Assembly: GCA_016787805.1 (NCBI GenBank)
Contig: JAEUTY010000045.1
Coordinates: 1 to 64,000 of the forward strand
Reading direction: 5' to 3'
DNA: 64,000 nt
From: Flavobacterium sp.
Lineage (GTDB): Bacteria; Bacteroidota; Bacteroidia; Flavobacteriales; Flavobacteriaceae
The position numbers were made by a program, and so were the translations under genes. Below the pieces are notes generated by a model. It worked only from the letters and a program-made list of their open reading frames with translations. It did not search any database and was not told the DNA's origin. Each line of letters begins with the position of its first letter. Positions within the stretch are counted from its first letter, which is position 1. Positions 1 to 64,000 of the stretch are shown piece by piece.

Positions 1-140
1 GTAAATTGGTTGAAAACAGCAATGTTGAAGCTAGTAATATTGATACGTTAGAAGTTGGATCAACATTCCCATCAGGAGTATACAATGTGATTGTATCTCA
101 AGGAAATGAAGTAAAAACACAACGAGTGATTAAAAGATAA
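1..140 (+). CDS. C-terminal tail of a T9SS-sorted secreted protein (partial)
   Basis: Only the last 45 or so codons are in the window; the reading frame is open from base 3 and stops at 138-140. The peptide ends with PSGVYNVIVSQGNEVKTQRV followed by IKR, the typical last beta-strands of a type A T9SS C-terminal sorting domain, which directs cargo through the outer membrane and is removed by PorU. Its end is nearly the same as that of the next gene (YNVLISQGNDSKTIRVIKR), so the two are probably tandem paralogues. A terminator follows at 162-192. The upstream domains cannot be seen, so the function is unknown. Confidence 0.85.
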   Translation, partial: KLVENSNVEASNIDTLEVGSTFPSGVYNVIVSQGNEVKTQRVIKR

Positions 141-161
141 TTAAAATCTTTTTGAATAATT

Positions 162-192
162 AAAGCCTTTCTCATTTGAGAAAGGCTTTTTT
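162..192 (+). terminator. Rho-independent terminator
   Basis: The arms AAAGCCTTTCTCA and TGAGAAAGGCTTT pair perfectly around a tiny loop and are followed by a T-run. It ends the transcript of the partial T9SS cargo gene 22 nt after its stop codon. Confidence 0.9.
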
Positions 193-302
193 GTTTTTAA
201 ATAAAGTTTTTAAAAATGTCGTATTTATTTGATGCTGAATATTATCAAAAAGTAGTATATTTAACATTCGTAATAAACTAAGTCAAATTTAATAGATTGA
301 AT

Positions 303-3300
303 ATGAAGTATTTTTTACTAAAAATTTTAGTGCTAAGTTCCTTTTTTGTAATCGGAATTGCAAGCGCACAAACAGCAGGATTTAATACAACTTATGCTGT
401 TTTAAGTATTAACGGTGGTGCCAATACGTATTATGATTTGCAAGCATCAACCGGAAATCCAGATTTTAATGGAGCTAATTTAGGGAATTTTAACTCAACC
501 AACTCCTTAACTTTAAAGGGAGCCGAGCACAATGTGTACAAATGCGGCGGTTGTGACTTAACATCAACCAGATTGTATTATCGAGTTTATTTGACAGGCT
601 CTACACCAAGTGCATTCTCTAACCTTGATATTGGTTTCTCAAGCGGAGGCGCCAATGGTTGTGGAGGTCAAGATCAGCAATGGTCCAATACAGGATATTC
701 AACAAATGTTTTGACTGGTTTGCCAGCTGGCAATTATACTTTTGAAGTATACAGTGATGCATCAGTTACATGCGAGGGAGGAACTATTTACGCAGGAAAT
801 TTTGGTTTAAATTACAAAGCTACCTTTACTTATTGTGGTACACCAACTGGTCCACTTTCTCCAGGAAATTATTCTATTCCAGGTTGTTTTGCAACTGTAG
901 CAGCTGCAGCAACTTACTTGAATGTAAATGGTACAACTGGTGCTGGAACTATTCAGTTTGATGTTGCTGCAGGACATACTGAAACCGTTCCTGCTACAGG
1001 AATTATTTTTAGTGGGATTGGTACAGCAGGTAGTTTAGCTACTGGAACAGCAACAAGACCGATTGTCTTTAAAAAGAATGGAGTTGGAGCTAACCCAAAA
1101 TTGAGAGCTGCTCTATGGACCGCAGGAAGTAATTTTGATGGGATTGTTAAAATTGCAGGTGGTGATTACATTACTTTCGATGGATTTACATTAGAAGAAA
1201 ATCCAAGCAATACAGTTGTTGCAACAGGCGCAACTAATACAATGACAGAAGTTGGATTTGGGCTCTTTATCGGAGCAGCTACTAATGGTGCTCAAAATAA
1301 CACAATCAAGAATTGTACAATCACATTAAATGAAAATTACCCTAATTCTGTTGGTGTTTTTTCTACAAGCGCAAGTGTAGCAGCTGGGACAACTTTAGCG
1401 GCAACTTCTTCCGCTGGGACTAACTCATTTAACACATTTGTTTCCAATACAATTTCTAATGTTGCTTATGGTATTTATTTAATTGCGCAGCCAGTTACAG
1501 CCACTGTTAATGAGACAGGTAATGTAATTGGTGGTTCAACACCAGCTTTAGGAAATACAATTACTTTTGGAAATTCAAATATTGCATTAGGGACAGGGGT
1601 TTGGAGTCGTTTTTCAGGTTTAGCAATAGCAGGTATTCATTACAGAAATGGAGGAGATGTTGTGATTCAAAACAATACTATCACTTCTTATCCATTGGCT
1701 TATGGTCAAAATAACTGTGGCGGAATTATTATGTCAAGTGCTGGAACAGGAGGTGTTGCGCCTGTTGTTGCTTATTCGGCAACTGTTAATAACAATACAA
1801 TTTCAATAGTTAATAATGGAACTTCTGCAACAAGTGGAATTGATTTTGGTTATGGTTTGACAACAGCAACACAAATAGCAAATAATAATACCATTTCTGT
1901 TGAAACAGGATCTTCGGTTGCTAATACTAATATTCATCAAGGAATCAGAAGTCAATATCCTTCATCTCTAAACGAATTGATTGGAAATAACATTTCAATT
2001 AGTCAACCCGGAACGGGCGCATACTCTGCAGCGGTTTACTTTATTAATGCTAATGGTCGAAAAGTTAATTTAACGGTACAAAATAATTTACTACAGTCAG
2101 TAAATAGTCATATCAAAACCTCAAATATTGTTTATGCTATTTCGCATAATGGAGGTGTTTCGTCTGGTTTAGAAATTGGAGGTTCTCCATCTACGGCAAA
2201 CACAATCAATGTTCAACGAAGCACACCAAGTGCAAACTTTGTTTTCGGAACGTATTCAACAGATATAACGAGTAATCCAACTTCTTATGATATAAGTTAT
2301 AATAACATTACTCTTTCCAATTTAAGCGGAACTTCTTTAGGAATGGGAGTTTATAACTATGAAGGAAATGCTACAACTCCAAAAACAGTTAACAACAATA
2401 CGATATCTATATCTGGAACCAATTCTGGAGTTTCAAATGGTTTGTATTTGAGTAATGGAAACATAACGGCATCCAATAATAACATCAACATCAATACAGG
2501 TTCTATTTCAATAACTGGAATTGATTTTACCGTAAATGGTTCAGTTAGCCAAGCATTAGTTGATAATAACTCAATAACTTTAACTTCTTCTGCAGATAGT
2601 ACAATAGCTAGGGGAATTGGAACATCTTTAACCACTGTTGTTAATGGATTTACGATTACAAATAACACAATTAATTCGATAACTTCTACTGCAACAACAG
2701 GTAATCCAACTTTATTCGGTATTCGCGCAAGCATAGGAACTAATAATGTCATTTCAAATAATACCATCAAAGATTTAACCACTGCTACTACTAGTGGAGA
2801 TGGATTTGTATTTGGTGTGGATGTTTCGGGTTTGTCAGTTACACCAAAGGTTTTCGCTAACAAGATCTATAATTTGCAAACCAATGCTTCTGGTGTAAAC
2901 ACAAGTGTTAGTGGAATAAATGTGCTGTTAACAGGAACTACTAATTTCAGTTTTTATAACAACTTTATTTCTGAATTAAGTGCTCCTTTAGCCAATTCAC
3001 CTACAGCAGTTAACGGAATTTCTTGTGCTGCCTCTTCGTCAACTTACTCAATTTACTACAATACAATCAAGTTAGGTTCTACAACGCCATTAACCGGTGG
3101 CTCTAATTTCGGGGTGAAAGGTATTGCGGTTTTTGAAAACACTGCTTCTACTATTTTAGATTTGAGAAATAATATCATTAATATTAATGCAACTCCATCC
3201 GGTGCTGGGTATAATGCTTGTGTAGCTTTTGCTTCAGGAACTTCAGGAACTGCTCCAATCGGATTTGCTACAACCAGTAATAATAACATTTACCACATCA

Positions 3301-5333
3301 ATACTAATGCAAACAATTATTTATTCGCTCAAGGATCGAATGCAGCGTCAATAGTTAATGGTTATGCTTTGAGTGGTTTAACACCCAATGTTACAAATAA
3401 TATTGTAAATGATGCTTCATTCAACACACCATGTAGTTTGTATAAAACTTTTATGGGTGGAACTTTAGATGATGCAACGTATTCTGAAGATAATTTAGTA
3501 GCAGGAAGTGGTATTGCTACTTTTGTGCCAAGCGGAACATCTTATGCTGAAAACGGCGCACAAACAATTTCTACACCAAGTATAACTACTGATTTTGACG
3601 GAATTATTAGAACGCCAACCAATGACATCGGAGCACTTCAATTTAGCGGAACTGCTGTAACGGTGAGTACATTAACTGCAAGTGTTACAATAGATGCTTC
3701 TCCTACAGGCGATATTTGCGCGGGAACAAGTGTAACTTTTTCAGCAACTCCAACCAATGGAGGAACTACTCCAACTTACCAATGGCAAATAAATGGTAAT
3801 GATGTTTTGGGTGAAACAGGAGTAAGTTTTACCACAACAACCTTAGCCAACGGCGATGCTGTTACTGTTGTGATGACGTCTAGTGAAACTTGTGTTATTG
3901 GCTCTCCAGCTACTTCACCAAGTATAGTTATGACTGTTAATCCTTATTTGACACCTAGTGTTACTATTGTTGCTTCTCCTTCGGGTCAAGTGAATGTTGG
4001 AACTAGTGTTTCATTTACAGCTACACCAACCAATGGAGGAACTTCACCAACCTATCAATGGCAAATAAACGGAATTGATGTTCTTGGTGAAACAAATGTT
4101 ACTTTTACTACATCTACATTAGTTGAAAGTGACACTGTAACTGTTGTAATGACTTCAAATTATACTTGTCTTACTGCGCCTCAAGCAACTTCAAATGCGA
4201 TTGTGATGGATTTAATTTATCCATTTGATACTAGCGTAATTCCAACTCAATGTGGTGCTACATTAGCTACAATCAATCAATATATTTACGCTAACTTCAT
4301 CTCTGTTGCGCAAGGATATCGATTTAAAGTAACTGATTTAGTTACCAATCAAGTACAAATTGTTGATCGTTTACTTAGAGTATTTCAACTCACTCAATTA
4401 GGAAACTATGCTTTTGATAGAACCTACAAAATTGAAGTTGCCGCTAAAGTAAATGGTGTTTGGCAACCTTACGGAAATCCGTGTAATGTAACTACTCCAG
4501 TTGGAATGTCGTCACTAATTAATTGTGGTGCAACATTATCATTGATGAATGATAATATTTATGCTATCAACGTGCCTTATAGTATAGGTTATCGTTTCAG
4601 AATTACGAATACAGTTACATCTTCAGTTGATATTATTGATAGACCTATTAGAGATTTTCAAATGGCACAAATAGCTTCACCTCAATATAATACTTTGTAC
4701 AATGTTGAAGTTGCTGTTCGAAACACAGATGGCAATTATATGCCTTATGGAACACTTTGTACGGTAATGACTCCACCAGTTCCTACCACGCAATTGATTG
4801 CAGCTCAGTGTGGAACTACTATAGGATTAAACTCAACTGTTTATGCTGAAAATTTTGTAAGTGCCACAACATATCGATTCAAGTTTGAAAATACTGCTTT
4901 AGGATTTAGTTATGAGTTCAATAGACCCATTCGTAGTTTTGTTTTAAATCAAGTGCCAGGATTGGTGGCTGGTCAAACTTACAAAGTGTCGGTTAGAATT
5001 GAAGTAGGAACTGTATTTGGTCCTTATGGAGCAGTTTGTAATGTTACTATTCCAGCAGCACCAAAAACAATCGAAAAAGATGCTTTAGCATTTGATGTAA
5101 CTGCAGCGCCAAATCCTTATACTGAAAACTTCCAATTGAATGTTGCTAGTTCATCTGATGAAGTAATTCAGATAAAGGTTTACGATATGCTCGGGAAACT
5201 AATTGATAATAAATCGATTGATGCCTCTGTTGTATCAGAAATTTTCATAGGAACCAATTATCCTTCAGGAATTTACAATGTATTGATTTCTCAAGGAAAT
5301 GATTCCAAAACAATTCGAGTGATTAAACGTTAG
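303..5333 (+). CDS. Large secreted beta-helix/Ig-like protein with T9SS type A sorting domain
   Basis: A protein of about 1676 residues. An in-frame TTG lies 6 nt upstream, but ATG at 303 starts a clean signal peptide ending near SAQ (residue 23). Residues of roughly 200-1120 are rich in NNTI-type turns (NNNTISI, NNTIT, SNNTI), as expected for a right-handed parallel beta-helix. Two tandem Ig/PKD-like repeats follow (about 1130-1305), both with PTYQWQING. Then come three repeats of about 90 residues (about 1315-1590), each starting with a CG pair and ending in PYG..C.V. A type A T9SS sorting domain (NPYTENFQLNV to RVIKR) closes the protein. It is likely a surface-displayed or secreted adhesin or polysaccharide-binding protein; no catalytic motif is visible. 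Confidence 0.85.
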   Translation: MKYFLLKILVLSSFFVIGIASAQTAGFNTTYAVLSINGGANTYYDLQASTGNPDFNGANLGNFNSTNSLTLKGAEHNVYKCGGCDLTSTRLYYRVYLTGSTPSAFSNLDIGFSSGGANGCGGQDQQWSNTGYSTNVLTGLPAGNYTFEVYSDASVTCEGGTIYAGNFGLNYKATFTYCGTPTGPLSPGNYSIPGCFATVAAAATYLNVNGTTGAGTIQFDVAAGHTETVPATGIIFSGIGTAGSLATGTATRPIVFKKNGVGANPKLRAALWTAGSNFDGIVKIAGGDYITFDGFTLEENPSNTVVATGATNTMTEVGFGLFIGAATNGAQNNTIKNCTITLNENYPNSVGVFSTSASVAAGTTLAATSSAGTNSFNTFVSNTISNVAYGIYLIAQPVTATVNETGNVIGGSTPALGNTITFGNSNIALGTGVWSRFSGLAIAGIHYRNGGDVVIQNNTITSYPLAYGQNNCGGIIMSSAGTGGVAPVVAYSATVNNNTISIVNNGTSATSGIDFGYGLTTATQIANNNTISVETGSSVANTNIHQGIRSQYPSSLNELIGNNISISQPGTGAYSAAVYFINANGRKVNLTVQNNLLQSVNSHIKTSNIVYAISHNGGVSSGLEIGGSPSTANTINVQRSTPSANFVFGTYSTDITSNPTSYDISYNNITLSNLSGTSLGMGVYNYEGNATTPKTVNNNTISISGTNSGVSNGLYLSNGNITASNNNININTGSISITGIDFTVNGSVSQALVDNNSITLTSSADSTIARGIGTSLTTVVNGFTITNNTINSITSTATTGNPTLFGIRASIGTNNVISNNTIKDLTTATTSGDGFVFGVDVSGLSVTPKVFANKIYNLQTNASGVNTSVSGINVLLTGTTNFSFYNNFISELSAPLANSPTAVNGISCAASSSTYSIYYNTIKLGSTTPLTGGSNFGVKGIAVFENTASTILDLRNNIININATPSGAGYNACVAFASGTSGTAPIGFATTSNNNIYHINTNANNYLFAQGSNAASIVNGYALSGLTPNVTNNIVNDASFNTPCSLYKTFMGGTLDDATYSEDNLVAGSGIATFVPSGTSYAENGAQTISTPSITTDFDGIIRTPTNDIGALQFSGTAVTVSTLTASVTIDASPTGDICAGTSVTFSATPTNGGTTPTYQWQINGNDVLGETGVSFTTTTLANGDAVTVVMTSSETCVIGSPATSPSIVMTVNPYLTPSVTIVASPSGQVNVGTSVSFTATPTNGGTSPTYQWQINGIDVLGETNVTFTTSTLVESDTVTVVMTSNYTCLTAPQATSNAIVMDLIYPFDTSVIPTQCGATLATINQYIYANFISVAQGYRFKVTDLVTNQVQIVDRLLRVFQLTQLGNYAFDRTYKIEVAAKVNGVWQPYGNPCNVTTPVGMSSLINCGATLSLMNDNIYAINVPYSIGYRFRITNTVTSSVDIIDRPIRDFQMAQIASPQYNTLYNVEVAVRNTDGNYMPYGTLCTVMTPPVPTTQLIAAQCGTTIGLNSTVYAENFVSATTYRFKFENTALGFSYEFNRPIRSFVLNQVPGLVAGQTYKVSVRIEVGTVFGPYGAVCNVTIPAAPKTIEKDALAFDVTAAPNPYTENFQLNVASSSDEVIQIKVYDMLGKLIDNKSIDASVVSEIFIGTNYPSGIYNVLISQGNDSKTIRVIKR

Positions 5334-5355
5334 TCAATTTTCTAAAATGCTAATA

Positions 5356-5387
5356 AAACCTTCTCAATTTTTGGGAAGGTTTTTTTA
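5356..5387. terminator. Bidirectional terminator between convergent genes
   Basis: The arms AACCTTCTC and GGGAAGGTT flank a short loop and are followed by a T-run on the plus strand; an A-rich stretch before the stem serves the opposite strand. It lies between the T9SS protein gene and anmK and overlaps the anmK stop codon. Confidence 0.8.
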
Positions 5388-6449
5388 GTTATAAATCACT
5401 CCACTGCTATGGTCGTGTTTGGCTCCAGTAACACTGGTTAAAGCATTCACTTCATTGCGTAATTTTAAAACGCCAAGTAAAGCAAAAATAAGTGCTTCTT
5501 TGTATTCTAAAAGTGTTGAATTGGGAATAATAATTTTAATTTTAGGTAAAAAATGCTGTATACGTTCAATTAAAAAATCATTATATGCACCGCCGCCAGT
5601 CACCAATAATTGCCCTTCTTGTGTTGGCAAAGCAAGACCAATTTGCTGCGCAATGTGCTCAGTAAATGTACGCATTTTGTCTTCAATTGAAATTGAGGAT
5701 TGATGCAATAATGGTAAAATAATCTCTTTTACAAATTCAAAGCCTAACGATTTTGGAAATGGTTTTTGATAGAAATCCAAGGCATTTAAAACCGAAAGTA
5801 ATTCCTTGTCAATTTTTCCTGAACGAGCTATTGCTCCTTGGTCATCATATTCAAAACCAAGTTGATTGGCATAAAAATTCAAAACCGTATTGACTGGCGA
5901 AATATCAAAGGCAATGCGTTTTCCATCATTTTCAAATGAAACATTCGAAAAACCACCCAAATTCAAGCAATAATCAAAGTCAGGAAACAAGATACGATCA
6001 CCAATTGGAACCAATGGAGCGCCTTGACCACCAAGTTGAACATCTTGTACACGAAAATCGCAAACTACTGTTGTACCAACAAATTGTGCAATTTCAGGAA
6101 GATTTCCAATTTGTAAAGTAAACCCGTTTTGAGGTTGATGTAAAATAGTATGACCGTGCGAACAAACAGCATCTAAATCAGTAATCCAATTTTTATCAAG
6201 AAATGAACGAATGGTTTCTCCCAAAAAAGCAGTATAATTTTGATTCAATTCGATCAGTTCTTCTTTTGAAAAGCCAACAGCAATTTTTAATTTGTTTAAC
6301 CATTCAATTGGATAAGGAATTGTTTCGCATTGGTCAATTTTGAAAGACCATTTTCCGTTATCAATAGTAAAATGAATGTACGCCAAATCAATGCCATCCA
6401 ACGAGGTTCCACTCATTACTCCAACTACGTTATACGAATTTTTAAACAT
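5385..6449 (-). CDS. anmK: Anhydro-N-acetylmuramic acid kinase
   Basis: AnmK phosphorylates and opens 1,6-anhydro-N-acetylmuramic acid from recycled or imported cell wall to give MurNAc-6-phosphate, in the cytoplasm. The 354-residue product starts with the family's nucleotide-binding signature GVMSGTSLDGIDLA, has the CSHGHT segment with the likely catalytic-loop region, and LNLGGFSNVS plus TGGGAYN motifs of the ASKHA fold. Length is normal. The gene is convergent with the upstream T9SS gene and stands apart from other recycling genes, although mpl, another recycling enzyme, is at 50682. No MurQ or AmpG gene is adjacent. Confidence 0.95.
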   Translation of the reverse strand: MFKNSYNVVGVMSGTSLDGIDLAYIHFTIDNGKWSFKIDQCETIPYPIEWLNKLKIAVGFSKEELIELNQNYTAFLGETIRSFLDKNWITDLDAVCSHGHTILHQPQNGFTLQIGNLPEIAQFVGTTVVCDFRVQDVQLGGQGAPLVPIGDRILFPDFDYCLNLGGFSNVSFENDGKRIAFDISPVNTVLNFYANQLGFEYDDQGAIARSGKIDKELLSVLNALDFYQKPFPKSLGFEFVKEIILPLLHQSSISIEDKMRTFTEHIAQQIGLALPTQEGQLLVTGGGAYNDFLIERIQHFLPKIKIIIPNSTLLEYKEALIFALLGVLKLRNEVNALTSVTGAKHDHSSGVIYN

Positions 6450-6470
6450 TGGCTAAATTTACGAAATCGT

Positions 6471-6501
6471 TTGAAATTTTAACAAAAATAGGTTACTTTT
6501 G
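6471..6501 (+). promoter_or_regulatory. Bacteroidota-type promoter of the acyl-CoA dehydrogenase gene
   Basis: TTG at 6471-6473, a 20-nt spacer, then TACTTTTG at 6494-6501, matching the primary sigma consensus TTG-N(about 19)-TAnnTTTG. The start codon is 45 nt downstream. Confidence 0.7.
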
Positions 6502-6545
6502 GTGTCTCAAACTGAAAACTGTACTAATTATTTTTTATCAAAAAT

Positions 6546-7682
6546 ATGGATTTTAATCTTACCGAAGAGCATTTGATGATTCAGCAAGCTGCCCGCGATT
6601 TTGCTCAAAACGAATTATTACCAGGAGTAATTGAAAGAGACGAACACTCTAAATTTCCAACTGAACAAGTAAAAATGATGGGCGAATTGGGTTTCCTCGG
6701 AATGATGGTAGATCCAAAATACGGCGGCGCCGGACTTGATAGTGTATCGTATGTGTTAGCCATGACCGAAATAGCCAAAGTGGATGCTTCTGCGGCCGTA
6801 ATTATGTCGGTAAATAACTCACTAGTTTGTGCTGGTATGGAAAGGTATTGTAATGAAGAACAAAAAATGAAATACCTAGTTCCGCTTGCAAAAGGTGAAG
6901 TGATTGGCGCTTTTTGCTTGTCTGAACCCGAAGCAGGAAGTGATGCTACGTCTCAAAAAACAACGGCAATTGATAAAGGCGATTATTATCTACTAAATGG
7001 AACCAAAAACTGGATTACCAATGGTTCAACTGCCTCAACTTATTTGGTTATTGCACAAACAGATGTAGAAAAAGGACACAAAGGAATTAACGCTTTTATT
7101 GTAGAAAAAGGTTGGCCAGGTTTCGAAATTGGTCCAAAAGAAAAGAAAATGGGAATCCGCGGAAGCGATACACACTCGTTGATGTTTACTGACGTAAAAG
7201 TTCCTAAAGAAAATAGAATAGGAGACGACGGTTTCGGTTTTAGTTTCGCAATGAATGTATTGAATGGCGGACGTATCGGAATTGCTTCTCAGGCGCTCGG
7301 AATTGCAACTGGAGCCTACGAAATCGCATTAAAATACTCTAAAGAAAGAAAAGCATTTGGAAAAGAAATTTTCAATCACCAAGCTATTGCTTTCAAATTG
7401 GCCGATATGTATGTAAAAGTAACTGCTGCCAAATTGTTAGTAATGAAAGCGGCTTGCGAAAAAGACGAAGGAAAAGATATTGCTCACTCGGGAGCAATGG
7501 CCAAATTATATGCTTCTGAAATTGCTTTAGAAGTAGCCAACGAAGCCGTACAAATTCACGGTGGAAACGGTTATGTAGCCGAATATCACGTCGAACGTTT
7601 GATGCGCGATTCTAAAATTACACAGATTTACGAAGGAACTTCCGAAATTCAACGCATCGTTATTTCAAGAGGATTGGTGTAA
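6546..7682 (+). CDS. Acyl-CoA dehydrogenase, short/medium-chain type
   Basis: An FAD flavoenzyme that introduces the alpha-beta double bond into acyl-CoA in fatty-acid or branched-chain amino-acid breakdown and passes electrons to ETF. The 378-residue product has the normal length and fold order: N-terminal helices, the signature CLSEPEAGSDA (FAD/substrate region, about residue 125), GIRGSDTHSL in the beta domain, and the C-terminal QIYEGTSEIQR, where Glu363 is the expected catalytic base. It is closest to butyryl-CoA-type enzymes, but chain length cannot be read from motifs alone. It is monocistronic, with its own promoter and terminator; no ETF genes are adjacent. Confidence 0.92.
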   Translation: MDFNLTEEHLMIQQAARDFAQNELLPGVIERDEHSKFPTEQVKMMGELGFLGMMVDPKYGGAGLDSVSYVLAMTEIAKVDASAAVIMSVNNSLVCAGMERYCNEEQKMKYLVPLAKGEVIGAFCLSEPEAGSDATSQKTTAIDKGDYYLLNGTKNWITNGSTASTYLVIAQTDVEKGHKGINAFIVEKGWPGFEIGPKEKKMGIRGSDTHSLMFTDVKVPKENRIGDDGFGFSFAMNVLNGGRIGIASQALGIATGAYEIALKYSKERKAFGKEIFNHQAIAFKLADMYVKVTAAKLLVMKAACEKDEGKDIAHSGAMAKLYASEIALEVANEAVQIHGGNGYVAEYHVERLMRDSKITQIYEGTSEIQRIVISRGLV

Positions 7683-7704
7683 AAATCGTATTCAATATAA
7701 AACG

Positions 7705-7731
7705 AACCCTTTCTTTTGGAAGGGTTTTTTG
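7705..7731 (+). terminator. Rho-independent terminator
   Basis: AACCCTTTC and GGAAGGGTT pair around a three-base loop and lead into a T-run, 23 nt after the acyl-CoA dehydrogenase stop. Confidence 0.85.
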
Positions 7732-7769
7732 TTTTACAAAAATTACTACATTTACCCAAAGAACTTTTC

Positions 7770-8447
7770 ATGTACGAAGAACTCAAATATTGGTATTTAC
7801 GTGATCATAAATTATTTTGGACATTGAGTATGTCGCAAATCAAACAATTGTGTATCATTACGGGTTTTAAAAAAGCCAAAAAAGGCGATATTATTTATTT
7901 TTCTTCTTCAGATTTACCGCGTATTTTTTTACTCAAAAAAGGCAATATCAAAATTGTTTCTGTCGATGATGAAGGTAACGAAACCATCAAAGAAATTCTG
8001 CAAAAAGGGGATTTGTTTGGTGAACTTTCATTAGAACACGACAACGAGGTCAACGAATACGCCAAAGCACTGACCGATGAAGTTTCTATTTGTAGTTTTT
8101 TGCTCTCTGATTTTGAAAATTTATTAGTGCAAAACCCAACTTTAGCCTTATCCTATACCAAATTTGTTGGTTTAAAGATGAAACGCATCAAAAACAATTA
8201 TGCCAATTTGGTTTCTAAAGATGCTAAAACTCGTTTACAAACTTTCCTAAAAGATTGGGCAGAACGCGAAGGGAAATATGAAGGAAATAAAGTCACACTT
8301 GAGAATTATCTCACCCAAACCGATATCGCTCAGATCATTTGTACCTCGCGTCAAACTGCCACTTTATTGCTCAATGAATTAGAAGACAATAACTTAATTT
8401 ACTACACAAGAAAAGAAATCATTATCGACGATATTTCTAAAATTTAG
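7770..8447 (+). CDS. Crp/Fnr-family transcription regulator
   Basis: The 225-residue product has an N-terminal cyclic-nucleotide-binding jelly roll (about residues 20-135; GDIIYFSSSDLPRIFLLKKG, then GDLFGELSLE) and a C-terminal winged helix (about 150-220; TQTDIAQIICTSRQTATLLLNEL as the recognition helix region). An in-frame TTG at 7716 would lie inside the preceding terminator, so ATG at 7770 is preferred. The RXS cAMP-phosphate motif of true Crp is not evident, so the ligand is unknown; no Fnr-type cysteine cluster is visible. It may respond to another signal. Its neighbour downstream is the DM13 lipoprotein gene, 80 nt away. Confidence 0.88.
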   Translation: MYEELKYWYLRDHKLFWTLSMSQIKQLCIITGFKKAKKGDIIYFSSSDLPRIFLLKKGNIKIVSVDDEGNETIKEILQKGDLFGELSLEHDNEVNEYAKALTDEVSICSFLLSDFENLLVQNPTLALSYTKFVGLKMKRIKNNYANLVSKDAKTRLQTFLKDWAEREGKYEGNKVTLENYLTQTDIAQIICTSRQTATLLLNELEDNNLIYYTRKEIIIDDISKI

Positions 8448-8526
8448 TATAATTTTTCACAGAATGTAAACTAGCCGACAATTGGCAAAACGCAACTTTT
8501 CTACTTTTGATAAAAAATCAAATAGT

Positions 8527-8946
8527 ATGAAAAAATTAATTGCATTAGTACTAATTTCGCTAGTTCTTTTTTCTTGCGAAGAGCAAGGCGAATTCACCAG
8601 AGATGGTTTCAATGTTGCTACCATTTCAGAAAATTCGACACTTAGGTTCAACGGCGTATTTGTGCCTACTTCGGGAATTTCAGTAACTGGAGGAGCTAAA
8701 ATATACGCTGATAACGGGCAATTCAAATTAAAGCTCGATGGTTTCTCAATTTCAGAAGGTCCAGATTTGAAAATTTACCTTTCTAAAACAGCTTCACCTG
8801 ATGATTTTGTCAATTTAGGTAACTTAACTTCTGCCACAATTTATGTAGTTCCGCAAAGCGTAGATTTATCAGTTTACAACTACGTTCTCATCCATTGTCA
8901 ACAGTACAATCATTTATTTGCAGTAGCAGAATTAATGGAAAATTAA
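8527..8946 (+). CDS. DM13-domain lipoprotein
   Basis: The 139-residue product has a lipoprotein signal ending in LVLFSC (Cys about residue 17), so it is lipid-anchored. ATG at 8527 gives this signal; an in-frame upstream TTG at 8482 would add 15 hydrophilic residues and spoil it. The rest is one DM13 domain: GEFTRDGF, GPDLKIYLS, YVVPQSVDLSVYNYVLIHC and the final FAVAEL block. The conserved DM13 cysteine is present in LIHC. DM13 domains are proposed to take part in electron transfer or redox chemistry with that cysteine. The gene is 7 nt upstream of the beta-barrel gene, so the two are probably co-transcribed. Confidence 0.85.
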   Translation: MKKLIALVLISLVLFSCEEQGEFTRDGFNVATISENSTLRFNGVFVPTSGISVTGGAKIYADNGQFKLKLDGFSISEGPDLKIYLSKTASPDDFVNLGNLTSATIYVVPQSVDLSVYNYVLIHCQQYNHLFAVAELMEN

Positions 8947-8953
8947 AAAAAAC

Positions 8954-9850
8954 ATGAAAAAAATCACATTTATAATCATCGTTTTATCACTAGCAAAAAA
9001 TTATGCGCAAGGTTGCAGTGATGCTGGAATTTGTTCGGTGGGAAGTGCTTTTCAACAGCATACAAAAACGTTTAAGAATCAAATTGAGTTTGCTCCTATT
9101 TTCGGAATAGGTCAAGCCGATGTAACTTATTTTTCACCTTATATCGCTTATACTCGTAAATTAAATGACAAATTTGCTGTAAGTTCTAAAGTTACTTTTT
9201 CATCAGCCAGTGGAAGCTTTGGTACTAGAGCTACTTTTGGTGATGCATATTTGATTGGCAATTACTCGTTCAAAGAAAAGAATAACAAACAATGGAGCGC
9301 CTTATTGGGTTGGAAATTTCCATTTACAAGGTCGAATTTAAAAATAAACGGCTATTCACTTCCGTTAGATTATCAAGCAAGTTTAGGTACTATCGATTTG
9401 TTTTTAGGTACCAATTTGCGATACAAAAAGTTCGATTTCAACGCGGCAATTCAAATTCCAGTGTTCAATTTGAATAGAAACTCATACTTTCAAGAATTCT
9501 CAGGAACAACAGATTTTCCATCGACCAATTTGTTTGAACGAAAGTCAGATGCTTTGTTTCGAACCACTTATACTTTGCAAACTAAGAACCAAAAGTTCAC
9601 CTTCAAACCCAACGTGTTGTTCATTTATCATTTGGGTGAAGACAGCTATGAAACTATTTTTGGTCAACGCCAAAAAATTGAAGGTTCCGATGGTTTGACC
9701 ATCAATGGAAATTTGGTTTCCAGCTACCAACTCAACGCCAAAAACAGTATTGAATTGTCTCTGGCTTCTCCTTTTGTAGTTCGTGAAGTACGACCGGATG
9801 GCCTAACACGTGGATTTGTAGCTAGTATTCACTATAAAATTCAATTTTAA
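8954..9850 (+). CDS. Secreted/outer-membrane beta-barrel-like protein of unknown function
   Basis: The 298-residue product has a signal peptide (KKITFIIIVLSLAKNYAQG) followed by CSDAGICSVG, a short cysteine-containing plug, and then alternating hydrophobic and polar strands ending in aromatic residues (for example VASIHYKIQF at the very C-terminus, the classic C-terminal phenylalanine of an outer-membrane barrel). About 10-12 strands are plausible. I do not recognise a named family. It follows the DM13 lipoprotein by 7 nt and precedes YHS and DoxX-type genes, which suggests a shared envelope redox or metal function, an inference only. Confidence 0.6.
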   Translation: MKKITFIIIVLSLAKNYAQGCSDAGICSVGSAFQQHTKTFKNQIEFAPIFGIGQADVTYFSPYIAYTRKLNDKFAVSSKVTFSSASGSFGTRATFGDAYLIGNYSFKEKNNKQWSALLGWKFPFTRSNLKINGYSLPLDYQASLGTIDLFLGTNLRYKKFDFNAAIQIPVFNLNRNSYFQEFSGTTDFPSTNLFERKSDALFRTTYTLQTKNQKFTFKPNVLFIYHLGEDSYETIFGQRQKIEGSDGLTINGNLVSSYQLNAKNSIELSLASPFVVREVRPDGLTRGFVASIHYKIQF

Positions 9851-9907
9851 TCGAATTATTTTAATCGAATTGCAAAGTATCAGACAAAACATTATTTCAT
9901 TGCCTTG

Positions 9908-9915
9908 TATGTTTG
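9908..9915 (+). promoter_or_regulatory. Minus-7 promoter element of the YHS gene
   Basis: TATGTTTG matches TAnnTTTG, 28 nt upstream of the ATG at 9944. No clear TTG is found at the correct upstream spacing, so the match is partial. Confidence 0.4.
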
Positions 9916-9943
9916 TATTCAATAACAATAACTTAATAGCATC

Positions 9944-10408
9944 ATGAAAAATTTAATAGTATTATTTTTTGCATTTTTATCACTAACATCATTAGCTCAA
10001 AATGCAACCAAACGTTCGTCTGAATTCAATTTAGAAAACAAAATTGCACTTCAAGGTTATGATCCCGTTGCCTATTTTACGCAGAAAAAAGCGGTAAAAG
10101 GAAAATCAACTTTTGCGGCCAATTATGAAGGTGTAATTTATTACTTTGCTTCGGCAACCAACAAAGAAATGTTTACTAGCAATCCTTCAAAATACGAACC
10201 ACAATATGGCGGTTGGTGTGCTTATGCAATGGGAAGTAGTGGCGAAAAAGTAGAAGTTGATCCCGAAACATTTAAAATTATTGAAGGAAAATTGTATTTA
10301 TTTTACAATGCTTATTTCAATAATACTTTGAAAAGTTGGAACAAAGACGAATCCAATTTAAAGAAAAAAGCCGACACCAATTGGGCGAAAATTATAAAAC
10401 AGAAATAA
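9944..10408 (+). CDS. Secreted YHS-domain protein
   Basis: The 154-residue product starts with a signal peptide cleaved after about residue 18 (LSLTSLAQ). A YHS-type domain covers residues of about 30-85: ALQGYDPVAYF, then YYFASATNKEMFTSNPSKYEPQ and YGGWCAYAMG, with the single cysteine of the GGWCA block kept. Such periplasmic YHS proteins are thought to bind metal (often copper) or act in redox chemistry. The C-terminal third (YLFYN...W..D.......AD.NW) is the usual extension of this subgroup. It is followed 39 nt later by the DoxX-type gene. Confidence 0.85.
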   Translation: MKNLIVLFFAFLSLTSLAQNATKRSSEFNLENKIALQGYDPVAYFTQKKAVKGKSTFAANYEGVIYYFASATNKEMFTSNPSKYEPQYGGWCAYAMGSSGEKVEVDPETFKIIEGKLYLFYNAYFNNTLKSWNKDESNLKKKADTNWAKIIKQK

Positions 10409-10447
10409 TTATCAATTATTTATTCTTTAAAACAAAAGTAAAAAATC

Positions 10448-10837
10448 ATGAAAAACCCAATTTTTATCTGGATTATTAAGTTGATAGCAGTAGTTATCTT
10501 AGTACAAACGCTCTATTTCAAATTTACAGGAGCCGAAGAAAGCGTGTATATTTTTTCTACTCTTGGTGTAGAACCTTACGGTCGCATTGGCTCTGGTGTG
10601 ATAGAGCTGATTGCTTCTCTATTAATATTACTTCCTAGAACAACTTTGCTTGGCGCTTTACTTGGATTTGGTACAATGTTGGGCGCCATTGTCAGCCATT
10701 TGTTAATTTTAGGGATTGAAGTGAAAAACGATGGCGGCACGCTTTTTATTTTAGCAATTATTACGTTTCTTTGTTGTTTAGTACTGATTTACAACCAAAA
10801 ACACAAAATACCCGATTTGTTGCGCTTGAAATTCTAA
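10448..10837 (+). CDS. DoxX-like small integral membrane protein
   Basis: The 129-residue protein has four hydrophobic helices (about residues 7-24, 45-65, 70-90, 98-118) and the DoxX-type N-terminus with F.....G....P following helix 1 and a glycine-rich second helix (GSGVIELIASLLIL). DoxX-family proteins are inner-membrane proteins loosely linked to thiol or quinol redox balance; the biochemical role is not settled. It is downstream of the YHS gene in the same direction and probably in one transcript. Confidence 0.7.
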   Translation: MKNPIFIWIIKLIAVVILVQTLYFKFTGAEESVYIFSTLGVEPYGRIGSGVIELIASLLILLPRTTLLGALLGFGTMLGAIVSHLLILGIEVKNDGGTLFILAIITFLCCLVLIYNQKHKIPDLLRLKF

Positions 10838-10885
10838 AACCAAATGTGTAAATAAATCGTAAATTATAAAAAATAAGACATTTTT

Positions 10886-11374
10886 ATGCTTATCGTGTCT
10901 ATTCAAAATACATTAAACGAGTTGTCCGATTTAGTAAGTCAACTGTCCAATGATGAATATACTTGTCCGTGCCAAGGATTAAGTAATGCGACTATTGGTG
11001 AGCATACACGACACATAATCGAAATGTTTCAATGCCTTGAAAATCATTACGAAAGTGGTTTGGTAAATTATGATTTACGCCAACGTAATTACCAAATTCA
11101 AACCGACACTTTGTTTGCCAATGAATGTATTTTAGTGATCAAAAACCAATTGGAAAAACCAAATAAAAACCTCCATTTGCAGCAAACTGTTGACGGTGAA
11201 GTGTTTTTAATTGAGAGCAATTACCATCGAGAACTATTGTACAATTTAGAACATTGTATTCATCATCAAGCCTTGATAAAAGTGGCCATTATTCAAAATG
11301 ATACCATTAAAGTGGATCAAAATTTTGGTGTAGCGCGTTCCACTATCGAATACCGAAAGCAATGTGCACAGTAA
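10886..11374 (+). CDS. DinB-like four-helix protein
   Basis: The 162-residue product resembles the DinB/YfiT four-helix fold. GEHTRHIIEMF (about residue 34-44) and YNLEHCIHHQALIK (about 118-131) supply histidines at the two positions where family members bind a divalent metal. Family members include thiol-dependent transferases and hydrolases, but this enzyme's substrate cannot be inferred. The gene overlaps the next one by 13 nt, so the two are translationally linked. Confidence 0.75.
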   Translation: MLIVSIQNTLNELSDLVSQLSNDEYTCPCQGLSNATIGEHTRHIIEMFQCLENHYESGLVNYDLRQRNYQIQTDTLFANECILVIKNQLEKPNKNLHLQQTVDGEVFLIESNYHRELLYNLEHCIHHQALIKVAIIQNDTIKVDQNFGVARSTIEYRKQCAQ

Positions 11375-12072
11375 GTGTTGTCTCATACAACGGTAAAACG
11401 ATTATTACTTCCAATCGCGACGAACAAGTGCTGCGGCCAACTGCTATCGAGCCCAAAAATTACGTAATCAATAACAAAAATGTGATTTTTCCCAAAGATG
11501 CCAAAGCAGGCGGAACTTGGTATGTAGTTAGTGAAGACGGAACCGTTTTGGTTTTGCTTAATGGCGCCGCCGAAAAACATCAATTGAAATCTTCTTACCG
11601 AAAAAGCCGTGGTTTGATAGTACTGGATTTAATCAGTTCAGCTTCGGTTTTAAATGCTTGGGAGATGATCGATTTGGAAGGAATTGAACCGTTTACATTA
11701 GTGCTATTTTCCAATCAAAAGTTGCATCAATTACGCTGGAATGAAGTGGAAAAAGAAACCACATTATTGGATATTAATCAACCTCATATTTGGTCGTCTT
11801 CTACCTTATATTCGGCCGAAATTAGACAAGAAAGAGCGAATTGGTTTGCCTCTTTTTTAAATCAAAACAGCGAAATTTCTCCACAAGATATGTTGCATTT
11901 TCATCGGTACACCGAAACCGAAAATCAACAACATGGTTTGGTTATCAATCGTGGCGATGAATTGAAAACATTGAGTATAACACAAACTGTAATTGAAGCA
12001 AATAAAGTTGTACTTTCGCACTACGATTTACAACAACAAAAAGAATTTACCAATTCATTTATCATCATTTAA
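11362..12072 (+). CDS. NRDE/TANGO2-family protein
   Basis: The 236-residue product begins MCTVSVV and has TSNRDEQVLRP at about residues 16-26, the signature of the NRDE (TANGO2) family. Cys2 would become the N-terminal residue after Met removal and could act as an Ntn-type nucleophile. WxxS-type PHIWSSSTLYS near residue 145 is also family-typical. Eukaryotic TANGO2 is linked to heme or lipid handling; bacterial roles are not established. Its start lies within the end of the DinB-like gene and its stop precedes the ATP-grasp gene by 1 nt. Confidence 0.85.
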   Translation: MCTVSVVSYNGKTIITSNRDEQVLRPTAIEPKNYVINNKNVIFPKDAKAGGTWYVVSEDGTVLVLLNGAAEKHQLKSSYRKSRGLIVLDLISSASVLNAWEMIDLEGIEPFTLVLFSNQKLHQLRWNEVEKETTLLDINQPHIWSSSTLYSAEIRQERANWFASFLNQNSEISPQDMLHFHRYTETENQQHGLVINRGDELKTLSITQTVIEANKVVLSHYDLQQQKEFTNSFIII

Positions 12073-12073
12073 T

Positions 12074-13108
12074 TTGAAGCTTTTTTTTCACAAACTCACG
12101 CATTGGGAATATTGGCCATTTCAAATTGTGTATATTCCAATTTACTTCTTGTGGGCGTATTATGCGATAAAAGCACGTACCATTTTCTTCTTTAATTCTA
12201 GTAATCCATCAATGAAAAATGGCGGATTTATGGCCGAAAGTAAAAAGGAAATTTACAATATAATTCCGAGTCAATACTATCCAAAAACCGAGTTGATACC
12301 AGAAAAAAAATACTTTCAAAACGTACTTTCGCAAATTGAAAAGGCTCAAATTAACTTTCCCTTTATCGCTAAACCTGATATTGGATTACGTGGTTCAGCT
12401 GTTAAAAAAATACAATCAGTTGACGAATTAAAAGACTATCACAACAAAGCCAATTTTGATTACTTGATTCAAGATTTGATTCCGTACAAAAATGAAGTTG
12501 GTATTTTTTATGTTCGTTTTCCCAATGAAGAGAGAGGCAAAATCACCGGAATTGTAGCCAAAGAATATTTGATTGTAGAAGGCGATGGAAACTCCAAGAT
12601 AATTGACTTAATAAAGGCCAATCCGCGATTTGAATTGCAATTGAATGCCTTACTACGCGAATACGGAAATCAATTGAATGAAGTATTAAAAGCGGGTGAA
12701 AAACGCAATTTGGTTCCTTATGGTAATCATTCACGTGGTGCAAAATTCATCGATGCGAGCGATAAAATTTCGCGTCAATTAACGGTCGTGATGAACGAAG
12801 TTTGCCTTCAAATTCCAGAGTTTTATTTTGGTCGTTTGGATGTAATGTACAACAATTGGAACGATTTGGAACAAGGAAAAAACTTCTCCATTGTTGAGGT
12901 CAACGGCGCAGCGAGCGAACCAACACATATTTACGATCCGAAACATTCCCTCTTTTTTGCATGGAAAGAATTGGCGCGCCACATTACTTATATGTACAAA
13001 ATTAGTGTACTCAATCACCAACGAGGTTTTCCGTATCTTTCCCATAAAGAAGGAATGAAACAATACCGATTGCATTTGGAACAGAGTACTAAAATTGTCA
13101 ATTTTTGA
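12074..13108 (+). CDS. ATP-grasp ligase-like protein with N-terminal membrane segment
   Basis: About 344 residues. The frame extends back to 11993, inside the NRDE gene, but the TTG at 12074, one base after that gene's stop, fits the operon spacing; the first ATG (12209) would cut off conserved N-terminal sequence. An aromatic-rich hydrophobic segment (WPFQIVYIPIYFLWAYYAI) sits near the N-terminus. The remainder has ATP-grasp features: FPFIAKPDIGLRGSAVKKI (nucleotide-binding lysine loop), YLIQDLIPY, and GRLDVMY...FSIVEVNGAASEPTH (metal-binding D..E.N). It resembles proteins annotated D-alanine-D-alanine ligase-like, but the substrate is unknown. It ends TGATG with the next gene. Confidence 0.75.
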   Translation: MKLFFHKLTHWEYWPFQIVYIPIYFLWAYYAIKARTIFFFNSSNPSMKNGGFMAESKKEIYNIIPSQYYPKTELIPEKKYFQNVLSQIEKAQINFPFIAKPDIGLRGSAVKKIQSVDELKDYHNKANFDYLIQDLIPYKNEVGIFYVRFPNEERGKITGIVAKEYLIVEGDGNSKIIDLIKANPRFELQLNALLREYGNQLNEVLKAGEKRNLVPYGNHSRGAKFIDASDKISRQLTVVMNEVCLQIPEFYFGRLDVMYNNWNDLEQGKNFSIVEVNGAASEPTHIYDPKHSLFFAWKELARHITYMYKISVLNHQRGFPYLSHKEGMKQYRLHLEQSTKIVNF

Positions 13109-13749
13109 TGCAAAACCTCAAAAACATATTCGTCGGATTTTTGGTTAGCTTTATTGGCTCTTTACCTTTGGGTTACTTGAATATTGTTGGATACGAAGTA
13201 TTTCAACAATCAGGGTTGTATACAGCAATTTTATATTTACTTGGTGTAATTTCCATCGAATGTATTGTAATTTATCTGACGCTGATTTTTGCAAATCAAT
13301 TGATGAACAACAAAAAGCTTATTCGATTTATCGAAGGATTTTCTGTACTTTTCATGTTTTTACTAGCGTTTATTTTTTATTCAAGTTCAAACCAAAATAC
13401 TTCAGAAAGTTCGGTTTTAGAAAAATACATTGACTATTCACCTTGTGTAGTTGGCATTATTTTGAGTTCTCTTAATTTCATACAAATTCCGTTTTGGACT
13501 GGTTGGAATTTGTATTTGCTCAATAGCAAGTTCATCGAAATTTCAAAATCAAGAAAATACTTTTACATAATTGGAACTTTAATGGGCACTTTTTTTGGCA
13601 TGTTAGCGCTTATTTTGTCACTTAACTATTTGACCAATCAAACCGATTTCTTGGCAAAATATTTAATGAAAGTCATTATTCCACTAGTTTTTGTTGGATT
13701 AGGATTGTTTCAAGCATTTTCATTTTATAAAAAATACTTGAAGCGTTAG
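13108..13749 (+). CDS. LysE-type transporter-like membrane protein
   Basis: The 213-residue product has about six hydrophobic helices, with helix 1 FVGFLVSFIGSLPLGYLNIVGYEV matching the LysE/RhtB pattern of a proline- and glycine-containing first helix. ATG at 13108 overlaps the preceding stop as TGATG; an upstream in-frame TTG is less likely. LysE-type proteins export amino acids or other small molecules, and the ATP-grasp neighbour may make or ligate such a substrate, an inference. The stop overlaps the stop of the convergent response-regulator gene by 2 bases. Confidence 0.7.
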   Translation: MQNLKNIFVGFLVSFIGSLPLGYLNIVGYEVFQQSGLYTAILYLLGVISIECIVIYLTLIFANQLMNNKKLIRFIEGFSVLFMFLLAFIFYSSSNQNTSESSVLEKYIDYSPCVVGIILSSLNFIQIPFWTGWNLYLLNSKFIEISKSRKYFYIIGTLMGTFFGMLALILSLNYLTNQTDFLAKYLMKVIIPLVFVGLGLFQAFSFYKKYLKR

Positions 13750-14489
13750 GCTAAATTATTGAGAGCATTAATCAAATTGGTTTTTTTGCGTTGCGAAACA
13801 GGCAAAGTACTTTTGTCACTCATCACTACATAGCCACCGTCTTTATTAATAAAATTAACCAAATGATTAAGGTTGATGATGTGCGAATGATGAATACGTT
13901 CAAATCCAGAGTTTTCCAATAACTCTTCAAATTCTTTGAGTGTTTTTGAAAACAAAACTTTCTTTCCGTTTGTAAAATAAACACAGGTATAATTGCTCTC
14001 GGCACTGCATCGCAAAATGGTATCAACTTCGTAAATAGAAATTCCTTCGGTGGTTTGTAATGCAATTTTTTTCCGATCCGATTTGAGTTTGAAGTTACTG
14101 ATTAATGTTTCAATCTTGGCCAAATCGTTTTCTTTGGAATGTTCTTTTGCTTTGGCTACAGCCATTTTTAATTCTTCCGAATCTATAGGTTTTAACAAAT
14201 AATCGAGTGCGCTAAATTTGATGGCTTTAATAGCATATTGACTGTAAGCTGTTGTAAAAATGATTTTGAAATCATGCTCTTTATAAACCGAGAGGATTTC
14301 AAAACCCAAACCGTCGGATAGCTGAATGTCTAAAAAAATCAATTCGGGTTGCAGTTTTTTAATCACTTCAATTCCTTCTTTTACCGACTTAGCTTCGCCC
14401 ACAAGTTCAACCTCTGGGCAATGGTATTTTAGTTCCGATTTAAGTGCCGAAACAGCTTGTGCTTCGTCTTCAATAATAACTGTTCTCAT
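13746..14489 (-). CDS. LytTR-family response regulator
   Basis: The 247-residue product has a receiver domain (about 1-118): acidic pocket EDE, phospho-acceptor Asp in LIFLDIQLSDGLG (about residue 55), TTAYS and the LLKPID lysine. A LytTR DNA-binding domain follows (about 140-240; TILRCSAESNYTCVYFTNGKK, FERIHHSHIINL, LPVSQRKK). ATG at 14489 is used; the frame continues 9 nt further to a TTG. The start is 2 nt after the stop of the sensor-kinase gene, so kinase and regulator form one transcript and one signalling pair. LytTR regulators often control cell-surface or exopolysaccharide genes. Confidence 0.93.
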   Translation of the reverse strand: MRTVIIEDEAQAVSALKSELKYHCPEVELVGEAKSVKEGIEVIKKLQPELIFLDIQLSDGLGFEILSVYKEHDFKIIFTTAYSQYAIKAIKFSALDYLLKPIDSEELKMAVAKAKEHSKENDLAKIETLISNFKLKSDRKKIALQTTEGISIYEVDTILRCSAESNYTCVYFTNGKKVLFSKTLKEFEELLENSGFERIHHSHIINLNHLVNFINKDGGYVVMSDKSTLPVSQRKKTNLINALNNLA

Positions 14490-14491
14490 AA

Positions 14492-17365
14492 TTACCAATT
14501 GTATCGTAGTGGAATGGTAATGATTACTTTGGTTCCACTGTTAGTGTTATTTGAATCTTTTTTATCAATTATTTCCATTGATGAAGTAGTATCAAACAAT
14601 TTTAATCGTTCGGTTGTTATCTCCATCGCTTTCGAACTGTATTCTTTGTTCTTTTGGTTTTTAGAAGAAGCTTCTCTACCAATTCCGTCATCGTCTACTT
14701 CACAAATTAAAAGCTCTTCTTTTTTTATAAAATTGATGTACAACATACCTTTCATAGGCTTTGGCCCCAAACCATGAATGATTGCATTTTCTACTAAAGG
14801 TTGTAACAATAAATTGGGAATCAAAATGTCTTCTTTTGATAAATCGGGATCAACTTTGATCTCAAAATCAAATTTTCCTTCGTAGCGAATTTGCGTCAAT
14901 TCAATGTACAATTTGAGCATTTCAATTTCGTTGTCGAGCGTAGTGACTTGTTCTTCACTTTCTAATAACTTACGTAATAATTTAGAAAATTTAGAAATAT
15001 AGGTGCTTGCATTAATGTAATTTCCTTCTGTATAATAGCCTTTAATAGTGTTGAGTGCATTAAATATAAAGTGCGGATTCATTTGCATTCGCAAGGCTTT
15101 TTGCTCTAATTCTACCATTTGTTTTTCGAGTTGAATTTTATCGCGCTCAACTTGCATTTTTACTTTTTCCGCTTCAAATTTTTTCTTTTGATGATTTAAT
15201 CGGTATCTGATAAACAAATAAATCCCCAAAATGGCTAGTAAAATCAGGCAAACAATAAACCAAGCTTTTTGCCAAAAAGGTGGCAATATTTCAAACGAAA
15301 TGCTTTGAACATCGCTTTTTACATTAAAACCGTCCATACAATATACGCTAAATACATATTTTCCGGCAGGCAATGATTGGTAATTGATTTTCGATTCCGA
15401 ACTTTTGGTCCAAGTTTCGTTTTTGTTGTTGAGTTTGTAGTAATAGCTTAAGTTTCCTTGATTTAAAAACGAAATCCCGTTGAATTCAATACTAATATTT
15501 TTTTTATCATAAGACAGCACGGCATTGTCTTGGATCGTTTTACCATTACTTACAATTTTTAAGATATGACAAATAGGCTTGTTTTTTTTGGTCGAAACAT
15601 CAGTAATATTGAAATACAAAAGACCACTTTGAGTTGCCAAATAAATCACATTGTTCAAATAATCAATATCATTAATGCGATTGTTTTTGAGACTCAAAAT
15701 CGCATTCAAATTTTGGAGTTTAAATTGATTGTTAGTAAGAGTTAATAAGTTCAAACCATTGTTGGTTCCTACCAAATAGTCGGTTGCAGAAATTTTTTTG
15801 ATACTATTGCAAATATTACTGTTCAATCCGTCTTTAATGGCAAATTGGCTTATTTTATTATTGTTTATAGTCAACATACCTTTGGATGCCGTAGCAATAA
15901 AAAGTGTTTTGGATTCAAAATCATAAAACAAATCTTTGATAGACGATTGTAAGTTTTTGTTTTTATCACCCCAATTGGTTAATGTTTTGTTTTTTGAAAG
16001 TTGATACAATCCGTTGTTGGTTCCAATCCAAATGCTGTTTTGGTCTTTGGTAAAAATATTTGAACGTTTATTAACGACTACTTCTGGAGTTGTTTTTTTG
16101 GGATCATAAGGATTCATCTCTTCTCTTGGTAGCACTAAGGTATAAGTATAACCTATATAAGCTAATTTGTTATCTATGAGAAGATCGTTGGCGCTAAAAC
16201 CCAACAAGCGTTCGTTACCCTTAGAGTCAATTTTTTTGATGCCCAACTTTCCAATCACATATGTAGCGTTATCTTCAAATCGTATGTTAGTGATTTTGTC
16301 AGTGCGTTCGCTTTGCATCAGCTCTTTTTTTACAAATGGACTATTGCTGTTTTTTACATAGTAATCGTTATTCATTCCGCCAACCCAAATTTCATTTTTG
16401 GCATTTATACTTATACAGTTGAGCTTGGTTGTTTTATTTTGGTTTAATTTGTCTACATAAAAATTAAATGAAGGAATATAAATGATGCCATTGTTTAAGG
16501 TTGAAAACCAATAACCGCCTTCAAAATCTTTGGTGATAGAAGTGATGGCAAAATCTTTAAAAAATGATTTTTCTATTTTGTTGTTGCTCACCAAAAAAAG
16601 CCCGTTTCGAGCACAAATCCATAGTTTGTTTTTATTTTCGAAAAATGAATTTAAAATTTCAACGGGTTTCGGGATTTCGATAATTTTTTCCAGCTGATTG
16701 TTGGCCGTGACTTTGTAAAACACATTGGTATTACTCAAATAATCACCAAAAACCGAGTGATGATGTACTTTGAGAAAAGAATTTTTAGGAAATGAAAACA
16801 GTTTTTTTTGAGTTTCTAAATCACAAATATGTCGATTAAGAATACGAATAGCATTGTTGTCTTTCCACAAGCCAGCTAACGATAGTTCATCGCTGTATTT
16901 TTTTTCTACTTCATTGTTGGGTTTTATAACAGCTATTTCTCCATTTCGGTAAGAAATGTAGATGTTGTTGGCATTATCTTGATAAAAATCTACTGTAATA
17001 CTTGAGCCTGACGCTTTTTTTACTAATGACGAATTGGACTCATTATAAATTTTATTTTGATAAATAAACGATAATTTACCCGTTAAAGTGAGCAACCAAG
17101 TGCGACCTTTAAAATCGGTTTTCATCTGAAAGACTTCATTGTCGCTCAAGCCTTTATCGGTATTGATGAGTTCAAATTTGTGACTGTCGTATTTTACAAT
17201 ACCAACATCAGTCGAAAACCACAATAGTCCATTTTTGTCTTGACTTGCCGAATAAACGGTTGAAGTAGGAAACCCTTCGTTGAATGAATACGTTATAGAA
17301 TAAGGATCTTGCGCCCAAAATGTGGCGTAAAAAAAGGAAAAAAATAAAATGAAATGCGACTTCAA
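14492..17365 (-). CDS. Two-component sensor: periplasmic propeller, Y_Y_Y domain and LytS-type histidine kinase
   Basis: A 957-residue membrane sensor. Signal peptide about 1-18 (ends FWAQ). Residues of about 20-600 hold repeated two-component-regulator propeller blades (NGLLWFSTDVGIVKYD, NEIWVGG, NSIWIGTNNGLYQL). A Y_Y_Y domain follows (about 610-690; YYYKLNNKNETWT, LPAGKYVFSV), then one membrane helix (about 698-718), a charged coiled coil (about 720-758) and a His-kinase domain beginning MQMNPHFIFNALNTI with the phospho-accepting His765. N-box (LLQPLVENAIIHG) and G-box (VDDDGIGRE) are intact. Residues beyond the kinase carry no receiver, so it is not a hybrid; the partner regulator is directly downstream. 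The ligand is unknown. Confidence 0.93.
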   Translation of the reverse strand: MKSHFILFFSFFYATFWAQDPYSITYSFNEGFPTSTVYSASQDKNGLLWFSTDVGIVKYDSHKFELINTDKGLSDNEVFQMKTDFKGRTWLLTLTGKLSFIYQNKIYNESNSSLVKKASGSSITVDFYQDNANNIYISYRNGEIAVIKPNNEVEKKYSDELSLAGLWKDNNAIRILNRHICDLETQKKLFSFPKNSFLKVHHHSVFGDYLSNTNVFYKVTANNQLEKIIEIPKPVEILNSFFENKNKLWICARNGLFLVSNNKIEKSFFKDFAITSITKDFEGGYWFSTLNNGIIYIPSFNFYVDKLNQNKTTKLNCISINAKNEIWVGGMNNDYYVKNSNSPFVKKELMQSERTDKITNIRFEDNATYVIGKLGIKKIDSKGNERLLGFSANDLLIDNKLAYIGYTYTLVLPREEMNPYDPKKTTPEVVVNKRSNIFTKDQNSIWIGTNNGLYQLSKNKTLTNWGDKNKNLQSSIKDLFYDFESKTLFIATASKGMLTINNNKISQFAIKDGLNSNICNSIKKISATDYLVGTNNGLNLLTLTNNQFKLQNLNAILSLKNNRINDIDYLNNVIYLATQSGLLYFNITDVSTKKNKPICHILKIVSNGKTIQDNAVLSYDKKNISIEFNGISFLNQGNLSYYYKLNNKNETWTKSSESKINYQSLPAGKYVFSVYCMDGFNVKSDVQSISFEILPPFWQKAWFIVCLILLAILGIYLFIRYRLNHQKKKFEAEKVKMQVERDKIQLEKQMVELEQKALRMQMNPHFIFNALNTIKGYYTEGNYINASTYISKFSKLLRKLLESEEQVTTLDNEIEMLKLYIELTQIRYEGKFDFEIKVDPDLSKEDILIPNLLLQPLVENAIIHGLGPKPMKGMLYINFIKKEELLICEVDDDGIGREASSKNQKNKEYSSKAMEITTERLKLFDTTSSMEIIDKKDSNNTNSGTKVIITIPLRYNW

Positions 17366-17500
17366 GATGATTTTATTTGAGTAAATGTACTAATATAATT
17401 TGTACTAAAATGAATAAATAGCATCACTTATCACTCTTTGAAAATCAGTTGCCTTTGGGTTTGAGGCAATTAATCAATAGTTGTATTCACTTAAATAGTA

Positions 17501-17535
17501 TTGCAAAACAAGTAAATGAAGCATTTGTAAATTAG
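17501..17535 (+). promoter_or_regulatory. Candidate promoter of the 34-codon small ORF
   Basis: TTG at 17501-17503 and TAAATTAG at 17528-17535 (one mismatch to TAnnTTTG; spacer 24 nt, somewhat long). The surrounding TTGTAAATTAGC.CAGTAA is repeated at 17761 before the SDR gene. Confidence 0.4.
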
Positions 17536-17576
17536 CACAGTAAGTAGTGTTTTTTTAATTTGTTAATTACTTAAAG

Positions 17577-17681
17577 ATGAATAAATTGTTGACTCCTGTT
17601 TATCGATTTCGGCATTTTTTACTGCTTTTATCTTTAAGTCTATTTTTAGTTTTAGTTGTAGTTTTCTTTTCTTTACTTTAA
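17577..17681 (+). CDS. Candidate 34-residue hydrophobic peptide
   Basis: An ATG-started frame of 34 codons lies in the 423-nt gap between the sensor kinase and the SDR gene. The peptide has a short basic N-terminus (MNKLLTPVYRFRH) followed by about 20 uninterrupted hydrophobic residues rich in Leu, Phe and Val, so it would form a single membrane helix with the N-terminus inside. It has a promoter-like element 42 nt upstream and a strong terminator directly after its stop, so the stretch is built like an independent transcription unit. I do not recognise the peptide. It might instead be a small regulatory RNA with a chance reading frame. Confidence 0.45.
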   Translation: MNKLLTPVYRFRHFLLLLSLSLFLVLVVVFFSLL

Positions 17682-17719
17682 AAAATGAGGGTGGTAAAAA
17701 AATCCTCATTTTTTGTTTT
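17681..17719 (+). terminator. Rho-independent terminator
   Basis: AAAAATGAGG (17681-17690) pairs perfectly with CCTCATTTTT (17704-17713), followed by further T residues. It overlaps the last base of the small ORF's stop codon. Confidence 0.85.
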
Positions 17720-17742
17720 TAATTTCAGTTGTTTGTTCTGAA

Positions 17743-17771
17743 TTGTATCTGACTTGTTTTTTGTAAATTAG
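17743..17771 (+). promoter_or_regulatory. Promoter of the SDR gene
   Basis: TTG at 17743-17745, an 18-nt spacer and TAAATTAG at 17764-17771, 17 nt upstream of the ATG at 17789. The element shares about 18 nt with the one at 17525. Confidence 0.5.
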
Positions 17772-17788
17772 CCCAGTAAAATCGGTTT

Positions 17789-18466
17789 ATGAAAAACATC
17801 ATCATCACAGGTACTTCACGCGGAATTGGATACGAGTTAGCACTTCAATTTGCAAATTCAGGTCATCAAGTTCTTGCTGTTTCACGAAAAACACCACAAG
17901 AATTAATTGAAAATCCCAATATAACTTGTCTTAGTGTTGATATTTCTAATTTTGACGAATTACATCAAGTTGAAAATTTCATTTCTCAAACATGGAAAAA
18001 AGTGGATATTCTGATTCACAATGCGGGAAGTTTACTTCACAAACCATTTACTCAAATCACGGCATCCGAATTCCAAAATATTTATAAAGTGAATGTTTTT
18101 GCCGTGGCCGAACTGACTAAAATATGTATTCCATTTATGGCAAAAGGAAGCCATGTAGTTTCCATCAGTTCGATGGGCGGAATACAAGGCAGCCTGAAAT
18201 TCGCCGGACTCTCAGCTTACAGTTCCAGCAAAGGAGCGTTAATTACGTTGTCGGAATTATTGGCTGAAGAATACAAAGAACAAGGAATCGCTTTCAATGT
18301 TTTGGCACTTGGAGCCGTTCAAACCGAAATGTTGCAAGAAGCTTTCCCAGGTTATGAAGCGCCAATTTCGGCAGCCGCAATGGCCGATTACATCTACAAT
18401 TTTGCTTTGACAGGCAATCAGTTTTACAACGGAAAAATACTGCAAGTTTCATCAACTACGCCCTAA
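17789..18466 (+). CDS. Short-chain dehydrogenase/reductase
   Basis: A 225-residue NAD(P)-dependent oxidoreductase of the classical SDR type. It has the Rossmann motif TGTSRGIG (residues 7-14), Asp in VDIS (about 52), NAG (about 80), catalytic Ser in SISSMGG (about 128) and YSSSK (Tyr/Lys about 144-148). Slightly short at the C-terminus compared with the usual 240-250 residues, so it may lack a full substrate-binding loop. The SprT-like gene starts 2 nt after its stop, indicating one operon. Substrate not predictable. Confidence 0.9.
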   Translation: MKNIIITGTSRGIGYELALQFANSGHQVLAVSRKTPQELIENPNITCLSVDISNFDELHQVENFISQTWKKVDILIHNAGSLLHKPFTQITASEFQNIYKVNVFAVAELTKICIPFMAKGSHVVSISSMGGIQGSLKFAGLSAYSSSKGALITLSELLAEEYKEQGIAFNVLALGAVQTEMLQEAFPGYEAPISAAAMADYIYNFALTGNQFYNGKILQVSSTTP

Positions 18467-18468
18467 CA

Positions 18469-19071
18469 TTGAGTGAGGTTTTAGCCAAATATTTACCCGA
18501 ACACGCTGTGTTGCCTTGTTTTGAATTGATCAAAATCAATTCGGTGCATCTCAAAATTGTCAACGAAAGGCAAACACGTCATGGCGATTACCGAAAAGGA
18601 ATTTCAGGTAAGCACGAAGTTACAGTCAATGCTAATTTGAATAAATACCGTTTTTTAATCACATTGGTGCATGAAATTGCACATTTGGTAGCTTTTGAAA
18701 AGTTTGGTAAACACATCAAACCACATGGAGTAGAGTGGAAGATGACATTTCAAAGGTTGATGGTGCCGTTCATTCGACCCGAAATTTTTCCGCATTCGGT
18801 TTTGCCTTTAGTAGCCAACCATTTTCGAAATCCAACTGCCAGTAGTGATACAGATGCGAAATTGGCTTTTGCTTTAAAGCAATTTGACGAGCGAAAAGTG
18901 GATATTCATTTTGTACATGAAGTGCCCAGTGGTAGTTTTTTTCGCATCAAAAACGGAAGAGTTTTTCAAAAAAAAGGCCTTCGTGTCAAACGATATGAAT
19001 GCATCGAGGTAAAAACAGGAAGAACTTTTTTATTCAATGCCAATGCTGAAGTCGAAATTATTCCAGGATAA
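18469..19071 (+). CDS. SprT-like zinc metalloprotease-domain protein
   Basis: The 200-residue product has the SprT-like core with the zinc motif TLVHEIAHLVAFEKFG (HExxH about residues 67-71) and a second histidine in PHGVEWKMTF (about 84), as in SprT and Spartan. The C-terminal half carries a beta-rich segment where family members have a zinc ribbon, but only scattered cysteine (one in YECIEV) is seen, so the ribbon appears lost. The start is TTG at 18469, 2 nt after the SDR stop; no ATG is available nearby. The cellular role of short bacterial SprT-like proteins is unknown. Confidence 0.85.
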   Translation: MSEVLAKYLPEHAVLPCFELIKINSVHLKIVNERQTRHGDYRKGISGKHEVTVNANLNKYRFLITLVHEIAHLVAFEKFGKHIKPHGVEWKMTFQRLMVPFIRPEIFPHSVLPLVANHFRNPTASSDTDAKLAFALKQFDERKVDIHFVHEVPSGSFFRIKNGRVFQKKGLRVKRYECIEVKTGRTFLFNANAEVEIIPG

Positions 19072-19094
19072 GAAATAATTAAATCATACTGTTG

Positions 19095-19127
19095 TTGTGA
19101 GAATCCTTTTAATAATAAATATATTTG
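19095..19127 (+). promoter_or_regulatory. Promoter of the mannose-1-phosphate guanylyltransferase gene
   Basis: TTG at 19095-19097 and TATATTTG at 19120-19127 (22-nt spacer). It gives a leader of about 65 nt that contains the repetitive phrase AACTCAGTAACTAAGTAACT and a small hairpin CCGAAAGCTATCGG. Confidence 0.55.
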
Positions 19128-19198
19128 CATCACTAATAAAAAAAACTAAGCAACTCTCCCGAAAGCTATCGGAACTCAGTAACTAAGTAACTCAACAA

Positions 19199-20260
19199 AT
19201 GAACAAGAACTATTACGCAATTATAATGGCTGGTGGAGTTGGTTCGCGCTTTTGGCCAGTTTCAACGACCGAATTTCCAAAGCAATTTCACGATATGTTA
19301 GGAGCAGGTCAAACTTTGATCCAAAAAACCTTTAGCCGATTAGCAAAAACAGTTCCTGCCGAGAATATTTTAGTGTTAACCAACGAGCGCTACAATGCAA
19401 TAGTACTTGAACAATTGCCATTGATTAAACCCGAGCAAATTGTACTTGAACCTGCTATGCGAAACACAGCTCCTTGTATTTTATATGCGTCGTTGAAAAT
19501 AAAAAAACAAAACCCTGACGCAGTTATGGTAGTGGCGCCAAGCGATCACTGGATTGAAGATGAAACTGCTTTTGCCGATAATTTAAAAAAGTGTTTTGAT
19601 TTCTGTCAAAATGAAAATGCTTTGATGACATTAGGCATTCAACCCACATTTCCCAATACTGGTTTTGGCTATATAGAATTTGATAAAACAGATGCAAATG
19701 CAATCAAAAAAGTCAATCAATTTCGTGAAAAACCCGATTACGAAACCGCAAAGTCGTTTTTAGATGCTGGAAATTTCCTTTGGAATGGCGGAATTTTTAT
19801 CTGGAGTGTTGCATCAATTATAGCTGCATTTGAAAAATTCCAACCACAAATGAATGCTTTGTTCATGCAAGGTTACGAAACGTTCAATACCAACAATGAA
19901 GCACAATTTATAGCCATAAATTACGAAAAAGCCGAAAACATCTCTATTGATTACGCCGTAATGGAAAAAGCCGCCAATGTGTATGTTTTACCAGCCACTT
20001 TCGATTGGAATGACTTAGGAACTTGGGGACAATTGCACGACAAAATTGATAAAGACGATAACAATAATGGCATCATCAATGCCAAAGTAATTTTAGAAAA
20101 TGCATCCAACAATATCATTCGTTCTGATGCCGATAAAATCATAGTGATTGATGGTTTGCACGATTACATCATTGTTGATAAAGAAGGCGTTTTGCTCATT
20201 TATCCCAAAAACAAAGAGCAAGATATAAAGCGAATTACGGCTTTGGCCAATGATTTATAA
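19199..20260 (+). CDS. manC: Mannose-1-phosphate guanylyltransferase
   Basis: It makes GDP-mannose from GTP and mannose-1-phosphate, a precursor for GDP-fucose, O-antigen, exopolysaccharide and protein glycans. The 353-residue product has the nucleotidyltransferase motif MAGGVGSRFWPVST (GGxGxRxWP) at residues 10-23, VVAPSDHWI (metal-binding Asp), GYIEF, FREKPD and NGGIFIWS (about 200). It ends after the beta-helix-like DYIIVDKEGVLLIYPK block, so it is the short form without the C-terminal mannose-6-phosphate isomerase cupin seen in ManC/AlgA fusions. It is alone in its transcript and followed by a hairpin repeat. Confidence 0.93.
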   Translation: MNKNYYAIIMAGGVGSRFWPVSTTEFPKQFHDMLGAGQTLIQKTFSRLAKTVPAENILVLTNERYNAIVLEQLPLIKPEQIVLEPAMRNTAPCILYASLKIKKQNPDAVMVVAPSDHWIEDETAFADNLKKCFDFCQNENALMTLGIQPTFPNTGFGYIEFDKTDANAIKKVNQFREKPDYETAKSFLDAGNFLWNGGIFIWSVASIIAAFEKFQPQMNALFMQGYETFNTNNEAQFIAINYEKAENISIDYAVMEKAANVYVLPATFDWNDLGTWGQLHDKIDKDDNNNGIINAKVILENASNNIIRSDADKIIVIDGLHDYIIVDKEGVLLIYPKNKEQDIKRITALANDL

Positions 20261-20272
20261 TTGTTTTTTTTT

Positions 20273-20430
20273 GAAGCTATTCCCGCTCTACGTTACAAGT
20301 CCTCAGCCCAAAATGTGTTTTTGTACGACTGTTGCCAGCTTCCTTTGGTCGCTTGCACCAGCCAACAACAACTACATTTTGGTCTTGCGGGCTTTTCTCT
20401 TCGATCGGGGCTAAGAGTAAGTAGTTCAAT
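20273..20430 (+). repeat. Hairpin repeat, copy A (3' of manC)
   Basis: Begins GAAGCTATTCCCGCT 12 nt after the manC stop and ends ATCGGGGCTAAGAG plus TAAGTAGTTCAAT. Inner arms CCAAAATGT (20308-20316) and ACATTTTGG (20374-20382) pair perfectly; the apical part carries AGCTTCCTTTGGTCGCTT (20337-20354), identical in copy B. It fills most of the gap to the next gene; the reading frames through it are not real genes. Confidence 0.75.
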
Positions 20431-20537
20431 AGCAGAAATCTAACGGTTTTCACAAATAAAAATTAAGATAATTATTCAAATTCTCATTCAAATCCATCAA
20501 ATTCTAATTTGTGGTCATTTATGTACAAAATTTTACT

Positions 20538-20545
20538 TATATTTG
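20538..20545 (+). promoter_or_regulatory. Minus-7 promoter element of the T9SS type B gene
   Basis: TATATTTG matches TAnnTTTG 16 nt before the ATG at 20562. The nearest TTG (20509-20511) is 26 nt upstream, longer than usual. Confidence 0.45.
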
Positions 20546-20561
20546 AGATAAGTTGAAAAAT

Positions 20562-23500
20562 ATGAAAACTAACCTCATAAAAATGCTTCTGTTTTTTGTG
20601 CTTAGTGTACAGTATGCCTACAGTCAATTGGCTGTTTTTAACTTAATCGTAACCAAAACGGATGAAAGTTGTACAGGCAATGGAACGCTTGCTTTTCAAA
20701 CATCCAATACTACTGCTGGTGCTACGATTATCTTTTCAGTTTACTTGCTTCCAGATCTTACTAATCCAATAGCCGTTGTAACCGATACTTCGATTTCAGG
20801 TTTGTCCTCGGGAGATTATAGAGTGATAGCACTGCAATCATTAGGCGATTTAAGCAACTCACAGCAATACGACATTACAATTAATGACACCAGGGTTCAA
20901 TTGGTTTACCAAGCTACTAGTAATCCTATGCTTTGTTATCTTACAAATGGAACTATTACAGTAAATGTTACTCAAGGAACCGCTTTGACCTATGAAATTA
21001 TTTCTGGACCAATAATAAAGCCACCGCAAGCATCTAATATTTTCACCAATATGGTGCCCGGAACTTATGTGATAAGAGTGAATGACCAGTGTGGAGATGG
21101 AATTGTACAAACCCACACCATAAACCAACTCGAAGATGACAATTTAGAAATTGAAGTTGTATTTCCGCAGAACAATGAATATTGTACGCTTGTTGATTGT
21201 TCCACACGTACTATCACTGCTATAGTGACCTCTATTGAAGGCACAACGATTCATTATCCTGTTGAAGTTCAGGCTGTAGTAAATCCACCAGATGGCTCAG
21301 CACCAATTGTGGTGTCACAAATAATAACTTCTGGTCCGGCTACAGAGTTAATTGTAGAAATTCAAATTCCGTATTACAATGTTCAGAGTTATACTTTTTT
21401 TCTCAAAGCAATAGGTACTTGTGGAGAAGAATACCTAAGCGAATTGACAACATTAGAAATAGCGTCATCATTTGAATTGGCAGAAGGATTTGATGAAAAC
21501 TGTGATCCAAAATTAGTAATATTTAAATTGTGCAATTTAATTCCGCCTTTTACTTTAAATTTTTTGAATGCTCCAGCTGGTTTTAATCCTGCTTTGTTTA
21601 ACCCTAATAATTTGGGTCCTTTTAACGAGTATTTTGCTGCTTATGTATCCAATGATACAGCTCAAATTCCTTATGGAAATTATCTTGTTCAACTTACCGA
21701 TTCGTGTGGAACCATTGAAACCAGCGAAATTTACTTAAGCCCAATCGGCGGTGCAATTCCAGATTTTGTAAACATATTGTGCAGTGATAATGATTTTTTA
21801 AACTTAGACGATATTACCTCAATTATATTTCTTGATGCGCCAGTTGAATTCACACCTACTCTGCCTTATGATGCCTCAGGTTTAATTGATGCTGATAACT
21901 ATCTTCATGTTGAATTACCACCTGGTCATTATTTAATAGCAGTAACTACTGTTTGCGGAATTGTGTCGGAACTTGAATTTACGATATTGCCTCGTGAGTT
22001 TATTGTCTTTTCTGATGCGAGTAACACTAGTGGTTGTTCGGGTAGTTATGGTTATATAACCATAACTGCAACTGAAAAATTATCCTCTGTGGTCATTCTT
22101 CAAGCTCCTGCTGAATACTCACTTTCGCTACCTCATGATTATTCGAATCTAATTGATGAATTTTCGATTCAAATATTCAGTTTACCTATTGGCGATTATG
22201 TTATTGAAGTTACAAGTGATTGTGGTGATGTTAAAATTATTACGGTTACTGTTCCAATGTTTATATCGAATGGTCCTTTGTTTTTAATTCAAGGAACGGG
22301 TTGTGATTTTGGTTCAGGCTCACTTACAATGTTTAGTCCAAATGGTAAATTAACTCAATTTATAATTACATCAGCACCCGCTAGTTTCCCTTTTCCGTTG
22401 CCTTATGATTGTTCATTTAATATTGCCCCAAATGGTTTTTTTTGTATGAATTCTTTGCCAGAAGGAACTTATACCTTTTATTCAAAAGACGAATGTACTA
22501 TTGAACGAAACGAAACCATCGTTGTAGATGGTTTTCATGCTACCGAAAACAGTCAAATAATACCCAATTGTGGCTCATTTGATATCGATTTACAATATCC
22601 CAATAACAATACATTGCCTCAAAAATATTGGTTGCAAAAATTCAATACTGTTACTTCTCAATGGGAACACCCTTTGACGGGCGTTGCTTATTCTGAAGGA
22701 GCGCCCTACAATGTTATTAATTCATATCCATTAGTAAATTTATCCATTAATTACAATATTGCTAGTGTTGGCCAATTCAGAATTGTAGCCAATTACTTGG
22801 TATATCAAAATGGCTCTTATACTACAGAATATTGTGCTAGAGTTATAAAAACTTTTGAATATACAGGAGCTCTAAATATAACCTCAAACCATATTATTTC
22901 ATGTAATTCTGGTGCAATTGAAGTTGCCATAAATGCCAATGGTGTTCCTCCTTACAACTATTCCATTACCACCAAAAACGGATTGCCATTTGTTGTCAAT
23001 AATGGTAATTCTAACCTTTTTACTGGCTTAGAAGCAGCATTGTATAATTTTCAAATTATTGATGCTTGTGGAAATATTTTAAATAAGCTTATCGATATTA
23101 ATACTTTAGAAGAGCCTACAATTATATCAAATAATTTATGCGAAGGATTAGTTGGGCGCTTGAGCGTGCCTTCCATTTCCTATCTGAGCTACCAGTGGTG
23201 GAAAGGAAGTGATACTTCAACCGTATTAAGCACAACCAATACATTGGTATTCAACCCTTTTTCTTCTGCAACAACGCCTGGAACTTATTACGTTAGGATG
23301 TATTCTACAACACCAATTTCATGTATTGATAAAACGCTTTCTTTTGTTGTATCTGCAATTGCCAACCCAAATGCAGGTCAAGACGGACAACTAACCATTT
23401 GTGGCAACACAGAAGCAATTAATTTACTTACACTGTTAAATGGTGCATTCGATGCAAATGGAACTTGGCAAGAGATTACCAGTAGTGGAGGATTAACGGG

Positions 23501-24344
23501 AAATATGTGGACGCCTAACGGGAACAATTTTGGGAGTTATACTTTTCAATATACGGTTACTGGTTTGTGTAGCACCTCTGATACTTCTATAGTAATCATA
23601 AATTATAATGCTTCACCATCAGTGCCCGAAATAAATGGTTCGCAAGAGGTTTGTATTGGACAATCCATTTCACTTCAGCTTAATACAATATCCAATGTAA
23701 CTTATTTATGGTCGGGGCCAAATAATTTTACGTCTACTGATCCAATTATTACTATTCAAAATGCAACCTTGGAAAATGCAGGCGAATATATTGTCAAAGC
23801 TTTTTTAAACGGTTGTGAATCACAAGCATCTGTGACTGTGTCAATCAACCCCAATCCTCAATTTGAAATTGAAGAAGACTGTATTGGAAGTAATTATACT
23901 ATCCGAATTATTCCTTTTGAAAATTCGTTTAATCCCAATGACGTAACTTATTCATGGTTTGGACCAAATGGATTTTCTAGTACACAAAATCAAATAGTAG
24001 TTACTAATCAAGAAACGGGTAACTATTTGGTTACGGTTACAAATGAATTCAATTGTTCTGAACAAAAAGCATTTGAAATTGTTAATGTATTATGCGAATT
24101 TCCTAATTTAATTACTCCTAATGATGATCAAAGCAATGATAGTTTTGATTTGACAGGATTGGAAATTGATAAATTTGAAATATACAGCCGCTGGGGACGT
24201 TTAGTATACGAAGAAATCGACTATACTAATGAATGGCATGGTCAGAATAGCAATAATGAACCATTACCCGATTCGACGTATTATTATATTATTTATTTGC
24301 GAACTGGAGAACAAAAACACGGTTGGGTTTATCTAGCACGATAA
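20562..24344 (+). CDS. Giant secreted repeat protein with T9SS type B (gliding-motility-type) sorting domain
   Basis: About 1260 residues. ATG at 20562 gives a signal peptide cleaved after about residue 22 (QYAYSQ); the in-frame TTG 9 nt upstream is not needed. The body consists of repeated beta-sandwich modules of about 70-90 residues that end in a DxCG motif (RVNDQCGDG, QLTDSCGTI, VTTVCGIV, VTSDCGDV, IIDACGNI), followed by two Ig-like modules near 1020-1170 (ATLENAGEYIV, QETGNYLVTV). The last about 85 residues (FPNLITPNDDQSNDSFDL, YSRWGRLVYE, LPDSTYYYII) form the CHU_C/type B sorting domain. Likely a surface adhesin; many conserved cysteine pairs. No catalytic motif seen. Confidence 0.88.
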   Translation: MKTNLIKMLLFFVLSVQYAYSQLAVFNLIVTKTDESCTGNGTLAFQTSNTTAGATIIFSVYLLPDLTNPIAVVTDTSISGLSSGDYRVIALQSLGDLSNSQQYDITINDTRVQLVYQATSNPMLCYLTNGTITVNVTQGTALTYEIISGPIIKPPQASNIFTNMVPGTYVIRVNDQCGDGIVQTHTINQLEDDNLEIEVVFPQNNEYCTLVDCSTRTITAIVTSIEGTTIHYPVEVQAVVNPPDGSAPIVVSQIITSGPATELIVEIQIPYYNVQSYTFFLKAIGTCGEEYLSELTTLEIASSFELAEGFDENCDPKLVIFKLCNLIPPFTLNFLNAPAGFNPALFNPNNLGPFNEYFAAYVSNDTAQIPYGNYLVQLTDSCGTIETSEIYLSPIGGAIPDFVNILCSDNDFLNLDDITSIIFLDAPVEFTPTLPYDASGLIDADNYLHVELPPGHYLIAVTTVCGIVSELEFTILPREFIVFSDASNTSGCSGSYGYITITATEKLSSVVILQAPAEYSLSLPHDYSNLIDEFSIQIFSLPIGDYVIEVTSDCGDVKIITVTVPMFISNGPLFLIQGTGCDFGSGSLTMFSPNGKLTQFIITSAPASFPFPLPYDCSFNIAPNGFFCMNSLPEGTYTFYSKDECTIERNETIVVDGFHATENSQIIPNCGSFDIDLQYPNNNTLPQKYWLQKFNTVTSQWEHPLTGVAYSEGAPYNVINSYPLVNLSINYNIASVGQFRIVANYLVYQNGSYTTEYCARVIKTFEYTGALNITSNHIISCNSGAIEVAINANGVPPYNYSITTKNGLPFVVNNGNSNLFTGLEAALYNFQIIDACGNILNKLIDINTLEEPTIISNNLCEGLVGRLSVPSISYLSYQWWKGSDTSTVLSTTNTLVFNPFSSATTPGTYYVRMYSTTPISCIDKTLSFVVSAIANPNAGQDGQLTICGNTEAINLLTLLNGAFDANGTWQEITSSGGLTGNMWTPNGNNFGSYTFQYTVTGLCSTSDTSIVIINYNASPSVPEINGSQEVCIGQSISLQLNTISNVTYLWSGPNNFTSTDPIITIQNATLENAGEYIVKAFLNGCESQASVTVSINPNPQFEIEEDCIGSNYTIRIIPFENSFNPNDVTYSWFGPNGFSSTQNQIVVTNQETGNYLVTVTNEFNCSEQKAFEIVNVLCEFPNLITPNDDQSNDSFDLTGLEIDKFEIYSRWGRLVYEEIDYTNEWHGQNSNNEPLPDSTYYYIIYLRTGEQKHGWVYLAR

Positions 24345-25109
24345 TTAGTCTTCTTTGTTTTGTGCTTTTCTAATTTTTTTGAAAAGATTGGATGAGTACA
24401 CAAAGTCGACAATTGCTTCGTTATCGGTTTTGAAGATGTCTTTTTTGGTTCCTTCCCAGGCTAAAATACCATTTTTTAGGAAGATGATCTTTTCACCAAT
24501 TTCCATCACCGAGTTCATGTCGTGCGTGTTGATTACGGTAGTAATATTGTACTCTTCGGTAATTTCTTTAATCAAATTGTCAATTACAATAGCCGTTTTT
24601 GGATCCAAACCAGAGTTGGGTTCATCACAAAACAAATATTTCGGATTATTCACAATAGCGCGAGCAATTGCAACACGTTTTTGCATTCCACCCGAAATTT
24701 CAGAAGGTTTTTTATGATTGGCATTAATTAAATTGACGCGGTTAATTACAAAATCAACACGTTCTTTAATTTCAGCTGGCGTTTTATTGGTAAACATTTT
24801 CAGCGGAAATCCAACATTCTCTTCTACGGTCATGCTATCAAACAATGCGCTTCCTTGGAAAACCATACCAATTTCGGTTCGTAGTGCTCTTTTTTCATCC
24901 GAAGTCAACTCAGAATAAATCCTACCGTCAAACGAAATGGTTCCGACTTCAGGAGTGAAAATTCCCAACAACGATTTGAGTAAAACTGTTTTTCCAGAGC
25001 CACTTTGCCCAATAATTAAATTGGTTTTTCCCGTTTCAAAAACAGCCGAAATTCCTTTCAATACTTTTGAATCGCCAAACGATTTCTCTACGTCTTTAAT
25101 TTCTATCAT
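24345..25109 (-). CDS. mlaF: ABC transporter ATP-binding protein, MlaF type
   Basis: The ATPase of an Mla-type phospholipid or sterol transporter linking inner and outer membrane. ATG at 25109 (MIEIKDVEKSF) gives 254 residues and a 4-nt ATGA overlap with the permease gene; the frame continues 60 nt upstream without conserved sequence. Motifs: Walker A GQSGSGKT (about 34-41), Q-loop MVFQGSALFD, signature SEISGGMQKR, Walker B YLFCDEP, H-loop NTHDM. The SGGMQKR signature and NSGLDP (in place of TSGLDP) are typical of MlaF. The substrate-binding MlaD gene is not in the window. Confidence 0.9.
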   Translation of the reverse strand: MIEIKDVEKSFGDSKVLKGISAVFETGKTNLIIGQSGSGKTVLLKSLLGIFTPEVGTISFDGRIYSELTSDEKRALRTEIGMVFQGSALFDSMTVEENVGFPLKMFTNKTPAEIKERVDFVINRVNLINANHKKPSEISGGMQKRVAIARAIVNNPKYLFCDEPNSGLDPKTAIVIDNLIKEITEEYNITTVINTHDMNSVMEIGEKIIFLKNGILAWEGTKKDIFKTDNEAIVDFVYSSNLFKKIRKAQNKED

Positions 25110-25855
25110 TTCGCCAAAAGTAATTGAGTTAATATATAATTCGATAAAATAATAACTACCGATGTCCAAACAAATGCAACTGTACTGGCTTTACCAACTT
25201 CCAACGCGCCGCCTTTCATATAGTAACCATGAAAGGAAGGAATAGTGGCTAAAATCATCGCAAAAACTATGGTTTTTATGAAGGCATACGTAATATGAAA
25301 CGGTATAAATTCGGTTTGAATTCCCATTATAAATTCAGAGCTACTAGTAAATCCACCGTATACGCCTGCCATCCAACCACCTAAAACGCCCAAAAACATA
25401 CTGATTCCAATCACAAAAGGATAGAGAAGAAGTGCGATTATTTTTGGAAAAACCAAATAGTTTAATGAATTTACTCCCATCACTTCCAAGGCATCAATTT
25501 GTTCGGTAACACGCATGGTTCCGATGCTTGAGGTGATAAATGAACCCATTTTCCCAGCCATAATAATAGAAATAAAAGTAGGCGCAAATTCCAAAATCAC
25601 TGATTGTCTTGTGGCAAAACCTATTAAGTATTTTGGAATTAAAGGATTGGTCAAGTTCAAAGCCGTTTGTATCGAAACAACTCCACCAACAAAGAACGAA
25701 ATGAACGCCACAATTCCCAGTGAGTCAATTACTAAATCGTCGATTTCCTTGAAAATCAGCCCTTTCATTACCGACCATTTGGTAGGCTTATTGAAGACTT
25801 CTTTCAGCATCAAAAAGTATTTTCCTATTTGCGATAAATAGCGTACGAGCATCAT
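25106..25855 (-). CDS. mlaE: ABC transporter permease, MlaE type
   Basis: The 249-residue inner-membrane permease of the MlaEF transporter. It has the MlaE family pattern: SFFVGGVVSIQTALNL near residue 55, EFAPTFISIIMAGKMGSFITSSIGTMRVTEQIDALEVMG (about 88-126; the ExGP-like and EQIDAL coupling helix that contacts the ATPase), and about five membrane helices. Two adjacent ATGs (25855 and 25852) are possible starts. It is the first gene of a two-gene operon, translationally coupled to mlaF. Confidence 0.9.
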   Translation of the reverse strand: MMLVRYLSQIGKYFLMLKEVFNKPTKWSVMKGLIFKEIDDLVIDSLGIVAFISFFVGGVVSIQTALNLTNPLIPKYLIGFATRQSVILEFAPTFISIIMAGKMGSFITSSIGTMRVTEQIDALEVMGVNSLNYLVFPKIIALLLYPFVIGISMFLGVLGGWMAGVYGGFTSSSEFIMGIQTEFIPFHITYAFIKTIVFAMILATIPSFHGYYMKGGALEVGKASTVAFVWTSVVIILSNYILTQLLLAK

Positions 25856-25907
25856 AAGTATAGAATATGTTCAAAAATAGTAATAATTAATTTTAAAATG
25901 TGGCAAT

Positions 25908-25994
25908 TTGTTAATTTGTCAATTAGGCAATTTGAGAATGTGGCAATTTTGAAAATAGAATTGGGAAATTGACACATTGTCTAATTGACACATT
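25908..25994. repeat. TGTCAATTAGACAAT-type phrase repeat
   Basis: This intergenic stretch is built of variants of TGGCAATTTG and TGTCAATTAGGCAATTTG. Its last 28 nt (25967-25994) are the reverse complement of units found at 63629-63664 and overlap the stop codon of the glycosyltransferase gene. Confidence 0.6.
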
Positions 25995-26841
25995 AAATTA
26001 GTTTTGATTTCATTTTATTCCAACGGTATTTTCGAATGAATTTAGCTTGTTCTTCAGTTACTAATAATGGTTTCTTGGCTATTTTGGCTTTCCAGAACCC
26101 ACTGATGTAATCGATAAAAAGCAGCGGTTTTTTCTTCATCATGGCCAATTTTGCTGAAGCTATCGCTGTGATGAAAAATCCGTAGCCTAAAGTATAAAAA
26201 GCTTCGCCTTGTTTGTAGCGCGAAGCTTTGTTGTAGTTGGCACCAGTAGGTTTTAGGTGCTTTACTTTTAAGGTTGCATCTGTTACTACTTTCCATCCAT
26301 AAAATTTGCACAGTAACTCGTCAACGGTATCCCAACCCATTGCAGGTTTTAATCCTCCAATTTGTTTGAAGCATTCTTTTCGATAGGCTTTAAATGCACC
26401 TCGAATGTGGTCTTTGTCGGTTAAATTTTCCAAAATCCATTCGCCATTTTTTTCAATGTAAGCAAAACCGCCCACCATTCCAATTTGCTTGTCCGATTCA
26501 AAATGGTGAATAATCGTTTCAAAATAGTTTGGAGGAAAAACCAAATCAGCATCAGCTTTTACTATAAAATCATAATTATCGTCTAAAGTTTCTAATCCTT
26601 TTTGAAAAGCTTGAATGACTTTGCTTCCGGGTAAATGGATAGCGTCAGAAGTTTTGTTGACCAATTTAATCCATGAATGCTCTCTGGCAAAAGCATTGAT
26701 TACTTCTTCAGTTTGATCGGTAGAATTGTCATTAACCACAACCGCTTTGGCAGGTAAAACCGTTTGTTCCACCAATGAATGTAAGGTTTGAGAAACAAAA
26801 TGTTGTTCGTTGTGCGACGGAATGACAATGTAGTATTTCAT
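25993..26841 (-). CDS. Glycosyltransferase family 2
   Basis: The 282-residue product begins MKYYIVIPSHNEQHFV at ATG 26841; the frame reads 63 codons further upstream but that part overlaps the methyltransferase gene and has no conserved sequence. The GT-A fold is shown by VVVNDNSTDQT (about 38-48), FIVKADADLVFPPNYFE (DxD about 92-94) and WDTVDELLCKFYGW (about 182-195; acceptor/catalytic region). A C-terminal helix pair is present but no strong membrane anchor. It transfers a sugar from a nucleotide donor; the acceptor is unknown. It follows a methyltransferase-like gene by 34 nt, so both may modify the same glycan or lipid. Confidence 0.88.
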   Translation of the reverse strand: MKYYIVIPSHNEQHFVSQTLHSLVEQTVLPAKAVVVNDNSTDQTEEVINAFAREHSWIKLVNKTSDAIHLPGSKVIQAFQKGLETLDDNYDFIVKADADLVFPPNYFETIIHHFESDKQIGMVGGFAYIEKNGEWILENLTDKDHIRGAFKAYRKECFKQIGGLKPAMGWDTVDELLCKFYGWKVVTDATLKVKHLKPTGANYNKASRYKQGEAFYTLGYGFFITAIASAKLAMMKKKPLLFIDYISGFWKAKIAKKPLLVTEEQAKFIRKYRWNKMKSKLI

Positions 26842-26850
26842 GGTTGTTTT

Positions 26851-26872
26851 CTGAGACTGAATACTGAGACTG
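26851..26872 (-). repeat. CAGTCTCAGTATTCAGTCTC repeat, minus copy
   Basis: Read on the minus strand it is a 22-nt element that ends 9 nt before the glycosyltransferase ATG. It matches 21 of 22 positions with 44801-44822 upstream of obg. Confidence 0.7.
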
Positions 26873-26875
26873 TGA

Positions 26876-27397
26876 CTATTTTCTTTCAGCGTAAACGATA
26901 TAATAACGTGGTGTAAAATAACGCAACAATGGACGGAACCCGAATTTTTTAACAGGGTGTGTGAATTTTTCTCGAGAGATAATTTTCCATCCTGTTTTTT
27001 CCAATAACCAATCAAGCTGCCAATCTTCAAATTCGTGGTAATGCCTGTCCCACATATCGGTTTTACTGCGATACGCTGGTGAAAACCACAAACGAAGCGG
27101 AATGGAAATTAATAATTTATCGCATTTTACATTTTGTAAAACCGTATATGGATTAAGTAAATGTTCGAAGATTTCGAAAGCCGTGAACACCTCGTAATTT
27201 TCGGTTTGTAACGCGGTTTGATTATTGTCTAGGTCTTCACCTTTGGTGTTTTTTACAGTATAACCATTTTCTTCCATAATTTTAGAAAACGGATTGGGAA
27301 CGCCTAAATCAAATATGGTTTCTGATGTTGTAACGTGTTTTTGCAGAAACTCTAACGTGTGTTTAAAGCGTTTATTTGGAAATGTTTTTTCGTACAT
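26876..27397 (-). CDS. SAM-dependent methyltransferase-like protein
   Basis: A 173-residue product starting MYEKTFPNKRF at ATG 27397; a second in-frame ATG at 27403 lies inside a mobile-type repeat and is less likely. It has a class I methyltransferase-like core: TIFDLGVPNPFSKIMEENGY (motif I position, with GVPNP instead of GxGxG), EVFTAFEIFEHLLNP (the ExFEHL motif after strand 4), LLISIPL and the C-terminal HEFEDWQLDWLLEKTGW. The glycine-rich SAM loop is weak, so catalytic activity is uncertain. It is followed by the glycosyltransferase gene in the same direction. Confidence 0.75.
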   Translation of the reverse strand: MYEKTFPNKRFKHTLEFLQKHVTTSETIFDLGVPNPFSKIMEENGYTVKNTKGEDLDNNQTALQTENYEVFTAFEIFEHLLNPYTVLQNVKCDKLLISIPLRLWFSPAYRSKTDMWDRHYHEFEDWQLDWLLEKTGWKIISREKFTHPVKKFGFRPLLRYFTPRYYIVYAERK

Positions 27398-27398
27398 A

Positions 27399-27423
27399 GT
27401 CATTGCGAGGAACGAAGCAATCT
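27399..27423 (-). repeat. Solo copy of the GIY-YIG cassette end repeat
   Basis: GTCATTGCGAGG-AACGA-AGCAATCT on the plus strand: the 32-nt terminal repeat of the cassette at 37070 minus two internal AGG/CGA triplets and the last base. It begins 1 nt beyond the methyltransferase ATG. Confidence 0.75.
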
Positions 27424-27544
27424 ATCGTTCTTGTATTGTTAGTTAATTTGCCACAAAGGCACGAAGCCACAAAGGTAAACCAAACTTTTGAATTTTTATA
27501 GAAAGTCAATTTATAGATTTAATTTTGAACACTGAACACTATTA

Positions 27545-27685
27545 TAGCCCAGATAGCAATGGAAAGCCCGGAGCGCTTATGCCTTATACTTGTTGGCTAA
27601 AGAAAGCGACCAAAGGAAGCTTGCTTTTGACTTACAAGTATTGGTATAAGAGCGAGGACTTGAAATGAATAGCTGGATTAGCTTC
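27545..27685 (-). repeat. Hairpin repeat, copy B (3' of the KAS III gene)
   Basis: On the minus strand it begins GAAGCTAATCCAGCT, so that the KAS III stop codon TGA overlaps its first bases, and ends TCTGGGCTA. The arms 27576-27592 and 27635-27650 pair over 15-16 positions. The apical segment AGCTTCCTTTGGTCGCTT (plus-strand 27604-27621) is identical to copy A. Confidence 0.75.
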
Positions 27686-28742
27686 ACATTTTATAGACAA
27701 TTGCATTGATGTTCATTCCCGAGCCTACCGATGCAAAAAGAATTACATCGCCATTGTGGATTTCATGGTTTTCAATTTGTCCTTTTACCAATGAATCGTA
27801 GAGTGTTGGAACGGTTGCCACACTTGAGTTTCCAAGTTTGTGGATGCTCATTGGCATAATGTTTTCGGGCGGAGTTTGTTTGTATAAACGATAAAAACGT
27901 TGGATAATCGCTTCGTCCATTTTTTCGTTGGCTTGGTGAATGAGTATTTTTTTAACTTGACCAATGTCGATACCACTTTTGTCCAAACATTCTTTCATAG
28001 CTAAAGGCACATTATTTAAAGCAAACTCATAAATTTTTCGACCATTCATTTTGATGTAACGCACATCGGGATCATGGGTTTTGTTGAATGAATTACCAAA
28101 ATACAAATAATAGGCTTCGTCGTAGGTGAAAGTTGCGGTTTCGTGTGCTAATATTCCGCCTTCAGCTTCGGTAGCTTCAATAATTGTTGCACCAGCACCA
28201 TCCGAATAAATCATCGAATCGCGATCGTGCAAATCAACCACACGCGATAAGGTTTCGGCGCCAATAACCAGACACTTTTTGGCCATTCCTGCCTTGATAA
28301 ATGCTTGTGCTTGAATGACACCTTCGACCCAACCAGGACAACCAAAAAGCATATCGTAAGCGACACATTTTGGATTTTTAATGCGCAAGTCGTGTTTTAC
28401 TCGTGAAGCCAAACTTGGTAGCAAATCAGTTTGAATAGCGCCTTTTTTGACATTTCCGAAGTTGTGCGCAAAGATGATGTAATCTAATGATTCGGGATCA
28501 ATTTTAGCATCGTCAATTGCTTTTTGTGCAGCGATGACAGCAATATCTGAAGTTAATAAGTCATCGGTAACATAACGACGTTCGTGAATACCTGTGATTT
28601 CTAAAAATTTTTGAGCCACAACGTCGTTTGGGTGCGGAAAAGGACTTCCGTCATCATTTAAAAAAACGTGTTGAGCAAAGTCGATATTGGAGACTATCTC
28701 GGTTGGAATATAACTTCCAGATCCGGTTATTTTTATATTCAT
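27684..28742 (-). CDS. 3-oxoacyl-ACP synthase III-like (KAS III) enzyme
   Basis: A 352-residue thiolase-fold condensing enzyme. Catalytic Cys135 in MLFGCPGWVEG, His in KILIHQANEKMDE (about 256) and Asn in HKLGNSSVATVP (about 294) complete the Cys-His-Asn triad of FabH. It carries an insertion near the N-terminus (DGSPFPHPNDVV) and is a little longer than housekeeping FabH (about 315-335 residues), so it may be an accessory enzyme that starts synthesis of a special acyl chain. It is not next to other fab genes. A promoter is seen at 28762-28795 and a hairpin repeat follows its stop. Confidence 0.88.
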   Translation of the reverse strand: MNIKITGSGSYIPTEIVSNIDFAQHVFLNDDGSPFPHPNDVVAQKFLEITGIHERRYVTDDLLTSDIAVIAAQKAIDDAKIDPESLDYIIFAHNFGNVKKGAIQTDLLPSLASRVKHDLRIKNPKCVAYDMLFGCPGWVEGVIQAQAFIKAGMAKKCLVIGAETLSRVVDLHDRDSMIYSDGAGATIIEATEAEGGILAHETATFTYDEAYYLYFGNSFNKTHDPDVRYIKMNGRKIYEFALNNVPLAMKECLDKSGIDIGQVKKILIHQANEKMDEAIIQRFYRLYKQTPPENIMPMSIHKLGNSSVATVPTLYDSLVKGQIENHEIHNGDVILFASVGSGMNINAIVYKM

Positions 28743-28761
28743 TTTTTAGTAAATAGTTTTA

Positions 28762-28795
28762 CGAAAGTATTGATTAAAAAATGATATAAAGTCAA
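28762..28795 (-). promoter_or_regulatory. Promoter of the KAS III gene
   Basis: On the minus strand TTG (28795-28793), a 23-nt spacer and TACTTTCG (28769-28762), one mismatch to TAnnTTTG, 20 nt before the start codon. Confidence 0.45.
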
Positions 28796-28863
28796 ATTGT
28801 CAATTAATTGAAAACTATTATGAATACCGCAAAAAAAGAAACCTAAAATTATCGATGTACTAA

Positions 28864-29244
28864 TTATTGGCTCTTTTGTTGTGCAATTTTAATCTGCATA
28901 ATGGTGGCTATACTCAAAGCCTGAGTTTTAATTTGTTCGGCTTTTTCGCCTTTAAAGTTTTCGTCTACCGATGCATAAAAATGTTGCAACCAAATTTTGA
29001 ATAATTCGGGTGAAAGATATTCTCTGGTATTTACATCTAAATGAATCTGCGTTAAGTTGTTAGTGTAACCGCCAGTTCCTAAAATGGCTTGCGACCAAAA
29101 AGTGACTAAAATAGGCAAATGTTCTTCCAGTTTTATCTTTACAACATCAGTAAAAATATAGCTAATCGATTCGTCTGAAAGCAATTTTTTATAAAACTCG
29201 TCGACTAATAAATATAAATCGTCTTGGTTCTGGATGTCGTTCAT
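28864..29244 (-). CDS. Group III truncated haemoglobin
   Basis: A 126-residue globin. LVDEFYKKLLSDESISYIFTDV (helices A-B/E region), KLEEHLPILVTFWSQAILG (W and the HL pair, distal side) and THLDV-like IHLDVNTREYLSPELFKIWLQHFYASVDENFKG (proximal region through helix G) fit the group III truncated haemoglobins of Bacteroidota. Such proteins bind heme and small ligands such as O2 or NO; detoxification of nitric oxide is a usual guess. It lies between KAS III and gcvP genes, all on the minus strand, but separated by 84 nt from gcvP with a hairpin between. Confidence 0.8.
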   Translation of the reverse strand: MNDIQNQDDLYLLVDEFYKKLLSDESISYIFTDVVKIKLEEHLPILVTFWSQAILGTGGYTNNLTQIHLDVNTREYLSPELFKIWLQHFYASVDENFKGEKAEQIKTQALSIATIMQIKIAQQKSQ

Positions 29245-29261
29245 AAATCGTTTTGTTTCAG

Positions 29262-29325
29262 GTTTAAAGTTTCAGGTTCCAAGTTAAAAACCCATTTACA
29301 ACTTGAAACCTGAAGCTTGAAACAA
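29262..29325. repeat. Imperfect inverted phrase repeat (GTTTCAGGTTTC type)
   Basis: GTTTCAGGTTTAAAGTTTCAG and related words on the left are mirrored by AACTTGAAACCTGAAGCTTG on the right; 15 of 17 central positions pair. It lies between gcvP and the truncated haemoglobin gene and could form an RNA hairpin, but there is no T-run of terminator quality. Confidence 0.55.
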
Positions 29326-29328
29326 ATT

Positions 29329-32172
29329 TTACATATACGCTTCTATCGGAGCACAAGAGCAAACCAAATTTCTATCGCCATAAGCATCATCTACACGACG
29401 AACACTTGGCCAGAATTTATTGTCTGAAATATAATCCAACGGATATGCTGCTTGTTCGCGAGTATAAGGGAAATCCCAATTATTAGCAGTTAACATAGCT
29501 AAAGTATGTGGCGCATTGTGCAATACAGTATTGTGATTGTCAGCTGTTACAGTAGCAATTTCCTGACGAATGGAAATTAAAGCGTCACAAAAACGATCCA
29601 ACTCGGCTACATCTTCTGACTCTGTTGGTTCAATCATCAAAGTTCCTGCAACTGGAAACGAAACGGTTGGAGCGTGGAAACCATAATCCATCAAACGTTT
29701 GGCAATATCAGTTACTTCAATACCTTGTTGTTTGAAAGCACGACAATCCAAAATCATTTCGTGAGCAGCACGTCCCATTTCTCCTGAATACAAAACTGGG
29801 TAATGTGCTTCCAAACGCGCTTTCATGTAATTGGCATTCAAAATGGCAAATTGAGTAGCGTTTTTCAAACCTTCAGCACCTAACATCGTAATGTAACCGT
29901 ATGAAATCAAACATACCAAAGCCGAACCGTAAGGCGCAGATGAAATAGCTGTTATAGCTTGATTTCCTCCAGTTGGAATTACAGGATTGGTTGGTAAAAA
30001 CGGCACTAATTTTTCGTTGACACAAATGGGTCCAACTCCAGGTCCGCCACCGCCATGAGGAATAGCGAAGGTTTTGTGTAAGTTTAAGTGACAAACATCA
30101 GCACCAATCGTTGCCGGATTGGTTAATCCAACTTGAGCGTTCATGTTGGCTCCATCCATATAAACCAAACCACCGTTTTCGTGAATAATATTGGTGATTT
30201 CGATAATGGCACTTTCAAAAACGCCATGAGTAGATGGATAAGTAACCATTAAGCACGATAGTTTATCTTTATTTTCAATGGCTCTTGCACGTAAATCTTC
30301 TACATCAATATTACCATTTTCCATGGTTTTGGTAACGATGATTTCCATTCCAGCCATTGCCGCAGAAGCAGGATTGGTTCCGTGAGCCGAAGCCGGAATC
30401 AAACACACATTTCTATGGTTATCGCCACGAGATAAATGGTACGCACGAATTGCCATCAAGCCAGCGTATTCGCCTTGAGCACCTGAATTAGGTTGTAATG
30501 TAGTTCCGGCAAAACCTGTAACTACATTGAGTTGATGCTCTAATTTTTTCAACATGATTTGGTAACCTTCTGCTTGTTCAACAGGAGCAAATGGATGAAT
30601 ACTGTTCCAATTTGGCATTGATAAAGGCAACATTTCTGCAGCGGCGTTAAGTTTCATTGTACATGAACCTAACGAAATCATTGAATGGTTCAACGACAAA
30701 TCTTTGCGTTCTAATTTTTTGATGTAACGCATCAACTGACTTTCAGAATGATGACTATTGAAAACCTCATGCTTTAAGAAGTCTGATTTTCGAATCAAAT
30801 TCTCAGCAACCATTGTTGCATTGTCCAATTGACTAATTGCCACATTATCCTTTCCTAATGCTTCAGCAAAAATTGATAAGATTTGATTAATGTCAGCAAT
30901 CGAAGTCGTTTCGTTTACCGAAATTGAAATGGTTTCTCCATCTACATAGAAGAAATTTACTTCGTGTTTTTCAGCAACCGATTTTATTTTTGAAGCGTCG
31001 GCTTTGACTAAAAGTGTATCAAAGAAAGCGTTGTTAGTATTGTAAACTCCCAATTTATTTAAAGCGTCTGCCAAAGTCACTGCCGAAGCATGCACTTTGT
31101 TGGCAATGTATTTCAATCCTTTTGGTCCGTGATACACTGCATACATTCCAGCCATAACGGCTAATAAAACTTGAGCCGTACAAATGTTGGAAGTTGCTTT
31201 TTCACGTTTGATGTGTTGTTCACGAGTTCCTAATGCCATACGTAAGGCGCGATTTCCATTGGCATCAATGGTTACACCGATGATTCTTCCTGGCATCGAA
31301 CGTTTGTATTCTTCTTTAGTAGCAAAATAAGCTGCATGCGGACCTCCATAACCCATTGGAATTCCGAAACGTTGTGTAGTTCCAACCACAACTGCCGCTC
31401 CCATTTCTCCAGGAGGTGTTAATTTTACTAGTGATAGAATATCGGCTGCGACCGCCACTTTTATTTCTTTAGCATTGGCAGTTGCTATAAATGAAGTATA
31501 ATCATTTACTTGACCAAATTTGCCAGGATATTGTAGAATCGCTCCAAAGAATTCGGAAGAAAAATCAAAAGTTTCGTGGTTTCCAACTACTAATTCAATT
31601 CCTTTTGGAGTAGAGCGTGTTTGTAAAACTGAAAGAGTTTGTGGTAAAATTTCTTCTGAAACAAAAAATTTATTGGCGTTGTTTTTCTTTTGATCACGAG
31701 AACGAACGTCAAACAACAAAGCCATGGCTTCAGCAGCTGCAGTTCCTTCGTCTAATAAAGAAGCATTTGCGATTTCCATTCCAGTTAATTCAATTACAGC
31801 GGTTTGGAAATTCAAAATGGCTTCCAAACGACCTTGTGCAATTTCGGCTTGGTAAGGCGTATAGGCCGTATACCAACCTGGGTTTTCAAAAATATTACGT
31901 TGTATCACAGCAGGAACAATCGTTGGGTGATATCCTAAACCGATATAAGATTTGAAAACTTTGTTCTTTTTTCCTAGTTCTTGGATGTGTGAAAGGTATT
32001 CGTATTCGGTCATAGGTGCGTCCAAATCCAAATCTTTTTTCAAACGAATATCGTCGGGAATGGTTTCGTAAATCAATTGTTCCATTGATTCAACACCGAT
32101 GGTTGTATACATATGTTGTAGGTCGCTCTCACGTGGACCTATGTGGCGTAATGCAAATGCGTCTGTTTTCAT
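29329..32172 (-). CDS. gcvP: Glycine dehydrogenase (decarboxylating), P protein
   Basis: The P protein of the glycine cleavage system: PLP-dependent decarboxylation of glycine and transfer of the aminomethyl group to lipoylated H protein. The 947-residue product is the full-length fused homodimer type, with the N-terminal half ([35 protein letters not shown]) and the C-terminal half containing the PLP-binding Lys700 in [33 protein letters not shown] and GAQGEYAGL are intact. The other genes gcvT and gcvH are not adjacent, as is common in Bacteroidota. The leader contains a perfect 8-bp hairpin (32209-32228). Confidence 0.97.
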
Positions 32173-32208
32173 TGAAAGTATTAGTCTAAGTGTGTTTAGT
32201 TGTGTTTA

Positions 32209-32228
32209 TTCCGATACCAATCGGAATT
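32209..32228 (-). promoter_or_regulatory. Leader hairpin upstream of gcvP
   Basis: ATTCCGAT-ACCA-ATCGGAAT is a perfect 8-bp stem with a 4-nt loop. It lies 36 nt before the gcvP start and about 15 nt after the minus-7 element, close to the expected 5' end of the mRNA. Confidence 0.55.
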
Positions 32229-32242
32229 GGTTTTTGTGCCAA

Positions 32243-32250
32243 CAAAAGTA
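32243..32250 (-). promoter_or_regulatory. Minus-7 promoter element of gcvP
   Basis: TACTTTTG on the minus strand, a full match to TAnnTTTG, 71 nt upstream of the gcvP start. No good TTG at the usual spacing. Confidence 0.45.
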
Positions 32251-32263
32251 ATTATTATACTTC

Positions 32264-32271
32264 TAAATTTG
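32264..32271 (+). promoter_or_regulatory. Minus-7 promoter element of the UbiA-like gene
   Basis: TAAATTTG, a full match, 77 nt upstream of the start at 32349. It lies almost back to back with the gcvP element. A second match, TAGTTTTG at 32337-32344, is too close to the start codon unless the mRNA is leaderless. Confidence 0.4.
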
Positions 32272-32348
32272 CGTTAAACACGATGTAATATTTTGAGAAT
32301 TTTTCAACTAAAAGGACAGTTTATTAACAGATTGATTAGTTTTGTAGG

Positions 32349-33119
32349 ATGCGCATTTTACAAAAAATAGCCGACTTTTATATTGACGCATCCATTCATG
32401 TGGCTTTGGCGATTGCGAGCTTGGTTTATGTAACCCAATTGGATATATATTTTGATTATTCAAGTGCTATTTTTTTTGGAACAATAGTAGCGTATAATTT
32501 TCTCAAGTACATCGAATTGATTGCGGTTAAAAAAGTTATTTCGGTCAAAATAAAAGCGATAATAATCTTTACGATACTTTCATTTTTGGCTTTTCTTTTT
32601 TTCTTCTTTGGAATGGAACGAAAAATTCAACTTCAACTTTTTTTAACGGGTATTTTGGTTTTAGTGTATCCTTTTTTGAGAAAACAAGGCTGGTTAAAAC
32701 TTTTCATAGTGAGTTTTGTAATCACAATTACTACTGCTTTAATTCCTTTTTCTTTTGATGAAGTCATTGGTTCAGATTGGCCTATTGTAGTCTTACAACG
32801 CTTTTTCTTTGTAACGAGTTTGATGGTTCCTTTTGAAATTTACGACAGTCAATTTGATAAAGAATCGCTCCATACTTTTCCGCAGCGTTTCGGAATAAGA
32901 AAGGTAAAATTATTTGGAATACTGCTCGTTATTCCCTTTTTAGTGTTAGAGTTTTTAAAGGTAAATTCATCTTTAGCAGTGATTCCTGTTGGTATAATTA
33001 CAGTTTTGGCGATTCATTTTACTTCTTTAAAGCGCAATGAATATTATACTTCGTTTTGGGTAGAAAGCATTCCGATAGTATGGTTGATTTTGTTACTTGT
33101 TTTCAATAAAATGTTTTAA
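32349..33119 (+). CDS. UbiA-like integral membrane protein
   Basis: The 256-residue product has about eight to nine hydrophobic helices. Residues of about 160-185 (PFEIYDSQFDKESLHTFPQR followed by FGIRK) resemble the second aspartate-rich motif of UbiA prenyltransferases (D..D.E......P..FG). The first motif N-D-x-x-D-x-x-x-D is replaced by YNFLKYIE, so half of the Mg-diphosphate site is missing. It may be a divergent or non-catalytic UbiA-superfamily protein. Its last 27 nt overlap the convergent SRPBCC gene. Confidence 0.6.
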   Translation: MRILQKIADFYIDASIHVALAIASLVYVTQLDIYFDYSSAIFFGTIVAYNFLKYIELIAVKKVISVKIKAIIIFTILSFLAFLFFFFGMERKIQLQLFLTGILVLVYPFLRKQGWLKLFIVSFVITITTALIPFSFDEVIGSDWPIVVLQRFFFVTSLMVPFEIYDSQFDKESLHTFPQRFGIRKVKLFGILLVIPFLVLEFLKVNSSLAVIPVGIITVLAIHFTSLKRNEYYTSFWVESIPIVWLILLLVFNKMF

Positions 33120-33545
33120 AAAATAAGCTCTCTCACAGATGAAATGTTCTAAATGGTTTTTCAAAAAAAGAATATCAAATAGTTTCCCTGCAAAACCAAA
33201 CGGAGTTTCATATTCTACAATGTCGGTCATGATTGTTACGTCATCTTTCTTTTCAAAAAAATGAAGATGCTTGAATGATTTGAATTTTCCTTGAATCATT
33301 TCATCAACAAAAAAATGAGGTTGTTCCATTTTGATGATTTTGCTGGTATGTGTGAGATAAATGCCAAAATGTTTTCCTCTGAAAGTAACTGTTTCTCCCA
33401 ATTCAATCCAACCAGAAGTTTTTCCAGCAATGGCTTTTTCATGCGTTTGATGCGCTGAATTTTGATGCAAATCGATGTTTCTCGCAGCATCAAAAACGTC
33501 TTGTACCTGTGCTTTTATTTGGGTTAAGATATGAATTGAAGTCAT
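33093..33545 (-). CDS. SRPBCC-family protein
   Basis: A 150-residue single-domain protein with the START/Bet v1-like pattern: an N-terminal strand with VQDVFDAARNIDLHQNSA, a central sheet (GETVTFRGKHFGIYLTHTSKI, FVDEMIQGKFKSFKHLHFFE) and the long C-terminal helix (FEHFICERAYFLKHFI-like). Proteins of this group are often annotated as cell division inhibitor-like SRPBCC proteins when next to TIGR01777 epimerases, as here. They bind hydrophobic ligands; the ligand is unknown. It is the last gene of the GbsR/MarR operon, 3 nt after the epimerase gene. Confidence 0.8.
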   Translation of the reverse strand: MTSIHILTQIKAQVQDVFDAARNIDLHQNSAHQTHEKAIAGKTSGWIELGETVTFRGKHFGIYLTHTSKIIKMEQPHFFVDEMIQGKFKSFKHLHFFEKKDDVTIMTDIVEYETPFGFAGKLFDILFLKNHLEHFICERAYFLKHFIENK

Positions 33546-33548
33546 ATT

Positions 33549-34457
33549 TTATGAAGTTAGTTGATTAAATGCTTTTTCTAATTCACCGTATTTGAATTCA
33601 AAACCGTTTTCGACTAATCGTTTCGGAATCACGTTACGGCTTTTCAAAACTAATTCAGTTTCGGTTCCGATGATTTTGGCTCCGAATTCCAACATCGTTA
33701 TGGAAATCGGAAATCCAAATGGGACTTTTAGTTTTTTGCACAAGGTGTTCATGAATACTTTATTGGGCGTTGGAGTAGGAGAAACAATATTGACAACTCC
33801 AGTAATTTGTTTTTGTATGATGAACTCCAAAGCCCGTGCAAAATCGGTTTCGTGAATCCAACTGATGAATTGATTTCCTTTGCCTTGTTTGCCACCAAAA
33901 CCTAATTTGGCTAAGTTTTTTATCGGTACAAATGCGCCACCTTTTTTACCTAATACAATAGAGGTTCGCAACGCCGTTTTCATTGTATGTGGAGTTTCAG
34001 TTTCAAAAAACGCTTTTTCCCATGCTTTGGCTACGTTCATCGAAAAGTCGTCACCAATTTTGCCTGTCGTTTCGTCCATTTGTTTATCCAAAGAAAATCG
34101 GTAGATGGTTGAGGTAGACGAATTCAACCAGTGTTTTGGTGGTTGTTGGCATTGTAAAACCGCTTGAGCTAAAATGTTGGTACTGTTGATTCGTGAATTT
34201 AAAATTTCGGCTTTATTCGCATCGTTGTAGCGGCAATCCACTGATTTTCCAGCAAGGTTAATCAATACATCGGCTTGTTTCAATTCGGTTTCCCAACCGG
34301 AAAAGGTTTTCGCATTCCAATTCACGTATTTTATTTTTCCAACTACTTTTGATTTTCCGCGCGTCAGAATTACCATTTCTTCGCATTTCTCTTGAAAATA
34401 ATCCACCAAAACACTTCCTAGAAATCCGGTTCCAGCAGCAATAACTATTTTTTTCAT
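33549..34457 (-). CDS. TIGR01777-family NAD-dependent epimerase/oxidoreductase
   Basis: The 302-residue product starts MKKIVIAAGTGFLGSVLVDY at ATG 34457 (the frame runs 46 codons further up into the DCC gene, without conserved sequence). The Rossmann motif GTGFLG, VLINLAGKSVDCRY, and NSSTSTIYRF (the Ser/Tyr region) identify the extended SDR subgroup TIGR01777, and the C-terminal VIPKRLVENGFEFKYGELEKA is the DUF1731 tail. The catalytic Tyr-x-x-x-Lys is not clear (YRFSLDK). Bacterial roles are poorly known; family members accompany SRPBCC and DCC proteins, as in this operon. Confidence 0.88.
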   Translation of the reverse strand: MKKIVIAAGTGFLGSVLVDYFQEKCEEMVILTRGKSKVVGKIKYVNWNAKTFSGWETELKQADVLINLAGKSVDCRYNDANKAEILNSRINSTNILAQAVLQCQQPPKHWLNSSTSTIYRFSLDKQMDETTGKIGDDFSMNVAKAWEKAFFETETPHTMKTALRTSIVLGKKGGAFVPIKNLAKLGFGGKQGKGNQFISWIHETDFARALEFIIQKQITGVVNIVSPTPTPNKVFMNTLCKKLKVPFGFPISITMLEFGAKIIGTETELVLKSRNVIPKRLVENGFEFKYGELEKAFNQLTS

Positions 34458-34459
34458 GA

Positions 34460-35281
34460 TTAAAAATTTAGAATAATGAGCAAGGCAATTACTCGATAAA
34501 CGATCCAAGTGGCCGTTAAATAATGAGGTAATTGTAAAATTTTGATTCTTCGGTAATGTTCCAAAACCATTAGTAAAACGGTCATTCCAAACCAACCTAA
34601 AATAATAATTTGAGGAATAGCAATGAACTCGTTTACAATAATCATTGGAAGCAAAATCAATGCGCCCATCAATGAAACGGTCAGTAAATTCCCGATGTAA
34701 TTGAGGTTGGTTTTATAATCGAATCGAGTTAAAAACAACAATTGAAATGCAATTTGTCCAGTAGCCAAAAGAATTTCTCTCGTCATGCTTGCTTCGGGTA
34801 ATAGTGTCAATAGTGAAGCGCATTTGTACAATGTCAATACCGTAATTACCGTTGCGAATGCAAGGTATAAATAGCGGTACGTGAAATTAAAATCGGGTAC
34901 GCATTGCAATTGAGCATTTTCTTTCTCGCGACTCGGAATAATCACTTTACGGTTGAATGAAATGAATTTGTAGAGTTTTTTAAGCAGAAAATAAATCGGT
35001 TGGGTTGTTCCCACTTTTTTCATCCATGGAAATGAATGTCCGATAATGGTAAGCAAACTATCAATTCCATAAATTACTGTTTTGTCTTGATGGTTGAATA
35101 GAGCAATTTCGTTGCTCGCTCGGTTGATGTCAATGAATTGTTGCTCGTCTTCACTGATGGCTTCGAAAGGTTTTCTTCCGTTTTCATCCATCATTCCTGT
35201 TTTGATAAATCCTACGGTGTATAAATTACACATCGGACATTCTTCGTCGTACAACAGCGTTTGATTTTTTAGCGTTTTCAT
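34460..35281 (-). CDS. DCC-family (DUF393) thiol-oxidoreductase domain with four membrane helices
   Basis: The 273-residue product has an N-terminal DCC/DUF393 domain (LLYDEECPMCNLYTVGFIK, with CxxC at about residues 15-18; the usual D-G-x-C is D-E-E-C here), thioredoxin-like in the family. From about residue 130 four hydrophobic helices follow (LYLAFATVITVLTLYK, ILLATGQIAFQLLFL, NLLTVSLMGALILLPMIIV, IIILGWFGMTVLLMVL). The fusion of DCC with a membrane domain suggests a membrane-bound thiol redox protein. It starts inside an ATGA overlap with the DUF2071 gene and precedes the epimerase gene by 2 nt. Confidence 0.8.
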   Translation of the reverse strand: MKTLKNQTLLYDEECPMCNLYTVGFIKTGMMDENGRKPFEAISEDEQQFIDINRASNEIALFNHQDKTVIYGIDSLLTIIGHSFPWMKKVGTTQPIYFLLKKLYKFISFNRKVIIPSREKENAQLQCVPDFNFTYRYLYLAFATVITVLTLYKCASLLTLLPEASMTREILLATGQIAFQLLFLTRFDYKTNLNYIGNLLTVSLMGALILLPMIIVNEFIAIPQIIILGWFGMTVLLMVLEHYRRIKILQLPHYLTATWIVYRVIALLIILNF

Positions 35282-36264
35282 ATTCTTTTTTTATTTTCAA
35301 CACTTACTTCAGAGCCAACTGCCAAAAGCACAGAAGTAGGTTGTTGGTGGTTAAGGAATCCAAATTCGCTTCCGTAAACACGTTCAAAATCTACATGAAC
35401 TCTAAAATCTTTCACTATCAATTGATTCCATCTTGGGTGTTTTACTTCGTATTCGTAAGTGGTAGCGGCATTCACTTTCGTATATCCAAAATAATGTTCG
35501 GTAATGAATTCGGCTTCAGAGTTTACTTCAATCGGAACTTCATTTTTCTCGGTTTCCACTATGATGGTTTGCCATTTGTTTTTCGTTTTCCATTGGTACA
35601 CAAATTCGGTTGAATCATTTTTTTCTTGAATTGAATGATGCATTGGAAGAGTTTCATAATGTTCTTTGTAAACCGTGTTGGCAATAAAACTCAGTGCGTA
35701 TTTCGGAACAATCTCTTTGAAAAAAACCACACCGCGTTTCCATTCGCCATTCTCAAATCGCTTCACATAAAAACGCAGATTCACTTCTTCAAAATTGACA
35801 TGAAACGGAATTTTCAGGCCGAGAATTTTTACGTTTTCAAACATAAATCCAACTAAGCTCACATAGCATTTGCCATCCCATAAGTCGAGTTCAGCTCCTT
35901 TGGGAACGTATTTGTTTAAAACATCGGGATTGACAGTGTAATTGAATAAAGCCAAGTTGTTCCACTCTGCTTTTAGAAAGCTGATTATTTTTATTTTTTG
36001 AAAATGAATGATGTAACTTAAGAAGAATATCAAAAAAATAGGTATCAAAAAAAACCAACCAAAGTTTCCATCCCAAAAAATAAAGAACACCACTACTAAT
36101 CCAATATAAACATGAATCAATCTGTTGTGAAAAAAAACAAAGAAATGAATCACGGCCGCAAGAAGTTGGAGTGCTCCTGTAATTGCCATACCATACGGAC
36201 CCAAGAATAAAAACAGCAAGGCGATTACATTGATTATTTTTGAAATTTTTAATAGTGTTTTCAT
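35278..36264 (-). CDS. DUF2071 (YqjF-like) protein with N-terminal membrane domain
   Basis: The 328-residue product has four hydrophobic helices in about residues 8-88 (INVIALLFLFLGPYGMAITG and onward), then a DUF2071 domain (about 100-310): AEWNNLALFNYTVNPDVLNK, GKCYVSLVGFMFENVKILG, FEEVNLRFYVKR and FGFLNHQQPTSVLLAVGS. DUF2071 is related to acetoacetate decarboxylase-like folds, but no function is established for it. The membrane fusion sets this apart from the usual soluble YqjF of about 240 residues. It is the first gene after the regulator, with a candidate operator 17 nt upstream of its start. Confidence 0.82.
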   Translation of the reverse strand: MKTLLKISKIINVIALLFLFLGPYGMAITGALQLLAAVIHFFVFFHNRLIHVYIGLVVVFFIFWDGNFGWFFLIPIFLIFFLSYIIHFQKIKIISFLKAEWNNLALFNYTVNPDVLNKYVPKGAELDLWDGKCYVSLVGFMFENVKILGLKIPFHVNFEEVNLRFYVKRFENGEWKRGVVFFKEIVPKYALSFIANTVYKEHYETLPMHHSIQEKNDSTEFVYQWKTKNKWQTIIVETEKNEVPIEVNSEAEFITEHYFGYTKVNAATTYEYEVKHPRWNQLIVKDFRVHVDFERVYGSEFGFLNHQQPTSVLLAVGSEVSVENKKRI

Positions 36265-36280
36265 AATTATTATTTATTTT

Positions 36281-36306
36281 AAACTTTCAGAAAAAAATGA
36301 AAGTTT
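36281..36306 (-). promoter_or_regulatory. Candidate operator copy 1 (before DUF2071)
   Basis: AAACTTTC (36281-36288), a 10-nt A-rich spacer, GAAAGTTT (36299-36306). The same arms and spacer length occur at 36876-36901. It lies in the gap between the GbsR/MarR-type gene and the DUF2071 gene. An RNA hairpin is an alternative reading, but no T-run follows. Confidence 0.55.
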
Positions 36307-36319
36307 TGATTAAATTTTT

Positions 36320-36826
36320 TTACTTTCTCATGAATTTCATCAGCAATTGAGCCATCCAGTTGTCTTTGTATTCGGTAATTTTGTCCAAGACATTGTCGGC
36401 TTGCAACACAAAATCATACAGTTTATTGGTTTGATCCACAAAATGGCGTTCTTCAGCTGTGTTATCCGCACTAATTGACGAAACTTCTTTCAACACTTTC
36501 AATGCAGGTTTGATTTCACGTTTACTACGTTCTCTCGAAATTTTTACGGCCAATTCGTCTAAGTCTTTTTCGGCAGTAAAAAACTCGCGGCGTTCACCTG
36601 CCTTGTATTCTTTGTACACAATTCCCCAATCCATCAAAGCGCGCAAATTCATTGAAGCATTTCCTCTCGAAATCTGCAATTCGTCCATAATGTCTTCCAT
36701 CGAAACGGCCTCGTGCGACACCATCAACAACGCGTGAATCTGCGCCATGGTTTTGTTAATTCCCCATTGACTGCCGAGCGCGCCCCAAGTTTGTACGAAT
36801 TTATTTTTAGCTTCTTTGTAGTCCAT
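36320..36826 (-). CDS. GbsR/MarR-family transcription regulator
   Basis: The 168-residue product is a winged-helix regulator of the GbsR subgroup: TWGALGSQWGINKTMAQIHALL (about 13-34), SMEDIMDELQISRGNASMNLRAL as helix-turn-helix (about 41-63) and WGIVYKEYKAGERREFFTAEKDL as wing (about 65-87), followed by a long helical dimerisation region. Its gene heads a five-gene minus-strand operon. The promoter at 36855-36885 has an inverted repeat over its minus-33 part, and the same repeat precedes the next gene, so autoregulation and control of the operon are likely. The inducer is unknown. Confidence 0.88.
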   Translation of the reverse strand: MDYKEAKNKFVQTWGALGSQWGINKTMAQIHALLMVSHEAVSMEDIMDELQISRGNASMNLRALMDWGIVYKEYKAGERREFFTAEKDLDELAVKISRERSKREIKPALKVLKEVSSISADNTAEERHFVDQTNKLYDFVLQADNVLDKITEYKDNWMAQLLMKFMRK

Positions 36827-36854
36827 TTTGTCTCGCTTTTCGCTTTTGATGAAA

Positions 36855-36885
36855 CAAAGGTAAGTAAAAGTTTTTAAACTTTCAA
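36855..36885 (-). promoter_or_regulatory. Promoter of the GbsR/MarR-type gene
   Basis: On the minus strand TTG (36885-36883), a 20-nt spacer and TACCTTTG (36862-36855), a full consensus match, 29 nt before the start. Its TTG overlaps operator copy 2. Confidence 0.65.
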
Positions 36886-36901
36886 AAAAAAATGAAAGTT
36901 T
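36876..36901 (-). promoter_or_regulatory. Candidate operator copy 2 (before the regulator gene)
   Basis: AAACTTTC (36876-36883), a 10-nt spacer and GAAAGTTT (36894-36901), with the same arms and spacing as copy 1. It covers the minus-33 region of the regulator's promoter, so bound protein would block RNA polymerase. Confidence 0.6.
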
Positions 36902-36916
36902 ATTTTTGGAGCGTTC

Positions 36917-37046
36917 CCCAATTGCAGAAAAAATGAGGTTTTATTGAAACAAAGTATAGCAATTGGGTCAGGCTTTCCGCTCTATCTTTTGTTCCATTGC
37001 ATTGCACAAAAGGATGCCGCTGCAATCCTTAACGCATTAGTAATTC
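36917..37046. repeat. Structured intergenic element beside the GIY-YIG cassette
   Basis: CCCAATTGC (36917-36925) pairs with GCAATTGGG (36959-36967), and CTTTTGT with ACAAAAG further on. GGCTTTCCGCTCTATC and GATGCCGCTGCAATCCTTAACG resemble words of other intergenic repeats in this window. No gene is supported in 36902-37069. Confidence 0.45.
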
Positions 37047-37069
37047 TAATGAACTTTTGTAATGAAACG

Positions 37070-37101
37070 GTCATTGCGAGGAGGAACGACGAAGCAATCT
37101 C
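37070..37101 (+). repeat. Left inverted repeat of the GIY-YIG cassette
   Basis: A 32-bp element; also has weak internal symmetry ATTGC ... GCAAT. Exact inverse of 37403-37434. Confidence 0.95.
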
Positions 37102-37106
37102 CCCAA

Positions 37107-37400
37107 TTAACCCTGTATGTCATCAAACAAATCCTTCCACTCCGAATTGAAATCATTAATAAGTTTCAGTTTTTTTGCTCTCGAACCCGCCTTTAATTGT
37201 TTTTCACGTGCAATGGCATCCACAATACTTTCAAATTGCTCATAATAAACTAATTTACATAAATTATACCTTGCAGAAAATGAGTCTTCATATCTTTTCT
37301 CTTTATGTTCTACAATTCGTTTCGGTAAATTAGATGTTACTCCAATGTACAAAGTAGTATTGTTGTTATTAGTTACTATGTAAATAAAGCCTTGTTTCAT
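37107..37400 (-). CDS. GIY-YIG endonuclease-domain protein (URI/UPF0213-like)
   Basis: A 97-residue product that is one GIY-YIG domain: GFIYIVTNNNNTTLYIGVTS carries the paired GIY (as FIYIV) and YIG motifs, followed by NLPKRIVEHK (catalytic-region Arg and His), the Glu in YYEQFESIVDAIAREKQLK (metal ligand) and the C-terminal KLINDFNSEWKDL. ATG at 37400 directly follows the right repeat; a TTG frame extension of 10 codons would be encoded by the repeat itself. Such small single-domain proteins are widespread but of unknown target, unlike UvrC, which is far larger. No own promoter is visible, so expression may come from read-through of the M3 peptidase gene. Confidence 0.9.
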   Translation of the reverse strand: MKQGFIYIVTNNNNTTLYIGVTSNLPKRIVEHKEKRYEDSFSARYNLCKLVYYEQFESIVDAIAREKQLKAGSRAKKLKLINDFNSEWKDLFDDIQG

Positions 37401-37402
37401 TT

Positions 37403-37434
37403 GAGATTGCTTCGTCGTTCCTCCTCGCAATGAC
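37403..37434 (-). repeat. Right inverted repeat of the GIY-YIG cassette
   Basis: Exact reverse complement of 37070-37101; it ends 2 nt before the stop codon of the M3 peptidase gene. Confidence 0.95.
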
Positions 37435-37436
37435 TG

Positions 37437-39467
37437 TTAGGGTAGCAATCCCGCTCTTTTCAACAAAGCATCAACCGTTGGCTCGTGCCCTCTAAAACGT
37501 TTGTACAATTCCATGGGCAACTCAGTTCCACCTTTGGAAAGTACATTGTCTTTGAATTTAGTCGCCACTTCTTTGTTAAAAATACCTTGCTCTTCAAAAT
37601 AAGCAAACGCATCAGCATCCAATACTTCGGCCCATTTGTAACTGTAATATCCTGAAGAATAGCCACCTTGAAAAATATGCGAAAACGACACGCTCATACA
37701 ATTCTCTTCCACGTCAGGGTACAAAGTGGCGATTTCCATGGCTTGTTTTTCAAACACTTTGATGTCGGTAATCGCATTCGGATTGTTACTGTGGTACGCC
37801 ATATCCAAAATACCAAAACTCAACTGACGCAAGGTTGCCATTCCTTCCAAAAAACTCGCGCTTTCTTTAATTTTTTCTACATAGTGCTGTGGAATAATCT
37901 CGCCAGTTTCGTAATGATGCGCAAACAACGCCAACGCTTCGGGTTGGTAACACCAATTTTCCATGACTTGGCTAGGCAATTCTACAAAATCCCAAAAAAC
38001 GGAAGTACCCGACAAACTTGGATACGTTGTGTTGGCCAACATGCCGTGAAGTGCGTGTCCAAATTCATGGAACAAAGTAGTCACTTCGTTAAAAGTTAAC
38101 AATGATGGTTTTGTAGCTGTTGGTGGTGTAAAATTGCAAACAATTGATACGTGTGGTCGTTCGTTAACACCATCCTTAATGTATTGTGGTTTGAACGATG
38201 TCATCCAAGCGCCGTTGCGTTTTCCTTTTCTAGGGAAGAAATCAGAGTAGAAAACAGCCACTAAATTTCCTTCAAAGTCCAATACTTCAAAAGTTTGCAC
38301 ATCTTCGTGGTATTTGTCGATGTTGAAGACTTCTTTGAAGGTAATTCCGAATAATTTTTCGGCCACCGTAAAAGCACCGTTCAACACATTTTCGAGTTTG
38401 AAATAGGGTTTCAACAACTCGTCGTCCAAACTGTATAATTTTTGTTTTAATTTTTCCGAATAGTACGCACCATCCCATTTTTCCAATTGGTCAATGCCAT
38501 CGAGTTCTTGGGCAAAAGCAGTCAATTCTGCAAATTCTTTTTGGGCGGCTGGCTTGGCTTTTTCTAGCAAATCATTCAAAAACAATTTTACCTTATCTGG
38601 ATGTTGCGCCATTCGTTCTTCCAATACAAAATGCGAATGCGTTTCGTAACCCAACAATGTGGCACGCTCGTATCTAAGTTTTGCTATTTTAAGTGTAATT
38701 TCTTTATTGTCGTATTCGTTGTTTTGAAATGCTTTTTTTCCAGCAGCAATGGCCATTACTTTACGCAATTCGCGGTTGTCAACATAGGTTACAAACGGCA
38801 AATAACTCGGAAAATCAAGCGTAAAAATCCAACCTTCCAAGTTTTTGGATTGTGCTAACGAGTGTGCCATTTCTTTGGCTCCATCAGGCAAACCTTTTAA
38901 TTCGGCTTCGTTGGTAATGTGCAATTGGTAGTTGTTGGTTTCGGCCAACACATTTTCACCAAAAGTTAGTTTTAATTTGGCCAATTCAGTATCGATTTCG
39001 CGCAAACGTGCTTTTTTATCTTCAGGAAGTAATGCTCCGTTTCTAGCAAAACTTTTGTATTTTTTATCCAATAAAGTGGCTTGTTCTGGCGTCAAATTCA
39101 AATTGGCTTTTTGATCGTGAACGGCTTTTACTCGTTTGAATAAATCTTCGTTTAAAGCAATATCATTACTAAAAGCAGTCAATAAAGGCGATACTTCTTG
39201 GGCAATTTTTTGCATTTCATCGCAGGTTTCGGCTGAGTTCAAGTTGAAGAAAATCGATGATAACCGATCGAGTTCTTGTCCTGCGAAATCCAAGGCAACG
39301 ATTGTATTTTCAAAAGTAGGTGCTTCCGAATTGGTTGTTATTGCATCGATTTCGGCTCTGGCTTTGGCTAAATTGGTTTCAAAAGCAGGTTGGTAATCGT
39401 TTATTTTGATTTGCGAAAAAGGCGCAGTATTGTGTTTGGTTTGAAATGTTTGAGTTAAAATTTTCAT
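37437..39467 (-). CDS. dcp: M3-family oligopeptidase / peptidyl-dipeptidase Dcp-like
   Basis: A zinc metallopeptidase that degrades short peptides in the cytoplasm. ATG at 39467 (MKILTQTF) gives 676 residues; three codons further upstream are not needed. The M3 signature TLFHEFGHALHGML holds the zinc site HExxH at about residue 465, with the third ligand in SQVMENWC about 28 residues later. N-terminal helical part (APTFENTIVALDFAG, a Dcp/OpdA-typical block) and the C-terminal AGYYSYKWAEVLDADAFAYF-like block (here SSGYYSYKWAEVLDADAF) are present. Dcp and OpdA cannot be separated with certainty by eye. The 3' end abuts the GIY-YIG cassette. Confidence 0.9.
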   Translation of the reverse strand: MKILTQTFQTKHNTAPFSQIKINDYQPAFETNLAKARAEIDAITTNSEAPTFENTIVALDFAGQELDRLSSIFFNLNSAETCDEMQKIAQEVSPLLTAFSNDIALNEDLFKRVKAVHDQKANLNLTPEQATLLDKKYKSFARNGALLPEDKKARLREIDTELAKLKLTFGENVLAETNNYQLHITNEAELKGLPDGAKEMAHSLAQSKNLEGWIFTLDFPSYLPFVTYVDNRELRKVMAIAAGKKAFQNNEYDNKEITLKIAKLRYERATLLGYETHSHFVLEERMAQHPDKVKLFLNDLLEKAKPAAQKEFAELTAFAQELDGIDQLEKWDGAYYSEKLKQKLYSLDDELLKPYFKLENVLNGAFTVAEKLFGITFKEVFNIDKYHEDVQTFEVLDFEGNLVAVFYSDFFPRKGKRNGAWMTSFKPQYIKDGVNERPHVSIVCNFTPPTATKPSLLTFNEVTTLFHEFGHALHGMLANTTYPSLSGTSVFWDFVELPSQVMENWCYQPEALALFAHHYETGEIIPQHYVEKIKESASFLEGMATLRQLSFGILDMAYHSNNPNAITDIKVFEKQAMEIATLYPDVEENCMSVSFSHIFQGGYSSGYYSYKWAEVLDADAFAYFEEQGIFNKEVATKFKDNVLSKGGTELPMELYKRFRGHEPTVDALLKRAGLLP

Positions 39468-39497
39468 TGCTCGCAAAGGCGCAAAGGCGCAAAGTTT
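39465..39497. repeat. CGCAAAGG tandem phrase
   Basis: GCTCGCAAAGGCGCAAAGGC and GCAAAG directly upstream of the Dcp-like start: about three copies of CGCAAAGG. A related phrase GCCACAAAGGCACGAAGCC is found at 27450-27475. Confidence 0.5.
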
Positions 39498-39522
39498 AAG
39501 TTAATGTTCTAATGAAATTGGA

Positions 39523-39609
39523 TAGCCCTAGCCCCGATAGAAGTGGAAATCCTTTGTTTTTTTTCTTTAAAAAAACAAAGATTGCAACGAATAGCGGGAA
39601 TAGCTTCTA
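39523..39609 (-). repeat. Hairpin repeat, copy D (3' of purE)
   Basis: On the minus strand it begins TAGAAGCTATTCCCGCT 7 nt after the purE stop and ends ATCGGGGCTAGGGCTA. The inner arms ATCCTTTGTTTTTTT and AAAAAAACAAAGAT pair almost completely. The apical segment is shorter than in copies A-C and lacks the GGTCGC core. Confidence 0.7.
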
Positions 39610-39616
39610 CTAAAAA

Positions 39617-40102
39617 TTATTTTTTCAATTCGTCTGAAGCTTTGATTACGGCTTGTTTCAGACCTTCTTTGTACAAAACGATTTTGTCTAAAACACATTT
39701 GTCATTGCTTCCGATGATTTGTGCAGCTAAAATTCCGGCGTTTTTGGCTCCGTTGAGCGCCACCGTTGCCACAGGAACACCGCCAGGCATTTGTAAAATG
39801 GACAACACCGAATCCCAACCGTCAATCGAATTACTTGATTTTACAGGAACGCCAATGATTGGAAGTGGCGACATGGAAGCGACCATTCCGGGTAAATGCG
39901 CCGCACCACCAGCACCAGCGATTATAACCGAAATGCCACGAGTGTGAGCATTGGTGCTAAAATCGACTAATTTTTCAGGTGTTCGGTGTGCTGAAACGAT
40001 GTCAACCTCGGTTTCGATGTCAAATCCTTTTAAAATTTCGATGGCTTCTTGCATGACAGGTAGGTCTGAAATACTGCCCATGATAATGGCTACTTTACTC
40101 AT
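39617..40102 (-). CDS. purE: N5-carboxyaminoimidazole ribonucleotide mutase
   Basis: Class I PurE converts N5-CAIR to CAIR in purine synthesis. ATG at 40102 (MSKVAIIMGSISDLPVM) gives the usual 161 residues; the frame extends 17 codons further up but without conserved sequence. Motifs: GSISDLP (residues 9-15; the usual GSxSD), VSAHRTPEKL (about 42-51, with the catalytic His), IIAGAGGAAHLPGM (about 70-83) and GVPV. It follows purK by 47 nt on the same strand, so the two steps are co-expressed. Confidence 0.96.
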   Translation of the reverse strand: MSKVAIIMGSISDLPVMQEAIEILKGFDIETEVDIVSAHRTPEKLVDFSTNAHTRGISVIIAGAGGAAHLPGMVASMSPLPIIGVPVKSSNSIDGWDSVLSILQMPGGVPVATVALNGAKNAGILAAQIIGSNDKCVLDKIVLYKEGLKQAVIKASDELKK

Positions 40103-40149
40103 TGTTTTTGTATGTAATGTTTTTATATCATTTTCAAATTGACACATTT

Positions 40150-41304
40150 TCAAATTGAAATCACTCTAATACTATTCTTCACTTCTTCCGCCACTTTTCT
40201 CGCTTCCGTCATGTTTTCATTTACTATCGTCACGTGGCCCATTTTTCGAAACGGACGTGTTTCGCGTTTGCCATAAATATGCGGCGTTACGCCCTCAATA
40301 GCCATTATTTTTTCAATGTTTTCATATATTACTTGACCTGAATAACCTTCTTCACCGACCAAATTGACCATGATTCCAGCCACTTTACTATCTGTTTTTC
40401 CCAAAGGTAAGTCTAAAATAGCGCGCAAATGATTTTCAAATTGAGAAGTATAACTTGCTTCAATGCTATAATGACCCGAATTGTGTGGACGAGGAGCGAC
40501 TTCGTTGACTAGTATTTGATCGTCTTCGGTTTGGAACATTTCAACGGCCAGTAATCCAATATGATTAAAAGCTTCTGATACTTTCAAGGCAATTTCAGTG
40601 GCTTTTTGTGCTACTTTTTTGTCGATTCGAGCTGGACAAATCACGTATTCCACTTGATTGGCTTCAGGATGGAATTCCATTTCAACCACGGGATAGGTTT
40701 TGACTTCACCTGAAACCGAACGAGCCACAATCACGGCCAGTTCGTTCTTAAACGGAACCATTTCTTCAGCGATGCATTCTACTTCGGGCAAACCAATTAA
40801 ATCAATCGCAGAACGAACAATTTTCACTCCGTTTCCATCGTAACCAAATTGGGCACATTTCCATACAAAAGGGAATTCGAGTTCGTCTTTGGCGAGTGAT
40901 TTTTTCAAATCGTTGATGTCTACAAATCGTTGGTGTGGCGAAGTTGGAATGTTATTCTCAACATAAAAATCTTTTTGTCGGCCTTTGTTTTGGATCAATC
41001 TCAAAGTTTTTGGTGAGGGAAAAATAGGCAAACCTTCTTTTTCCAGAGCATCCAAAGCGTCTAAGTTGACGTTTTCAATTTCTATGGTCAATAAATTTAC
41101 CATTTTCCCAAATTGATATACCGTGTCGTAATCCAACAAAGTACCGCGGTAAAACGCATGGCATCCGAAACGCGATGGCGCTTCTTCACTTGGGTCGAGT
41201 ACCAAAGTTTGTATGTCAAATTTTCTAGTTTCGGTCAGCAACATTTTGCCGAGTTGTCCGCCACCGAGTATTCCTAATTTAAAGTCAGAAGAAAAATAGT
41301 TCAT
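40150..41304 (-). CDS. purK: N5-carboxyaminoimidazole ribonucleotide synthase
   Basis: PurK uses ATP and bicarbonate to carboxylate AIR to N5-CAIR, which PurE then rearranges. The 384-residue product has the ATP-grasp order: GILGGGQLGKML (residues 11-22), TIEIENVN (about 73-80), FPFVWKCAQFGYDGNG (ATP-binding Lys/Gly loop), AEEMVPFKNELAVIVARS, and NEVAPRPHNSGHY with metal ligands (about 268-280). Length is normal. It is the first gene of the purKE pair. Confidence 0.96.
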   Translation of the reverse strand: MNYFSSDFKLGILGGGQLGKMLLTETRKFDIQTLVLDPSEEAPSRFGCHAFYRGTLLDYDTVYQFGKMVNLLTIEIENVNLDALDALEKEGLPIFPSPKTLRLIQNKGRQKDFYVENNIPTSPHQRFVDINDLKKSLAKDELEFPFVWKCAQFGYDGNGVKIVRSAIDLIGLPEVECIAEEMVPFKNELAVIVARSVSGEVKTYPVVEMEFHPEANQVEYVICPARIDKKVAQKATEIALKVSEAFNHIGLLAVEMFQTEDDQILVNEVAPRPHNSGHYSIEASYTSQFENHLRAILDLPLGKTDSKVAGIMVNLVGEEGYSGQVIYENIEKIMAIEGVTPHIYGKRETRPFRKMGHVTIVNENMTEARKVAEEVKNSIRVISI

Positions 41305-41399
41305 TCGTTGTAGTTATTTTTTTTAAAGGTCTCATGCAGTCGCTTCGCTCGTGTCATTGTGTTGTTGTAGTTGTGGCACAAAGATAAACATTTAGCAAC

Positions 41400-41933
41400 T
41401 TATTTCAACCGTTTCAAAATGTCTTTCACAGCAAAACGATAACCTGGCGTTTGGTTGCTGAAATCGCGTAATAAAAGTGCTTTTAATTCGTTATTTACCC
41501 ACGAATATTTTTTTCCTAATAAATACAAAAAACGCATAGTGTAGGCTGCATTGGCTGCTTTGTCGGTTTGAATGAGCCAATCCAATCCCGATTCGATGAG
41601 TTTTTCTTCTTGCTGTTCGGTGAGTTGTATTTTCTTGCTTTTCACCAAAAACAACCCGATTTTTGAAATCGAACGAATGGCAGAATCGGAGTGCTGTTGT
41701 GCTAATGAGTTGCAATAACCATCAATAAATGGATTAAAAAGCTCCAATCTTTCTTCGCATACTAATTCTAAAATCCAACACGCTTTATGATGGTTTTTGT
41801 CTTTAGTGTTGAAGGCAATTTCGGTTAACTCTTTTAAGTACGTCGGATGAGCAAAAATGAAATCTTTATTGTCATCTCTGCATTTTCGATGTGCTGTACT
41901 TTGCGCTATTTGTTGGTAAAAATCGACATTCAT
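41400..41933 (-). CDS. Helical-repeat protein of unknown function
   Basis: A 177-residue protein predicted by eye to be all-helical, with HEAT-like pattern (HHKACWILELVCEERLELFNP, then SDSAIRSISKIGLFLV and AANAAYTMRFLYLLGKK). No signal peptide or catalytic motif is visible. Some genomes of this group carry such genes next to purine genes, but I cannot assign a function. It lies between purK and hpt, transcribed away from hpt. Confidence 0.7.
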   Translation of the reverse strand: MNVDFYQQIAQSTAHRKCRDDNKDFIFAHPTYLKELTEIAFNTKDKNHHKACWILELVCEERLELFNPFIDGYCNSLAQQHSDSAIRSISKIGLFLVKSKKIQLTEQQEEKLIESGLDWLIQTDKAANAAYTMRFLYLLGKKYSWVNNELKALLLRDFSNQTPGYRFAVKDILKRLK

Positions 41934-41971
41934 TTGGTAAATATATCAAATTAGCAAAAAAGTCAAAATAC

Positions 41972-42004
41972 TTGTTATTAAATAGTTATTACTTCGTAAA
42001 TTTG
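41972..42004 (+). promoter_or_regulatory. Promoter of the hpt-adk operon
   Basis: TTG at 41972-41974, a 22-nt spacer and TAAATTTG at 41997-42004, a full minus-7 match, 26 nt before the hpt start. Confidence 0.65.
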
Positions 42005-42030
42005 CTCCTTTATTTTTCAAAACAACACAC

Positions 42031-42561
42031 ATGATACACCTTCACGATAAAACGTTTGAACCCTTTATTTCTTCGGAAGAAATTGATTTTGCAATTGCCA
42101 ATATGGCCAAACAAATGGACGACGATTTCTTTGATGAGGTTCCAGTTTTTGTTGGAATTTTGAACGGTTCGTTTATGGTGATGGCCGATTTGATGAAGCA
42201 TTACCGCGGCATGTGTGAAGTAAGTTTCATGAAAATGGCGTCGTACGAAGGAACGCAAACCACCAACGATGTTAAAAAACTTATCGGAATCAACGAAAAC
42301 TTAGAAGGCAAAACCGTTGTCATCGTTGAAGATATTGTAGATACCGGAAATACCATCGAAGAATTGAAAGCTATTTTTAAAGAGAAAAAGGTAAAACATT
42401 TAAAAATTGCCACTTTATTTTTCAAACCCGAAGCCTACAAAAAAGACATTAAAATTGATTACGTTGGTATGCGTATTCCCAACAAATTCATCGTAGGTTA
42501 TGGTTTAGATTATGATGGTTTAGGAAGAAATTTACCTGATGTGTACCAATTAGCTCAATAA
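42031..42561 (+). CDS. hpt: Hypoxanthine phosphoribosyltransferase
   Basis: It salvages hypoxanthine (and usually guanine) to the nucleotide using PRPP. The 176-residue product has the PRPP-binding motif VVIVEDIVDTGNTIEEL (about residues 94-110), the base-loop lysine region FKPEAYKKDIKIDYVGMRIP and the C-terminal VGYGLDYDGLGRNLPDVYQL block. The length is normal. adk starts 36 nt downstream, which makes a nucleotide-metabolism operon. Confidence 0.95.
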   Translation: MIHLHDKTFEPFISSEEIDFAIANMAKQMDDDFFDEVPVFVGILNGSFMVMADLMKHYRGMCEVSFMKMASYEGTQTTNDVKKLIGINENLEGKTVVIVEDIVDTGNTIEELKAIFKEKKVKHLKIATLFFKPEAYKKDIKIDYVGMRIPNKFIVGYGLDYDGLGRNLPDVYQLAQ

Positions 42562-42597
42562 TTCAAAATTTATAATTTAAAATTCAAAATAATAAAA

Positions 42598-43170
42598 ATG
42601 ATCAACATCGTTCTTTTCGGAAAACCAGGTGCAGGAAAAGGCACACAAGCTGAATTTTTAAAAGAAAAATACAATCTAACGCACTTGTCTACAGGCGATA
42701 TTTTCAGATTCAACATCAAAAATGATACTGATTTAGGCAAATTAGCCAAAACCTACATGGACAAAGGCGATTTGGTTCCTGACGAAGTGACCATTCAAAT
42801 GCTACAAAGCGAAGTCGACAAAAACCCACATTCAGCCGGATTTTTATTCGATGGTTTCCCAAGAACTTTGGCGCAAGCAGCAGCTTTGGATGCTTTTTTA
42901 GAATCAAAAAATCAAACGATTACGGCAACTGTCGCTTTAGAAGCCGACGATAATATTTTAGTAGCTCGTCTTTTGGAAAGAGGAAAAACCTCAGGCCGAC
43001 CTGACGATCAAGACGAAGAAAAAATCAGAAATCGCTACGACGAATACAACCAAAAAACGGCACCATTGATGGACTATTACAAAAATCAAGGTAAGTTTTA
43101 TTCAGTCGATGGTATCGGGACTATCGAAGAAGTAACCGAGCGATTGAACCGTGTTTTCGATCAATTTTAA
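42598..43170 (+). CDS. adk: Adenylate kinase
   Basis: It interconverts ATP + AMP and 2 ADP. The 190-residue product has the P-loop GKPGAGKGTQ (residues 7-16), HLSTGDIFR (AMP site), FDGFPRTLAQA (about 82-92) and RGKTSGRPDDQDEEKIRNRYDEY (LID and Arg residues). The LID is the short type without the four-cysteine zinc site. It follows hpt, and a hairpin repeat begins 3 nt after its stop. Confidence 0.96.
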   Translation: MINIVLFGKPGAGKGTQAEFLKEKYNLTHLSTGDIFRFNIKNDTDLGKLAKTYMDKGDLVPDEVTIQMLQSEVDKNPHSAGFLFDGFPRTLAQAAALDAFLESKNQTITATVALEADDNILVARLLERGKTSGRPDDQDEEKIRNRYDEYNQKTAPLMDYYKNQGKFYSVDGIGTIEEVTERLNRVFDQF

Positions 43171-43173
43171 TCA

Positions 43174-43384
43174 GAAGCTAATCCAGCTTTCCATTACAAG
43201 TCCGCAGTAAAAACAACCATTTTGTATTTCAAAAATTGGGCTTCTTGGGTCGCCCATTTTCAACAACAAAATTAGGTTGTTTTTACTTTACGGGCTTTTC
43301 ATTACAAATGCTTTGCATTCATCGAACACCTTAATCAATATTAATTCTGTGAGATAATCTGGGCTAGAGCATAAGTAGTTCAAT
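43174..43384 (+). repeat. Hairpin repeat, copy C (3' of adk)
   Basis: Begins GAAGCTAATCCAGCT 3 nt after the adk stop; ends ATCTGGGCTAGAGC and TAAGTAGTTCAAT. The arms AGTAAAAACAACC (43206-43218) and GGTTGTTTTTACT (43275-43287) are a perfect 13-bp match; ATTTTGT/ACAAAAT nest inside. Apical GCTTCTTGGGTCGCC matches the core of A and B. Confidence 0.75.
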
Positions 43385-43460
43385 CCGAAAAGCTTTAAGA
43401 AAGACAACTAATATAAATTTCGAGCATTCAATTTTTTTTTCGATATTTGTACCCTGATAA

Positions 43461-43498
43461 AGGAGCTATTTCCGAAATAGGATTTGGGCTCTTTTTTT
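43461..43498 (+). terminator. Terminator-like hairpin in the leader of the CNNM-type gene
   Basis: GAGC ... GCTC encloses CTATTT-CCG-AAATAG (43466-43480), and seven T residues follow (43492-43498). It ends 12 nt before the ATG at 43511. A minus-7-like GATATTTG lies at 43442-43449, so it could act as an attenuator; or it may end transcripts from upstream. Confidence 0.55.
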
Positions 43499-43510
43499 GT
43501 AATTTTAATC

Positions 43511-44788
43511 ATGGAAATTCTAATAATTCTTTTTTTAATCCTTTTGAATGGCGTTTTCTCTATGTCGGAAATCGCGTTGATTTCGGCTCGAAAAAACCGT
43601 TTGGAAACCGCCGCCAAGAAAGGAAACAACAATGCCAAAGTTGCACTCGACTTGGCCAATTCGCCCAACGAATTTTTGTCAACAGTTCAAATCGGAATTA
43701 CCTTAATCGGAATTTTAACAGGTATTTATTCGGGCGACAAAATCACTTCGGATGTTCAAGCTTTTGTTGGCAGTTTTGAAGTGTTAAAACCTTACGCTGA
43801 CAGTATTGGCGTTGGAGTAGTAGTTGTGGTGCTTACCTTTTTCTCTTTAGTTTTAGGAGAATTATTGCCCAAACGAATCGGATTAAATTATCCTGAAGGA
43901 ATCGCCAAAGCTGTAGCAGTTCCGATGAAAGTGGTGTCGAAAGTAACCATGCCATTTATTTGGTTGTTGACAACTTCGACCGAGTTTTTACTAAAACTAT
44001 TGCAAATCAAACCTACAGCAGACGGAAAAGTAACTGAAGAAGAAATCAAAGCGATTATTAAGGAAGGAACCGAAGTCGGAGAAGTGCAAGAAATTGAACA
44101 AGACATCGTAGAGCGTGTTTTTCATATCGGCGATAGAAAAGTCAATTCGTTAATGACACACCGAAACTCAATTGTATATCTTTCGTACGAAGATTCGGTG
44201 CAAGAAATTAAAAATAAAGTATTGGATGAACTGCATTCGGTTTATCCCGTTTGTGCTGATAATTTGGATGATGTAGAAGGAATTGTGCTGTTAAAAGACC
44301 TGTTTTCTAGTTTCGAAAAAGGCAATTTCGATTTGAAAAAAATAACACGCGAACCAGTGTACTTTATTGAGCATACTTCAGCTTACAAAGCCTTAGAAAA
44401 TTTCAAAAAATCAAAAGTGCATTATGCTTTAGTTACTGATGAGCACGGTGTTTTTCAAGGAATTATTACTTTAAATGATATTCTAGAAGCCTTAGTGGGT
44501 GATGCGGCCGATTTTTATGAAGACGAATTCAAAATCATCGCTCGAGAAGATGGAACGTGGTTGGTAGACGGACATTATTCATTACACGATTTCCTCACGT
44601 ATTTTGATATGGATGATTTGACAGGCGATTACGAAGTGACTACAGTCAGCGGTTTAATAGTGACCGAATTAGGAGTTATCCCCAAACAAGGTCAAAAACT
44701 AATCTGGAACAAACTCGAATTTGAAGTATTAGATATGGATGGTGTTAAAATTGATAAAATTTTAATCACAACATTAAAAGATAAATAA
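43511..44788 (+). CDS. CNNM/CorC-HlyC-type membrane protein with CBS domains
   Basis: The 425-residue product has an N-terminal DUF21/CNNM membrane domain (about 1-180; LLNGVFSMSEIALISARKNRLE, with GELLPKRIGL at about 120), a CBS pair (about 200-330; VNSLMTHRNSIVYLSYED and VHYALVTDEHGVFQGIITLNDILEALVGD) and a C-terminal CorC_HlyC domain (about 345-425). The family is linked to Mg2+ or Co2+ transport and often called hemolysin-like without evidence of haemolysis. ATG at 43511 is used; the TTG/ATG frame extends 9 codons upstream into the poly-T of the leader hairpin. It stands between adk and obg. Confidence 0.9.
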   Translation: MEILIILFLILLNGVFSMSEIALISARKNRLETAAKKGNNNAKVALDLANSPNEFLSTVQIGITLIGILTGIYSGDKITSDVQAFVGSFEVLKPYADSIGVGVVVVVLTFFSLVLGELLPKRIGLNYPEGIAKAVAVPMKVVSKVTMPFIWLLTTSTEFLLKLLQIKPTADGKVTEEEIKAIIKEGTEVGEVQEIEQDIVERVFHIGDRKVNSLMTHRNSIVYLSYEDSVQEIKNKVLDELHSVYPVCADNLDDVEGIVLLKDLFSSFEKGNFDLKKITREPVYFIEHTSAYKALENFKKSKVHYALVTDEHGVFQGIITLNDILEALVGDAADFYEDEFKIIAREDGTWLVDGHYSLHDFLTYFDMDDLTGDYEVTTVSGLIVTELGVIPKQGQKLIWNKLEFEVLDMDGVKIDKILITTLKDK

Positions 44789-44800
44789 ATAAAAAGTTTA

Positions 44801-44853
44801 CAGTCTCAGTAATCAGTCTCAGCAACTGAAAACTGTGACTGCGACTGAAAACT
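44801..44853 (+). repeat. CAGTCTCAG phrase repeat upstream of obg
   Basis: CAGTCTCAGTAATCAGTCTC AG at 44801-44822 is 21/22 identical to 26851-26872 (minus strand). CAACTGAAAACTGTGACTG and CGACTGAAAACT continue the phrase. CTGAAAACTGT also occurs at 6512-6522. Confidence 0.65.
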
Positions 44854-44859
44854 AAAAAA

Positions 44860-44952
44860 ATGACAGAAGATTTGATATTAAGAGGAGAATGTCCAGTGGA
44901 CATTCGGTATTTTCAGATAATGAAGTCAAAAAAAATAAAAGAAAAGAGATAA
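44860..44952 (+). CDS. Candidate 30-codon leader peptide overlapping obg
   Basis: ATG at 44860 opens a frame of 30 codons ([14 protein letters not shown]...) whose TAA overlaps the obg ATG as TAATG, allowing translational coupling. It contains a perfect 19-nt palindrome GAATGTCCA-G-TGGACATTC (44888-44906). It shares the first three residues MTE with Obg. Its coding status is uncertain; it may be a chance frame. Confidence 0.35.
44888..44906. promoter_or_regulatory. Perfect palindrome in the obg leader
   Basis: GAATGTCCA, one central G, TGGACATTC: a 9-bp perfect inverted repeat 46 nt before the obg start. As RNA the one-base loop cannot form fully, so a protein-binding site or a shorter stem is more likely. 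Confidence 0.6.
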
Positions 44953-45953
44953 TGACTGAAGGTAATTTCGTAGACTACGTAAAAATATATGTTTCTTCCG
45001 GAAAAGGAGGGAAAGGTTCATCCCATTTGCACCGCGAAAAATTTATTGAAAAAGGCGGCCCTGATGGCGGTGATGGCGGCCGTGGTGGACATGTAATTCT
45101 GAAAGGAAATAAAAATCTGTGGACACTTTTTCACCTTAAATTTACCAAACACGTCAAAGCGGGTCACGGTGGTGATGGAGGAAGTAGCCGAAGTACTGGC
45201 CACGATGGTGAAGACAAAATAGTGGAAGTGCCACTCGGAACAGTTGTAAAAGACATGGAAACAGGTGAAATACTTTTCGAAATCACAGAACACGATGAAG
45301 AAAAAATTTTAGCCAAAGGAGGAAAAGGTGGGTTAGGAAATTGGCATTTTAGAAGTGCGACTAATCAAACACCACGTTATGCTCAACCCGGAATGCCAGT
45401 ACAAGAAATCGACGTGATTTTAGAGCTCAAAGTCTTGGCCGATGTTGGTTTGGTCGGTTTTCCAAATGCAGGGAAATCAACCTTGCTCTCAGTTTTAACT
45501 TCAGCCAAACCTAAAATAGCGGATTATCCGTTCACTACTTTAAAGCCCAATTTAGGAATTGTATCCTATCGCGACTTTCAATCGTTTGTGATGGCCGATA
45601 TACCCGGAATTATTGAAGGTGCAGCCGAAGGTAAAGGTTTGGGGCATTACTTTTTGCGTCACATTGAACGCAATTCAACTTTATTATTTTTAGTTCCTGC
45701 TGATGCAGACGACATTAAAAAAGAATACGAAATTCTCTTGGATGAATTACGACGTTATAATCCAGAAATGCTCGATAAAGATAAATTGTTAGTTATTTCT
45801 AAATGCGATATGTTAGATGATGAACTTCAGTCAGAGCTTAAATCGTTGTTGAACAAAGAGTTGAAAAAAGTGCCTTATTTGTTTATTTCTTCTGTGGCAC
45901 AACAAGGCTTGCAAGAATTAAAAGATAAATTGTGGCAAATGTTAAACAAATAA
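44952..45953 (+). CDS. obgE: GTPase Obg
   Basis: An essential GTPase bound to the 50S ribosome, involved in ribosome assembly and stress response. ATG at 44952 ([14 protein letters not shown]) gives 333 residues; the frame continues 21 codons upstream but lacks the Obg start. The N-terminal Obg fold (about 1-160) has the glycine-rich loops [20 protein letters not shown] and [11 protein letters not shown]; the G domain has GFPNAGKST (about 167-175), [12 protein letters not shown] (switch I), [17 protein letters not shown] (switch II) and ISKCD (NKxD). No C-terminal OCT domain is present, as usual in Bacteroidota. Confidence 0.96.
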
Positions 45954-46022
45954 TTTGCTAACAATTTGCATTCTAAGTAAAAAATTAATTGTAATATTGA
46001 CAAATTTTTTAAAAAACTGATT

Positions 46023-47300
46023 ATGAAATTAAGATTACTTTTAGCTCTTTTGGTTGCGCAATTCGCTGTTGCTCAACAAAGAACGTGTGGAACTAATGCA
46101 TACATGCAAAGCCTTATGGCTAACCCAGAAATGAGACAGCAGTATTTGGATTTGCAACAACAATTTGAAAATGAAATAGCTCGTCTTCAAAACGCACAGT
46201 ATCACAGAGATGGTCAAAGCACTAACAATACCAACGTACTTAAAAGAATTCCAGTAGCGGTTCATTATCCTTCAGTAGCTAATTCAAGCACTGAAACGGT
46301 TAAAAATTGTTTGCGATTATTAGCGCAAAGACAAGTGAATATCTTAAACGCTGATTACAATGCAACTAATACTGATTTGTCTTTATGGACAGCAGCAAGT
46401 ACTTTTTACCCTGGTGTAAGTGTTGGCGATATGGATGTTTCTTGGGAAATAGCTACTCAAAACCACCCAGCGGGAACAGGATTAGCAAATGGAACATTGG
46501 CAGTAACTTTTGGGACGGACTTTTTATCCAATGCTGATAGTGATACAACTTGGGCTGGATACTGTAATTTAGTAGTAAGAAATATTAGCGGTGGAATTTT
46601 AGGTTATTCACCTCTTGGAGGTTCTCCATCTGCAGGTATGACCGTAGTAATCGATAACAATGCTTTTGGTGCAACTATGACAGGTTCTCCTTCAACATGT
46701 TCAGGTTATGTGCCAACTGCTCCCTATAATTTAGGTAGAACTTTAACCCACGAGTTAGGACATTTCTTCAATTTGGATCATACTTTTAATGGTTGTGACG
46801 GTGCTAACTGTGCTACTTCTGGTGACAGAGTATGTGATACACCAGCAGCTGATACACCATGGTTCACTTGTGATGCTCCAGGATCTGTTACGACCAATTG
46901 TGGAACTACCCAATTAACTATGAACTATATGGATTATGTTGAAGATTCATGTATGTATATGTTCACAGCAGGTCAAGCTACAAGAATGAACGCTTGGTAC
47001 AATACTATTGCTTCTCAGTTGCAAACCAATGTATTAGCAAATAACGATTTTATTGTAAATAATTTTTCCATAGCACCAAACCCAAATAAAGGCTCTTTCT
47101 CAATTCAATTAAAAGAAGCTACAGATAATTATACTGTAATTATTATTGATGCTTTAGGAAGAGAAATCTACAATACTGATTTCAATCAAACCACTGATTT
47201 GGTTCAAAATATTCAAATTGACAATACATTAAGTGGATTGTATTTTGTAACTATTCAAAGTAATGGCGCTACTTTAACTAAAAAGATTTTAGTTGAGTAA
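46023..47300 (+). CDS. Secreted M43-type zinc metalloprotease with T9SS type A sorting domain
   Basis: The 425-residue product has a signal peptide (ends VAQFAVAQQ, about residue 17), a propeptide-like helical segment, and a pappalysin-type protease domain with HELGHFFNLDHTF (zinc ligands His243, His247, His253; the usual Gly after HExxHxx is Asn here) and the Met-turn region TMNYMDYVEDSCMYMFT (about 300). Cysteine-rich CDGANCATSGDRVCDTPAADTP between them is typical of the family. The last 80 residues (SIAPNPNKGSFSIQL to TLTKKILVE) form the T9SS type A sorting domain. Extracellular protein degradation is the probable role. Confidence 0.92.
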   Translation: MKLRLLLALLVAQFAVAQQRTCGTNAYMQSLMANPEMRQQYLDLQQQFENEIARLQNAQYHRDGQSTNNTNVLKRIPVAVHYPSVANSSTETVKNCLRLLAQRQVNILNADYNATNTDLSLWTAASTFYPGVSVGDMDVSWEIATQNHPAGTGLANGTLAVTFGTDFLSNADSDTTWAGYCNLVVRNISGGILGYSPLGGSPSAGMTVVIDNNAFGATMTGSPSTCSGYVPTAPYNLGRTLTHELGHFFNLDHTFNGCDGANCATSGDRVCDTPAADTPWFTCDAPGSVTTNCGTTQLTMNYMDYVEDSCMYMFTAGQATRMNAWYNTIASQLQTNVLANNDFIVNNFSIAPNPNKGSFSIQLKEATDNYTVIIIDALGREIYNTDFNQTTDLVQNIQIDNTLSGLYFVTIQSNGATLTKKILVE

Positions 47301-47324
47301 TTCTTAAATAATACAATTTTAAAA

Positions 47325-47360
47325 AAACAGTTGAAGGTTATTTCTTTCAGCTGTTTTTTT
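47325..47360 (+). terminator. Rho-independent terminator
   Basis: AAACAGTTGAAGG and CTTTCAGCTGTTT pair over 13 positions with two G-T wobbles, followed by T residues, 24 nt after the M43 protease stop. Confidence 0.8.
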
Positions 47361-47439
47361 ATTCTAAAAAATAAGTTAAAATTTACTCTTCAAAAGGAGT
47401 TTTCAACTAATTCATAATTCATCTCTATAAAAAAATAAT

Positions 47440-47447
47440 ACCTTCGC
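47440..47447 (+). promoter_or_regulatory. Weak minus-7 element before the S46 peptidase
   Basis: TACCTTCG (one mismatch to TAnnTTTG), 92 nt before the start; no TTG at the right distance. Confidence 0.3.
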
Positions 47448-47539
47448 AACACAAACAAAAATAGTTCATAAAATCTGTAACATTTTATGATTTTGATAGA
47501 CTATTAACTAACATTCAATAACTTTTTATTTTACTAACA

Positions 47540-49690
47540 ATGAAGAAAATTATTTTATCCTTAATTGCTGGAATCATGCTTGTTCCTGTAAGCGTGAAAG
47601 CAGACGAAGGAATGTGGTTTTTAATGTTCATCGAACGTTTAAATCACCGCGATATGCAAAAAATGGGCTTACAATTAACAGCCGAAGAAATTTACAGCAT
47701 CAACAATCATAGCTTAAAAGATGCCATTGTACAATTCAACGGAGGTTGTACAGCCGAATTAATTTCAAAAGACGGTTTGGTGCTTACCAATCACCACTGC
47801 GGATATGATGCTATTGCGGAATTGTCAACTGCAGAAAAAAATTACCTAAAAGACGGTTATTGGGCCAACAATAGAAAAGCCGAATTAAAACCGTCAAGTT
47901 TGTTTGTACGCTTCTTTGTTCGCATGGACGATTGTACTAAACGAATTTTGGCAAAAGTAAATCCTTCTATGTCAGAATTAGACAGAGAAAAAGCAATCAA
48001 TGCCGAAATCGCTGCCATTGAAAAGGAAAATAACGAAGGAGGAAAATACACTGTTTCAGTGCGTCCTTTCTTTCAAGGAAACGAGTATTACTATTTTGTT
48101 TACCAAGATTACAAAGACGTTCGTTTAGTAGGAACTCCTCCAGAAAGTTTAGGAAAATACGGCGGTGATACCGACAACTGGGAATGGCCTCGTCATACAG
48201 CTGACTTCTCTATGTTCCGTGTTTATGCTGATGCAAATGGAAATCCAGCTGATTATTCAGAAAATAATGTGCCTCTAAAACCAAAACACTATTTGCCTGT
48301 TAATATTAATGGAGTAAAAGAAAATGACTTTGCTATGATTTTAGGTTATCCAGGTAGAACCAACCGTTGGATGCCAGCTGGAGGAATCGAGCAAAACGTA
48401 AAATTTGCATATCCTGCTTGGGTTGAAGGTGCAAAAACTGGAATGGATCAAATGAAAAAATACATGGATCAAAGCGATGCGCTTCGTTTGGTTTATGCTT
48501 CAAAATATGCTCAAACAGCCAATTATTGGAAAAACCGTCAAGGTATGATTGATGCTTTAACCAAATTTGGAACTGCAAAGTCAAAAGCCACTCAAGAAGC
48601 TAAATTTGACAAATGGGCTAATAAATCGGCCAATAAAGCAAAATACGGAAATGTAATTTCTAACATCAATAAGTTTTATGCATTAACCAACGAAAAATCT
48701 CGTCATGACAATTATTTACAGCAATTGTTTAGAACGTCTGCTTTTGGAGCTATTGGTAGAACTTTAGGAAGACAATTAGATAATTATGTAAAAGCAGACG
48801 CTACCAAACGTGCTCAAATGGCGCCAGCTATTACTGAAATGGCAGAAGAAATGTTCAAAGAATTGCACATTCCAGCTGAAAAAGACATTTTAGCCGCTCA
48901 ATTAAATGTGTACGCAACAAAATCAGCAGGTTATCCAATTGCACCAATGGTGAAAAAAATTGGTGACGAAAACAATAATAATTTTGCTAAATATGTAAAT
49001 GCAGCTTTCGATTTAAGTGTTTTTACTTCTGTAGACAAAATTAAAGCGTTCTTACAATTACCTAGCGAAGGTTTGTTAACCAACGATCCTTTGTACGCAC
49101 TTTCAAATGATTTAACAACGCATTTCTCTAATCGTTCTGAAGAACTTATCAAGGCACAAAACGATTACTCAGCTTCGTTCCGTTTGTTGGTGGAAGGTTT
49201 GAGAGAATCAAAAATTGGTGCTATCAAATATCCAGATGCGAACTCAACTTTGCGTTTAACATACGGAAAAGTACGTTCTTTACCAGCTGACAAACGCAAC
49301 GATGCAACCATCAACAACTACACTACTTTAGCAGGCCAAGTAAAAAAATACAAAAAAGGTGATCAAGAATTTGACTTGCCAACACGTGTTTTAGACATGC
49401 AAAAAAACAAAGAGTTTGGTCGTTATGCTGATAAAGACGGTTCACTTCACGTAAACTTCTTAACGGATAATGATATCACAGGAGGAAATTCAGGCTCGCC
49501 AGTATTAAACGGAAAAGGTGAATTAATTGGTTTGGCTTTCGACGGAAACATCGAGGCTATGGCTGGAGACGTTATTTTTGATAAAAACTTACAAAGAACC
49601 ATCAACGTAGATATTCGTTACGTTCTTTGGGTAATCGAAAACTTCTCAGGCGCTAAGCATATCGTTGACGAAATGACTTTAGTAAAATAA
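47540..49690 (+). CDS. dpp7: S46-family dipeptidyl-peptidase, DPP7 type
   Basis: A periplasmic serine peptidase that releases dipeptides from the N-terminus of peptides. The 716-residue product has a signal peptide (MLVPVSVKADEG), the catalytic His region LTNHHCGYDAIAEL (His85/86), Asp in GGDTDNWEWPRH (about 212) and the nucleophile Ser651 in TGGNSGSPVLN. Gly669 in LAFDGNIEAM is at the position that is Arg673 in DPP11 and Gly in DPP7, which points to hydrophobic rather than acidic P1 specificity. The gene is monocistronic with its own terminator, in a region with other secreted peptidases. Confidence 0.92.
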   Translation: MKKIILSLIAGIMLVPVSVKADEGMWFLMFIERLNHRDMQKMGLQLTAEEIYSINNHSLKDAIVQFNGGCTAELISKDGLVLTNHHCGYDAIAELSTAEKNYLKDGYWANNRKAELKPSSLFVRFFVRMDDCTKRILAKVNPSMSELDREKAINAEIAAIEKENNEGGKYTVSVRPFFQGNEYYYFVYQDYKDVRLVGTPPESLGKYGGDTDNWEWPRHTADFSMFRVYADANGNPADYSENNVPLKPKHYLPVNINGVKENDFAMILGYPGRTNRWMPAGGIEQNVKFAYPAWVEGAKTGMDQMKKYMDQSDALRLVYASKYAQTANYWKNRQGMIDALTKFGTAKSKATQEAKFDKWANKSANKAKYGNVISNINKFYALTNEKSRHDNYLQQLFRTSAFGAIGRTLGRQLDNYVKADATKRAQMAPAITEMAEEMFKELHIPAEKDILAAQLNVYATKSAGYPIAPMVKKIGDENNNNFAKYVNAAFDLSVFTSVDKIKAFLQLPSEGLLTNDPLYALSNDLTTHFSNRSEELIKAQNDYSASFRLLVEGLRESKIGAIKYPDANSTLRLTYGKVRSLPADKRNDATINNYTTLAGQVKKYKKGDQEFDLPTRVLDMQKNKEFGRYADKDGSLHVNFLTDNDITGGNSGSPVLNGKGELIGLAFDGNIEAMAGDVIFDKNLQRTINVDIRYVLWVIENFSGAKHIVDEMTLVK

Positions 49691-49728
49691 TACCCAACAG
49701 GTTTTTATAAACTGTTAGATTAAAATAT

Positions 49729-49762
49729 AAATCCGGCTTATATAGTTAAGTCGGGTTTTTTT
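49729..49762 (+). terminator. Rho-independent terminator
   Basis: ATCCGGCTTA and TAAGTCGGGT pair with wobbles around a 6-nt loop, followed by T8. It ends the S46 peptidase transcript. Confidence 0.8.
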
Positions 49763-49773
49763 ATGAGCGAATG

Positions 49774-49845
49774 GCTCGGGCTTTATCAGTAATCCATGTT
49801 CCTGCTTTCCGCACTGCACGGCAGTTGCTGCAATCAGGGCTAGAG
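49774..49845 (+). repeat. Intergenic element related to the hairpin repeats (copy E)
   Basis: GGCTCGGGCTTTATCAG, CTGCTTTCCGCACTGC and the end ATCAGGGCTAGAG are shared in wording with the family's right end, but the GAAGCTA left end is missing. The gap 49691-49936 otherwise holds only a terminator. Confidence 0.4.
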
Positions 49846-49936
49846 AAGAATCGTATTGAACTTTTGTTAAGTTCTTTTAAAACGCATCGCAATTTCCAAA
49901 ACCATTTCTTATTTTTGAGGAATAGAAAACATAACT

Positions 49937-50623
49937 ATGCGATTGCTGCCCTTTTTATTACTATTGATAACCTTTCAATTAAAGGCAGAAACCGATTTTG
50001 AAAAAGGCGAAAAGCTCTACAAACAAGACAAATTTGAAGAAGCTAAACCTTTTTTCGAAAGTTACCTTAAACAAAATCCAACAAGTTATAAATCGATTGA
50101 ATATTTAGGAGATATTGCAGGACATCAACAAAAATGGGATGTGGCGATTAGGCAATATAAGCTTCTTAAAACACAATTTCCAAAAACGGCAAACTATTTT
50201 TACAAATACGGTGGCGCACTCGGAATGAAAGCTAAATCAATCAACAAATTTAAAGCTGTTGGAATGATAGACGATATTGAAACCGCATTTTTAACTGCTG
50301 CCAAACTCGACGCTAAACACATTGATACGCGTTGGGCTTTGGTGATGCTCTACATCGAATTACCAGGAATTGTTGGTGGAAGTGAAAAAAAGGCACAGAA
50401 ATTCGCCAATGAATTAATGACGTTGTCCAAAATAGATGGTTATTTGGCAAAAGGGTACATTGATGAATATTTTTCTAGAAACACTCAAGCTGAAGCCAAT
50501 TACAAAAAAGCGCATGAAATCGGCAATTCAAAAACCACTTTCCAAAAGTTGTACAATTTGTACCTGAATAAAATCAAAGACAAAACCAAAGCCAACAAAC
50601 TAAAAGAACAATTTGAAAAATAA
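49937..50623 (+). CDS. Secreted TPR-repeat protein
   Basis: A 228-residue product with a signal peptide (LLLLITFQLKAE, cleaved near residue 17) and about five tetratricopeptide-like helix pairs (FEKGEKLYKQDKFEEAKPFF, YLKQNPTSYKSIEYLGDIAG, WDVAIRQYKLLKTQFP, AFLTAAKLDAKHIDTRWALV, AEANYKKAHEIGNSKTT). It likely acts as a periplasmic scaffold; partners are unknown. The stop is 58 nt before mpl, with a repetitive phrase in the gap. Confidence 0.8.
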   Translation: MRLLPFLLLLITFQLKAETDFEKGEKLYKQDKFEEAKPFFESYLKQNPTSYKSIEYLGDIAGHQQKWDVAIRQYKLLKTQFPKTANYFYKYGGALGMKAKSINKFKAVGMIDDIETAFLTAAKLDAKHIDTRWALVMLYIELPGIVGGSEKKAQKFANELMTLSKIDGYLAKGYIDEYFSRNTQAEANYKKAHEIGNSKTTFQKLYNLYLNKIKDKTKANKLKEQFEK

Positions 50624-50641
50624 GTTAAAGTTGTTGCCGAT

Positions 50642-50676
50642 TGTACTTTCGACTTTCAACTTTCAACTTTCGACTA
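50642..50676 (+). repeat. ACTTTCGACTTTCAACTTTC phrase
   Basis: Four imperfect copies of CTTTC(A/G)A between the TPR gene and mpl. The 8-nt unit belongs to the short intergenic phrases seen elsewhere in this window. Confidence 0.5.
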
Positions 50677-50681
50677 AAATT

Positions 50682-52037
50682 ATGAGAACACATTTTATAG
50701 CCATCGGCGGAGCAGCCATGCACAATTTAGCTCTTGCCTTACATAATAAAGGATATCAAGTTACAGGTAGCGATGATGCTATTTTTGAACCTTCCAAATC
50801 GCGTTTGGAAAAAAAAGGATTATTGCCAGTCGAAATGGGTTGGTTTCCCGAAAAAATAACAACTGATATCGAGGCTATTATACTCGGAATGCATGCCAAA
50901 GCAGACAATCCCGAATTGTTAAAAGCACAAGAGTTAGGATTAAAGATATTTTCGTATCCTGAGTTTTTGTACGAACAATCCAAAAATAAAACCCGCGTGG
51001 TTATTGGTGGTTCTCACGGAAAAACAACTATAACATCAATGATTCTGCATGTGATGCATTACCACAATATCGAGGTCGATTACATGGTAGGAGCACAATT
51101 AGAAGGATTTGATACGATGGTGCACCTGACTCACGAAAATGATTTTATTGTCTTAGAAGGCGATGAGTATTTGTCTTCACCTATCGATAGAAGGCCAAAG
51201 TTTCATTTGTATCAACCCAATATTGCATTACTTTCTGGAATTGCTTGGGATCATATTAACGTGTTTCCTACTTTTGACAATTATGTAGAACAATTCGAAA
51301 TTTTTGTCAATCAAATCACAAAAGGCGGAATTTTAGTCTATAATGAAGAAGACGAAACGGTAAAAAAAGTAGCAGAAGATTCAGCTAATGCCATTCGCAA
51401 AATTCCATATCAAACACCAAATTATACGGTTGAAAACGGAATTACTTTGCTAGAAACTCCCGAAGGACCAATGCCAATTGAAGTTTTTGGTGCACACAAT
51501 CTCAATAATTTAGCTGGAGCCAAATGGATTTGCCAAAATATGGGCGTTGATGAAGCTGATTTTTACGAAGCCATTGCTAGTTTCAAAGGAGCCAGCAAAA
51601 GACTTGAGAAAATAGCAGAAGGAAAAGGAAAAGTGGCATACAAAGATTTTGCGCATTCTCCGAGTAAAGTTTCAGCTACAACCAAAGCAGTCAAAAATCA
51701 ATATCCAGATCGAAAACTAATCGCTTGTTTGGAATTGCATACTTATAGTAGTTTGAATGCCGAGTTTTTAAAAGAATACCAAGGCGCACTTGATGCTGCG
51801 GATGTTGCCGTTGTGTTTTATTCGCCCGATGCAGTAAAAATAAAACAGTTGGATGAAGTAACTTACGAGCAAATCGCCCAATCGTTTCAACGTAAAGATT
51901 TGATTATTTACACCAATCCAGCCGATTTTAAACACTTTTTATTCAATCAGAATTTAGACAATTCGGCCTTGTTATTAATGAGTTCAGGAAATTATGGTGG
52001 ATTGAATTTTGATGAGGTAAAAGAGCTTGTTGAGTAG
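50682..52037 (+). CDS. mpl: UDP-N-acetylmuramate:L-alanyl-gamma-D-glutamyl-meso-diaminopimelate ligase
   Basis: Mpl links recycled murein tripeptide to UDP-MurNAc. ATG at 50682 (MRTHFIAIGGAAMHNLAL) gives 451 residues; the frame extends into the repetitive phrase upstream but without conserved sequence. Mur-ligase features: N-terminal Rossmann GGAAMHNLA, P-loop GGSHGKTTITSM (about 107-118), DHINVFPT (about 195-202), and C-terminal domain with AHNLNNLAGA and KDFAHSPSKV (Mpl-typical DFAHHPT position). The two subtypes Mpl and MurC are separated by the AIGGAAMHN start. Together with anmK at 5385 it shows that this organism recycles peptidoglycan. Confidence 0.93.
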   Translation: MRTHFIAIGGAAMHNLALALHNKGYQVTGSDDAIFEPSKSRLEKKGLLPVEMGWFPEKITTDIEAIILGMHAKADNPELLKAQELGLKIFSYPEFLYEQSKNKTRVVIGGSHGKTTITSMILHVMHYHNIEVDYMVGAQLEGFDTMVHLTHENDFIVLEGDEYLSSPIDRRPKFHLYQPNIALLSGIAWDHINVFPTFDNYVEQFEIFVNQITKGGILVYNEEDETVKKVAEDSANAIRKIPYQTPNYTVENGITLLETPEGPMPIEVFGAHNLNNLAGAKWICQNMGVDEADFYEAIASFKGASKRLEKIAEGKGKVAYKDFAHSPSKVSATTKAVKNQYPDRKLIACLELHTYSSLNAEFLKEYQGALDAADVAVVFYSPDAVKIKQLDEVTYEQIAQSFQRKDLIIYTNPADFKHFLFNQNLDNSALLLMSSGNYGGLNFDEVKELVE

Positions 52038-52061
52038 TGTGTTTTAACTTTTACAAATAAA

Positions 52062-52095
52062 AAAACTCCCATCAATGTGGGAGTTTTCTTTTTTA
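52062..52095. terminator. Bidirectional terminator between convergent genes
   Basis: AAAACTCCCA (52062-52071) and TGGGAGTTTT (52078-52087) pair perfectly around 6 nt, with T-rich sequence to the right and A-rich to the left, serving mpl (plus) and the propeller protein gene (minus). Confidence 0.88.
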
Positions 52096-52106
52096 TGTTT
52101 CATAAT

Positions 52107-55100
52107 TTATTCAGCTAAAAATTCTTCCATTGTTTTTAACTTAAACGCAATTCCATTTTTTGTAGCAGCATCAGTTAATTTACTTAAATAATTCGATTTT
52201 AAACTCTCAAATTTGGTTTTTGCGGTGTTGAATAAATCCATTATGTTCTCAATATTTGCTTTTTGCGAAGGCGAAGGTGCATCATATTGACTGGCAACAG
52301 ATGTATAAATAGCACCTAATTTTTCGCGTAGTTGTTTTTCTGCAGAAGCAACATAATTGTCACCTGTAGTCACTACCATCGTATTTTTTAACGCATTCAG
52401 TTCTGCTGAAATTTTAGTATTTCCTTTTTTCATCGAAGGAACTTTGGTAGCCAATTCATCTGAAACTTTAATCATTTCATCTACTTGATATACCATATAA
52501 GCCAATTCTTGAACTTTATCAAACAACATATGGGTCGTTTGGTATTGTTCATCGCGAGAAGCTTGAGAAATGGCACCTTTTGGATCGTTAGTAATTTCGA
52601 ATTCGTGTGTATACGTTTCTTTACCTTTGGTTAAAATTGCTTTGTATTTACCTGCAGGAGCTCTTGGTGTAGTAAAGCCACTAAAATCGATGGTTTTGCC
52701 TTGTGCACTTTTCGGTCCTTTTTCATTAAAACTCCATGTCACAATATTAATTCCCTTTTGATTCGCAGCTGGTAGTTTTACCACTCTTTTGCCATTAGCA
52801 TCTTGGATTTCCATTTCCATTTTGCCAAATGTGTTACGTTTTTTTAGATAATAAACAATTTGAGCTGTATTATTTGGGTTAGCGCCAACAAATTCTAATT
52901 CAGAAGCTGTACCACCAAAACTTGATTCTTCTTCCTTAGGAAATGCTTTTGTTTGAAAAAAATGAACGTCTTTTTTAACAACATCTTGTGTTACTTGTCT
53001 TAAAATACTAACATCATCTAAAATAATGATCCCACGACCATGAGTAGCCATTACCAAATCATTGGTTTTTTTGTGTAAATCCAAATAAAATACTGGAACA
53101 GCAGGCATCTCACTTTCAAATTTTGACCAGTTTTTTCCACCATCGATTGTGATGTACAATCCTTTTTCAGTTCCCAAAAACAATAAGTTTTCGTTTACGT
53201 AATCTTCTTGTAAACTTCGGGTAAAACCGTCAATATCTTTGGTGATAATAGACGACCAAGTTTTCCCAAAATCAGTTGTTTTGAAGGCATAAGCTTGGTA
53301 ATCATTTTTGGTATGACCATCAAAAACTGCATAAGCGCTACCTGAATTGAAATTACTAGCTTCGATGTGATAACACCAAGTATTCAAAGGCAATCCTTTG
53401 ATATTTGCGGTAACATTAGTCCATGTTTTTCCACCATTTTGTGTAACTTGAACATTTCCATCATCGGTTCCTGCCCAGATAACATTTTTATCTTTGGGAG
53501 ATTCTGCAATGGTAAATAAAGTACAATGGTTTTCTGCACCTGAATTATCTTTCGATAAACCTCCAGATTCTTCTTGATTTTGTTTTGCAGGATTGTTGGT
53601 AGTTAAATCAGGAGAAATAATTTTCCAAGTGGCTCCCATATCATCGGATACATGTACAAACTGACTTCCAGCATAAATTCGATCAGGATTGTGAATGCCA
53701 GTTACAATTGGAGTATTCCAGTTAAAACGCAATTTGGCAACGCCTTTTTCTTGTAAAGGTTGGATGGTTTTTAATTCTTTATTCTCCAAATTATAGCGCC
53801 AAATGTTTTCAGCACCTTGCATTTCACTGTAGATAATCTTTTTGGTTGGATGTTTTAATACTCTAAATCCGTCGCCATAACCCACACTTTCCCAATCACG
53901 AGCTTCTATTCCACCATCACTTTTACTTGGGCCGTACCATGAACCATTGTCTTGTAAACCACCATAAATATTGTAAGGTTCAGCATCGTCAACACTAATG
54001 TGATAATACTGAGCCAATGGAAGATTACGGACAATATCCAAGGTGCTTCCACTATTGTAGCTGCGGTACAAACCACCATCGGTAGCGCAATAAATTCGAT
54101 TGGAATCGTGTAAGTCAATTGCAATATCGTGTATATCAGCGTGCATGCTTCCTAAATTTTTGAAAGTAGCTCCACCATCACGACTTATTGATCCACTTAA
54201 TCCGCCTTTGTATACAATATCAGGGTTTCTTGGATCTACCACAATTCTTGAAAAGTAGAATGGTCGTACTACCAAAGCAAAATCACTATTCAAATGTTTC
54301 CAACTTTTTCCGCCATCAGTCGATTTGTACATTCCTTTTTGGCTGTCCTTTTCACATTCAATAACACTATAAACAATTTCTGGGTTTGAAGGAGCAACAG
54401 CCACAGCAATTCGTCCTAATTTGCCCGAAGGAAATCCGTTGTGGATTTTATTCCAAGTTTTCCCTCCATCAGTAGTTTTTAGTAGACACGAGTTCATACC
54501 GCCCGAACTGAACGACCAAGCGGTTCTTCTAAATTCCCAAAAACTGGCGTACATAACATCAGGATTTTTTGGATCAATTACTAAGTCAGAACAACCTGTA
54601 GTGTTGTTAATTCCGTATATTTTAGTCCAAGTTTTTCCACCGTCTTTGGTGTTGTAAATGCCACGCTCGTCACTATCGCCCCAAAGTGCACCTAAAACAC
54701 CAACCCATACATTATCTGAGTTTCTTGGATCAACAATAATCGAAGAAATACGATCGGATTTTGGTAACCCCATATTGGTCCAGTTCAATCCACCATCGGT
54801 TGATTTGTAAATTCCATCTCCTGCTGAAACACTATTTCTTGTCCACGTTTCACCTGTTCCTACCCAAATTACATTATCAGGATTGTTAGGGTCAATAGTG
54901 ATACAACCAATGGATTGATTGTGTTTGTCAAACATTGAAGAAAAACTGGCACCACCGTCGCCACTTTTCCAAACACCACCACCAGCAGCGCCAATGTAAA
55001 TGATTTGATTATTGGTTGGGTGTTGCGCTATATCGGCAATACGTCCACTCATGATAGCGGGTCCAATTTGTCGTGCTTTGATGTCGCCAAAAAGTTCTTT

Positions 55101-55181
55101 TCCTTTTAGGATAATATCTTCCTGAGCATTTGCCATAAAAGTTGCTAAACAGGCAAATACTAAATAGTTAAACTTTTTCAT
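52107..55181 (-). CDS. Secreted BNR/VPS10-like propeller protein
   Basis: The 1024-residue product has a signal peptide (ATFMANAQ, about residue 19) and a double beta-propeller of BNR/sortilin-like blades across about 40-720: repeated STDGGLNW, TKDGGKTW, TTDGGKTW, STDGGKSW and QNGGKTW boxes, each after an IxxxPxNPxxxY strand. The remaining 300 residues hold a beta-sandwich (KYKAILTKGKETYTHEF) and a helical C-terminus. Similar proteins in Bacteroidota are called glycosyl hydrolase BNR or sortilin-like. No Asp-box sialidase catalytic residues can be assigned and no T9SS tail is present, so it is probably periplasmic. LolA-like gene is 13 nt upstream. Confidence 0.85.
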   Translation of the reverse strand: MKKFNYLVFACLATFMANAQEDIILKGKELFGDIKARQIGPAIMSGRIADIAQHPTNNQIIYIGAAGGGVWKSGDGGASFSSMFDKHNQSIGCITIDPNNPDNVIWVGTGETWTRNSVSAGDGIYKSTDGGLNWTNMGLPKSDRISSIIVDPRNSDNVWVGVLGALWGDSDERGIYNTKDGGKTWTKIYGINNTTGCSDLVIDPKNPDVMYASFWEFRRTAWSFSSGGMNSCLLKTTDGGKTWNKIHNGFPSGKLGRIAVAVAPSNPEIVYSVIECEKDSQKGMYKSTDGGKSWKHLNSDFALVVRPFYFSRIVVDPRNPDIVYKGGLSGSISRDGGATFKNLGSMHADIHDIAIDLHDSNRIYCATDGGLYRSYNSGSTLDIVRNLPLAQYYHISVDDAEPYNIYGGLQDNGSWYGPSKSDGGIEARDWESVGYGDGFRVLKHPTKKIIYSEMQGAENIWRYNLENKELKTIQPLQEKGVAKLRFNWNTPIVTGIHNPDRIYAGSQFVHVSDDMGATWKIISPDLTTNNPAKQNQEESGGLSKDNSGAENHCTLFTIAESPKDKNVIWAGTDDGNVQVTQNGGKTWTNVTANIKGLPLNTWCYHIEASNFNSGSAYAVFDGHTKNDYQAYAFKTTDFGKTWSSIITKDIDGFTRSLQEDYVNENLLFLGTEKGLYITIDGGKNWSKFESEMPAVPVFYLDLHKKTNDLVMATHGRGIIILDDVSILRQVTQDVVKKDVHFFQTKAFPKEEESSFGGTASELEFVGANPNNTAQIVYYLKKRNTFGKMEMEIQDANGKRVVKLPAANQKGINIVTWSFNEKGPKSAQGKTIDFSGFTTPRAPAGKYKAILTKGKETYTHEFEITNDPKGAISQASRDEQYQTTHMLFDKVQELAYMVYQVDEMIKVSDELATKVPSMKKGNTKISAELNALKNTMVVTTGDNYVASAEKQLREKLGAIYTSVASQYDAPSPSQKANIENIMDLFNTAKTKFESLKSNYLSKLTDAATKNGIAFKLKTMEEFLAE

Positions 55182-55194
55182 AAATAGTAGTTAG

Positions 55195-55935
55195 TTATTC
55201 GGTTTTGAATTCGAATTCTTTTGGGTCGATTGTTGGATTAAGAGTGACTTTTTTCATTGTCATCTCTTGTCCAAATTGATTCATAGTAAAAGGAAAATAG
55301 ATTCCTTCTACTTCTTGGTAATTGCTTGAAGATGAACCTGCCATTTGACCTTTCATTGGGCCTTCTTTGATTTCGGCTTCTGAGGCAACAACCACATTAT
55401 TTTCTACATCAAAATAATAGAAACTAACATCATCTACTTTTTCACCATTAATGGTTTGAGGTAGTTTAGTCAACTTAACTTTATGACATTCCGTTCCTTC
55501 TTTGGTTTCTTTTCCAACATATTCAGCTGTGTACCCTTTGTCTTTATAGTTTAAAAACGGATCTGGGAAATCTTTTCCAGCAGATTTTTTCATATTTTCA
55601 AGGGTTTCAGAATCCATTTTTTCAGCTTTCATGGTCATCATATTGGTTGACCAACCCGAAGTTCCGTCAAAAGCAACCTGAGTCATTTGTTTGCCCATCA
55701 AGTTTATTTTTACTAACATCTTACCGTCTTTTGTAGAAGTAACTTCAACAGGAATTTCCATGCCTTGATAATTGGCTACCATTTCCATTTTTACACCATT
55801 TAAAGCAGCTAGTCTTTCTTTGCCTCCAATAGTTTCAATGTATTTATTGATTACTTCGTCGGCAGTTTGAGCCTGTACACCTACGAAACTTAATGTGAAA
55901 ACTAAAGTGCTTACTAATAAGGATAATTTTTTCAT
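55195..55935 (-). CDS. LolA-like outer-membrane lipoprotein-sorting domain protein
   Basis: A 246-residue periplasmic protein with signal peptide (VGVQAQ, about residue 23) and the convex LolA-like beta half-barrel: TADEVINKYIETIGGKERLA (initial helix), then strands VKMEMVANYQGMEIPVEVTS, QVAFDGTSGWSTN, CHKVKLTKLPQ and FYYFDVENNVVVASE. It lacks the tight LolA length (about 200) and is not next to lol genes, so a role in lipoprotein trafficking is uncertain. It is the first gene of a pair with the propeller protein gene (13 nt apart). Confidence 0.75.
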   Translation of the reverse strand: MKKLSLLVSTLVFTLSFVGVQAQTADEVINKYIETIGGKERLAALNGVKMEMVANYQGMEIPVEVTSTKDGKMLVKINLMGKQMTQVAFDGTSGWSTNMMTMKAEKMDSETLENMKKSAGKDFPDPFLNYKDKGYTAEYVGKETKEGTECHKVKLTKLPQTINGEKVDDVSFYYFDVENNVVVASEAEIKEGPMKGQMAGSSSSNYQEVEGIYFPFTMNQFGQEMTMKKVTLNPTIDPKEFEFKTE

Positions 55936-56024
55936 GATTTTTTGGTTTAAAATATATAAGTGAATAAGTAAGTAAAACGTTTAAAGTGTTACAATATACT
56001 TCATTTTTTTTTAAAGAATAACAA

Positions 56025-56660
56025 TTATTTATTGAATTTAAAATGACCAACTATTTTGAATTCAAATAAACAATCCTCCAATACTTGACCATTTCCTATG
56101 TTGTGTACAATCATCGGACGCTTGCCATCAGCAGATTTTTGATGAGTGATGATGCCAATGTGAGGCAATTTTTTGTTTACCATCCACGTTACGATTTCGC
56201 CAGCTTTATAATCATTTGGGTTGTCAGTTATTGCTAGCTTTTGACCTTTCCTTGTAAAAAACACTTCTAAGTTAAGAACTCTTCGATGGTCAATATTAGT
56301 ATCGGTTTTTTTTAATCCCCATTTGGTTGGGTATTTTGAAAAATTAATTTTCATGTCCTCATGGACTTCTTTTTGCAAATCGATACCCAGTTTTCGGTAG
56401 GAACGAATCACTACATCGGTGCAAACACCTTTGTTTTTTGGAACGTCTCCATTGGGATATGGAATTGAAAAATAGGTTGGATCATAGTCTATTGTAGGGT
56501 CAACAACCGATAATGCTGCATTGGACAGCTTTTCTTCGAATGTGATTGGGGTTTTAATTAGCGATAATTGTTTAGAAATTACAATAGTGTTTTCTGTTTT
56601 TGGGTTTTTACAGCTCAAATACAATGCTAGTAAAGTAAGTGGAAAGACTAAATTTTTCAT
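56025..56660 (-). CDS. DUF1287 lipoprotein, papain-like fold
   Basis: The 211-residue product has a lipoprotein signal (LLALYLSC, Cys about 17). The DUF1287 core includes DPTIDYDPTYFSIPYPNGDVP, NKGVCTDVVIRSYRKLGIDL with Cys in the position of an NlpC/P60 nucleophile, DHRRVLNLEVFF, and GEIVTWMV followed by LPHIGIITHQ and IVHNIGNG (His region). This suggests an NlpC/P60-related amidase or peptidase acting in the envelope; activity unproven for the family. It is monocistronic and divergent from radC. Confidence 0.8.
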   Translation of the reverse strand: MKNLVFPLTLLALYLSCKNPKTENTIVISKQLSLIKTPITFEEKLSNAALSVVDPTIDYDPTYFSIPYPNGDVPKNKGVCTDVVIRSYRKLGIDLQKEVHEDMKINFSKYPTKWGLKKTDTNIDHRRVLNLEVFFTRKGQKLAITDNPNDYKAGEIVTWMVNKKLPHIGIITHQKSADGKRPMIVHNIGNGQVLEDCLFEFKIVGHFKFNK

Positions 56661-56760
56661 GTAGGATGTTTTTGTCAGATAAAAAACGAATTTTATAAGC
56701 TATTTATTTTGAAGCTATTAAAAAAATAAATTACTTTGTTGTATTCAACGCCAATAGATT

Positions 56761-57444
56761 ATGTACATACCAATCCACCAATGGGCAGAAGATGATCGCC
56801 CAAGAGAGAAATTTTTACTCAAAGGCAAATCGGCCTTATCCGACTCCGAATTATTAGCAATACTTATTGGTTCTGGCTCTCGAAATGAAAGCGCCGTGCA
56901 ACTTTGTCAACGAATTTTAGCTTCTACTAATCACAATTTGAATTTACTTGGAAAACTATCCATTTCACAATTAACCGAATTCAAAGGAATAGGCGAAGCC
57001 AAAGCTATTGCAATTGCTGCTGCACTTGAATTGGGACGGAGAAGAGGCTCTGAGGAAGCTTTAGTATTAGATAAAATATCTTCTAGCAAAGCCGTTTTCG
57101 AATTAATGCATCCTATAATTGGAGAGTTGCCTCACGAAGAGTTTTGGGTTTTATATCTGAATAATTCCAATAAAGTGCTTTACAAATCACAACTTTCTAA
57201 AGGAGGATTGACCAGTACAATTGTTGATATACGATTGATTTTTAAAACCGCTCTAGAACAAAATGCAACCAGTATTATTTTGACGCACAATCATCCTTCA
57301 GGAAAATTGATAGCCAGTGAGCAAGATATTCAAGTAACCAAACGTATCAAACTAGCCTCGCAACAACTTGATATTGCTTTGTTAGATCATATAATCATTG
57401 CCGAAAATGGTTTTTACAGTTTTAACGATGAAGGAATTATGTAA
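56761..57444 (+). CDS. radC: RadC-family JAB-domain protein
   Basis: The 227-residue product has an N-terminal helix-hairpin-helix-like region (KFLLKGKSALSDSELLAILIGSG and FKGIGEAKAIAIAAALELGRR) and a C-terminal JAB/MPN domain with the JAMM motif THNHPSGKLIASEQD (His, His, Asp as zinc ligands). Despite its name the family is not firmly linked to DNA repair; JAB domain suggests isopeptidase-like activity. ATG at 56761 is used. It is upstream of the RES-Xre pair by 55 nt. Confidence 0.93.
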   Translation: MYIPIHQWAEDDRPREKFLLKGKSALSDSELLAILIGSGSRNESAVQLCQRILASTNHNLNLLGKLSISQLTEFKGIGEAKAIAIAAALELGRRRGSEEALVLDKISSSKAVFELMHPIIGELPHEEFWVLYLNNSNKVLYKSQLSKGGLTSTIVDIRLIFKTALEQNATSIILTHNHPSGKLIASEQDIQVTKRIKLASQQLDIALLDHIIIAENGFYSFNDEGIM

Positions 57445-57450
57445 ATAAAT

Positions 57451-57481
57451 TTGGCTAGTATTGACAAATGTCGTAATTTTG
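57451..57481 (+). promoter_or_regulatory. Promoter of the RES-Xre toxin-antitoxin operon
   Basis: TTG at 57451-57453, a 20-nt spacer and TAATTTTG at 57474-57481, a full match. The expected transcription start is near 57488, 12 nt before the antitoxin ATG at 57500. Confidence 0.7.
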
Positions 57482-57499
57482 ATGACAAATGTCGTAATT
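57462..57499 (+). promoter_or_regulatory. Tandem operators of the toxin-antitoxin operon
   Basis: TGACAAATGTCGTAATT occurs at 57462-57478 and again at 57483-57499, 21 nt apart, that is two helical turns. Each holds the inverted GACA-AA-TGTC. They overlap the minus-7 element and the start site, so antitoxin binding would shut off the operon. Confidence 0.65.
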
Positions 57500-58003
57500 A
57501 TGCCAAAATTAGTTGCCAATTCAGATGTTCAGTTGGATAAAGCCGTTCGTACTTTTGTGTCAAAAGTAGGAAGAGAATCCAATTTGACAATTGTAGATAA
57601 AGAGATAACCTATAAAAATTTTCTCTCCAATAAAATGTTGATTGTGCATTCTATTAGACGAGGAATTCCTTATGATTTGTACGAACTTATCAAAGAAAGA
57701 ACGCCTTTTAAACAAGAAGATTGGGCCGATTTTTTAGGTGTTTCAGCGCGAACCTTATTGCGTAATAAAACCAAAAGCAATTATGTTTTTGAATCGATTC
57801 CGTCTGAAAAAATTCTAGAATTAGCCGAAGTTACTTCGCTAGGAAAAGATGTTTTTGACACCGAAGAACAATTTTACATGTGGCTCAACACGCCCAACTT
57901 CGCTCTAGGAAATCTGAAGCCTTTCGAACTTTTGAAAGATTCCTATGGAAAAGAAATGGTGATGAATGAATTGCACAAAATTGATTACGGAATTTTTGTG
58001 TAA
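57500..58003 (+). CDS. Xre/MbcA/ParS-type antitoxin
   Basis: The 167-residue antitoxin starts MPKLVANSDV at ATG 57500, just after the second operator; in-frame upstream ATGs lie inside the operators and before the expected transcript start. It has an N-terminal regulatory part, an Xre-like HTH region (FKQEDWADFLGVSARTLLRN, about 75-95) and the C-terminal DUF2384 block (VFDTEEQFYMWLNTPNFALG, then KPFELLKDSYGKEMVMNELH) typical of RES-Xre antitoxins. Such antitoxins block the RES active site and repress their own operon. Its stop overlaps the toxin start as TAATG. Confidence 0.88.
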   Translation: MPKLVANSDVQLDKAVRTFVSKVGRESNLTIVDKEITYKNFLSNKMLIVHSIRRGIPYDLYELIKERTPFKQEDWADFLGVSARTLLRNKTKSNYVFESIPSEKILELAEVTSLGKDVFDTEEQFYMWLNTPNFALGNLKPFELLKDSYGKEMVMNELHKIDYGIFV

Positions 58004-58461
58004 TGGAAGTTTTTCGTCTTCAAAATAAAAAATTTCCCATTGAATTGTCGGGAAAAGGTGCTTCTATGACAGGTGCGCGATGGAATTCAAAAGGAACAGA
58101 AGTGGTTTATACGGCTCAAAACAGAGCGTTGGCAATGGCGGAAGTTGTAGTTCATTTAACACTTTCCACTTTACCAAAAGGATTTTGTATGATTACCATT
58201 TTTATTCCCGATGATGTGCTGATTTTAAATTTTGATACCCAAAAGTTACCTTCTGATTGGAATGTTTTTCCCGAAAATGCACCCACTCAAAAAATAGGGG
58301 ATGAACTCATCCGGCAAAATGAGTTTGCAGTCATCAAAGTGCCATCGGCAGTAGTGAAAGGCGAGTTTAATTATATGCTGAATCCGCATCACAAAGACTT
58401 TGAGCGAATCAAAATTATTCATCAAGAAGATTTTCCATTTGATAAGCGAATCTTTAAGTAA
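58003..58461 (+). CDS. RES-domain toxin
   Basis: The 152-residue product is one RES domain: RLQNKKFPIELSGKGASMTG with Arg, GARWNSKGTEVVYTAQNRALAMAE (residues of about 24-47; the Arg, Tyr and Glu positions), and PSAVVKGEFNYMLNPHHKDF (Ser at about 109 and the NP block). Known RES toxins degrade cytoplasmic NAD+ and halt growth; the catalytic Arg-Glu-Ser pattern appears present. The ATG overlaps the antitoxin stop, ensuring translation coupling and paired dosage. Confidence 0.9.
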   Translation: MEVFRLQNKKFPIELSGKGASMTGARWNSKGTEVVYTAQNRALAMAEVVVHLTLSTLPKGFCMITIFIPDDVLILNFDTQKLPSDWNVFPENAPTQKIGDELIRQNEFAVIKVPSAVVKGEFNYMLNPHHKDFERIKIIHQEDFPFDKRIFK

Positions 58462-58517
58462 TCTTTAACCTAATTTCTGGGAACTTTAGTTAAATTGCGC
58501 TGATTTAATTTGGTACC

Positions 58518-59147
58518 ATGTTTCAGTCAAAATCGCTTACTTTTAGTTACAATAAAGAGGTAAAATTCAATTTTCCAGATGTTCAATGCAATGCCTCGGA
58601 AGTTGTTTTAATTACCGGAAATTCAGGCAAAGGAAAAACAACGTTGTTACATCTTTTGGCAGGATTACTTCGACCAAAAGGAGGTGAAATCATTGTTGAT
58701 AAAACTGATATTAGTTCGCTTTCTGAAAAAAAATTAGATCAATTTAGAGGAAAAAACATCGGACTCATTTTGCAACAATCCCATTTTATAGCTTCACTTT
58801 CGGTGTTAGAAAATGTAGTGTTAGCATCGTGGTTGGCTTCGGGTAAAAAAGCAACTGAAAAGGCCAAACAATTATTGCAGGATTTGGATTTACAATCACA
58901 AATGCACAAATTGCCTTCACAATTAAGTATTGGACAACAACAACGCGTATCGATTGCAAGAGCATTAATCAATGAACCTAAACTTTTGTTGGCCGACGAA
59001 CCAACGTCGAGTTTGGATGATGCGAATGCTTTGAAAGTTGCCCATTTACTTCAAAAATTAGCTCAACAATACAAAGCTTCTTTGGTAATTGTAACCCACG
59101 ATCAGCGTTTGAAAGATTTATTCACTAACCAAATACATCTCAATTAG
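58518..59147 (+). CDS. ABC transporter ATP-binding protein (LolD/MacB-like)
   Basis: A 209-residue ATPase with Walker A TGNSGKGKTTLL (the usual SGSGK is NSGKGK; about residues 33-44), Q-loop LILQQSHFI, signature SQLSIGQQQRVSIARAL (LSIGQ in place of LSGGQ), Walker B LLLADEPTSSLD and H-loop IVTHDQ. It is short and lacks extra domains, as in LolD/MacB partners. It is 1 nt upstream of the His-rich permease and presumably its engine. Confidence 0.9.
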   Translation: MFQSKSLTFSYNKEVKFNFPDVQCNASEVVLITGNSGKGKTTLLHLLAGLLRPKGGEIIVDKTDISSLSEKKLDQFRGKNIGLILQQSHFIASLSVLENVVLASWLASGKKATEKAKQLLQDLDLQSQMHKLPSQLSIGQQQRVSIARALINEPKLLLADEPTSSLDDANALKVAHLLQKLAQQYKASLVIVTHDQRLKDLFTNQIHLN

Positions 59148-59148
59148 T

Positions 59149-60429
59149 ATGATAGCAAAATTAGCGTGGAGAAATCTTTGGTTTAAGCCTTTAAATACAG
59201 CTTTAAGCATAATTTTATTGGCTTCAAGTGTGGCGATAATTACGGTTTTGATTTTATTGCAAAAACAATTTGAAGAGAAGTTTTCAAGCAATATTGATGG
59301 CGTTGATTTGGTGTTAGGCGCGCAAGGAAGCCCGATGCAATTGATACTTTCCTCGGTGTATCATATTGATAATCCTACGGGGAATATTAGTTATGATTCG
59401 GCTAAAGTTTGGATGAATCATCCGTTTATAGAAAAAGCAATTCCGCTAGCTTTTGGTGATAATTACCGTGGTTTTAAAATTGTAGGTACCAACGCCGATT
59501 ACCTCGAAAAATACCAAGCTAAATTGTCAAAAGGAAAGTTATTTGACAAAAATTTTGAAGTTGTAATTGGTAGTGAAATAGCAAAAAAACTAAAGCTCAA
59601 ACTTGGTGATACATTTAATGGTTCACATGGCGATGCTGCCGAAGGCGAAGTTCATGACCACTACTCTTATAAAGTAACCGGAATAGCATCTCCAACAGGA
59701 AAAGTAATCGATAATTTGATTTTGTGTAATATTCCAAGTGTTTGGCAAATGCACGGAACTCATGAAGAAGAAAATCCAGCACATGGCGAAGAAGGTCATG
59801 TTCATGAGGAAGGCGAACACGTCCACACAGCAGAATGTAATCATGAACACCACGAAACTGACATGACTTTGGACGAACCCAATATGGAAATTACAGCGGT
59901 TTTATTGAAGTTTAGAAATAAAATGGGCATTGTAATGTGGCCTCGAATTATTGCTCAAAATACCAAAATGCAAGCAGCTTCACCTGCTATTGAAGTCAAT
60001 CGAATTTTTAGTTTGTTTGGTGTTGGATTAACAGCTTTACAATATTTAGCCTATGCTATTATGTTGATTTCAGGAATTTCAATTTTTATAGCGTTATATA
60101 ATCGATTGAAAGAACGTAAATACGAGTTTGCTTTGATGCGTATTAATGGTGCAAGTAGAATACAACTGCTGTTGTTAATTCTGATGGAAAGTCTAATTTT
60201 ATGTGTGGTTGGGTTTGCTTTTGGAACAATTTTTGGTAGGTTTGCCATAGGATTTATTTCCAATTCGGCCGAAGATGATTTTAAAATGGCCTTCAATCCA
60301 ATGGAAGTGATTTGGAACAAAGAATCCATTTTATTTTTAGCCACAATGATAGTCGGGATAATAGCAGCGCTCATTCCAGCAATTAAGGCATATCAATTAA
60401 ATATATCAAAAACATTAGCCAATGCGTAA
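59149..60429 (+). CDS. FtsX/MacB-type ABC permease with a histidine-rich loop
   Basis: A 426-residue permease with an N-terminal membrane helix (about 15-38), a large periplasmic MacB-like domain (about 45-285), and three C-terminal helices of the FtsX domain (about 285-420; LKERKYEFALMRINGASR coupling loop). Residues of about 202-237 carry ten histidines and one cysteine in HGTHEEENPAHGEEGHVHEE and GEHVHTAECNHEHHE, a metal-binding stretch. With its ATPase and a DUF3299-like partner it resembles the zinc-linked Zrg-type clusters of gammaproteobacteria, an inference. It overlaps the next gene by 8 nt. Confidence 0.85.
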   Translation: MIAKLAWRNLWFKPLNTALSIILLASSVAIITVLILLQKQFEEKFSSNIDGVDLVLGAQGSPMQLILSSVYHIDNPTGNISYDSAKVWMNHPFIEKAIPLAFGDNYRGFKIVGTNADYLEKYQAKLSKGKLFDKNFEVVIGSEIAKKLKLKLGDTFNGSHGDAAEGEVHDHYSYKVTGIASPTGKVIDNLILCNIPSVWQMHGTHEEENPAHGEEGHVHEEGEHVHTAECNHEHHETDMTLDEPNMEITAVLLKFRNKMGIVMWPRIIAQNTKMQAASPAIEVNRIFSLFGVGLTALQYLAYAIMLISGISIFIALYNRLKERKYEFALMRINGASRIQLLLLILMESLILCVVGFAFGTIFGRFAIGFISNSAEDDFKMAFNPMEVIWNKESILFLATMIVGIIAALIPAIKAYQLNISKTLANA

Positions 60430-60907
60430 TCGAATTCAAATAGCAGTTTTACTTTTTTTAGGAGTATTCTTATTGAGTTTTTCTGTCAAAACAACAACAT
60501 CAAAAGCCAAATTTGAAGATCTAGTTGTAAAAGGAGACACTTTAACTTGGAAACTTTTAGGTGAAATTAAATACGAAAAAAGAAAACATCCCAAATACGG
60601 AGATGTTCAGTTTCCAGTTGTGAACGATAAAGTGAAGGCAAAAGGAAAGAAGAGAGTATTGATTTCAGGTTTTATTGTTCCAATAGACAGTAAAAGTTAT
60701 GCCATCAGTAAAAATGTTTTTGCCGCTTGTTTCTTTTGTGGTAAAGCAGGACCAGAAAGTATTGTTGGATTGAAATTTCGTGGAACAACTCCCAAACTTA
60801 AAACCGATCAATACGTTACTGTAGAAGGCGTTTTTCGTTACAATGAAACGGATGCTGACGATTGGGTTTACAATTTTGACGATGTGGTAATTGTAAAAGG
60901 AAATTAA
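60422..60907 (+). CDS. DUF3299-like secreted protein
   Basis: The 161-residue product has an N-terminal signal or anchor (RIQIAVLLFLGVFLLSFSVK) and a beta domain with LISGFIVPIDSKSYAISKNV followed by FAACFFCGKAGPESIVGLKF: the FVPID and CFFCG boxes are the family's signature, with a CxxC-like pair (Cys-Phe-Phe-Cys). It may bind metal or lipid. The gene overlaps the His-rich permease gene and ends TAATG with the next, so it is part of the transporter operon. Confidence 0.75.
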   Translation: MRNRIQIAVLLFLGVFLLSFSVKTTTSKAKFEDLVVKGDTLTWKLLGEIKYEKRKHPKYGDVQFPVVNDKVKAKGKKRVLISGFIVPIDSKSYAISKNVFAACFFCGKAGPESIVGLKFRGTTPKLKTDQYVTVEGVFRYNETDADDWVYNFDDVVIVKGN

Positions 60908-61599
60908 TGATGTTCCAAAACAAAATTACTGACGTTTTTTTCGATTTAGATCACACGCTTTGGGATTTTGATAAAAATTCTGAATTGGCATTTGACAAAA
61001 TTTTTAGAAGCCAACATCCTCAAATTAATACCCCAGAATTTATAGCAGTTTATTCACCAATCAATCACGCATGTTGGAAATTGTATCAAGTAGACCAATT
61101 GACTCACGAAGAATTGCGTTACAAACGATTACGCGATTCTTTTGATGTTTTGAATTACAGTATTTCGGATGAAGAAATCAATCAAATGGCGATTGATTAC
61201 ATTACTTATTTACCCGAAAACAACCAGCTTTTTGAAGGTGCAATAGAAATTTTGAATTACCTCTCCAACAAATACAAGTTGCATATTATAACCAATGGTT
61301 TCTCTGAAGTTCAGTACAAAAAAATAAATAATTCAGGTTTGTCAGGCTTTTTTTCTACAGTAACCAATTCGGAGATGGCTGGTGTAAAAAAACCACATCC
61401 AGTAATTTATGAATTTGCTCTAACTACTGCTAATGTTCCAAAAGAAAACGCTATTATGATCGGTGATTGTATAGAAGCCGATATAAAAGGTGCACTTAAT
61501 TTTGGTATTGAAGCTATTTTTTTTAATCCTGAAAAAAAAGAAGTACCTTTAGGTGTTCCAACTATATCAAAGTTAATTGAATTAAAATCGTTGTTGTAA
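60907..61599 (+). CDS. yjjG: YjjG-family noncanonical pyrimidine nucleotidase (HAD)
   Basis: The 230-residue HAD phosphatase has motif I VFFDLDHTLWDFD (about residues 9-21), motif II IITNGFSE (about 131), motif III GVKKPHP (about 158) and motif IV MIGDCIEADIKGA (about 184). The WDF after motif I and the overall length are typical of YjjG, which removes damaged pyrimidine nucleotides. ATG at 60907 overlaps the upstream stop; a second ATG follows at 60910. Confidence 0.88.
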   Translation: MMFQNKITDVFFDLDHTLWDFDKNSELAFDKIFRSQHPQINTPEFIAVYSPINHACWKLYQVDQLTHEELRYKRLRDSFDVLNYSISDEEINQMAIDYITYLPENNQLFEGAIEILNYLSNKYKLHIITNGFSEVQYKKINNSGLSGFFSTVTNSEMAGVKKPHPVIYEFALTTANVPKENAIMIGDCIEADIKGALNFGIEAIFFNPEKKEVPLGVPTISKLIELKSLL

Positions 61600-62348
61600 T
61601 GAAAAAAATAATCACTATTGTACTAACAGTTTATTGTTGTTTTGCTTCTGCACAAAACATTAATGACTATAAATATGCTCTTGTTCCTTCTAAATTCAGC
61701 ATTTTCAAAAAGAATGATTACTATCGATTAAACGTTACTACAAAACTTTATATGGAAAAATATGGTTTTGAAACTTATTTGGATACTGATGAGCAGCCGG
61801 CTGAATTCAAAAAAGATAATTGTAATAAAGTGTATGTTGATTTAATAGAAAACAACACCATGTTTATAACACGAATTCAAGTTGTTCTTAAAGATTGTTA
61901 CGGAAAAACTATTGCTATATCAAATGAAGGGAAAAGCAAAGAAAAAGATTATCAAATAGCTTATAATCTAGCATTGCGTGAGGCTTTAGATTCTTTTACA
62001 ATTTTAATGAGTCACAAGTACAATGGCAAGCAGCTAACCAATTCAAAAACAGTTGAAACCAAAATCGAGAAAGAAGAACCTAAGCCAACAAGTGTTGTAA
62101 ATAATTCAACCAATGGAATTTCGGAATTATTTGCTAAACCTTTTCAAAATGGATTTCAGTTATTGACTAATACTACGGCTATTCCTAATTTGGTTTTGAC
62201 CATTTCTAAAACCACAAATTCAGATTGTTTTATAGCTGAACAAAATGAAAATAAAGGTGTTTTGTTTAAAAAAATGGATGGTTGGTATTTCGAATACTAC
62301 AAGGATGGAAAATTGATGTCTGAAAAATACACAATTGTCAATTTCTAA
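61599..62348 (+). CDS. Secreted protein of unknown function
   Basis: A 249-residue product with a signal peptide (TVYCCFASAQ, cleaved after residue 19). It has a DYKYALVPSKFSIFKKNDYYRLN start, four cysteines, a helical centre and a basic linker with KPTSVVNN, then a C-terminal beta segment (VLFKKMDGWYFEYYKDGKL). I do not recognise a family. It starts at the last base of the yjjG stop (TAATG) and its stop overlaps that of rarA by 4 nt. Confidence 0.7.
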   Translation: MKKIITIVLTVYCCFASAQNINDYKYALVPSKFSIFKKNDYYRLNVTTKLYMEKYGFETYLDTDEQPAEFKKDNCNKVYVDLIENNTMFITRIQVVLKDCYGKTIAISNEGKSKEKDYQIAYNLALREALDSFTILMSHKYNGKQLTNSKTVETKIEKEEPKPTSVVNNSTNGISELFAKPFQNGFQLLTNTTAIPNLVLTISKTTNSDCFIAEQNENKGVLFKKMDGWYFEYYKDGKLMSEKYTIVNF

Positions 62349-63622
62349 TAGCCGTATTTATCTTTCCAGCGGTTTTTTAAAAACTCACGTGTCGAATTTT
62401 CTCTAGAATTATTTCCAGGATTATACAAAACAGATGATGATAAGGCATCGGGTAAATATTCTTGTTCACTAAAATTGTTTGCATAATTGTGTGAATATTG
62501 ATATTCTTCGCCATAACCTAATTCTTTCATCAATTTGGTAGGAGCATTGCGCAAATGAACCGGAACAGGTAAATCGCCAGTTTGTTTGACCAAAGCTTGT
62601 GCTTCGGCTATTGCCATGTAAGAGGCATTACTCTTAGGAGAAGTTGCCAAATAAATGGCACATTGACTCAGTATAATCCGACTTTCAGGATAGCCAATAG
62701 TTGCTACTGCTTGAAATGTGTTGTTGGCCATAATAAAAGCTGTTGGATTGGCATTTCCAATATCTTCACTTGATAAAATAAGCATTCTTCGAGCTATAAA
62801 CTTAACATCTTCACCACCTTCAATCATACGCGCTAACCAATAAACGGCTCCGTTGGGATCACTACCACGAATTGATTTGATAAACGCCGAAACAATATCG
62901 TAGTGTTGTTCGCCTGTTTTATCGTACAAAACGGTATTTTGTTGCACCAATTCCATTACTTTTTCGTTGGTAATTGTAATTTGGTCTCCAGCGCTTGCGT
63001 TTACAACAAGTTCAAAAATATTTAATAGTTTGCGTCCATCGCCACCTGAAAGCCGTAATAACGCCTCTGATTCTTTTAATTTGATTTTTTTGCTAGCAAT
63101 AATTGGATCTATTTTCATTGCTCTGTCCAACAACGATACTAAATCTTCTTTGGTAAACGGATTCAATATATAGACCTGACAACGTGACAAAAGAGCAGGA
63201 ATTACTTCAAAACTTGGATTTTCAGTAGTCGCGCCAATTAAAGTTACCCAACCTTTTTCGACAGCTGCCAATAGCGAATCTTGTTGTGATTTGCTAAATC
63301 GATGAATCTCATCAATAAATAAAATGGGATTTTTGGCTGTGAATAATCCGCCGCTTTGTTTGGCTTTTTCAATCACATCGCGAATGTCTTTAACTCCCGA
63401 GTTAATAGCGCTCAATTCGTAAAAAGGGCGATTACTTTGTTTGGCAATAATTTGAGCTAAAGTCGTTTTTCCAGTACCAGGCGAACCCCAAAAAATCATA
63501 GACGGAATAATACCTCGAGCAATTTGTTGTGTAAGTGATCCACTAGGGCCAACCAAATGCAGTTGACTGATGTAATCTTCTAATGCTTGTGGGCGAATGC
63601 GTTCGGCTAAAGGTGCTTCCAT
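62345..63622 (-). CDS. rarA: Replication-associated recombination protein A
   Basis: A AAA+ clamp-loader-like ATPase (RarA/MgsA, human WRNIP1) acting at stalled replication forks. The 425-residue product has Walker [10 protein letters not shown] (about residues 45-53), Walker B FIDEIHRF, sensor 1 [10 protein letters not shown], Arg-finger region ALLSRCQVY, and the C-terminal tetramerisation part with [20 protein letters not shown] and [20 protein letters not shown]. The length is normal. A promoter is at 63702-63735 and the leader is made of phrase repeats. Confidence 0.96.
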
Positions 63623-63628
63623 TTTTTT

Positions 63629-63664
63629 AATGTGTCAATTAGACAATTAGACAATGTGTCAATT
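63629..63664. repeat. TGTCAATTAGACAAT-type phrase repeat, rarA leader
   Basis: AATGTGTCAATTAGACAAT, an extra TAGACAAT and GTGTCAATTT; the units repeat the reverse complement of 25967-25994. Related ATTGACACATTC/GACACCTCGACACATT words occur at 63763-63805, and a fragment CAAATTGACACATTTTCAAATTG at 40135-40157. Confidence 0.6.
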
Positions 63665-63701
63665 TATTAATGTGTCGATATGATATAATTTGGTAATTAT
63701 A

Positions 63702-63735
63702 CAAATTTAAAGATATTAGATCTTTTTTAAAACAA
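63702..63735 (-). promoter_or_regulatory. Promoter of rarA
   Basis: On the minus strand TTG (63735-63733), a 23-nt spacer and TAAATTTG (63709-63702), a full minus-7 match, 80 nt before the start. Confidence 0.5.
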
Positions 63736-63853
63736 TTATCACCATTACTTACTTCATTCATTCTCTCATTGACACATTCACTCATTGACACCTCGACACA
63801 TTTCCAAATTGCCACATTAACCTGACAAATTAGCATTAAAAAATAATTGGTTG

Positions 63854-63861
63854 TATTTTTG
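63854..63861 (+). promoter_or_regulatory. Minus-7 promoter element of the final gene
   Basis: TATTTTTG matches TAnnTTTG, 35 nt before the start codon at 63896. No TTG at the right spacing. Confidence 0.4.
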
Positions 63862-63895
63862 ATATACTGAGTACAACATTTTAAATCAAAATAGT

Positions 63896-64000
63896 TTGAA
63901 CGATTACCATTACTTTAAATTTACGCCTTCAGTATGGATAGTACCAACATTGTTGTTGTTGCTTATCTGGAGCGTTTTTTTTACTGAGGATTTTTTCAAT
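63896..64000 (+). CDS. Probable rhomboid-family intramembrane protease (partial, N-terminus only)
   Basis: A frame from TTG at 63896 is open to the window end (35 codons). It reads NDYHYFKFTPSVWIVPTLLL and on into a hydrophobic helix with IWSVFFTEDFF. This start resembles, from memory, rhomboid-type membrane proteases near rarA in Flavobacterium; the catalytic part lies outside, so the call is tentative. No ATG is available nearby. Confidence 0.45.
   Translation, partial: MNDYHYFKFTPSVWIVPTLLLLLIWSVFFTEDFFN

Follow-up and report, generated by a model that had tools for sequence, protein, structure and literature searches.

The window, that is, the whole stretch of DNA analysed (64,000 nucleotides from a Flavobacterium sp.), contained a small GIY-YIG nuclease gene enclosed by two repeats, which was located directly behind the gene of an M3-family peptidase. 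The repeats, which formed the arms of this cassette, were exact reverse complements of 32 nt at 37070-37101 and 37403-37434 (plus-strand coordinates), and could be extended to 37066-37101 and 37403-37438 with one mismatch (36 nt, 97%). The unit spanning both arms was 365 bp. The arm-to-gene gap was 5 nt on the 37070-37101 side, where the gene stopped, and 2 nt on the 37403-37434 side, where its ATG lay, and the stop codon of the peptidase gene (37437-37439) was 2 nt outside the right arm. The exact ends, the GIY-YIG gene alone between them at 5 and 2 nt and the position 2 nt behind the peptidase stop had all been claimed in the original prediction and were confirmed. The features of the region were as follows.

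36320..36826, minus strand: MarR-like regulator gene (Pfam), which adjoined the peptidase gene without a cassette in seven relatives
36962..37042, minus strand: Flavo-1 RNA (RF01705; 51.9 bits, gathering score 42), in the gap separating the cassette from the next gene
37070..37101, plus strand: REP-like repeat, left cassette end, with the GTC tag outward, a 5-bp ATTGC/GCAAT stem and a 16-nt purine-rich loop
37107..37400, minus strand: GIY-YIG nuclease gene, 97 aa, single domain (ORF, Pfam, alignment, model and fold match)
37403..37434, minus strand: REP-like repeat, right cassette end, exact reverse complement of the left repeat
37437..39476, minus strand: M3-family peptidase gene (dcp-like), directly upstream of the nuclease gene (ORF as listed, from TTG; Pfam Peptidase_M3)
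27399..27422, plus strand: solo REP of the cassette-arm family, short-loop form (full-pattern match)

The GIY-YIG ORF was the only sizeable one lying wholly between the arms; a 68-aa mechanical ORF on the opposite strand overlapped one cassette end. With up to 3 mismatches allowed, the window contained the 28-nt core of the arm only at the two cassette ends, and 100 dinucleotide shuffles gave no match, which, together with the same gene-repeat pairing in many genomes, ruled out chance or an assembly artefact. Since the region upstream of the nuclease gene consisted of the repeat and the peptidase gene only, same-strand read-through from the peptidase gene is likely and could express the nuclease. 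On the side of the MarR-like gene, the cassette was directly adjoined by the Flavo-1 RNA.

The GIY-YIG protein

The nuclease ORF ran on the minus strand from an ATG at 37400 to a stop at 37107-37109 and encoded 97 aa. The ORF list has it begin at a TTG within the repeat, giving 107 aa, but the alignment of relatives fitted the ATG start instead. The protein matched the GIY-YIG family of Pfam with an E value of 1.6e-15; the gene enclosed in the cassette was GIY-YIG and not a HUH tyrosine transposase. Y7, Y18, G20, R28, H32, E54, E66 and other residues were invariant in the alignment of the cassette protein with 26 relatives, and these presumably include the catalytic residues known in general for the GIY-YIG family. 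The REKQLKAG motif was likewise invariant across all 27 aligned sequences.

The AlphaFold2 model of the 97-aa protein was compact and of high confidence (pLDDT 94.2). Among its fold matches the GIY-YIG protein 1zg2 ranked first (E 7e-4); Slx1 chains came next (E 0.01-0.14), then the GIY-YIG domain of UvrC (E 0.17 and up). The fold matches were thus headed by GIY-YIG nucleases, the branched-DNA nuclease Slx1 included, with E below 0.001 for 1zg2 only. A sequence-profile search against solved structures gave 1zg2 (E 4.7e-5) and 1ywl (E 0.018) as the nearest, and phmmer with the single cassette protein against solved structures gave no useful match. The nearest solved structures were therefore those of UPF0213-type small GIY-YIG proteins (PDB 1zg2 and 1ywl), both annotated as hypothetical proteins and listed without a target.

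Only one close copy of the nuclease gene existed in the window genome, which was the cassette's own. Three further GIY-YIG matches in this genome were distant (53, 36 and 29% identity), and two of the three had internal stop codons. A distant GIY-YIG copy with two internal stops was seen on contig C2 of the window genome (L255, 79842-80090), with a cupin gene some 1.7 kb away.

The repeat family and the enzyme clade

The cassette arms belonged to a family of dispersed palindromic REP-like repeats with the plan GTC-stem-loop-stem-C. The looser pattern TCATTGCG-N(4-34)-GCAATC gave 22 matches in the window genome vs 0 for the reversed control, and 19 of the 22 fitted the full GTC-stem-GA...stem-C form. 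Within the fetched flanks the repeats of this genome were solo, the cassette pair excepted. The cassette ends were of a long-loop form, of which the genome had one other exact 28-nt copy, on contig C23. Compared with the short-loop repeat at 27399-27422, the long-loop repeat at 37070-37099 had 3 more bases on either side of the loop, as though the loop had been symmetrically lengthened.

Two sets of loci were used for the association with the enzyme. One consisted of the best 80 of 378 loci, chosen by protein similarity alone, and the other of 39 same-genus loci, which were all same-genus clade matches minus the window's own (clade cut-off in the genus: best E at or below 1.6e-33, before a gap to 1e-27). 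The sets shared 10 loci and made 110 non-redundant loci with the window; association and stem-form counts include duplicates within and across sets, and orientation was recounted without duplicates. When the repeat arm was scanned within 300 bp with 1 mismatch allowed, it was found near the gene at 76/80 loci (55 on both sides) and at 39/39 same-genus loci (31 on both sides). The comparison genes were 43 other GIY-YIG genes, namely 40 from the upper non-clade list, of which they are a sample, and the 3 of the window genome; the arm was near 5/43 of them and on both sides of none, which ruled out repeat proximity as a general trait of small GIY-YIG genes. Genus genes of intermediate similarity, counted apart, had the arm in one of six cases.

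The arm density near the gene was 7.09 and 5.88 per kb in the 80- and 39-locus sets, respectively, vs 0.42 and 0.43 far from it, and the reversed-arm control gave 0 near and 1 and 2 far. The arm background around the dcp and cupin control genes was 0 and 0.010 per kb. The median number of repeats was 10.5 in the 36 genus genomes with the clade (range 0-52) vs 1.0 in the 162 without it (range 0-48), a difference with a Mann-Whitney p of 6.5e-12 over the 198 genomes, kinship ignored. At least 10 repeats were present in 19 of the 162 genomes without the clade, and one genome with the clade gene (G039) had 0 full repeats by the strict pattern. The association of the enzyme clade with the repeat is specific. 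The original prediction had named, as an observation that would speak against it, genes of this type mostly lying without such repeats; the repeat was absent at only 4/80 and 0/39 loci. That genes of this enzyme group adjoin this kind of repeat in many other bacteria suggests that the enzyme acts on it and is the likely partner of the repeat family.

Stem-forming GTC-stem-GA...stem-C repeats numbered 400, and those with the reversed stem 13, over 120 loci that included 10 duplicates; without the duplicate loci, 375 stem-forming repeats were left. The base before GTC was C in 146/245 and T in 58/245 repeats of the 80 loci, and the window copies read GGTC and AGTC. For the stem covariation test, candidates were chosen by the tag and loop letters only. 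The stem was perfect in 133 of the 199 candidate repeats, and 22 compensated stem changes were observed vs 3.2 expected if the arms varied independently; uncompensated departures made up 66/88, many of them at the outermost pair. By this covariation, the repeat has evolved in the manner of a hairpin. The computed folds of five single repeats were weak (-1.7 to -4.3 kcal/mol), one of them folding otherwise, and the window arm, at -1.7 kcal/mol, did no better than shuffles. Computed folding of single repeats thus gave no strong intrinsic hairpin, and since this folding was weak, the protein would have to stabilise the hairpin.

The tags of neighbouring repeats within 120 bp (110 non-redundant loci) pointed outward in 66 cases, inward in 36 and in the same direction in 49. 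Outward neighbours were 15/20 in G199, 8/8 in G204, 3/3 on one contig of G024 and 0/1 in G201. In G199, a 1.1-Mb MAG, mostly tight tag-outward pairs were seen (e.g., C37:130-199), many of them 6-8 nt apart and with partners of different subtypes. Of the non-redundant loci, 50 had a full repeat on either side of the gene at a distance of up to 400 bp; there the tags were outward in 20, inward in 13 and in the same direction in 17. The tight outward two-repeat cassette is one arrangement among several.

Homologues also existed outside the genus. The class of an alphaproteobacterial MAG (locus L076) was searched over 289 genomes, and 81 of them had a homologue at E 1e-12 or better. Fifty alphaproteobacterial loci were then read, 30 from the search and 20 from three multi-copy genomes, and these lots partly overlapped in place. 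Stem-loop repeats of the same plan were near 27/50 homologues, flanking 15 of them and lying to one side of 12; the other 23/50 had none by a test that misses 5-bp stems. There were 57 such repeats in 29.4 kb near the genes vs 12 in 59.0 kb far from them, with 2 and 3 for the control; the hits at L275, L280 and L307 looked like chance. Several homologues had adjoining repeats with stems of 7 bp or more. The stems differed between loci, and left equalled right in 7/15 loci vs 5/210 between-locus comparisons. Tight outward-tagged pairs like that of the window were present at L273, L276, L277, L285, L288 and L291. One alphaproteobacterial genome (G328, L293-L302) contained ten GIY-YIG homologues, of which 7/10 lay near repeats, the stem being mostly particular to the locus.

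The insertion site and movement of the nuclease gene

The peptidase gene (dcp) was matched in 100/101 same-genus genomes. The best 30 dcp loci were fetched, one being the window, which left 29 relatives read of the 99 with a dcp match. The GIY-YIG match was absent from the fetched 1.5 kb behind dcp in 29/29 relatives, and the repeat arm was absent from the whole fetched dcp stretch in 29/29. In seven of them (L144, L149, L153, L154, L158, L159 and L164) the peptidase gene was followed directly by the MarR-like gene with no cassette, and other relatives had a different gene behind it. Among the Flavo-1 RNA matches at these seven empty-site loci none reached the gathering score, and at a lax threshold only L164 had one, of 29 bits, at the same junction. 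As a common marker of the empty site this RNA was only weakly borne out, L158 and L164 looking alike by eye and L158 having no match.

An ancestral cassette at the dcp site was ruled out within the sample (0/29 relatives read), and these comparisons support the cassette as a lineage-specific insertion at the peptidase site. Presence of the cassette at the same locus in all relatives, with the divergence of core genes, had been named as an observation against the original prediction; at dcp the gene was in 0/29. A recent insertion or gene conversion had also been suggested there, and 'recent' held only relative to the species sampled, the closest dcp being 89% identical over a 157-aa piece. No window neighbour gene was found to be shared with the other clade loci. 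A second filled and empty case was L225, the same place as L013, with a cassette between herA and the cupin gene. Thirty cupin loci were fetched from the 42 genomes with a cupin match, and the 29 others showed no cassette; herA was present at 16/30, and the herA-cupin junction of L247 was about 8 nt.

Among the genus genomes with the clade, 34/36 had a single copy, one had two and one had three. A neighbour gene was shared by 31/35 pairs of at least 90% identity, 39/92 pairs of 85-90% and 13/1038 pairs of 65-70%, so that the place is mostly inherited among close copies and is lost with growing distance. REP/RAYT genes are typically single-copy and vertical in habit, and the cassette clade gene likewise was mostly single-copy and kept in place. 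Single copies in an inherited place resemble the logic of REP/RAYT more than that of an active transposon. The best reading is that the nuclease gene rarely relocates. The freely mobile or homing unit of the original prediction was not borne out by these counts, and its likeness to REP/RAYT logic stood, with the nuclease gene tied to dispersed palindromic repeats and the ends of the same family as the solo copies.

The cassette may instead be an autonomous mobile element, a minimal GIY-YIG transposon in which the nuclease would excise the 365-bp unit at both end repeats and insert it elsewhere. The exactly matching ends with the enzyme gene alone between them agree with this, and so do the absence of the gene here in 29/29 relatives read and the herA-cupin case. 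The genes of L010 and L011 were 92% identical at the DNA level with unrelated flanks, and the tight outward-tagged pairs extended to Alphaproteobacteria (e.g., L276 and L288). However, near-identical copies at several sites, the hallmark of transposons and IS elements, were lacking, the window genome having a single close copy and nearly all genus genomes with the clade one copy, and close copies mostly kept their neighbours. No target-site duplication was seen by eye at the junctions, and the outward pair was missing at 30/50 non-redundant two-sided loci. The seeming move of L053/L055 was rejected as a clean transfer, since L055 kept the letters of the hsdR start and looked like a local deletion. 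An autonomous element is unlikely in view of these points, though it fares best among the alternatives.

Proposed action and related systems

The cassette is probably a site-specific GIY-YIG nuclease gene placed between two outward-tagged copies of its own putative target, a REP-like hairpin. We infer both cleavage of the repeat and a transfer step. The nuclease would bind the repeat as a single-stranded hairpin, for example on a strand exposed in replication or DNA uptake, and would cut it there. The cutting may help the repeats to spread or relocate, or may limit the exchange of repeat-carrying DNA. Now and then, a segment with a repeat at each end, which in this case carries the nuclease gene, could be joined elsewhere. 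The system would work like REP/RAYT, with a GIY-YIG enzyme replacing the HUH tyrosine enzyme.

The Ssn family, reportedly described in Nat Commun in 2025, is said to consist of GIY-YIG nucleases which cut single-stranded DNA at a cognate repeat, and to have been shown first in Neisseria, with the NTS repeat. We take the cassette nuclease to belong most likely to this family, a placement based on this description. As in that description, the protein was a small, single-domain GIY-YIG (97 aa), and a palindromic repeat, presumably the cognate one, occurred both beside the gene and scattered over the genome. As a possible difference, the window gene lay between two such repeats at a site particular to its lineage, and its activity is a predicted one.

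Neisseria Ssn reportedly modulates transformation, and the window system could be a device of control or defence, cutting repeat-carrying incoming single-stranded DNA so as to modulate natural transformation or aid restriction-modification. This would be compatible with a nuclease gene between copies of its own target. Type I restriction genes adjoined 24/110 non-redundant loci (L053 among them), the hsdR start lying within 200 bp at 13 of the 24 (Pfam). The other 86/110 loci, the window included, had no hsd match in the fetched flank, however, and a primary role of this kind is somewhat less probable than an autonomous element.

The least probable alternative, which we regard as quite doubtful, is that the repeats are passive terminators or recombination points at gene ends and the GIY-YIG gene spreads by homologous recombination with no enzyme action: 15/19 full repeats of the window genome were outside ORFs of at least 120 aa, the cassette lay just behind a stop codon and 32 nt could serve short-homology recombination, but no repeat arm stood in the dcp stretch fetched from the 29 relatives, and it is left unexplained why this clade, and not other small same-genus GIY-YIG genes, sits among repeats and why distant homologues sit among repeats of different stems, often matching within a locus.

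A nuclease acting on its own repeats, the preferred reading, can be compared with known REP systems. Di Nocera et al. (2013, PMC3733652) describe CGTC-tagged REPs of Bacteroidetes and alpha-Proteobacteria with the order tag, stem, loop, stem and tail, in which the tag is CGTC (or TGTC/CCTC), the stem is 8-9 bp and starts with AT, the loop is 4-5 nt and tag-outward dimers are common. There, these REPs are apparently without a dedicated transposase, and the mobilising agent is left open. The window repeat followed this plan with a tag, an AT-first stem, a loop, a stem and a C tail, and had 19 dispersed full copies. Unlike those REPs, reported with an 8-9 bp stem and no associated transposase gene, it had a 5-bp stem, a 16-nt loop and an associated GIY-YIG gene. 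An enzyme gene flanked by dispersed palindromes also resembles REP/RAYT and REPINs as covered in PMC3733652. Unlike RAYT, which is a HUH tyrosine enzyme, the cassette enzyme had the GIY-YIG fold.

Among the matches listed for open-licence PMC, there was no paper on a pairing of GIY-YIG with REP, RAYT, dRS3 or a single-stranded nuclease, and no title on bacterial repeats for the arm letters CATTGCGAG. The one paper joining GIY-YIG and extragenic palindrome was unrelated in the passages concerned. A discrete cassette with relatives lacking it, together with a quantified association with CGTC-like REPs in two phyla, may be new.

On a wider and rather improbable view, CGTC-like REPs across phyla would have a dedicated GIY-YIG nuclease, the enclosing pair would be a minimal self-relocating, transposon-like unit, and enzyme and stem would be co-evolving. 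Being present in both Bacteroidota and Alphaproteobacteria, the association points to a candidate enzyme for the CGTC REPs. The window offers a natural construct of 365 bp together with the cassette-free site of its relatives, and enzymes with many natural repeat stems would show how the small GIY-YIG fold reads DNA hairpins.
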